Origin: Neelides folsomi
Lineage: Eukaryota; Arthropoda; Collembola; Neelipleona; Neelidae
Length of the DNA stretch: 64,000 nt
Reading direction: 5' to 3'
Assembly (NCBI GenBank): GCA_034687125.1
Contig: JAQGBZ010000084.1
Span: 62,001 to 126,000 of the forward strand
The notes beneath the pieces are model-generated. The model was not told the DNA's origin. It worked only from the letters and a program-made list of their open reading frames with translations, and ran no database searches. Below are positions 1 to 64,000 of this stretch, in pieces; the first letter of the stretch is position 1, and every line of letters begins with the position of its first letter. A program made the position numbers and the translations under genes.

Positions 1-600
1 TTATAATAATAATCGTCTTACCAGATGGCTCACATTCGAAAATGACACAAAACTAATTAAAATTCTCTAGGGTACCTCGGCCGACGTCCTCACAAAGCCC
101 TGTCCTTCCCACCCGAGACTCCCACCTAACAGTCCAACAGTTTGAACAAAGTTGATTCTAATACGGTTCAATGAACTCTCTTTTAATTTAAACCTGGGAC
201 TCATAATGGCAAATTCATTTACATTTAATCACTCACTCACAAAACTTATTATCACTCTTTTCCCTACGCCCTCAAATTGATAAATTTATCTAGTTGCAAA
301 ATACTTTAAACATTTAATTTATTTCACACATAAATACACTTACATTAAATATTTAATAGGTATATAATATAATACGTATATATGGTAATATATACATAGT
401 TTGACAACCCGAAAGGACCGGTGAGCTAATGCGGAGTAAAAGCACAAAATGAATAAATTATAACTTGCTTTATTTAACCAATATTTAACTTGAGCACAAA
501 ATAGTAAGAATTAATTAAGGGAATAAAATGAAAAATGAAATAAAATATTAAACGAAAAACTTAATGAACTATTAAATGAAAGAAATAAATGAAAAAGAAC
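1..600. other. AT-rich intergenic DNA, no gene seen
   Basis: Mostly AT-rich sequence with short TATATA and TACGTA stretches. No open frame here looks like protein. The first 200 bases are somewhat GC-richer, but I recognise nothing in them. Confidence 0.6.
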
Positions 601-646
601 TTGAAAATTAAATAAAGTATGAGAAGGGAACAAATTGGGAAACTTG
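601..646. repeat. Direct repeat, copy 1 (46 bp)
   Basis: Identical to 1087-1132. It begins TTGAAAATTAAATAAAG and ends GGGAAACTTG. The surrounding bases also match a further partial copy at about 1041-1074, so the region grew by local duplication. Confidence 0.85.
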
Positions 647-1086
647 TTTTGCCTCCTAGTTTTCCTGGTTCTGTTGAATCGGAGGAACCGAAGAAGCTCC
701 AGCATAGGGCGATTGTCTTTGCATTGGCAGCTGCATGCATGACTGTTGAAACGAGCCGGAATGAAATTGTTGCTGTTCCCTCCTTAGCTGTTTGGCGGGG
801 CTGAGAGGAACAAACATCTCGGCCTTTAAGAGCTCACGCAATCGACGAGAACGAACCTCGTTGATTTTGCGGAATCGGGAATAAAATTCGAGACTTGATT
901 GTGTGTGGGATAGTCCTGAATGTCATTGGGCACAGTGCGGATGAGATGACGAACGCGATCGGCTTCATTTATGAAGGTCTAGAAAGTACATGGAGTTTTC
1001 GCCATAAAGGATTGCACATCATCACCGATGTTGAATTTAGGAATAAATGAAAAAGAGCTTGAAAATTAAATAAAATATGAAAAAAA

Positions 1087-1132
1087 TTGAAAATTAAATA
1101 AAGTATGAGAAGGGAACAAATTGGGAAACTTG
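1087..1132. repeat. Direct repeat, copy 2 (46 bp)
   Basis: Identical to 601-646; see that entry. The two copies flank the retroelement-like fragment. Confidence 0.85.
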
Positions 1133-1616
1133 GCGAATTGAGCGTAAGGCCTTAGAGCAATGAACAGTGTCGCGAACGAGCCCAGGTGTAGCAGATGAGT
1201 GAAGAGTGAGGTCGAGAGAAAATGTCAAGGAGGGCGGATGAGTCTTTCCAGCAAGCGTCTTCAGTGGCCGTATTGGATTGGATAGAGATAGTAGGGGCAG
1301 GGGAGTTTAATGGATAGATTGAATAGAAGGAGCCTTGGACTCTGAGGAGCAGGAAACGGGAAGGTGATTGACAGGGCATTGCTAATTAGAATAATAAATA
1401 AGGAGATTGAGGATTCTTCCTCAAAATAGGTATATTATGTAAACATTATATATGATATACATACCTATAGTATAAAATATATGTACAGGTATATAGTATG
1501 TAAATAACCAAATACCATTGATAATTGTTAAATAATAAAATTGTCTGATTGTTCAATATTCATGCCATAAATATTGTTCCACTCTGTTAAATTGTTTTGA
1601 AATAAAAACATACACT
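1133..1616. other. Intergenic, no gene seen
   Basis: A GC-richer block (about 1140-1380) followed by AT-rich sequence. The block has open frames on both strands but none resembles a known protein. Confidence 0.5.
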
Positions 1617-1618
1617 TA

Positions 1619-1755
1619 TTCTCCGTTACCAGTTAGCTGCGGATTTCACGGTTTTGAAAAACACGTGATTTTCTAACGTTCGATTTCATTGTAAATCAAT
1701 TGAATATTTCTCGCGAAAAAAACCGCGAAATCCGCAGCTAAGTGGTAACGGAGAA
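1619..1755. mobile_element. MITE, 137 bp, TA target duplication
   Basis: The element has terminal inverted repeats of about 36 bp that differ at two positions. The left end begins TTCTCCGTTACCAGTTAGCT and the right end, read on the other strand, begins TTCTCCGTTACCACTTAGCT. A TA dinucleotide sits directly outside both ends (1617-1618 and 1756-1757). The 60-bp interior has no coding capacity. This structure is that of a miniature inverted-repeat element mobilised by a Tc1/mariner-superfamily transposase. The autonomous partner is not in the window. Confidence 0.8.
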
Positions 1756-1757
1756 TA

Positions 1758-3946
1758 CATTTAGATCTTATATGTAATGTCTGTAGTTACTAGGAAGTGG
1801 ATGAAGCGTGTAATTGAGCTAAATAGTAAAAGATGAAGTCATGTTAATGCAGTAAAAGGACTGAGATTTAGACCAAGTTTATCATTCCCTTCTTGTCAGG
1901 GTTGAATCGAGATGGGAAGAATTACGAGACCCTCAATTGCCTCCATGTGAGGAGATAGGAACAAGAGTTTGAGTTGATAGGGGCTCTTTACTTTTATTGA
2001 CCTTCTTGAGAGACTTGAGAGATAACGTACATTATTACAGATTACCCAAACGACCCTTGGTTGTAGGAACAAGGGATATGATCATAATAATATGTTCCAG
2101 TTTCCACATACGAAATGATACAAGATTCAGAGGATAAGAGATTTACATTTTGAAATATTACAAGTTGAAGGAATTCATTTTTGTAAAGTAGTTGGAGAGA
2201 TATCCATCTCAATTTATTATTTATTCCTTTAAGTATAAATAATGACATGCATTTTATTGTGCATCTCTTGATGGGAACGATGAGACGTCTCTTAATGAAA
2301 TGAATCATTTAAATTCTAAATTACTATTCAATTTTTATCATTAATTTTTATCTCATGTGTGGCATTCATTAAATCTACATGTGTACTTGTGTGCATAAGT
2401 ATCTTCACGTATAAATACATTATTTAGTATATAGTAAAGTATATTATAGATAATAATAATATTAAGAAGATAAAAACAAAATGATTATAAATGATTAATC
2501 TGTTTGTATACATATCTATTTACTTATTTACAAACCAAATACGCAAATACAAATATTTTTCTATTTGCGTATTTTTGTATTTACAAAGTGAAAAATGCAA
2601 CGTCAGGGTAATTTAATTTGTGGGAAAAGGAGTTTGGTAATTAGAGCAGATAAAGTGACATTTAATGTTTTTTGAGCATTAATATTCGAAAAAGCAATTT
2701 CCATTCGGGTTCTCATTTTCTGATCCCAAGTGCCCAGGGGAAGATCTTTTCCCACTGATTTCCCGATCTGTTTCTATTATTCTATCCGGTGGCGTTAATT
2801 AAATGAAGCTGGTGAGTTGGGGGGAGGAAATGAAGGTAGCGGAGTGAAAAGGGAATTTTTCACGTTTCTGTTCATCTCCTGATTTTAACTGGCGGAGGGT
2901 CGTGAGTTTTTCTTTCGCATTAACCGAAGGAATGAAAAAATATATAAAAGTCGTTATATAAGGGAGGAGGCCGGGAGCTGATTGTGGCGTTTCCTCCCTT
3001 TTTCTTCCTCTCTCCACTTCCTAATACACTCCTGAGATCACGGTGAAATATTTATGTCATCTTAATGAACGTGACGCTACTTAGACTTCATATATATGCA
3101 TTAATGATGGGCCCTTCTTTTTTAATTTTCTTTTCTTCTTGTTCCTCTTCCTCCCCTTCCAAAATTTTAATTAAAGTATTATTGACATTCATAATTAAGT
3201 TTTTTCTCTCCATCCTCCCGTCTTCATCCATTCACATCAAGGAGCGAGTGAGGGGTAAATCATGCCCTGTTATAAAATACATCAAACACTCGTTTTAACA
3301 TCATTAAACACATTTTTACAAGACATGTCCAAAGGTTCATGTGCATTTGGATAGCAAATATAATTGACATACAACTTTGAGTTTCATCTTACACAATGTA
3401 CATGTACAGTAGCTATAAAAGTATGTTGAATCGCCATTAACTATCTGTACTTGGAAAAAGTTAAATAATAAAAACGTGATAATACCATACGCGATAATAT
3501 ATACCTAATATAACTTATTTGTATTTATGTATGGTAAATATGTATGGATTGCATAACAAGTTAAATATTCTTTAATATTGTGCAATATAATTTAACTCAT
3601 TTAACACCATATATCCTAAATATATTCCATGTGTTATATTCTTATATTACAAAATTGTTTAAAAGAATGGTCCTTAATAATATTTAAACTTATATCTAAT
3701 ATTTGCAACAATTATTTAAATAATGCTTGTGATCGGAGAATAATTGAAAGTACATAGTGGAAAATGAGGAAAAATGAATTTATTATTTCAATGCAATTAT
3801 TTCAAAATCTCCGATTGGAGAGGAACAAAAGTAAATCGTTAATTTGATTTAAATAGAATATAAGTAAGAATTGTAAGTAATTGTATACATAGGTTATAGA
3901 ATTAATATAAATTGCCGGTAACAATTTGGAATGGAAGGAAATGATC
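1758..3946. other. AT-rich intergenic DNA
   Basis: No gene seen. Short open frames (for example about 2042-2308 minus and 3065-3298 plus) are low-complexity and unlike known proteins. A GC-richer patch lies at about 2690-3030. An AATAAA signal on the minus strand near 3780 could serve as polyadenylation signal for the ferritin gene. Confidence 0.55.
2538..2574. repeat. 13-bp perfect inverted repeat, 11-nt loop
   Basis: AAATACGCAAATA at 2538-2550 is matched by TATTTGCGTATTT at 2562-2574. It could form a hairpin in RNA or DNA. There is no sign of a transposon or terminator around it. Confidence 0.6.
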
Positions 3947-5006
3947 CTAATCCTTGTTTAACTTGTTGTCGAAAATATATTCACCGAGTCCCTTTCCAGC
4001 TCGGCCCAATTGAGTGACCATGTCAGAGAGCTCCTTCTGGGCGTTCACTTGCTCTTCCAAAAACTCAGATTCGAGGAAATCGGCCAAATTAGCGTCTTCG
4101 TGAGATGCAGAAATTTTATGAAGTTCCAAGAGTGTCTAAATGTTACAAAATAAACCAATGTTAAATTTCCATCAAAGATAAAGGAATTAACTTTTTAATA
4201 AACAATATATTTAATTTGTCCTTCCACATTCCACCATATAAAATACATAATTACAATGTACAAACATTACAAAATAATGTTTTTATAAAATTATATTGTT
4301 TGTCTAAATGTTAATTGAGTAAATGCAAAAATAGGAAAATACTAGAACTGAATAGATTGTGTCTGAAATATGAGATTACAATGGAATAAATATAAAGCTT
4401 AGAGCCCTCAAATTAAAGTGGAGTTATTGTTAATAATGAGAACTCCACATTGTGGAGTTAATATCCTAATGTGCGGTATCTAATCTTTAAACTGTACAAT
4501 TATAACCCTCTTCAACTTACAGCGTTAACTTTTTTCTCGAGCTCGAGAGCCGCAGTGACGGCGACAAGTGGGGCGTCCCACGTGTCCTGCGTTGGCTTCG
4601 AAATTGGCTGAAGAACAATGCGCCCTCCGCGTTTGTTCTGATACTTCATGAACTTCTCGGCATGTTCTCGTTCCTCGTCGGAGCACTTCTTAAAGAATTT
4701 ATACATCCCTGGGAAGGCAACGTCCTCACGGTCGAAGTAATACGCCTACAATATAGGAAAATCATTTAAAATGTTGTTTTAAAATATTTAATAATTTTCT
4801 AATACTTTTAATTTTCAATACTTTAATTTTCAATAGTTTTAATTTTCAATATTTTCAATTTCAATTTTAATTTTTATTAAATTTAATCTTACCATCGACA
4901 AGTAGACGTAGCTCGCGTAGAGCTCCAGATTAATTTGCTTGTTGACAAGAGCCTCGCACTGTTCATTGTAGTTTTGTCGGCAACGGGATTCGATTGTCTC
5001 CGCCAT
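3947..5006 (-). CDS. Ferritin heavy chain, cytosolic, 175 aa, three exons
   Basis: Iron-storage subunit: 24 copies form a cage, and the heavy-type subunit oxidises Fe(II). Exons on the minus strand are 4893-5006, 4521-4745 and 3947-4135. All have GT..AG borders, and the two introns fall between whole codons. The start ATG at 5006 gives [20 protein letters not shown] with no signal peptide, so this is the cytosolic rather than the secreted form. All ferroxidase residues are present: E28, Y35, E62, E63, H66, E108 and Q142, each one position later than in human H ferritin. The core motif [10 protein letters not shown] is in exon 2. A TATA-like TATAAG lies near 5275 on the minus strand. I see no CAGTGN iron-responsive loop between 5007 and about 5350. 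The length is normal for the family. Confidence 0.95.
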
Positions 5007-5269
5007 TGTAAATGCCAGTCCTGTTGGGTCTGAGAGTGAAGGAGTGAATGACAGGAGCGAGGAAGTTCAATGGAGACCAATTGGAATCTTTATCTCTTAT
5101 CTCAGGCAAAGGGCAATCGGAGGAGAAAGACCATCACCAATTACAATACCAAATCACTTGATGCGCAATTTCAATATTCGACCCGAAGTTCCCTCAGAAA
5201 ACGCACAACTCCCATCTACAACACTTTTCAAACTCAACTTTAGCAAATAAACGTTAGAGGGAATTGTCG

Positions 5270-5280
5270 ACTTCTTATAC
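5270..5280 (-). promoter_or_regulatory. TATA-like element upstream of ferritin
   Basis: The minus strand reads GGTATAAGAAG about 270 bases upstream of the ferritin ATG. This would fit transcription starting at about 5245 with a 5' leader of some 240 nt, if the leader is unspliced. Position and sequence are the only evidence. Confidence 0.3.
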
Positions 5281-5293
5281 CAATTACAAAATC

Positions 5294-5528
5294 TCAATTT
5301 AACCCAATCCTTACTTTTGTGTACTAAATTGACGCAATAAAAAAATTAGGTAAATAATATTTATACTATAAAATTATAGTTATTATAAACTTATTATTAA
5401 GAATTAAGATTTATAAATATTTATAAGATGTCTGCAATGGTAGTTTATACCTTTCGAAAAAATACATCTTGAACTTTACCGTAAATCTCAAATTGAACTG
5501 AAATCAAATCTTTATCACTCCTTGACAT
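5294..5528 (-). pseudogene. Acylphosphatase remnant (N-terminal part only)
   Basis: Minus-strand 5451-5528 encodes a 26-residue start, MSRSDKDLISVQFEIYGKVQ followed by DVFFRK. This matches the N-terminus of acylphosphatases, including the phosphate-binding G-x-V-x-x-V-x-F-R loop with its arginine (the usual Gly of VQGV is Asp here). Acylphosphatase hydrolyses acyl-phosphate bonds and is normally about 98 residues. A GTATAA donor follows. The next plausible exon, 5294-5323, reads YTKVRIGLN then stop, resembling the family's Y-T-K...LGL-x-GW region with about five residues missing and a stop where the W should be. The active-site Asn and the whole C-terminal half are not found before the ferritin gene begins. 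I therefore read it as a broken copy. A real gene with later exons that I failed to find is the alternative. Confidence 0.55.
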
Positions 5529-6285
5529 TGATGCTATTTTTCTTCCTATGTCGTTGAATGTAAATCTAGGGAAAGTCTTGCCTTAAATTTAACATAAAAT
5601 ATTATTTAATAAAAATACGTGATTTAATTTATTTTTGTAAACATTGATACAAATATACCAAGACAAATTGATGATTACTTGGAACGGTGAGACTTGGACA
5701 GGTTTAATAACATACAGCCTGTGAAGAGGAAGAGAGACGACATGTTCAGAATCAACGGTTGCAAAATTATTGCGCATTTTAGGATATGGGTATGTATAAC
5801 AAAAATCAAAGGGAGCTATTTAGTTATAAGTTTGTTACCGTAATAAAATGAACAAAATTCGAACCTGTTTGAAGTAAGTTTATCGATCTAATGTGCTATT
5901 CATTAATTTCAGACAATTAGGTATGTGAGCATGAAGGAGAAAATGAATTTGCACGGCACACATGAAATGAAATAAGGGGTATATTGATAAAAATCATAAT
6001 AACGATGATACAATATGCCGTGAATGCTTTTCTTGACTTTAAATAAAATGTGCTTTTGAATACGTATAAATAAAAGTTATAAAAGAATAAAACGTGACGA
6101 AGACAAAAAAACGATTGACTGATTGCCGATTGACGATTTCTAAAAAATATTCAAAGACTAAAATTCGACGCCTTTTATTATTTCATTCTAAGGTACGTTT
6201 AAAAAACATTTAATAATTGTTGAAAACATTATTTGAATATGCTTACAATTATTTTTACTCATACTTATAAGTTATAAGTAAATTG
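5529..6285. other. Bidirectional spacer between acylphosphatase remnant and NYN gene
   Basis: AT-rich. The minus-strand open frame at 5589-5777 has no recognisable product. The spacer would contain the promoter of the plus-strand NYN gene, but no clear TATA box or initiator stands out. Confidence 0.45.
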
Positions 6286-6354
6286 ATGTTTACTAATTCA
6301 CTTCGTTGGGTTCGTTTAAAGTTTAAGCACAATGTTTTTTTAAAATTTAATTCA

Positions 6355-7913
6355 ATGAGTGATAATAATGTAGAGATTATGGAGGCGGACGAAGGTACTT
6401 CAATACCTGATCAAGTCCAAGATGAATTTCAAGATGATGGAAAAGAAGAAGGAGAACTCGATACATCATTCAAAGTTGTGTTACTCGACTCGGACGACGA
6501 GGAAGATAAAAAGGTAATTGTAAAGAAGGTAGAAGATAATGAGACCAAAACTGTTGAAGTCGTCACAATCGAGTCAGACAGTGAAGTAAATTCTCCGGAA
6601 ATTCAAATATTAGAAGAGCATATAAACAGAAGGACAAAAAGGTTAATCAAATTAAGAGAGCGTTCGAGTGAAGTTCGGTCCAAAAATGTTAAAGAAAAAA
6701 GTACAAATATCGACCAAAATGCCAAAGATGAAATTGAAACGAAGATCAAAAGAAATGGAAGTCCCTCCAGTTTTCATAAAATCTCCAAAAATCAACTGAA
6801 TCCACCACGATTATTTAAGTTTAAGAAAGTTGCACTTCACAAGAAGGCAATTAATAAGGACGTAAAAAAATTCGAACCACAGACATCAGTTCAAACTGTT
6901 AAACTCATTAAACGGAAGCCAAATATGGTCGTGAATCCCGACTTTCCAATAGTTTCATCGTTTCCAACCAACTCTGGTCTCCGAAACAATTTGAATACAA
7001 ATGATGCGGGTCATCTTAGGCCGATTATCATTGATGGATCAAATGTGGCCATGGGGTTTGATATTAATTAATACTTAAAATTTTTAATTCGTATTCGTAA
7101 AAATATTTAATTCATCATAATATGTTTCAGCTCAGCCTTAATTAAAATTTTGATTTAATTTCAGCCACGGGAATAATCGTGTGTTTTCATGTAAAGGGCT
7201 CGCAATTTGTGCTCAATTTTTTCTTGACAGAGGTCACAAGGTGGTGAAAATTGTGGTTCCACAATTTAGGAAGAAACATAAAGAATCAATTGATACCGAT
7301 ATTCTTGAAGAACTTGATAGAAAAAACCTTGTGACCTTTTCACCTAGCCGAGAATACAAGGATAACAAGAATCTCATTGTCCGAATTGTTCCATACGATG
7401 ATAGGTATCTTATATAAACATCATTATTGTTTTGTATTGAACGATGAGATGATTTTTATGAATATTCATTTGAATATAAATACTTTATTAAGTAATATAA
7501 ATTGGTAATATAAATTAATATTAACATTTTTAGATTTATTCTTCAAATTGCGACTGAATTGAGTGGTATTGTTGTTTCAAACGACAATTACAAGGACCTT
7601 TATCAAGAAGGCCCTAGGTTTCGCGAAACAATTGAAAAAAGGTTTATTAAAAATATTTGTATTGCAAACGGTGTCCCTATAAATTATTTTTAATTTTTTT
7701 AATTGGTGTCATTTTAGGTTTATAACTTAGCTTTACAATATGACTTATTAATAATGTAATTCTCATATGTAAATAAATAATTTAATATCACGAATTTATT
7801 ATTTATTGTGATATAGGGTACTTCAATTTGCTTGGGTCAATGATCTTATTTTCTTCGCACAGGACCCTCTTGGTTGTCGTGGACCGACGCTTGATCAATT
7901 TTTAAGATTTTAG
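6355..7913 (+). CDS. Regnase/ZC3H12-type NYN-domain endoribonuclease, 381 aa
   Basis: Exons 6355-7055, 7165-7404, 7534-7641 and 7817-7913 join in frame with GT..AG introns. The first about 215 residues are charged and low-complexity: an acidic DSDDEEDK stretch, then Lys/Arg-rich sequence. Residues about 223-381 form a ZC3H12-like NYN/PIN nuclease domain. Its acidic metal-binding motifs are present: D227 in DGSNVAMGHG, D312-D313 in YDDRF, and D331 in VVSNDNY. The domain closes with DPLGCRGPTLDQFL, the family's signature end. Regnase-family proteins (ZC3H12, N4BP1, KHNYN) cleave RNA, often mRNA stem-loops. Unlike ZC3H12 proteins, the chain stops right after the domain, with no CCCH zinc finger. 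An in-frame ATG at 6286 would add 23 basic residues; I chose 6355 (MSDNNVEIM) but cannot exclude the upstream start. Confidence 0.88.
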
Positions 7914-8445
7914 AACTTTCGTAATCTCAAAAAATCAACCTAGGTATTCAAAGTTTTAGTCATATAAAATAATATGATATCACTATCATATAATAATACT
8001 TTTTATATCAAATTTTAAGTACTTAATGTTAGTACTTATGTAATAAGTAAGTTTGTGAGTGTAGTTTAACTTGTAGATTGATTATTAATTGTTAAATTAA
8101 ATATTATTTACTTATTTGTTTAATTTAAAATTGATTTTAATGAAATGGAGATTTAATTTAAATAAATCATATACTTAATATATCAATTATTGTTCATGTA
8201 CAAGAATTTATTTTTATATTGAAAGAATTTTAATTCCCATGTACAAACTACATTAATTATTATACTATATCGAAATTATAAGTAGTTTTGTAATTTATTA
8301 CTTCCATCGAACTATCGATGTACAAATGAATAAATATTTTATAATAATAATCATTTTATTATCCTAGTACCTTGATATTTAATGGAAATTGATTATTTCA
8401 TTGTGGTTTCATTTTAAAATTGACTTAAAAGGTGATCTAAGTACA
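7914..8445. other. AT-rich 3' flank of the NYN gene
   Basis: Very AT-rich with no open frame of interest. Several AATAAA-like words could polyadenylate the NYN transcript. Confidence 0.5.
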
Positions 8446-8950
8446 TTACATAACCTGATAGGGGAAACAGTGAACGTTAACAACGTTAAGGGTGACGACG
8501 CCGGCGAAAATTTTCTTTTGAGACCATTTTGAAGATTTTAGTTGTGCCAAAATAGCCGCTGTCACACGCACAAGAGTGTTAAATCTATTCTTGAGCAGTG
8601 TCCAGCAGCTTTTATGGGCAACAGAAGTCGGAATGGTCGGAGTGTTGAAATTGTAGGGGCGAAGGGAGAAAGAACCGAATGTGCCAATTCCCGAAAGGGT
8701 GGGGGTGAAAGAAAGAAAGGGATGAGAACAAGGGTTTTTCAATTCATTTCCATCATCACACTCCTTCTTATTTGGGAATAATTTGAATTGTGCGAAGGAA
8801 GGAATGACTTACGTGAAGATCTTATCAATTTACAATATTGGGAGAGGGAGGGAACGACAACGAGGTCGGAGGAGAAATGTTGGGCAAACGAGTGGAGGGA
8901 AGGGCTTTTAAATAAAGAGAGAAGCCAGATCAACTTACCTTCTCATTTCA
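8446..8950. other. GC-richer island, function unknown
   Basis: Base composition rises compared with flanks and open frames appear on both strands (98 codons on the minus strand at 8446-8742, 79 on the plus at 8542-8781). None resembles a known protein, and no splice-linked partner is obvious. A candidate regulatory island. Confidence 0.3.
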
Positions 8951-11900
8951 TTCCCATTGGCCCGTGGAGAAAAACGCCAAAACTTCACAACCTGTCATTG
9001 GAATCTCAATTTCATAAATAATCAAACATCATATATCTATATGTTACATATATTACATAAGGTTAGTTATGTTTATGTATATTGGCAAATGGCAATATTA
9101 GCATTCATGGTATTTACAAGGAAAATAATTTTCAAATTATCCATCGCCCCAATTTATAAATCAAAGTTGAATTTAATGAAATAAATGAAATAATAAACTT
9201 TGTTCCTAATTGTAATTTCACTGGTTTCATTTCTTATTATTTAATTTATTTACTTATAAATACCTCTGGATCACCAATCCCGTATCGAAGGCAAAGTCAC
9301 GTACAAGCAAAATAGATTGAAAATCGAAAGAAGCCCCTTTCAAAGGATTCGTAGGACATTTTAGAGTGAGGGATTTCTTTCTTTGGTTTTCTTCCACTTA
9401 AACCTTACAATGTTTGTTGGTATGATAGATATCTTATACAATATAAGGTATTGGAACAAGGTTTATATACAGGTAGTATATACACTTGTATGTACTACCT
9501 GCATATTTATGTAGTTTGTTATTTTTCCAATTTTTATCACCCTACATGGATTACTTATTTGTATGCATTTGATTCAAACAATTTTTTTATCCAAGCACGT
9601 ATATCATATGATTATTTTAGTAATAATAAATAACTTATTTTGCTCATCTGCGTCATCTTCAACATCAATATTTATAAATGAATGAAAATACATCGTTAGA
9701 AATTGAATTGTTGATTGAAATTTAACATGGGATTTGGAAAGAATTTTACATTTTTGAAATTTCCCTTATTATTGTCAGTATGAGTAATGAGGATACTTGA
9801 GCATTTAAACAAAATTCATTAAATTTGATTGTGAATGTAATTTGGTTCATTGGTAATTGTAATGATGGGCGATGAATAACTTGTGAAATTGCAAATTACT
9901 AGTTACATATTTCAGTCATATTGTTCAAATAAAGAACATAAATAAGAACATTATGTTTGCCATTTGAAATACAACATATTACCTTTTAATGTATAAGTAT
10001 TGAATATTATTACATACATTACATATACACATTTAAAAGAGGTATAAAAGAATAACATTATAATTATTTCTAAATGAGGGATTCTCAAAGTTTTTATGAA
10101 GACCTTCAATCATTTTTATATCCAGTTTACCATCATATAATGAAATTTTGGTTTAATGATATATATTTAAGGTAGGTATAATTGAAGCGAATAAGTATGA
10201 TCATAGATCAACAAATACCATGTACAACAAATACTATGGTAGGTGTATATAAAGGTGGAAAGATTAAGTCGTGCTAATTGGATTCATTTTTGGCTTTCTC
10301 TCCATACTTTTGAAGTGCTTCTAAAGAAAGGGCAAATCAGGTAAGAGAACTCAATGGACAATAATGGGCTCATTTTGAGTTTCGTGAGTGAAGCGAAGGG
10401 AAGGAAGATTAAACTATTAAATGTCTTCACAAAATTAACAGGATGTGTTTTTTTCTATTATCAGTATTGCGATACATCGAAGTGTCTGGTTACTCATATT
10501 ACCCCTAAGACATCAATTTCACAACTTTTCTCCACTATGAAAACAAACCGCTTTGAGCGGTTTGAAAATTAATCTCGTTTGAAAACTGTCACTTTTGACC
10601 AATTCTTTGAATCCCGGGATTCTGGAAGGATTTTGTGGTGGGAAAGATATGGAGTAGGATTTAGGGGAATATTATTGTAATCTGCCCGGTGGGTGACAGA
10701 AAACAGATGCACATCCGATGAGATCTCAAATAAATTGAGGACCTCGGGTTAAGTTATTAAACGGGTTATGAAACATATTGATTTTATATGAGAATTCCTC
10801 ATTTGAACACCCAGAACCGGGAAGTTGGTAAGTTGGGATTAATGAGAAAAAAGATTGGGAGGAAATGAACTACGGTGGGCATTTTCAATTTCAGGTGGAG
10901 AAAATGAAATTTGAAATTCGGATGACGTTTTAATATATATCTGTAATAGTTATATAAAATTCAAGAGTTGGGTGGAATTGAAAATCCAATGGTGTAAAAG
11001 AAGGTGAAATTTTTCCCAACCAAAGGCTTCAAATATTGATTACTCCTCTTTACAATTCAAACTTTCCGTTTAAATTCCGAGAAAATTATCCTGCCATGAC
11101 GTTTGTTTCGTCCCCTTTTCCAAAAACTTTGTAACATCTCCGAATATATAATGACTTTTCAGTTCCACTCAATTACATTTCAAGCTCAAATTTGACGAGT
11201 TTTATATGAAAACTAACGAGTTTGGAGAAATTTTTATCAATTTTCTCTACACAAAATCATAAAATGAATCAAATCGGTTCACTTGTTCTTTACTAAATGA
11301 ATAACTGCTCATAGACACACATAATTCATCTCATATAACATGTACTTCAAAGTACATCATACAATTTTACTCATTCTCTTATAAAATGTAAACACTATTA
11401 AATAATAATAAACTTGTTAACATCGTTGTTCATACAAAAATATCTTAACTATTATTTACGGGAATTGAACAGAGACGATTATTTGGAAAAGTTGACGCAA
11501 GTTATCTTATTATTTCCTAACAACTTGACATTTCAAATTGTAAAGTAAAAATAACACAATTACCGATTTCGCAATATGTAAATTTTGAGTGCCGACATTA
11601 CATCATTACGTACATGTATCTAATGTTTATTACTTATGTCTGGCTCTGGCTTTGCTTGAAAAAACATTTATCAATTTATTAATGCTCAAATGGCCATTTT
11701 TTTAATAATAATTTTAAGTGGCTGTGAAGCTGAAAAAGCCCAAATCTCCAAAAGGAAACCTATATTATAATACTTATTAGTTAAACTACGTAGTATTAGT
11801 AAGTAATACACACATTTTTCAAAATAAATATAACATGAATTTGTGCATACATACACATACTTTATGTATACTCTGTATATTTACAATATTCCATATTATG

Positions 11901-13020
11901 TATATGTACCTGTAGATATCTTACATTTTTCATTACTACTAATTGTAGGTCAAAACTCTTGATAATTAACTGAAATTGAATACCTATGTAATTTATACAA
12001 TTTAATGAGATATAATAGTAGTTATTCATACTTATATGGTAGTATTTATATTACATAATCTATATGATTGTACTTGTTATATGTTATATTATCTATCTAA
12101 CATGTATCTTACATACAGATATACCTATAGAATACATATTGGCCTTTTTATTTTGTTGAAAACAGGAGAAAGGTTTCCAAACTATCAAATAACCCCCTTT
12201 CTTCTTTATGCATTATGAATTAGAAACCCAGCTTTTTATTGATTGATAAAGAAAATTAATGTTCAAATTATTCAAAAATTTCAGCATCTCAAATGATTAG
12301 GTAAAACATTAACTTCAAAGAGTCTATCAATTTAATATAATTGTAGTCTTGAATAATACAAACGTAAATATTTGTAAATACAAAGAATAGACTTTAATTC
12401 TGTTAGAAAACAAAATTCATTATTGTTAACACGATCAAATGTTCATTGTGTTCATTCTCGTTTCATTATTTCAATGCAATACATTTACTCAATTATACCT
12501 AAAATCATCTAATTAAGAAGAAAGCATGAAAATAAACTAGAAATTGATCTCTAACTTAATAAACGATATAAATAAATAAATGATGCTGTAAATTCATATT
12601 GAAATGCATCTATTGTAGAAATGTTACGTTTACTACAATTCAGTTTTAATGTTATGTTATAAATATGAAATTTGAAGTATCGAATCTAATAAATCATTTC
12701 CAGTCCTCATCACTATACGATTTGGGATCTTTGCCTTTAACCCCCGTTAAAGATATACCCATAATAGAAAAAGTATAAAACGAGTCAAAATAGGATTTTT
12801 TCATTGAATTTTTATAATTTTTCATATTAAAATCCCAAAGCATCCCAAATCAGAATTGGTCAGTTTTGACATCTTTCAATTTTATAATTTTGACATATAA
12901 AAATTTTCACGTTTTATTTTTTCAAATAGTTAACCATTGTTAACAATTTATTTATATATAAATAAACATGCAGTGTAATATCTCGTCCTATAAATCTTAT
13001 TTAATCCTCAAATTCGTTCG
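8951..13020. other. AT-rich gene-poor stretch
   Basis: No gene seen. Only short low-complexity open frames (for example 9451-9633 and 12036-12218) rich in Tyr, Ile, Phe and Leu, as expected from AT-rich DNA. It contains a 9-bp perfect hairpin at 10544-10564 (CAAACCGCT, TTG, AGCGGTTTG). Confidence 0.55.
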
Positions 13021-13029
13021 TCGATCTGT

Positions 13030-13730
13030 TAGTGAAAGCTGTGGGTTATAGACCAGACCTCGGATCGGAAAAGAAGATGCGATCTGGGGAGGAAGTGAGA
13101 GCTGACTGTTTTAAAATTCCTAATTACAAGGGATCAATGAGAGAAGTGCGTGCGCTGTGCGTGGCCACCTTTGCCATTCATGGACCGAGGATTGTGCGTA
13201 ACACTTGGCCTCAAGACCCACTGAGTGGGGGAATCAATATGGCCACGTGGAGGGTAAAAATTTCATTCACAAATGTTCTAGTCTCGTAACCTACTCTCTC
13301 CGACCAGGGACATGAATATTGAGGCGGAACCCGGGAGAGTCCGAGATTTCATTGAGAAGAAGAAGTGGGCCAAGGAGACGAACTCTTCCCACTGCCAGAC
13401 CCTCGCACGTGGAGAGGTCACTGAACTGATGAGTCCTGAGGTCCCTGTTAGCGTCATCGTGGAAAGCCTCGGATGACGGCGCTAGTTCAGAGCTACGTCA
13501 TTCACAAATTGGGGGATCGGGGATCTTGGTGTTCCGCAAAAGACAAACGCTATTCCGCCTATGCAGACGAACAAAAGTAGGTCAACCGCCGATTATACCA
13601 TTATCAAGGATGAAGGCCATCCGACATTCAGATCATCTATTCACACCAACCAAATCATCTCCATTGACCAGGGAAATTATATCCAGCGGGGACAATTGGC
13701 AAAACAAAGACTAATTAACTGGCTAATAAA
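13030..13730 (+). other. GC-richer island with broken protein-like frames
   Basis: Bounded by AT-rich DNA on both sides. On the plus strand, three protein-like stretches occur in different frames: 13032-13289 (85 codons), 13311-13475 (MNIEAEPGRVRDFIEKKKWA and on) and 13526-13824 in two overlapping frames. A possible donor near 13256 and acceptor near 13307 do not join open frames. It may be a decayed gene, a non-coding RNA or a regulatory block; I do not recognise the protein. Confidence 0.3.
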
Positions 13731-16700
13731 CACTTTGGAAATGAAGTGGCTTTTAATTACCCAATTTAATACCAATTCCATTGTCAATTCTTATGATTCA
13801 AATTTCATTTTCCTGTTAAATTAACAAACTACTTAAAGAACTATAAATACCTTAGTGTACTATAGTTTGCTATAAATTTATTTGTTTGACAATTATTGAA
13901 ATTTTTTATTGTTAGCATTCATCATATTCAAACAATTCAAATTATTGAAATTTAAATAATTTTTTAAAGACTTTGAGATTATCATTAAATCAATAAAAAC
14001 CTATCATCGGCAATTGTAAGAATATTGTTTTATTAATTAATTAATAAATAAAAATCCCAAAGTTGATTATTGGATTGGTTCATAAATGATTGGGAGTTTG
14101 ACTGGAATGTCTTGAGAATCTAAAACGTTTAATATTGTTAATAATTTCAAAAATTAAAGTTAATTGTCATTAAAAACCAGAACCTTTGAGTTTGAACCTG
14201 TGAAATTTTAAATGAGGGAATTTCTTGTGGGTCTCGAAGGCTTCGTCCTCAAGTCGGTGGGTGCGTGCGGGTTTTGCACGCGGACCAATTATTATTAGAT
14301 GCTCCGAATCTATTTTTAGAAAGAAGGATTTTGGCGAGGAGGTGAATTCGGATTTCGTTACGTCATCCTTTTTGGGGCGAAATAAGGAGAGACCGACGAC
14401 AGGTTTGCGTCTTACACAAACCATAGTGGTGGATGGGATGAAATTATCTCTCGTTTAATCGTAATTATACTGACAACTCAACCGTTTAGTCCAATTAGAA
14501 ATGAAAAGTTAATGATAGAGAGAGAAGGATTTCAATATGTACACACTTCACTGATTTCAAGATCTGCTAAATTTCATATTTCTCTTCATTTAAATCAAAA
14601 TCCAATTCCCATTTATAACACACAGTTGATAGAATAAAGAGTATAAACATGCATTAGTACATACAGTAGATTATATTATATGAATATGTATTTAATATAT
14701 ACATGTATAAAAGTACATATTAACTTAAATACTCGTATTGTACATGTAAAAATTATATTAGGTATAAAAATTCACATTTAGAAATGGTTTGAGGAAAAGA
14801 AATTAATTACTTTTTCTCGACAATTTCAATTTCAAAGTTTTGATTCGGAAAATTTCAATTTTAGAACAAATTAATTTCAAATTATATATAAAGGACTTAT
14901 ATACCAACTGGTCTAAATCATAATGTTATGATAACTCACGTGTGAGTGTAATATTTACAGGATATTAAATATTTGAATATTATTATTATTGCGATTAATT
15001 AATTATATGTACATTGATTGGCTTAACAACTTGTAGTAAAATGTTCCTGTGAAATGTTAAAATAAGATAAGGTTTGTTTTTTCAATTGTGGATAATAAAT
15101 AAATCAAAGTTTGAGATCTCAAATTTTGAAAATTAGTATGAGAATGAATGAAATTGAGATAGTGGAGTTGTAACAACTTTTTCATTGTTTTAAAATAAAT
15201 TAAATTTTCAATCAACGTTTAGGCATGAAAAACTCATTTCCTAAAATACACATATTCTCTTAATTAACTTCCTCCATCAAATTCACAATGAAACTTTTAA
15301 TAATCAACGTCAATTGAACAGACATGTTTAAAGTTAAATTCTCTCAAACTTCAACATCATATTGAAACTTGAAAAAACAAAAGTTTAATATTTCCAATTA
15401 GTGAATTAATAATAAAGAATATAATTTACACACTAACATAGAAAAGTAATACAGTAATACAGATATATTATTTATATTTTATATAATATTTCTACAGTAA
15501 TGTCTACTTGTACTCGTATGTATATCATGTTCTGTTTATTGGTAGTTTATTTAATTGATTGCGTACATTTAAATAATCCCATCTAGGGAAAAGTTGTATA
15601 TTATTAAATCATTCTGCATGCATAACAAAAGGTATACTAATTGTAAATATGTTTTTAATTCTTATATACATACGGTGCGCAGTGATTATAAACATCAATT
15701 TAAGTTTGAAATTTTAACTTTAAAACTCAATTTACGAAAATTATAAATAAATAATAATTCAAATACTGAATACCGAATACCTAATACAAAAATTGTAAAT
15801 ACAAAAAACATATATATCTAAATAAGTATAAGAATGCATTGTATTGTATACAACTTATGAATGTTTATTTATTCATTCCACAAGAAAAACGTATTGAAAA
15901 ATTCCAACGGAAATAAAAATTAAGGGAAAATTCTTTATACCATACAATATACCTACATATGTAAATTATTTTAATTATTCTTCTTATTCTAGCAATTTAC
16001 TTTCCCCAAAAATTTAAATATCTTTAAACTAACAAATAAGTAAATGATTATTAAACTTTTATACACAGTATTTAAATATTGCTTACCTTAAAAATTTTCA
16101 GTGTGACTCGATTGAAATAAAACTATGGTTGATATAATCGCCAGCAAGATCTTCTTAAATTTATTACTTTAAAGGTACTTGAAAATAATTCTGAATTACC
16201 AGCGTGGTTATTGTGGGAAAGGGTTTATTGAGTAAGGATTGCCGCGGAAGGTTTTCTCCTCACTTCGAAGCAAGTTCGGGTCAGAACTGAACCCGGGTGA
16301 GGTTTGAATGGGGGATTTTGTGAATGAAAGCGAATGGTGAATGAGGCTGAGAATGACGTCAGAAGGAATTGATTGACGGTTCGCCACGTGCCGTTCTTTT
16401 GGCCCACTCTTTCCCTCCTTCTCTTTTATCAGGAAAAATTAATACAAATAAAGTTAATTGGACAATTTTTCTTATTCGAAATAAACCTTGAATTTTGATT
16501 GCCATATTGAAATATTTAATTCCTTAACATTGATGTGATTTATTTAACCATTTAAATATAACTAAAATTTTATTTCTAACGTAAAAACATAAGATTTTTA
16601 ACCCAATTTAATTTTGATATTTTATTTTTGATATCAAATATTTTACAATTGCGTTAGTTAAAAGAGATTGCGAAAGGATAATTATTATTAAATATTTCTT

Positions 16701-17030
16701 ATTAAGTTAACTTGATTTTGTAATAAAAACATAGCTATTAAAATTGTTAAATTTATTTACGAGGTTTTTCTTTTAAAATCCAACATTGGAAAGGAATTTC
16801 TCCCTGCAGAAAAAAATCAGGTGTTCTTGATGGGAGGATGGAGAAATTCCAGTATAAGAAAATCGTACAGGAGATGAATTTGTTTAATTTCATTTCATTC
16901 TCAAGTAATTTTAATCCTAATCATTATAATTAATATTAGAATTTCATATTTAAATTACTCTATCTGTACAGGGTTGATTTTCTAAATAGACAACATTTAT
17001 AATCTCATGGTCGGGGTGTTTTAAGAAATC
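13731..17030. other. AT-rich gene-poor stretch with two small GC-richer patches
   Basis: No gene seen. Patches at about 14170-14460 (open on both strands, 84 and 77 codons) and about 16200-16430 (60 codons minus) stand out by composition only. The remainder is simple-sequence-rich DNA. Confidence 0.5.
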
Positions 17031-17167
17031 TGTAAGTCTTTGTTCTCCTATCCTGAGCATAGGAGTTGGTGGTTTATCAACGTAACGGTCTCACGTGCCT
17101 CACTCTCTCTGAGGATCTGCTGAGAAACAAAACAAAGATTTTCACCTTCTACACAACGTGGCGCATG

Positions 17168-17228
17168 AACAAGCTCTAACTACAAATAACATGTTACCTG
17201 TGCTGCTAAATGTTAGTTTGAGCTTGTT
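17168..17228 (+). ncRNA. miRNA-like hairpin candidate
   Basis: AACAAGCTCTAACTA (17168-17182) pairs with TAGTTTGAGCTTGTT (17214-17228) over 15 positions with a single T:T mismatch, around a 31-nt loop. Arms and total size are within the range for animal precursor miRNAs, though the stem is short. Neither arm matches a miRNA seed I recognise. A chance hairpin is quite possible. Confidence 0.25.
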
Positions 17229-18846
17229 TTGTTATTTAATAATGATATGAAGAGAGGTACACACAACGAATGGTTTTAATTCTAATAATTAATTAATTAA
17301 CAAGGAAAACTATCAATTGATAAAAAATACTACTTATATAAGTCAGAATAATTTTAATTCATATTTTATTATATACCTGTAGGTATATTAATATTTTAAA
17401 TTCATAGTCTTATTTGATTACAAATACAAATATATACAGCTTAATATAATAAGCACTGTATCGGTACAATAGCTCATATATTACTATATTTACATTCATT
17501 ACAATTTAGAAAATCATCACAATGAATTAAATAATTTTATTAGCAATGTTTAAAGTTTTGATAAAAGATCATAAAATACATGAAAAATGTTATATTTGGA
17601 AATTAATAAAGAAATAGTTCCTAATAAGTTAGGTGAGTAAAAGTAAGAATTAATAACAGTACTAATTTTTTCACTTTTAAGCCTGAAGTTTCTGGTGAGG
17701 ATGGGAAATGATAGTTCCGTTCGATTCTTTGAGGTTGACTCAGGAGAGTGTGAAAAATGGAAAATATTGAGAATTAATTCCATCTCACAACATCTCATCT
17801 GAGGATGAGGTTTACGAGGTTATGTAACTTTGGTCCATCATTGATTTTCTCATCGGATCTGTGAAATTTGAACCATTAAATTTCATTATTTCATTAGAGG
17901 GAGGTAGTTGAGTAAGGAAAGTGAACGACTTGGGCACGGCTTTCGCTCTTCTCGGGACTTTGACCCCGTAATATCCTTTTCCTCAACGCCTTCTATTCCA
18001 AACCCCCAAGACAATCATTCCCAACAGACTTCTCATGTCCGACCGAACATCAAATGATCTTAAACATGGTACATTATTCTCCGCTTACACCTCTCCCTCA
18101 TTCCCACCAAAAAATGGGGAGGAAAGGACCTTTAAAACGAACAAAGTTGGGATTTGAAAAAACCATTAAATTCCATCTCGATGAACAAATGGATAAGGAG
18201 GAAAAGAAAAGTACCGTAAACGAGAAATGAATTCAAGACTTCTTCCTTTCACGACAACCTATTTTACGACTTTTTCCCCTCTACTTAAACCCTTTTAATT
18301 CAAATAATGAAACATTAAATCCCAATCTCCTTAAAATTACAATTTTCAATGGTTTTATAAAGTAAATACTTAGCTGGTGAGGGTGTTTCTTATATACATT
18401 ATGTAAATAACTTTACACTCGGTCATTCACCATAAGATAATATACCTTAATGAAAACAGAATTTGCTCCTTTAAAATTCATAGATTCACATTCAAACACA
18501 AGTTGGAATTTGTAAGCAATAGTAAAATGGAATATAAAAAGAAAAAATAACAGGTGTAAAATACGCCAACTGTTATTGTCACAATTGCAAAATCCATAAA
18601 TATTTATTTACAAAAACAATTCCTAGATGAGAAGAACATAAATACAACATAAACAAGAATTTGGATTTTAACCTCCGTAATAAACTCTACAATCATCATA
18701 TATGTTTACAAATTTTACCATTAGTAAACTCAGTTTTTTGCCTTGAAAAAGGTAAATCATTCAATATTATTACTTTATTAGAAGTATAATTCTTCTTGCA
18801 TTATCCTAATTGATATTTAAAATGACTCGTAAAATAAAATTTTATA
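17229..18846. other. Intergenic, no gene seen
   Basis: Mixed composition. The part from about 17780 to 18300 is GC-richer but has no open frame that resembles protein. Confidence 0.45.
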
Positions 18847-19480
18847 TTGGAACATTTCTCTTTATTGCCGTTTAATCATTTTGGATTTGTCTTTTATATT
18901 TCTATTTGGAAACTTTTCCCATGTTCCTTAAAATGGCCAAGTATGAAGAAAGAAGTGATGGATTTGTACATGGGGAATTGCAAGGAATTCGTTCTTGTCT
19001 CATCTGGGGTAGGTCAAGCGATGTTTGGGGCTGAATGTGGGGGAATGTCAAGGCTCGGAGGGTTGAAGAGTCCCTGAGTAATTGAGTGAGTGTGTGAGGA
19101 ACGGTATTTTCTTCCGCATAGGTGCCACTTGGGGAGAACCAGGAAGTCGGAGGCGTTCGCTCTCTTCCTCTCTGCCTCGTTCGACCAGCGAGGCATCGCC
19201 GACGAGACTGACGAACCAAGGGGTTTTTCATTCCACCATTCTAGGGTCATTGCCTGGCTACGCCTTGTGGTTATGAGAAACTATTAGGTACGGAAGATGA
19301 GTTGCCAACATAATCTCATCCCTATTGCCCAGGAACAATGAATTCCTCATTCATCCTGCAATCTACTCGCGAACCCATGATGGACCCAGGCTCTACGCAA
19401 AATACTGCAACTTTACTACTCTGAACCCAATTCCCATCCAACCCATCGAACACAGATCCAAAAGTTGATCGGATCTTGCT
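18847..19480. other. GC-richer island, candidate regulatory block
   Basis: Several overlapping open frames occur on both strands (up to 109 codons on the minus strand at 18902-19231), the pattern expected when stop codons are rare by composition. No family is recognisable. It may be a conserved non-coding element in the ovo upstream territory. Confidence 0.3.
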
Positions 19481-22400
19481 TTACAAATCACCCTTCCCAT
19501 ATTCATTACCATTATCTTATTCCTTGCTATATATTAATGTATATAATTTAGATATTTCAACATATTGTAATGTAATGTCAATTGGTCATAATATGAATGT
19601 TTTAGTTATATTATGAATGTTGGTTATATTGAAAGATGCAAGAACTTTTGTAATATGTACAGGTACTATGTATATGGTCATATGTATATTCCTTATTAAT
19701 ATATTAATTAATTCCACCGGTGGAGGAATTTTTAGTGAGCTTAATGTAAAATGTGAATGTGCGGCCCATTGTTTAGAATTGGAGCGAGAGACGATTGGAA
19801 TATTCATATATGATAGTTTGTGGTAATGACAGGAGGGTTGTTATTCAATGTCGTCCTTTCCTCCGTTATATCATCTCCACGCCAATGGGACTCTTGAATT
19901 AAACCATTTCTCGTAGTTGGTCAGCTCGGCAATTCATCTTCAGGTGGGCCATTAAGAGGAAAGACGTTTCTGGTCGATGATGAACGTCTTCAACTGACTC
20001 ATCTGGACGCGAGGGTTTAATTACTATTCCCAACGTCAAGCAGAGGGATGCCATTGTGAGTTGGCATCCAATGTCAACACAATGTACACCCCATCAGCCC
20101 TTCTTCTCTTTACAATCATTCCCGTTCGGATTCTCATTCTCTGTTTTTACTTTTATCCCTTTCATCCCTTCTCAATCTTCTTCGTCGAATTGATTTTCGG
20201 AAATGGAATTCTTATTCCCTTTAAACGAATCTCATACTATATAATAACTACAGATTGTATGTATGCATGTGACGGTTGTATTTTGCAAAAGTTATTTTCT
20301 ACTTCAAGATAAATGCTTTTGAATTGGAAAAAAGAAAGGAAATGACCAAGCAGAAATACTATATAATATTTACAAAGAACAGTGGAGAATAGTTAAAAAG
20401 AATTATGCAGAAAATGTTTGACTTTGAATCGTATGGACGCTCCGGTTAAACAGTAATAACCACCCAACTATTATGTATCAAGTTCCTGTGTCAAGATAAT
20501 GTGTTTCTGGGAGATGTTTGGTTCATGAAGTTCGTCATTGAGCAAATTGGGCCCCGGTTAAAATGAAAAATGCGGAGGGGAGAAAAATACAGATTGTATT
20601 TATTTACTTCATTTAACGACCAAATATGAAAAAAGCCAATTTTGACTCGTCTTTTGAGTTTGAAAAAAAATTTATACAATTTAGAAACATTATATTCAGA
20701 TGTGGGAGATTTGAATAATAAAAAAGAGCCAAGCTGTCTCGCCTGATATCTTGAATGAATAAATCTTATTTGGAAGTTGATGAGAGTTCTTCACAGAGTG
20801 TTTGGTGAGGATTATTGAGTCTTCCACTGCCGGTTCTCATCTGATCAATAATTGATGAGAGCAGCTGCAAGAAGCCGGGAAAAGAATTGACTAAATTAAA
20901 TTCCTTTTTATACCTTTGTTTGAGATCTTTTGGGTGTATAATATAATATGTAACTTTTCTTCTCTCATCACACCGCCAATACATTGTACAGAGTGATTCA
21001 TTCATATATACATTTACTCAATTGCATAATTTGAATCATTTCCCGTTGAAAAATGTTTGAGGGAGTAAATAAAATATTGATGACTTTCGTTAATGTAAAC
21101 ACATACAATGTACTAACTATATACTACCTGTATATGGTATACCTATGTAAATTGTACAAAGTATCGTATTTCCTTCAAATGCTCGAATAAATACATTTAT
21201 GTATGAAAATAATGTCATTTAATAATTTCAGCAGAGTTTTACTTTACAATACTTCGGTCCCTTAATTCATCATATGCGTAAAATTTTTATTTATTCAAAT
21301 AAGATTTCCCAACAAATTCAATTCGTCTGAATAGAAAAGTTGGGATAAATTTATTGCAATTTAATCGAAAATAAGTGAAGAATTGGCAAAAGAGGAAAAA
21401 TGATAATCGTTGATACATTATAATTATTATACTTTTTATTCCAATAATAGAAATGTATTTTGACTGTCGGAAATGAAAATTAATTCCATTCTACTATAAG
21501 TACATAGAATATGGTATATTGTATGTACCTACCATGTATATACGAGTACATCATTTTAACATAGAGGGCTAACTAAATAAGGCTTGAAAGATAATTGGTA
21601 TAAAATGAATATAATTATAATTAATTGAGAATTTTGTATTGTATATGTAATGGAAATTAATTATTTAATTTTTGGCCATATAGAGTAAATATTTTATTTT
21701 CTCAGCGGAGGAGCATTGTATGAAAGTGGAATCTACTTAAGGCATAAGAGGATTGATTATGTCATATCAAATGTTTGGATTGTGCGAAGAGGAAGTTCGA
21801 GTTTGAAACTCGAATTGTCTATTTCATCTCATATGAAGTAAAAAATTGGTTAACTTGAAATGGCATTTGGAATCACTGGTTGTATCATATGCAAACTTCC
21901 TGCTCGTCGACTCTCCGATTTTGAAAAGATGTTCGACACGTTGATGAAATCTTCATTTTTCCATCCCCCTTCCAATTAATGGGGATCGAGGATGGAATCG
22001 TATCTTCTATACATAGAGATAATGAAGTTCACGGGGCACTTCAGTTCATCCTGTCGCATACTTCCGACTCGTTTCGATGGACCAAGATGCCACAACTTAC
22101 GACTTCATCTCCCAGCCGGACTCACTCTGACATCAAATACATACTTATGTATAATGTATCCCTCACCATGTCTTATGTATTGATATGTAGGATAAAAACC
22201 TTCGATGCTCCTTAATATTTAAAACCAAAGTGGCATTTAAAATGGTCGTAAAAGAGGATGATGGAAATCTCATGAGAGGATGAAATAATCTCATTTCCCA
22301 TCAATCCACCAATCCACGCCGTTTTAATCCTTGGAAACGAAAGGACTCAAATGAGCAGTAAAATTGGAAGGTGGGAGTTTACAAGACAAAATTTCTCAAA

Positions 22401-25400
22401 ATTTCCGTTTTTCTCTCTAAATGTATTTATAAGAGAAACTCCATGGAGTTTTTTTATAATCTTTTTCTTCTCTCTCCCAACAATACTTCCATTAGACTTT
22501 GAGGGAGAGGAACGGCTTATTAAAAGACAATTGTAAATCTTCCTTTCGGTTTCATTCCTTTAAAAAGGGAAGGTGTGCTCTTGAAACTTTACGATCATCT
22601 CCCGGTAGTGTCCGAGGGAGGAAATCCACATTTTTTCACTTTTATTCTTTATGGCAATAAAACGGGTCTTCCTTGAATGACTCTCCAGACGGGGACGAGA
22701 TGTAACCTTGGGCTTCATTTTCATTTTTCATCCCTCATCTGGCCATGGAAAGATATTTGGAGTAATGCGATTGTAAAAGTTTTGTCTAACCCACCCTTAA
22801 TTTACTACCGGGGAACATCTTGGAGTCCCGAACGTGAAAAAGGAAAGTGGCGGCTGGCCCTATTGGGGAAGTAATAAACTTTTGGAGGATAAAAAGACGA
22901 GGAAGGCATTCTTTGTTAAGGCCTCACTTTGAGCCTTCGTTTCATTCGGACAGTAAAAATATTTTGACCCGACGGCCGCTGATGGGTCAAACAGCACGCC
23001 CATATAATGTTTAAAATAAATGAAGGCAGGAGCTAAAAGTAAGAGGAGTTAAAAGATAAACGGTTTGAAGGATATTCTCCCAAATATTATTTATTAAGGG
23101 CCCCTCCTTGGGACTCTTCTTTGGGAGCTTACACTTAACTGTGACAATAATTGGTCCCTCGTCGTTCTTTGACCTTGTATGAATATAAATAAACTTCCTA
23201 CCTTTACCACCCTCGTAAATGTAGAGGTAGGAAAAGTGGGAAGAAAAGTGACGACAAATAAAAGGTACCTCTTTTCCATATCATATGGCCATATGGGAAA
23301 CTCCATCTCAACCCATATGATTATTATTAATAAATAGTCAAGTTTTCGTTTTAAAAGAGTTTCCAAGCCCTTGATGACACTGATGAACGATTTACTTTTA
23401 TTTGAATAAATCTCACAGCGTTAAGAAACTGGACCTTTCAAGGGTTTTACTTATTTAGTATTTATAGATAACCACTTGCTATTGTTCATATATTGCTTTA
23501 TGCCAAATTAGAGTACAGAGAATATATTGATATATCCTTATATCCATGTTCGTTATTAACTGTCGATGGAAGTGAAATGGGCAAATGTCAAGATGTCTGA
23601 TTTTATAAAATATCGTAAAAAGGGTTTCTTTTTCAGTCCGTTCTTATTCTTCCTTCAACCAAATAATAATTATTTTCCAAACCCATATATTTACCATGTA
23701 TTACTAATAAAATACAATTAAACATAATAATTTGTAACAAAAAGTTCAATTAAATGAAACGCCTATTTTGTGCTTTTTGTAAATTCCGTATTTGCAATTT
23801 CTACATTGAAAATAACGAGGATTCCTTTACTACAATTTCTATATACTATACATATAAGTAGGTACATTATATAAAATGTATTTATTTTATTTACATAATA
23901 GCAGTACTGTTACTCTTAAATTTAGAATTCATTTGATAATAGTGATAAGATCTCCAGCTCTCGCCAGTACTAATATTCCTCGTCCTAAACAACAAAGCAT
24001 CTAATGAATTTATGCCTTGTTAGCGATCAAGTTCAATGTGATTGTACTTGTTTAATTTTGAATTGCAAATACCTAAACTCGAATTTCTCACATTCATTTT
24101 CATAATAGGATGAAAGGAAATATAAAATGAAAAATAACTGGCTCTCTCGTGAGGAAGAGCGATTACATGTAAATCTTACCTTTAATCATTGAAATTTATC
24201 TAGAAAGATGATACAGTAAGTACAATATACAAAATAACATATGTATATATAATATTCCATATATCTCACATATACAAGCATCACAATTTTCACAATGGAC
24301 GTGTTTACATTACAGTATTGTATATTTTATAAGCACTTAACTATGTATATGTAATACTTGTATGCGTAAAATATGTCTGTGTGTAAACTTACCATTTAAT
24401 GCATAAAGGTACAATAATAAAATCTAGTCTTTAATTGTGCATTGTATAAAGTTAGAATTAAGCAAAGGAAAACTTAATTAATCCCTTTATTGTATAACTT
24501 TGGACGTTATAAAGAATGGGAGAGATAAAGGATGAGAAAAAGTATTATTTAAAACCATTTAAAACGATGTTTAGCGTGAGGAGAAATGGGAGTTGTGTAC
24601 GCGGAGGGTCACTCGCTTCTCATCAAATTCCACCAATATATGTGATATGTGTATTAAATGAAAATATCCCAAAGGGTTGTACACATTGTAACTCTTTCGG
24701 AACAGAGGTTTCCTTATCCGCGTGAAAATATATCATAAAGGGGTTTTATTCCTGACTCAAGTTCGATGGCTTTACAACAGAGGAATTTCCTCGTTCGGCT
24801 AAAGTTCGAAGAAGGGACGGATTTAGAGTTCTTAGCATTCAAACACGCATTGATGGACCGGACAAGGAATGGATATATGACACTCCAATTGAACCTTTCA
24901 AATCCCTAAATTTCACTTCCTCGAATGGGAAAGGGTTGAGTGTAAATACACACGGGCTATGTTGGGCCTTCGGGTGAACTTTAGCTCAAATGAGACGACG
25001 ATAGGGATACCCTTTTTCATTTTTCTTGAAAGGATATTTTGGTCCAGAGGTTGAGAAGAGGTCATTCCGCCTTTCCACTCTTTCCCAGAAAATATACTTT
25101 CAAAATCCATCTCTTGCCAGAACTTAATCGCTTCCTTAATGTCGTCCAGTGACGATGAGCCTTTTTCACAGAAACGGAGTGAGTATTGTTTGAAGGACCA
25201 TTTTTACCCTTTGGCTCATTCAATTCCAAGATAATGAGAGGAAATTTAAACGCTTAATCATCTTAGAATGTACAGTAGAAAAAGGACAAGACATTTAAGC
25301 TTAAAAGGAATTATTATGGCCCAAGGAATTAAAATTTTTCAAATTGCATCAACTGTAAAATATTATAAACTTTAATTAATAAACTGGAATTTGGTATTAT

Positions 25401-25950
25401 TATCCCCATTTGGTAAATTTTAAAATCTTATGAATAATATGAACAATTTATCAATTAAATGTTAAATACTTTTCTGATCAAGACAAATCTAATAAATTGA
25501 TAGCGGGAGTTAGGCCCTACATTTGGTTTTTCAAATTGTTCAGGTCGGTTAAAAAGCTTATTGTAATTGTAATTACAAGCTTAACTTTTCATTTTACACG
25601 GCGGATGTAATCCCAGGTAACATGTATCTTATATAGAGTAGGTATTAATGCTACTAGCTATATTAAAATGTTATTTAGTTATATGGTAGTAAAAGATGAT
25701 TTGGTGAATAAACGAAACCTCATATTAGTAACATGTACAATGTACATGTTACAAAATCAAGTTAATGGTCAAGTAATACGCATTTGTGTATTGAACCCTT
25801 GACTTTTTCATCCGTGATTTTCCATTGTGGAGAATTATCGTGTGAAATGAACTTTAATAATTTGCAAAAACCGTCCGTAGTCTCGTTTAAATTCAAATTA
25901 AAAGGAATTAAAGGAAGGATGAAGCGGCGGAGATAAGGAATTGAGGAAGT
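19481..25950. other. Gene-poor stretch upstream of ovo
   Basis: No gene seen. It alternates AT-rich DNA and moderately GC-rich patches (about 19820-20200, 21880-22140, 22540-23000 and 24780-25200). It contains a near-perfect palindrome at 25728-25752. Confidence 0.45.
25728..25752. repeat. 25-bp palindrome
   Basis: GTAACATGTACA, a single central A, then TGTACATGTTAC: 12 perfectly paired bases on each side. TGTACATGT-type simple sequence is frequent in this window, so it may be an expanded simple repeat rather than a protein-binding site. Confidence 0.7.
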
Positions 25951-26400
25951 TCATTAGCGGATCGTGTTCCTTCCGGAGGAGCCAAGGAACCATAAGGCAT
26001 CCTCACATATAATACAACCAGGGTTTGATCATAAATATTACACACATAAGACTTCCCCCTCGATGTTCAGGGGAACACGGCGAGTTCTGGGAAGGCGGAG
26101 GAGAATGGCGAATCTCAATGTTCCGTCGCTGGTTGGAGTTTTTGTTGGTGGGGAGGGTGGGAAGTTAGCGGGTTCGAATTGTTCACTTGTTGGAAGTGAA
26201 ATGAATTCGGAAAGTGAATTTGGAAGGGGGGAACAACGCGGTTTCGCTCCTCGACCATCCATGAGAGAAGAATTGGCGAGATGGGGAGGATAAAACACGG
26301 AGTGTAACAATTACAGAAATCCTCTCTGTAACGAATCTTCCCGTCACGCGTCCGCTCATCCTCCTTATGTAACCCAGCCATTGACCTTTCGTGGAAATCG
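25951..26400. other. GC-richer island upstream of ovo
   Basis: Open frames on both strands (109 codons plus at 25964-26293; 90 and 88 codons minus) with no recognisable product. This is best read as a low-stop-codon island and possible enhancer or distal promoter. Confidence 0.3.
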
Positions 26401-27267
26401 AAATGAATAACGTTGTTTCAACCTAATCGACTCTCGATTATATACTCTCCCTATTCCTCAGTCAGAGCTAACGAGTCTTCCCAACACCATGGTTGTAATG
26501 AACTATAATGGTCAACTCATTACCTCAGCGCCCAGAATCTCCCAATTTATTAGCACTCCATTCTCGACTGCGCAAAAGGGGTTTCATGAGGTTCTAACTA
26601 TTTTTTAGAACTCTATTTACAACTCGCAGAAAGGAATTTGGACTCCAATCAATCCAATACAGACGATCCTCTCAATTTCCACCTCTATTGACTTTGCCTA
26701 ATGACACTAACGAGTCTTGCATATAAATAATATGAACATATTTTATATATCTACCTCATTTAAAAACAACCAATTTCCAATTCGAGTAAATTTACACAAT
26801 TGAAGCGCATAAATAATCCTCAAAGGGTTATAAGCTTGATTTTTCAAAAATGGAAGATAAAGTTGGATTAAACTAACCCAACAACCCGAAGCAGATATTT
26901 AAAATATTTTTCCATAAGGATTATCAATGTTATCATATTGCGAATTAAATATGAGAAAAATTCATTTTACATGAATGAATGGAGAAGGATCGTTATGCAA
27001 AGAGTCTTTTTCCCGAAGAGAGGAATTGGACTGAAAGGAGAAATGAACTTGTTTAATTGAACAAAATACTTAAATGATGAAAGGGATTAAAACGTTCCCA
27101 AGCCTTTTCTCATTATTATTTTCAGAAGGATAAAAAAGCCCATTAAAGTTGGTCTCCACTCCCTGGCTGAAATCTGGTGAGACTCTGGGTATGTGTTGAT
27201 GGGGAAGTAAGGGAGGAGGACGTTGAATAAGATGGGCTTGGATGGGTCAAATATGGAAATCTCCTCC
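26401..27267. other. Intergenic, no gene seen
   Basis: Mixed sequence between two GC-richer islands, with no open frame worth reporting. Confidence 0.45.
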
Positions 27268-27600
27268 TTAATTCCTACAATGGATCTCGGCGGTTTTGTA
27301 TGTAAATGACGGGAAGAGTTGGGAGTGCATTTGTTGATTTTCGAGTGTGGATTTGCAAGGTGACGGTACCTCGCGCATCTTGGAATTGACTTTCGATGGA
27401 GGAGCCCAGGGGTAGTTTAAAAACATGTCCTGAGCCCCTCCATCCACACTGGTACCTGTTTGGATTCCGAGGAGAGGGTGAGGGAGAAGGAACGGCATAG
27501 GGACCATCCGTAGGGTAGGACAACCAGAGGATACGCTCTCAGAACCGGGGGTTGCTTTTGTCTTATCACGGGGGCTGCAATAACTGTTAGCCTTGGCCAT
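27268..27600 (-). other. Unrecognised 110-codon ORF divergent from ovo
   Basis: A minus-strand frame from ATG at 27600 to a stop at 27268 runs MAKANSYCSPRDKTKATPGS and on. It lies 300 bp upstream of the ovo start codon in the opposite direction. A second minus-strand frame in the same interval is also open (82 codons). The whole region is GC-rich, so chance openness is likely; it most probably belongs to the ovo promoter and 5' leader. Confidence 0.2.
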
Positions 27601-27902
27601 GAATCCCTACCTGTTCAGTTCATCCTTGGCAGTGGACCTGACGACACGTTGGTTCTCCCCCAGAAATTCCTATACCTCGGACTCGGCCTACCTGTGCCTC
27701 TTCCCACGTCTCCCCGTGTCATGAGTGATTCACTCTTCATCTTCCTGAGACCCAAGAAGCGAAGGATTGAGAACCCTTTAAGGACCCCGAACCACCCCGA
27801 TTATTGAAAAGGCAAAGTCCCCGCCGGGGGCCCGGACACTTCACCTCCTCCGAGAAGGGAATTCTTTGTGTGAGTGCTCGTGACGAGTTTTAGTTAAGGA
27901 AA

Positions 27903-37751
<9,849 letters not shown>

Positions 37752-40700
37752 ATGACAAATCCCCAATTTAACTCCTTCCACCAAATTTCTCCATTGGGTG
37801 AACCAAAATTTCGACCGACTTTTCAAACGTCTACTAAATCAGAATTTTATATGTATTAAACTACAATATTAGAACTCGTATATGATTTATAAACACAATA
37901 TTTATGCTATTATTATGAATTGATTGATAATGACATTGAAAATTTTAGTTTAAATATAAACCCCTATTGGTATAAATTAAATGTATTGTTAAAGTAATAC
38001 TGTAGGTATATAAAATTAATACATATATTAGGTATGGGTATTGCGATTGTAGGGTGATTTAACTATCTGTGTGTCATATAGGTAGAACAAATGAAACGTC
38101 AATATTAGCACGCTACATCATTAGAGATGAACTTGAAATTCAATTACTTTTATGTATTGTTGTAACAATTAAGTAATTATCTTTGATGTCAACTTGATAG
38201 TTGAAAGTGCAAAAATTCAGAGGGATGATCATTCATTTAAAATTTCATACATTGGCGATTGAGCCAACTCTGCACTCTGCACACATGAATTTTATCTTTT
38301 TATAAAAGATTTTAGTTTTTTCTGCTTTTGGGTAGTGAAATTAGAAGGCAAAAAAGTAATATAATTAGAATTTAGTTGAAAACCCAATTAAATCATCTTT
38401 GATTTCTCTGAATGAAAAGTTGAGTATGAACTGTAGTTACGAAGGCGTGCATTTTGAACGTCGTAGATGAAAGAATTTAAATGCATTATCATTTAAATAC
38501 ATAATAATATAAATTATAATGTGTAATATTAGCTTTAGACAATAACTACACAATTACTGGTATTCCTCAAACTTTAATTTGACTTCAACTACCATTAGCC
38601 ATTATTAATATTTGGCATCCAATGATAGGTTGAAATAGCTACAATCCACATTTTCCTGAATGAACTTAAAATTTAACTATCTAGTTAATTTACTTGAAGT
38701 ACACATAAATATAATTATTCACACATCAGTTTTTAAATTACACCTAACTTTGTATGAGCATAATGTATTTAATAGAAAACAATCAAAGTAGATATACAAT
38801 CTGTATACCGATATGTATTGTATGTACTGATGATCATTCTGTAACTCAACAGGTAATTTACTTATTTCACCACAAGGCATATACCTATGTAACTACAATT
38901 ATATGTAACTATGGTACACTTAAGTATGTATCATGGATGCTCTATAAGGAAAACTATTTGGAATATTATATTACTAGTATTTTTCTCAAATGGTCATTTC
39001 ATGGGTTCTATGGTGTAATATATTTTTTGTTAAATTCGCAATGATCTTTAACTACGGTGTATAGTAGATATAATACTAACAAATAGATTATATTAAGTTA
39101 ACTCGTCCTGTACAAAATGCTCAACCCGATTCATCGTTTGAAGATTCAGTTATATGGAGGATGGTTTTTTTCCTTTTTGTCCTCTAACCCTTTTTTGCAC
39201 TTGTTCGCTCAAAGTCAGTACGTTGAAAGACGTACAAATAATTACATCCTATTTGGCCTTGACTCTCAGCGTGAAATTTCCATTAATAAAATAGAGGAGA
39301 TACACTATGCCTTCACTATCATTGGAATACTAATGAGACTCAATGTTTATAGGAAAAATAAACAATTTGTCTTTCCACGTACATAATATAATTTATGTTA
39401 TTCTCTGACAAGCCAATACAATTTTCTCATATATGATCATAATTCTATCAATTGTAATTAAATCTTGACCTAACTACATAATTAAATCAATTAAAATAAA
39501 ATTGAGAAAAATGTCTAAATTAAATTTATAATATAATATAATATAAGTTTGAGCATTTATTTATAAGTAAAAATCGTTTGAAATGATCGGATGCATATTT
39601 AAAATAAATGAAATAAATAAAACCTGTGGAGAATCCCCAATTGATGTTAATTTAATGAAAATGTAATGGAAATTATAGAAAATTAAAAATGTTTTCCCTT
39701 TGTTTAGGATGAGTCTGAGATGAGGGATGCGTCGATGCACGCATGAAACTTTAAAGCTGAAGGAGGATTAAGAATTCTTGAAAATATGATACACAATTAA
39801 ATATCATACATTCATTCCATCATAGAATTTATATGTGCAAACACCGGCACATTCCACATTCTTGGCGAGTGTAAAAAGAAAATTCCTGATTGAGTTCACC
39901 TTGCTTTGTGAGTTGTTTTTTTAACTTGTATCCTTTATTTAGTATGAAATATATTTGTCACCATTTCGAGTTGTATACTGTAAAAATAATATATAGCTAA
40001 GCTACTACTACTTATTTCAAATACTTATTCGTGTTTTGGGATCGTTTTTTTGGGAAATCTTTATTCCACAATTGTGAATATTATATATTAATTGTTATCG
40101 GGAAAATGTTTAAATGTTGGTCAGGGGTAAATGAAAGGGGTTTTATATTTAACTATTTGTTTCACAACGTAAGTAAATAATTATTAAATATTTGATGTAT
40201 CCAGTAAGGTATTACGATAAATGTTCCATGTTGGAATTTGCATATTCCGCTACTGTACATATATTTAAATACAAAAATGTGTAAATCTTTTTACTCCTCG
40301 TTCTTAATTAGTTGGTCAACATCAAGATTGATGTCATTAGTAATTTTAGATATTTAAACTCATGCGGGTTCATATTCACAATAAATAATGATCTAACAGA
40401 AGGTATTCAAATAAAGGTTTCTTCACATATTACATATTTAATGTATTTTGGAACCCCAACATCTCGATAACTTCTATAATTGTACTTTTCAAAAGAATAA
40501 TTCAACTTGTGGAAGCATCCATGAATGAGAGGATTTATAAAAGCAGCAGCAACGAACCAAATATACAGGAGGGGCTAGATTTAAATAATTAGAGAATGTT
40601 AAGATGGTTTTCCTCTGTACATACACAACCATATATTGGATGATTTTTTGGAAAATGTTACGAGCATTTGAGACTGTGTGAGATTGTGAACTTTCATTCC

Positions 40701-43700
40701 GCTACCTTCTGAACTATTAAAGACGTGAGGGATGGAAGTTCAAAGGTCATTCTGGATAGAGATTGAATTATTGAATGGGAGATTCCATCCAATCCCATCC
40801 TTATTCACAAATCTTTTTCCACAACATTTCTCAGGTGATCTCTCTGGGTATGATAATCAGATCTACATCATTTTATTCTCTTTTTGACCTGTTGACTGTT
40901 GAGCTAGGACGGAGGACGTTCATGGATGATCCAACATTCCTTCCTGTGATACTTCTCCCCCGTAAATAAATTACAAGCTCTGCAGAGCCACAAAAAGGAA
41001 CTCCAATTGGAAGGGCCAAATGTTGGACAAAGGAGGAAGCGCATAGAGGTGTTTTTTCATCAAGGACAATCTTGATTTATTACTCCCTTAATTGCAATAA
41101 TGCCTCTATGGATTCTATATTGAGAGAGGGTTTGAAGTAGAACCGTAGCAAAATCTTGAATCGAATTAGTAAAAATCCCCTTCCTCATACAACTTCACAA
41201 CCCTCCACGTGGTGAAAGAGGAAAGAAATTTCAATCACGCACAATTTCAATCAATCTATATCTCTTTAATTAAACTACCTTGTGAGCACGGGGGCTAATT
41301 AGCAATGAAGTAATGATGGTTGGAGGAAAGTAATAAATAAAAATAATTTGGATCACAAGTTGTTCCCTCTTCCTTAATTTCACACAGGCCCGATTAGACC
41401 ATTGGAAGATCAAACATAATTTACCTGATTGTTAGACCCATGAGGAATTATATATTATACATTTGTTGGACTCTTATAATAAGTGAAATGTAGTGCACTG
41501 ACCTGTAGTTTGGATAGAGTTGTGAATCTCTGTGATATGCTGATGAGAATGAAAATTGTAGGAAAATAAATATAAAAAAATAATAATAATTGGATAGAAA
41601 CAAAATACCTTTATGAATCATTAGAAAACTTAACACTATACCTTTTAACAATCATTCCTTTTCAACTGCGTGCATGATGAACCTTAATGAAGACAATATT
41701 ACTACATTAATAATTCAAACGATGATTCCGTATGCTTTTGAGTTCGTATTTATTTCACAACATAAATATTGTTTTGAATGTCTTTCGCATTCATTTTAAC
41801 TAGAATAGGGCAGAATGGGGGAAATGTATGTGTTTTTAGATTAGTTTTTAATGTACATCATATAATATATATATATATATATATATACTATATATCGTAC
41901 CTTTTTAATGACTTCGCAGACTTCTATATAACTACATAATACATACCTAGAGAATATATAGGATATTTATAAATTGACAATGTGTACCTTGAATAGCCTT
42001 AACTGGCAAACGAATTGAGAGGAATGTAGACATATAGTACAATAATGTGGAAAAATTACAATCTTAATAAATTCCAGGTTTATATGCAAAAATAGGGAAT
42101 GAGATAAACAAGCTATTAAACTATGACTCAATCGGTCAGGGTTGCTTGAAATAAAAGTTGGAAAAAGCCTTGAGAAATGAAATAAGAATTGATCTGTGAG
42201 GAAAACTGAGTTCCATAGATGATTATCCCGTAAAGTTGCTTCAACATGAGGCAAAATTTGCATAATAATTCGGAACAGAAGGGAAAAGATAATTATTCAA
42301 TCCAACACTCCATTCACCACCCGTTTCATTGTTGGTTTTTCAAATTAATTCACACAATAAATACGGTTATCATATTTGAGTCAGGGAGCTATTGGCCGCT
42401 TCAATTTGTCTATGTAATAAATATTATACAGATCAATTTGTACTTTTAAAATAACACATTTTTGTATTTATGTACTTAAACCCATTTTGTGCTATGTGAA
42501 GAAAAGATTTTAAACTTATTATATTGTCCTTTAGATATTGTTAAATTTTAAGTATTATGTATTTAGGAAAAAGTGGCCTCACTAATCCTAATGAGATGTG
42601 ACAATAAAATGTATTATAAAACCAATAACCAATATTGTAAAACAATCGACAAATAAGAAGTGTAAAATAATGACTCATTTTACAAGAAATCATTTATAAA
42701 TTACATTGATGTATTACGAGAGATTAAATACGCTATATACGAGTAAACACACACATATATCAATATATATATATGTACATATATGTATGAAATATTTGAG
42801 TGGACGGATATATTATGTAAGAGACGTTTATTGTTGTTAACACCTTGCTATTATAGATTTTAGCTGATTGTTTTTCTTACTATTACAGAGAAAGAAAATC
42901 ATTGTTTCAATGTTACTGTATTTTGGTTTATTGTTTATTATACGTAAGGTCGGTAGTAATTATTTAAGGATGAACCTTATATAGTTTAGCTAATATGAAA
43001 ATACGATGAAAACTAAATGTACACTCACACATTGTTGAATAATAAATGATTGAGTAAATAATAATGCGCCTGATGTAAGTGTATGAAATTTATTAGCATA
43101 TTCACTGTAACTCATTTAGCATATCTTCTCCATATAATAATAATATACAAATTCATTCACGTATCAGTATAACACATGCATTTATCATATAAAAGACAAT
43201 AATAATTCGCATATTACATTGTAAATGGCTAAGGTGTTTTACGCAGTATATTTTGCAAAAAGAGCATGGATCAAATACATATGACCATATGTAATATAAA
43301 TACATGTATGGTATTTGTATTTCACTTGAATTGACGGTTAAAAAGAAATGGGGGAAATACATTAACGGAGAAACCCTTTAGATTATATATTAAAATTTAT
43401 TCACCTGGCAGTTTATAATTATATGGAGAAATGGGATAAAAAATTTGTTGTTGATCCTAAATAATCTTTTTTATTTGACTTTATCTCGAGGTGAGGGATA
43501 AACCAATTTTGAGTTTTTTCTCAAAATTCCTTGACATTGACATAGACCACTTCATTCCTTTACCTAAATTGTAAAGTCGTAAATTGTGAAGATGCATATC
43601 ATTTAAATTAACTAACCATATATGAAGCTGTATTTGAAATCTTCGCTACGCAAAGGGAACAACAACAACAGCAAGGTCTCTCAAAACTCACCGACCTCTG

Positions 43701-43874
43701 AGAACTTGGGGTGAAGGTATGAGTAATGTAATTGTAATATTACTAAAAAGTTAATTGTGCTTATACGAGCATAAGTGTATAGACGCCATATAACAATAAT
43801 TTGATTGTTGATACATTTTAAACTCGTTAACTATTCAGTTATAATGGATGTAATTATATGCTTATTATTATTAT
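37752..43874. other. AT-rich gene-poor stretch downstream of ovo
   Basis: No gene seen. It contains TA-dinucleotide runs (41865-41887) and short open frames of low-complexity composition. It probably includes the ovo 3' UTR at its left end. GC-richer patch at about 40680-41060. Confidence 0.5.
41861..41890. repeat. (AT)n microsatellite
   Basis: A TA-dinucleotide run of about 13 units with slight interruptions at the edges. Confidence 0.85.
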
Positions 43875-44311
43875 TAGGGAGTCCAAAACCGTACAAAAAT
43901 AAATAAACCAATTTTTAAAAAATTTTTAGATGAATTTTGTGCTAAAGGTATCTAATTAGGCATAATGTATTTATTTACATTATTTAAATGTATAATTTTG
44001 AATCTATATACGAAATAAACTCAAATTATTTGTTTATTTAAATGACGCACATGGGTATAAGCACAAGAGTATACCAAAATTATATATCAAATATTTGAAA
44101 ATGCTAAAAGCCGAATAAAATAATATATTTTATGTGGCTTTTGTGATAAGATAATTTAGGTATGCAAAATAGGATCGGTTATGTAAATAAATCTCAAAAT
44201 TTTTAAATAAAATTATTAAAATTGCAACAGTCTTAAAAACCGGTTAACTGTCCAAAAATCGACGGTTTCGGTTCGGTTTTTAAGGCCGGTTAACCGGTTT
44301 TGGACTCCCTA
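43875..44311. mobile_element. hAT-like MITE, 437 bp
   Basis: The terminal inverted repeats are identical over 17 bp, TAGGGAGTCCAAAACCG at both ends. The 8-bp word ATTATTAT lies directly outside both ends (43867-43874 and 44312-44319), as expected for the 8-bp target duplication of hAT elements, though this word is low in complexity. The right end also carries subterminal inverted AACCGGTT motifs. There is no transposase coding sequence. A non-autonomous element. Confidence 0.65.
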
Positions 44312-44319
44312 ATTATTAT

Positions 44320-45957
44320 TATTTATTAGAGAATCTTTATTTTTTCTTTTACAAATTCTATTTTTTCTTATTTCATTTCTCAAAATAACTAACCTTGTTA
44401 AGCTTTAACTATTTAGTATCTCTTTATTTAAATGAACTATCCTTAGCTATCCATTTTAGTTTCCCGTGATCTGTTTACTCAACATGAAAAAAACCCAATA
44501 AAATCAAATTTCTTATTTCATTTCATCTTTAAATTCCTCTTTTGGTTCCTTGGGCATATTTAAAAGGCGTTGTTTTATTATGTAGATTATATTTCATCCA
44601 CTTAACCGCTGGTAATGGGCATAGGTATTGCAGAGCTTTTTTAATACTTTCGGCTCGTGCAGATGAGCCTGAGGTGAAATTCATAATATTCATAAATGAA
44701 GGATTTAAAAATAAAATGCCTACCAACACACGTCCCGAATTCACAATTGATCTTTTCTTGTTCCGATACATAAAACATTTCCACTGTATAATTATACATC
44801 TCCGATCGAGGGCCAAGACCCGGAGGTTTTGCAAGACGATATTGGTAACCCTTAAGGGAGTCAATCAGAGGAGATTCGAGAAGAAGGCGGAGGTTCAAAG
44901 GGTGCAAGGAAGGGGGGAAGGTGAAATAAATAAATATTAAATGGGATGATAACCCGCGTATCTAAACCTTGTTGAGGTATTATTATTGAAATGAGGGAGG
45001 ATTCCCTTCAATGAATCATCCCTGGGTTCATGAGGTTGAGGATCCCTTGAGGACAAGATGAACTGATGAGGGAGAAAAAGTTCCCCCTATTATTGAGATC
45101 CTAATCGGACCCTCTTCCTCGTCGTTACATAATAATGAGGCTTCCTCATGGCCTTCTTGCCACACTCAAAAAGCCGAAATCCAATGTCAAGGCCCCTCAA
45201 CCTACGATTCTTTAACACCTGTCCCCCTGCCTTTCCTCCAGCTGATATCAAATGGGGATTTATATGGAAAGGATAGAAAATGACTTCGATTCCTTCCAAG
45301 CTTCTTAAATGCTTTCATTAAGATGTTTTTCAATAACCATCTCTTTTTACGTTTTAAGGGGAAAATACCGATATGGTAAAAAAAAGCGTTAGATGTGGGG
45401 GCTGGAGCTCAAGGATAAAATTGAATCTGGAGATTCATAAAACACTTTAAAATAAGAAGCTGGCTATTTATTGAGTTTTACCTAACTACGGTCTTGTATG
45501 GAATTCCACACCTGTGGACTTATGAATACAACTGTAAGGTCCACATAAAAAACAGATGCAGGTATATGTAAAATAAAAGGGTTTATCAACACCGCAGAAC
45601 CATAATGTTAAGGGCAGCTCAAAGCTTGTCTTTTCAATTTGCCACAGTAAATCAAACGACGCATTGTAAACTCTCATGGGCCCCCCATGGACCCCGCAGA
45701 GAGAAATTAAGAAAAGGACAAGAGAGCGAATATTTCTTACACATAAGCCCGGAAATGTGTTAAATGATCGTGGAAAAAAATCTCCAGTCTCCTTTGGTAT
45801 TTATGTGAAGAAATTGAACAATAGGGTATGAATACGCCCTTACATTTAATATCCACATCGTAGTTAATTCAAGTGTTCCATTATTTGCTCATTTAACCAT
45901 CGGCAAGAAATTGTCGGAGACTTCGAGGTGCATTAGGGATATCCTAAAGTAAGTATA
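44320..45957. other. Intergenic, no gene seen
   Basis: A patch at 44529-44940 is open on both strands (132 codons plus, 111 codons minus) without recognisable product. The patch at 44980-45300 is GC-richer. Nothing supports a gene. Confidence 0.45.
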
Positions 45958-45959
45958 TA

Positions 45960-46342
45960 CAGGGTGAAGCTAAAGTCGCTTCGTTTTTAATCATTTAATA
46001 GCTTAAAAGTGATCATTGATAAAAATCTTTTATGATAGCAATTCGATGGGGAATATATCAATAAAATTATGTATCCAAATGTAAGCCGAAATGGTTAAAC
46101 ATTAAATAAACGACAGTCACTTTTCTTTGAGAAAACGTGATTTCTCGCAGAAAAGGACTTCAGAAAGGAGGTTTTCTGTGTATCGAAGTCAAGATTTAGC
46201 TTAATTAATAAGTTAAATTTCATTTTTATATGATATGATATATTCTAAGGAAGATACCAGCCAATTTTAATAAAAATCGATTAAAGAATAAAAAAGATAT
46301 GATTGATTCTGAACAAAACGAAGCGACTTTAGCCTCACCCTG
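45960..46342. mobile_element. Mariner-like MITE, 383 bp, TA target duplication
   Basis: Terminal inverted repeats begin CAGGGTGAAGCTAAAGTCGC on the left and CAGGGTGAGGCTAAAGTCGC on the right (other strand), continuing to about 27 bp with one mismatch. TA sits outside both ends (45958-45959, 46343-46344). The interior is AT-rich with no transposase frame. The ends and TA target place it in the Tc1/mariner superfamily. Confidence 0.82.
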
Positions 46343-46344
46343 TA

Positions 46345-49300
46345 TTATACATAACGTTTCCTATTGTCTTATTTAGAATTACTTACATTCTTATAATGAA
46401 CCCTAATTATAATTAAAATAATTATGGAAGGACATGTTATATGAATATTTCATTTCATATAATATAACATGCTTTCCCAGTCAGTGTCAGGAGTTATTCA
46501 ATCAATCAATAATAAATATTTACCACATATAGTTGAACCTTTATTTTTTATAAATCCTGGAATTTTCTTCAATCACGTGGATACTTTTATTAATTATTAT
46601 TATTAACAATCTTGAATTTACACTAATAAATTATGTTAACTACAAATAGTGTAATAATGTAATTATCAAAAGAAAGATTAGGAACGGTTTGATAACCCTT
46701 TTATGAGACCTTGAAAATAGGTTCATATAATATTTAATTTATTGGTGGGAAGTGATATTTAATATATGTATAGAAGATGGGCGATTGTGATCTCTGGTCT
46801 CCTTAAGTGTTCGAAGAAGGTTTGTGAAGGAGGGGGGAGCAGATGTTCCTCGAGCTACCTCAAGAAAATTCCAAATGATGCATATGTATGATGATTCGGG
46901 CTTGTCTCTTACAAGAGCTTCTTCATCAAGGGAGGGAGAATCAAAGCGGCCGTAATGAAGGTGGATGATAGAAAGCATGGCCCATTGTTAGCACACGGCT
47001 TGCGTGGGCAACGAACACTAAATATGAAGGACAAGTATATAAAATGGAGTGGAAGATCCTCTAAATATAATTCATTGATAAGGAACAATGTACTTACTTA
47101 CTTATTGTTAGGATGTAAAGTATTGCTATTATTAACTATACAATTATTTATATGAAATCTTTATTTTTTAAGGACCGAATATTGTTCCATATACTCATGT
47201 ATCTTTGTATTTGTATATATTGAATGTATTATGGCCTATGCCAATTTATACAGATAGTACTTGGGTATATATGTTCATATTAGATATATTTTTTAATTTA
47301 TACTCACTCAACATGACTTATACAATATAAAATGTAAAAAATTATAGAACATTAAATGGACATTAAATAATGAGGCAGTTACTTGCATACACACTATAAT
47401 TACTACTTATATTGTTACATTGTACATACTTTTTGCATGCATGCATAACCCTAAAAATGAATTGCTGTAAAGCCAAATATATATTTTATTAATACATTAT
47501 AATCTTTACATCTCACGTCTCTAAGTATGTAAATGAATTGCGAACATGAATAATTACCAATTTCATTGTTTGTTTAATCAAATTCGTCTTACAATTGAAT
47601 AGCTCTTTTTAAGATTTATGTGCTGATCCAAAATAGGAAAGAAATGTCATTAATAATTTGCGCCGCTCCTCCTTAAATCTTCCTCAAATTAAAATAGATA
47701 AAAAATGCATTTTTAGTGCAGATGTTAATTTGAATTTGGCAAAGCATCTATAACTAAAATAATTATCCATGTTTGTATTTGGAGTACCTATAGGCATATA
47801 AATATATTATTTATAGGTCTAATAAATTGTCATAAAATTTGTAAAATAAATTTTATTTAAGAACTAAAAGTAAAATTGGCCAAAACTTAAGAAGTAAAAC
47901 CATTTTCTTCATTTAATTACCTAATTCCAAATGATAAAAATGGGATTAATTAAAAAGGTCCGGAAATGAATCAACATAAATTAAAGGATGAATCAAAGGC
48001 GACAAAATGCTCTTACACATGAATGTATATAGAGATTTTTATACATTGAGAGTGAAGGTGCATAAAAGAAAATCCACGTTTCAATTGATGAACCAAAAGA
48101 AACGGATGGTTGGTAAAGAAAACGAGATTGGTTTTTTACTCATCTAAGGGAAAAATGAGTGGAAGTGCCGTGAGTCCGTAATTGCGGTGTAGCGTGAGTT
48201 CACCTGAAGAAATTTTTATCCACTTGGATTAATTAGAAGACCCCGGAGTCCAAAAATATCAAACTCATTAAATATGTAGTATAAACAGATTCGATTCACC
48301 ATTGGATGATGAAAGTGAATAAAAATCTTTTTTTTATTTCATCATCGACTTCACCGAGCTAGGAAGACGCATATGTTGAATGAGTCTCTCATTTCTCTTT
48401 TGAGATGTAAAACACTTTCGGCATTTGAGAGATCCCCGTGTCCTTGGACTTGAGGTCTCGAAACGGACTGGTTTTTTCCTCGATCCTCATTACACTCATC
48501 AGAACACGGGTTAAACAACGACCCGAATGAAAAGTTCTCAACCATCTGCTTCCTTCCTGTCCCACTCTCTTGGTCAACTAAATTTCCCTATTATTCTAAT
48601 AATACTCAACTAGGGATAACAAAGGAGAGAAAAAAGTAAACTTGAACTTGAGAGCGTGTCTGAGATAAAAAGTGAAGGTGAAGAGAAACAGTTCGCAACC
48701 GAAGTTGAGGAGAATGAATTCTAATTGCTCCACACATGTACATAAGTACATACTTAATATGTATATGTAAGATATATATTTTGAATATATGGAGAGCAGC
48801 AGGGAAGCGCCGGCCGTCCAACGTCCACCACACGGTCCATCCATTTCGGCCACGAGCACAAGGTCAAAGTGACGGAAAATAAGGGCCACGTTTTTTTGCC
48901 AACGATGCGTGTGCCGTCTTCTCCATACATTACGCCCTTTTTCATATTTTTAAAAGAGGATTTTGGACATTGGTCATACTTCCTTCATATGAATATATAC
49001 CATATACATATTATGTATCTGTACATATAAAAATGTATTACTTGGCCGTCTGGTTCAATTTAAATTGCAGGAATAAAAGGAGAGTAATTAGACCAGGCCC
49101 TTTGTTTCTCTGTGCAATGACATATGTGGGGTTCTCCCCATGTCGTGCATCTTTCTTCTCTCTGGGTCACGCAAAAACTATGAGGTGGAATATTCAAGAT
49201 GGATCTTTACATGAAAAAAACCTTGCTCCAGGGACACACAAGGTTTAAATGAGCGTGGAGGTTAGAGGTTTCCATAATGGAACCATTTTTTTATATATAG

Positions 49301-50473
49301 GTATTCCAAAATCTTCTCAGATGTCCAGAAGAGGAGATGAGAAGGATAAATGGAATTTTATAGCTGCGGTAAAGAAATTGATTATTAAAGTCATTCCACT
49401 GGAAAAGCTTGTTGAAGTCCTTGCTATTGTTTATTATGAAGGATTTTTATTTTATTATACGTACTTATAGTTCATATTTGTAGTTACCTAAGTGTATATA
49501 CCCAATTTATAATTATATGTTACATCTATGTAAATTTTGCATTTAAAGTAGGTATGTAAATACTTATATAAATACACATGAGTATAACTACATAGTATAC
49601 TACTGTGATGACTTTTTGAGACTAATAAACACTTGTAATTTCACACACTTAACCTCCGAATATAAAATCTTTCCCATTTGAATTTTTTTCACTTTTGCGC
49701 ATCTCATCTAATATATAATTAAAAATTTGTCAATTTTATAGTCAATTTTAGTCACTCAATGTCAGTATTAATTAAAAAGCATACCTAAAGAAGTCAATTC
49801 ATTTTTATTATATCTGGAAAGGTAAGATAACTAAATTGTGTAAAAGATATAAGAACCTAATATTTAATAAGCAGTAATTTATTTTTATGACCTTTTGAAA
49901 CAATACGCTCTGTTATAAATTTTGCATATTTAAGAAATAAATATGATCTTAATCAGTATTTTATGAACTTATAATGTAACTTTAAGGACAAGGCTTATAA
50001 ATATCCCAACGCTACTAAAATCGTTCATTTTATATAAAAGTAATAAAAACACTATTAGGTATACCATTTGCTTCCTTAAATTTACACACAGGCCTAACGA
50101 TTGGATATTTTATCTCCTATTTAATTAACTTATATATTTAAATAATATTATATTATAAGTATATGCATACATATATACATGTATGCATATGTATATGTAT
50201 TATACCTACATACCTACATAATGCATAAGTATTTAATATATATATTCCACGCTCCTCACTCCATCTTGGGGTTCTTATATTTGGACCCCATGGGCGCGCA
50301 TATTCACATGTCGGAATAGTCGGAAGAAAGAGAATTTAATTCCTTCTTAATTTCTTTTAATTTTCTTATCTTCTCCTCATTGTCAGTTAAACTTTAATTT
50401 TTTTACTAATATATCATATTAGTAAACGAATAATTAAACTAAACCTTTGTACTTCAAGTATAACACTAACACA
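46345..50473. other. AT-rich gene-poor stretch upstream of the BTB gene
   Basis: No gene seen. A GC-richer patch at about 48330-48960 holds overlapping open frames on the minus strand (up to 97 codons) with no recognisable product; another at 49070-49470. Confidence 0.45.
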
Positions 50474-51762
50474 ATGCTCGAAATCGGTAATAAACTTATA
50501 TAAGTACACTTGTAATACCTACACAGACAAAAAAATTTTATTCCAAATTATTAATTATTTTTTATTTAATATCCAGTTCAATTATCCGGAAGACACATAT
50601 TGGAGCATATTATTGAAACAAACCAATCGTTCGACACGATAATTTCTTGCTCTGATGGAAAAATTGGTGCTCATCGTCTTGTTCTCTTTACAATTTCGCC
50701 TCTTTTTGCTCTGCTCATGGAAGAGGAAACTCAGGTATAATTTGCATATTGTTAATCATCATAAATTAATAACAATCTTTTAGGATTCAATAAAAAGGTT
50801 TTAAGTCAAGTTGATCCGAATTTAGAAACTAACAATAATTGAATAATTTTTTTAGAGAACAAATGAAATGATTACAATCATTTTACCCGACATTTCTGTT
50901 TTCATCATGAAACTTATTCTTCAAATGTCTTATCATGGAGCTTTGGTATACGCAAAATCAGAAGAACAAGAGTTGTGTGATGCCATCGAGTTTCTTCATG
51001 TTTTATATAAATATGATTTTTCGATCTCGAGAGTGATTTTAAAGTCAAATGAAAATGTAACAGCCGGACCGAGCACATATACTAATTCCGTTGATCACAG
51101 CGATGAAAATATTTCAGATCTTGGTATACTTTTATAATATATAATAGATAGCCAATTAGCTAATTTTATTTTTATTGATTAATTGGATTTATTGATGATA
51201 TAAATTTTAATTTTCAGGCTCGGGTGAAAGTGAGGGTGAAGATCGTAATGCTAATGGGGAAAATGATCGTAGTGCTAATGAGGAAAATGATCGTAGTGCT
51301 AATGAGGAAAATGATCGTAATGCTAATGAGGAAAATGATCGTAAAGCTAATGAGGAAAAGGATCGTAGCACTCGTTCGACAAGGAGAAAGTCAAAGCCTT
51401 CATTGTCAACAAAATCAGTAAAACTCAAATCAAAAGTTTGCAAAAAAAGAAAACGCAAGGGGAAATCGGCCGTATTTGTTACTCGTGGAAGTGTTAAGAA
51501 ATATATTCCGACAGAAGCTGTCAAGAAGCGTATATTACTTCAAAGCTGCACTGTGAAACTTGACAAATCGATTGCAGATAAGATTCTGGAATTTAGAAGG
51601 GGAAATTTGAAATTTATTCTTCCAGACGATAGCCAGACTGATCCTGATCCTGATCCTGAAAACTCACCAGCTCGACTTTTCCCTATTTTTGAAATCCGTA
51701 AGCTCAAGGCAGAACAGATGTTAGCAGAAAAAAGAGAAAAGATGTCCAATGAAGGAACATAA
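50474..51762 (+). CDS. BTB/POZ-domain protein with tandem acidic repeats, 327 aa
   Basis: Exons 50474-50486 (13 nt), 50577-50734, 50856-51123 and 51218-51762 join in frame. Exon 1 was chosen because it provides an ATG, a GTAATA donor and the phase needed by exon 2. Residues about 8-110 form a BTB/POZ fold: FDTIISCSDGKIGAHRLVLF, then ISPLFALLMEEE, and later ITIILPDISVFIMKLILQMS. BTB domains mediate protein dimerisation, often in transcription factors or ubiquitin-ligase adaptors. After it come five copies of an eight-residue unit (NANGENDR, SANEENDR and variants, 24-bp DNA repeats), a Lys/Arg-rich stretch (KKRKRKGKS) that may be a nuclear localisation signal, and an unrecognised C-terminal part. 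No zinc finger, BACK or kelch repeats are seen. Confidence 0.78.
51227..51360 (+). repeat. 24-bp tandem repeat inside the BTB coding exon
   Basis: About five units of a 24-bp sequence, GCTAATGAGGAAAATGATCG plus CDGT-type variants at the end, each giving Asp-Arg-(Ser/Asn/Lys)-Ala-Asn-Glu-Glu-Asn. The unit length is a multiple of three, so copy-number change keeps the frame. Confidence 0.85.
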
Positions 51763-52946
51763 GAAATCATTTGTTCTGAAGAAATAGTGACTCTTGCCAG
51801 ATGAAGGAAATGAACTCATGTCAACCGAAGAAATACAACCCATGTCAAGTGAAGGAACATAGTCAAATGAAGGGATTGAGCTCATTCCAATTGAAAAAAT
51901 TAAAATAGAATAAAACATGGAATAAAGAACTTCAATATTGTAATGACAAATTAACTATTATTTCGTATATTTATTTATGATATTATTAGATTTACAAATT
52001 ATCTTACTTAATAGATTTCTTACATGATTTTTCTCTTAAATGACCTTTATACCAATACTCCTTTTTAACTATACTTTTAAATCCTTCTTAATTTAAAACA
52101 AAATGTACGTTTTTTTAAAGTATATGGTGTCTACATCTACTTACCTACCTGCTCTGGGTTGTAAAGCTGTACTTGCAGTTTTATTTAATATTTATAATGT
52201 TTTCAAAGTAATGTAAATGTTATTTGAGTAAAACTAATGAATAATATGTAACTTACTTCGTGGAAGTGTTATTAATAGTATTATTTGGAAGTATTATTAA
52301 TTGATATTACCTGCTATGGGAAGCTTACAAGTTTTAAGACTGACTACATTTAGTGACTTTGATGTATTTTATATTTTGATTTAAACTTAAATAGTCTTAC
52401 TTTAAAAGATTTTAATATTTTCAGAATTACAATTCACATGCAAGCAATTTAGTAATTACATATATTACATATGCCTATAGAGTTATTTAATGTACTTTTT
52501 AATTACACTCTATTCTTAACTACCTATTCTAAATAAAAAGTTATGATTTTTTGATTGTGACTAAATTAATGATTTATTTCTCTAATAAGTTAATAATTAC
52601 AAAGTTTCTCTATAATATTTTAAATAACAAGACTCTCACTATTCGAAACGACTTTTAGGATTTCAATTTCGGGAAATTGAACTCATACAACTCAATTCAC
52701 CTAGAGTAACCATAATGGCCTCGATTTTATATTTTTTTTTCATCTAGGGATGCTTTTCAGATTTTTTCTAATCACTATTTAATTAAAAGGGTATTTCGAT
52801 TAATTTCAAATTATAGGAACATTTAAATACATAAAGTATAATTAAGATATTGTTTGGTGTAAAGTATTCGAGTATACTATAGTAATACTATACTGTATGT
52901 GTACCATATATACATATACATAGATTGCATATCGTTGCGAGACACA
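51763..52946. other. 3' region between convergent BTB and Aurora genes
   Basis: The first 150 bases downstream of the BTB stop hold degraded copies of a unit like ATGTCAACTGAAGGAA (51819-51890), followed by GAATAAAA near 51908 as possible polyadenylation signal. The rest is AT-rich with no gene. Confidence 0.5.
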
Positions 52947-54512
52947 TTATTTGGCTCTTAATAAATCAGTAATCCAGGGATGTTTGAGAATTTTGTCCAG
53001 AGGAAGTCTCAATGGTGGTTCCTCCTTAAGTATCTGTAATTTATAAATAAATAATGTAATAATTAAATCACCTAAAAATTGAAATAATTGTAGGTACTAT
53101 TATATAATTTATACCATTGTTCACTAAATTCTGCAAATATAGTTTTCTATATAGGTATGTACCTTTGCAATGAGGTCTTTGGCTTGATCGCTGACAGTTC
53201 CTGGGATCGAGTAATTGATTTCCTTGATTTTCGCATATGTTTCATCAAATGTCTCCGTAAGAAATGGAGGAATTCCGACAAGAAATTCGTACATTAAAAC
53301 GCCTAAACTCCAAATATCGGCTGTTTCGTCGTATTTTTTCCCCATCACCATTTCTGGAGGAAGATCTACATTCAAGATTATAAAGTTACAAACACTATAT
53401 ACCTATAGTATACACAATATAAATATTAAATACTAATATTTCTCATGAGTTCCAATTTTTAAAAGTGATATGAAAATCAGTATCATACAGTCAAGGGTTC
53501 CGCACATAGTCTCACATCTATAAAAATTAAAACCTCTATTTAGAATAACAATAACTGTTTTTTTACATTAACAATTAGCATACTTTGATGATGGAGTGTG
53601 AACTGCCCATCCAAAATCGGCAATTTTAACTTCTCCTCTTGATCCAATTAGAAGATTCTCGGGTTTGATGTCTCGATGAAGAACATTCCTTTGATGGCAA
53701 TAAATGAGAGCAGCAGCTATTTGTTCGACGTATCTTGCAGCCCTAGAATTACGTATTTAAGAATCATATTGATTGATTAAATACTCAAATAATCACACGA
53801 AAAAAAAATTTAGTTATATGAAATGCATTACGTTTTTTCGTCAAAGCACTTCATTGGGAGCGATTGGAGCATTTTGTATAATTCTCCTCCAGGTGCGTAT
53901 TCGAGAATTAAGTAAACTTTTGTTTCATCGTGGAAATAACCAAACATTGGAAGAATATTCGGATGCCTCAGATGAGTCTGAATTTCTATCTCACGGCGTA
54001 ACTGATGTTCAACATTTGCCCTCTTGAGTTCCTTTTTTAAAAGGACTTTCAATGCTATAACGAATTTTGATTTCTTTTCCCTGGCTAAATACACATTTCC
54101 AAATTTCCCTAATCGTTTTCCAATATCGAAATCACACAAGGTCCATCTAAAGATTAATAATTCTAATATACAATTAATTTTAATATAATATATATAATCC
54201 AATATACAATTTTGTAATTTAATATTATTTACAATTTTTTCTTAATTTCTTTAAATTCAAAATATACATAGTTTACCTGACTTTTGATTGACCCGATGGT
54301 CCAGCTTCACCTTTTACATCCGATGAGGCCGCTCCAGGTAAATCGTTGTTGTTGATTTCTGAGGCGGCCGCTGCATTACAAAATGAGGGGCCTCCCAACG
54401 CAGGTAATTTACTAGAAGAGTGGGAATTTGAGGCAACCAAGCCTTTTTCCAATTTTGCCCTTTTCCGTTGTGGTTGTGCACCAAGACATTTTTCGTAATT
54501 TTTAATTGGCAT
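52947..54512 (-). CDS. Aurora-family serine/threonine kinase, divergent, 342 aa
   Basis: Mitotic kinase family. Exons on the minus strand: 54277-54512, 53832-54146, 53584-53742, 53489-53517 (29 nt), 53163-53365 and 52947-53033; every junction keeps frame. Residues 1-79 are a low-complexity head; the kinase domain runs from about 84 to 335. Present: catalytic K112 (IALKVL), H206-R-D208-IKPEN, D226-F-G-WAVH, the Aurora hallmark TMCGTLDYLPPEM (240-252) and [17 protein letters not shown]. Two oddities: the glycine loop reads LGKFGNVY (91-98), two residues short of the family's LGKGKFGNVY, so GxGxxG is lost; and the activation loop reads SSKCET240M, lacking the two arginines before the phosphorylated Thr. 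Length matches Aurora B-type kinases. It faces the BTB gene tail to tail. It may be a fast-evolving paralogue with reduced or altered activity. Confidence 0.92.
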
Positions 54513-56051
54513 TGTTTTAGATTTATAAAATTCAAAAAGAAGTTATTTACTTAGTATGTTATTAACAAGTTTTAACTATCCCTTTGCTGTTCCTTCTACC
54601 TCTAAAGGATCTAAAACTGAAAAATTTCTTTAAAATTTTAAACCGTGTGTAATTCACTCAATGAAAATGAAATTTGACCCGTTGACTGTCAATATGCAAG
54701 TGTTGTATTAGGTTAACCAACTGAAAGAAAGAAATAGACTTGTAAACAAATGATGAAATAATTACAATTGGCCAGGACAGTAAATCAGACATGCAAATTT
54801 TAGCTGGTTTGGGGGCAATGGATCTTAATACCACAAATGGGAATCTTACAAGTTGAGTGAAGATCGGAACCTTTTAGTTTCGTAAATGAAGTGAGGAGAG
54901 CAAATGACAACAAACAAAATTCCAACAAAAACAAAGAGCGGGACTTTATTAGGGGCATAGGCCCTTTGCCTCAGAAGAGGATTCCGAATTGTGTGTTGAA
55001 CATTACAAGCTCCTTTGACATATTTAGGAGTTTTAACTTTACAACATAGAATAATAGAATTATTCTAAAAAGATATTATTTAATCTCAACACTTTGTTTA
55101 ATACCGGTGACAGGTAAAAATAAAACTCTAAATACATAGTGCTCTTAAGGGATTAATACATATTTAAACAAATAATTGGTTTTCAAACACTTTTTGATCC
55201 AAGGATTTACAAATTGAACTATTGCTTTAAAGTTAATTTTAATAATTACTTATAAGTTTAAAAAAAGTATCAGTATGTTATATAAGTGTACCATTTATGG
55301 AAGTTATTGTATACATATAATATTATACGTACAATTTAAACATTTATGTTTATTAATATTAGTATGGTACATATAATAGAGTATATGTTGGCATTTACTT
55401 ATTTACTATATATTATAAGTAATATGGGTATATGAACAAAAATGTACAATTATTTATCCATTATCTATACCTATAGTATTCTATATTTCTTATCAATTTA
55501 CATTATGGGATTTTATAACTTGATTTTATATATATATATGAGACTAATTTTTATTACCGAAAGACTCATTTTTAAAACATATATTCTTTTATCAATTAAT
55601 TAGCTTTTTATTTCTTTAATTCTTTCAATCAATATTATCGCTTATAATATTAATAAATTGATAAATTATTATGAAAATTCTTAAAATTGCCATTTAAAGC
55701 AAACTTGAACAAAACTTGAATGCATTTCTGTCTACATACTTTTATTTATTTCTAAATATTACATGATATTTAATTAATATTTATCAACTTTTAAAAATCA
55801 CAACTAAAATGCACTTCATGCTTTTAAAGTATTGGTTATAAAGCTATTCTATTTATAAATGTATATCGTAACATGTTTTATTATGTAGATATATATAACT
55901 TTAGTTTGACTAATATTTATTGCAGAAAGATGGGAGATCGCCGAGGTAAAGAATAATTTGAATCGTCGTAATACATAATCGTCATATAATCGGAGGACGT
56001 CGTTCATATCTCGAATAAAAGGATCTTATTAGACAGAATTGAAGTCATCTC
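54513..56051. other. AT-rich spacer between Aurora and Phox2 genes
   Basis: It holds the promoter side of the Aurora gene and the 3' side of the homeobox gene. The patch at 54770-55000 is slightly GC-richer. No gene seen. Confidence 0.5.
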
Positions 56052-62246
<6,195 letters not shown>

Positions 62247-64000
62247 CTACAAACAAATGTTGAGGAAAATCTGTGAGACATTTTCTCTGTGAGGCCTCTG
62301 ACCTCTCCAGCTCTACAGACAATAAAAGAGGGAGACTCAATTACAAGCTGATGCTTAATCCCGTATAAAACCCAGTGCCATTATACATTTTATTACATAA
62401 TTTGTACTCTGGTGCATGGTGTGTTGGAGTGTAAATACAATAGATAAATGAAATATCTAAATTCTAATAAACATAACAAGCATGTGTTATATTATATACA
62501 AATAATGTGAATGTAAAAAGTTATATTATTAGGTTTGATTTAAGCAAATCATAAAATATTGTATTTGTAGATATTGAAAAGTTAACATAAACGTTGGAAA
62601 ATTTAGATTCTTTAATTAGTAAATTTATAATTAAGTTGGAAATCGTTGATGTGTTTTATTCGGTTAATTTTGTAAGAAATCCAATTAACTTTGTGTGCTT
62701 ATTGGTTGCTCATTGTCATAAAATAATTTTCATTGGCAAGATGTGATCAAAACCGTTTTTTTCCAAGCGAAAGAGAAAGGCTTAAGAAGATAAATATTTT
62801 TTCCAATTAGTCTTCCCCACTCATGAAGACATGAGAGTTGTTGGATTAAGAGTCGGAATCAATTTGAGAGATGCAGTGGATTGACTTTGAGCCAATTACA
62901 AAACTTTCTCCGAAAATCCTCCCTTCCTCCCCTGTCAACAAAGAAGTGAAATTGAAGTGGAATTGAATTCCCTTTAAAAACCAGGATTTGGAAATCATTC
63001 TGTTTTAAATCTTCCATTCTCGTCCTTTTATTATAAATAAGGAAGAGGTGAAAGCTGAATGTTGAACGGAATTAAGGAAACGGATTCCCCGGGTTTCTTC
63101 TCATTCAGGGAAGGTTGTATTACATCCAGAGATGAATTTCCCCGTGGTCCCTTATGAGCCTATCCCTATAGGCTGAGTGGGGAGGGCTATGAAGAAGGAG
63201 GGTTGTTGGTTCGGGTGGAAGACGGCCACCGGATCTACACGAAGAGATGAGAAATGGAAGCACTGGGTTTTGCTGACGCGAAAATGTCTCTAAACGATCC
63301 CAAAACCTTCTGGTTCTCCTCTTCCCTATTTCCAAGACACCATTTGTCTTTTAAACCCATCCCCACCAGCCAATTTATTTGGAAATGACATTCATCACAA
63401 ATCCATTTTCACGTCCATTTTAATCTTCTTTCAAGCCAGTGGAAAAATCCAGGCTCGATTATTAAGATGAGAAAATGGTTCCCTTTTATTTCGCCTTCAA
63501 CACTGCGCAAAAGTAATTTCCCATATCTACAGAATCTACACAATTCGCTATAATGCACTTTATTTAACCTGATCTGCAGCTCCAGTGTTGGTCACAATAC
63601 ATAAAATGTAATATACGCTCGAGCCCAAGTATAAAATATTTGTAGGAGTGTTATTAGGAATAATAGTTAAAATTTTAAAATATATGTCGTTTAGTATTTG
63701 TACTATAAGAAACCATTGTCAATTTTGAGCCAAGATGTAAAAAAGGGGGAAATGGTGGTGAAGTGTGATGTGGAAAAATAACCCATTTTCCCCCATATTA
63801 TTGAATGGGTGAATAGGAGGGAGGGGTGAAGTGATGTAGAGATAATGGTATTATTGGAATTTGATATTTTCCGAAAGAAAAAACTGGTAAAAGAACTCAA
63901 TTCGGTTGAAGGGTCGCAGTTGGGAAGGTTCGTCGACCGAGGATCCACCGAGAGAATAATCTCAACCCGGTCCCTGGAATTCAATGAATCCGTGAAGTGA
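62247..64000 (-). other. Upstream Phox2 intron or 5' region
   Basis: The upstream exon required by the phase-1 acceptor at 62247 was not identified. The open frame continues past the acceptor to 62340 ([15 protein letters not shown] and on), so an alternative start without that splice is possible. GC-richer patches at about 62870-63400 and 63700-64000 have no recognisable coding content. Confidence 0.45.

Follow-up and report, generated by a model that had tools for sequence, protein, structure and literature searches.

The minus strand of the window, which is the whole 64,000-nucleotide stretch of Neelides folsomi DNA that was analyzed, carries an Aurora kinase gene at 52947-54512. A corrected splice model gives this gene six exons, GT-AG boundaries at all five introns, and 1029 coding bases including the stop, which translate as an intact frame of 342 amino acids. 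Inactivation through stops, frameshifts, or broken splice sites was considered and rejected, none being present in the frame or at the five introns. To this extent the sequence-only reading, which had described six exons with intact splice sites around an altered glycine loop, was accurate; the interval it singled out, 54070-54146, corresponds to the 5' portion of exon 2. The gene and the block upstream of it are arranged as follows.

54621..54676, minus strand: upstream block; local score of 50 against the upstream region of the paralogue on C137, compared with a maximum of 34 in 500 shuffles
54277..54512, minus strand: exon 1; ATG at 54512, variable N-terminal tail, donor GTAAAC
53832..54146, minus strand: exon 2; N-lobe with the shortened glycine loop, catalytic Lys (K162 equivalent), alpha-C Glu (E181), and hinge
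54099..54112, minus strand: shortened glycine loop (LGKFG), within exon 2; minus strand TTAGGGAAATTTGG, six bases shorter than in the paralogue, the exact junction being ambiguous within the repeat
53584..53742, minus strand: exon 3; HRDIKPEN catalytic loop and DFGW; Ser278 equivalent is Ala
53489..53517, minus strand: exon 4; activation segment; Arg286 equivalent is Cys, Thr288 equivalent kept
53163..53365, minus strand: exon 5; PPE motif and C-lobe
52947..53033, minus strand: exon 6; end of the kinase domain and stop codon

An activation-segment Lys straddles the junction between exons 3 and 4.

Membership of the Aurora family is indicated by comparison with known structures. The best 60 of 2,781 PDB matches are Aurora A, Aurora-related kinase 1, or serine/threonine kinase 6—the last being another name for Aurora A—and the best of them has an E-value of 1.1e-111. 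The activation segment also fits the Aurora pattern xTxCGTLDYLPPEM. A search of the genome for a second Aurora gene with a normal loop had been proposed from the sequence, and a six-frame search with the kinase domain of the window copy found two, one close (on C137) and one more distant (on C5). The C137 paralogue encodes 314 residues with the loop PLGKGKFGNVY, and its kinase domain is 82% identical to that of the window copy (217/264). Its five introns lie at the same positions, introns are GT-AG in both genes, and exons 3-6 are equal in length in the two (159, 29, 203, and 87 bases). Against the human Aurora A row, the window copy is identical at 160/257 positions and C137 at 174/259. The Pfam protein-kinase profile scores them at 235.5 and 240.1 bits, respectively, with the match starting at profile position 10, inside the loop, in the window copy versus position 3 in C137.

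The C5 Aurora (L014, C5:66995-68500) was recovered in pieces that are each 46-54% identical to the window copy, and its loop reads PLGEGKFGHVY. Outside the Auroras, the best-scoring match is a kinase domain on C7 with 39% identity; the rest score lower, although some short ones are more identical. Aurora A is the best match for the window copy, yet it is the best match for the C5 Aurora as well. The RRKT activation segment of the C5 gene hints at Aurora B; this gene combines RRKTLCGT and GEGKFG, but has Gly at position 198, where Aurora B has Asn. Aurora sequences are reported to resist phylogenetic analysis (PMC3718339).

The glycine loop reads RLGKFGNVY in the window copy versus PLGKGKFGNVY in Aurora A, and alignments to PDB entries show a gap of two residues precisely at the loop, in agreement with the original description of an Aurora kinase whose loop is two residues short. 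The loss had been put at exactly six bases, and so it proves against the close paralogue in the same genome: TTAGGGAAATTTGG (plus-strand 54099-54112) versus TTAGGCAAAGGGAAATTTGG in C137. In codons, TTA GGC AAA GGG AAA TTT GG in C137 corresponds to TTA GGG AAA TTT GG in the window copy; what is missing is one of the two copies in an imperfect direct repeat of six bases, GGCAAA/GGGAAA. Because one of these two repeats is gone, the loss probably arose by replication slippage. The loop pattern G-x-G-K-F-G is thereby absent from the window copy, which retains G-K-F-G only, and is full in C137 (GKGKFG) and C5 (GEGKFG). A separate three-base difference between window copy and C137, amounting to one Lys, lies at the exon-2 acceptor. 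When the assembly was searched at the DNA level with 201 bases of exon 2, two places only were matched, the window copy and C137 (84%), so there is no second haplotype to compare. An AlphaFold2 model of exon 2 alone had a mean pLDDT of 53 and was uninformative on the loop.

Other kinases of the same genome provide a base rate for loop length. Of 158 protein-kinase matches, 32 stretches were sampled, and the glycine loop was readable in 17/20 and 3/12 of them; with C137 and C5 added, normal loop length was found in 22/22 readable kinases, in a sample that favors normal loops because 17 of the 32 stretches were selected for a profile match that starts within the first five positions. Where the translated part holds no loop (12 stretches), the loop probably sits in another exon. 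Two of the 17, L026 and L027, have lost glycines while keeping a normal loop length. These are adjoining kinase frames (C90:198291-199058 and 191798-192562), each open across almost the entire kinase profile, and have the degraded loops IRDGKFARI and LSVGSFSKI; they are possible tandem pseudokinases.

How the second copy came about can be read from its surroundings. The window and 29.5 kb of C137 (some 13-14 kb to each side of the gene) were compared by DNA and by translated open frames, and at an E-value of 1e-4 only the Aurora gene matched. With no other match between the loci, the event appears to have been a DNA-level duplication of this one gene. As the Aurora gene alone is shared, duplication in tandem or as part of a large block is unlikely, and a processed retrocopy is ruled out by the presence of all five introns at the paralogue's positions. 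The upstream block at 54621-54676 is identical to the C137 upstream region at 48/55 ungapped columns and is probably a proximal promoter or 5' UTR copied along with the gene; because it aligns with C137, the duplication would have included that element. The idea that this block is better kept than the introns was set aside (388/473 ungapped columns identical in the introns, with many gaps in both).

Duplication among Auroras has precedents. The pea aphid has a lineage-specific Aurora duplication, and Nasonia and Aedes have three Aurora genes (PMC2826372), while independent duplications are described in several branches (PMC3718339). The arthropod duplicates have an extra Aurora gene in common with the present case; the excerpt of that source gives copy number only and no loop change (PMC2826372). 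As Aurora duplications are already known, the duplication here is of a known kind and the loop change is the new part. Among the titles and abstract openings by which the literature was judged, no Aurora with a shortened glycine loop is described.

Beyond the loop, alignment on human Aurora A numbering upholds the claim of a retained catalytic Lys, HRD, and DFG. The window copy retains the equivalents of K162, R180, E181, R255, D256, K258, N261, D274, F275, G276, W277, T288, and E299, and likewise those of Y199 and H201; the pseudokinase signature (loss of the VAIK Lys, the HRD Asp, or the DFG Asp) is absent, all three being present. Its likeness to Aurora A thus includes R180, Y199, H201, R255, W277, and T288, and its difference from Aurora A includes the two-residue deficit together with a series of replacements at positions where C137 is vertebrate-like: P138R, I158V, F165L, K171R, R195P, R205K, I237V, L240I, L270V, S278A, A281T, R286C, D287E, H306Y, K326I, R357K, R362K, and S369P. 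The Arg286 change goes beyond what the sequence-only reading had noticed. In Aurora A, R286, R180, and R255 surround the phosphate of pT288 (PMC5849412), and in a T288V background R286A still binds TPX2 and responds more weakly to phospho-Bora (PMC7997955). P138, L139, K143, and G145 are listed among Aurora-specific loop residues, and L139, K141, G142, K143, F144, and G145 among those that move on loop folding (PMC4259475). The predicted protein is altered in both nucleotide-side and activation-loop-side elements. The Pfam families of two activators, BORA_N and TPX2, had no match in the genome, and no control genome matched either.

Selection on the pair was estimated over 264 codons, where the window copy and C137 differ with dN 0.101, dS 0.579, and omega 0.175 (bootstrap 0.117-0.254). 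Omega in four 66-codon blocks is 0.10, 0.16, 0.16, and 0.30, and the loop lies in the first and lowest of these. A constrained pair with a normal-loop relative on C137 bears out the earlier view that the gene is a paralogue, not a random pseudogene. At 259 positions with a human residue, 46 differ between the copies: 2 constitute the deletion, 18 are replacements derived on the window-copy side and 5 on that of C137, and 21 are unpolarised. The count of 18 versus 5 polarised replacements (p=0.011) omits those 21, and without position 287, which rests on a possibly engineered PDB row, it becomes 17 versus 5 (p=0.017). A branch model in which synonymous change is assumed to be the same along the two branches, and in which vertebrate Aurora A supplies the ancestral information, gives an omega of 0.258 for the window copy versus 0.075 for C137; under this synonymous clock, equality is rejected (p=0.005), as is omega=1 for the window copy (p=1.3e-9). 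A codon model with the saturated C5 gene as outgroup failed to tell the two branches apart (p=0.46 for equal omega and p=0.53 for a neutral window copy), so the branch omegas rest on the assumed clock and a distant vertebrate outgroup. The window copy thus evolves faster and yet, on these estimates, appears to be under constraint. The N-terminal tail (window 54277-54512) exceeds that of C137 by about 30 residues and diverges more between the two (omega 0.52 over 46 aligned codons).

Altered glycine loops in otherwise folded kinases are known from the pseudokinases ILK, JAK JH2, MLKL, and BSK8 (PMC4718504), and in this the window copy resembles them. Their loops carry substitutions, are degraded, or are enlarged, the HRD or DFG being changed as well in several, and that of BSK8, being enlarged, departs in the opposite direction (PMC4718504); unlike them, the window copy has a shortened loop with the catalytic Lys, HRD, and DFG intact. 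The same source states that mutation of the glycine loop lowers ATP affinity and affects activity in PKA, that activity seems to have been predicted best by an intact loop combined with the VAIK motif, and that nucleotide binding is not reliably predictable from sequence (PMC4718504).

These findings suggest that the window copy is a lineage-specific, intron-keeping duplicate of Aurora A with low or conditional activity, which would dock partners and modulate the normal copy; our confidence in this reading is evenly balanced. Following duplication, the C137 copy would have stayed nearer the ancestral sequence, and the window copy would have lost one imperfect six-base repeat by slippage and then changed faster, its reading frame, splice sites, and catalytic residues meanwhile remaining under purifying selection. 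The shorter beta1-beta2 hairpin may still close, the two-residue loss keeping the strand register, such that L139 and V147 would still cover the adenine and the loop tip would no longer clamp the phosphates. Without Arg286, the contact to phospho-Thr288 would be weaker too. Such a protein might serve mainly as a competitor, scaffold, or modulator of normal Aurora A, with partner docking retained. Of the initial proposal that a paralogue had turned into a weak kinase, scaffold, or regulator, the paralogy stands, and the altered role is plausible in view of the short loop, R286C, and faster change. The intactness of the other catalytic residues checked, which would be unusual in a long-standing pseudokinase, counts against a weak kinase, and is as compatible with a still-active enzyme as with a recent deletion.

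A still-active enzyme would be a near-normal second Aurora A, in which the backbone of the Gly-Lys-Phe-Gly turn suffices and the constraint reflects catalysis. Several observations lean this way: the K162, E181, D256, K258, N261, D274, and T288 equivalents are kept, the lowest omega falls in the first 66 aligned codons that contain the loop, and the Pfam score stands at 235.5 bits beside 240.1 for C137. However, the Pfam match begins only inside the loop, Arg286 is lost as well, and loop length is kept in every one of the 22 other readable kinases, albeit in a biased sample; we judge such an enzyme unlikely. A recent deletion raises the prospect of a recently dead gene, long constrained and then subject to deletion and drift, or of a loss allele in the sequenced animal. 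For this, a model in which the last 20% of the window branch is neutral is no worse in fit than one of relaxed selection (log likelihoods of -1123.12 and -1123.15), and a very recent loss would leave no other trace. Yet, to account for the excess replacements, the neutral phase needs about 61 coding substitutions (about 19 if the fit may fall two log-likelihood units short of the best), and in simulations the share of genes free of a premature stop is 3.9% after 60 substitutions and 32% after 20. Adding one frameshift per ten substitutions leaves about 0.01% and 4.3% intact, respectively. With the frame and five introns whole, we regard recent death or a loss allele as rather doubtful.

The remaining explanation, an assembly or consensus error at the near-repeat GGCAAA/GGGAAA, appears very improbable. 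The lost bases make up one copy in an imperfect direct repeat, where assembly can slip, but the loss is in frame, nearby changes such as P138R set the site clearly apart from the paralogue, and no conflicting copy was found in the assembly.

The reading of the window copy as a low-activity or conditional Aurora A duplicate can be drawn more sharply, and only tentatively, toward either of two outcomes: a selection-kept Aurora A paralogue whose short loop and weakened phospho-T-loop pocket have made it a docking modulator, or, should it prove active, the first Aurora to catalyze with a GKFG loop. To our knowledge, no Aurora of the latter kind has been found so far. In either event the locus amounts to a natural experiment, in which the catalytic residues are kept, the phosphate-clamping loop is cut, and an unaltered sister gene serves as an in-genome control. 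Measuring both copies would establish what length of glycine loop a kinase needs, and whether Aurora duplicates can become regulators.

Elsewhere in the window, positions 8530-8625 on the minus strand hold a mir-210 microRNA precursor (59.5 bits versus a gathering score of 50), and a frame at 35877-36599 on the plus strand has C2H2 zinc-finger matches and resembles ovo/shavenbaby. The assembly also contains a mitochondrial contig, C742 (L019, L020), of 15,157 bases and 69% A+T; COX1 is the only gene on it confirmed by a family model, and the gene order, as read from tRNAs and long frames, is of pancrustacean type.
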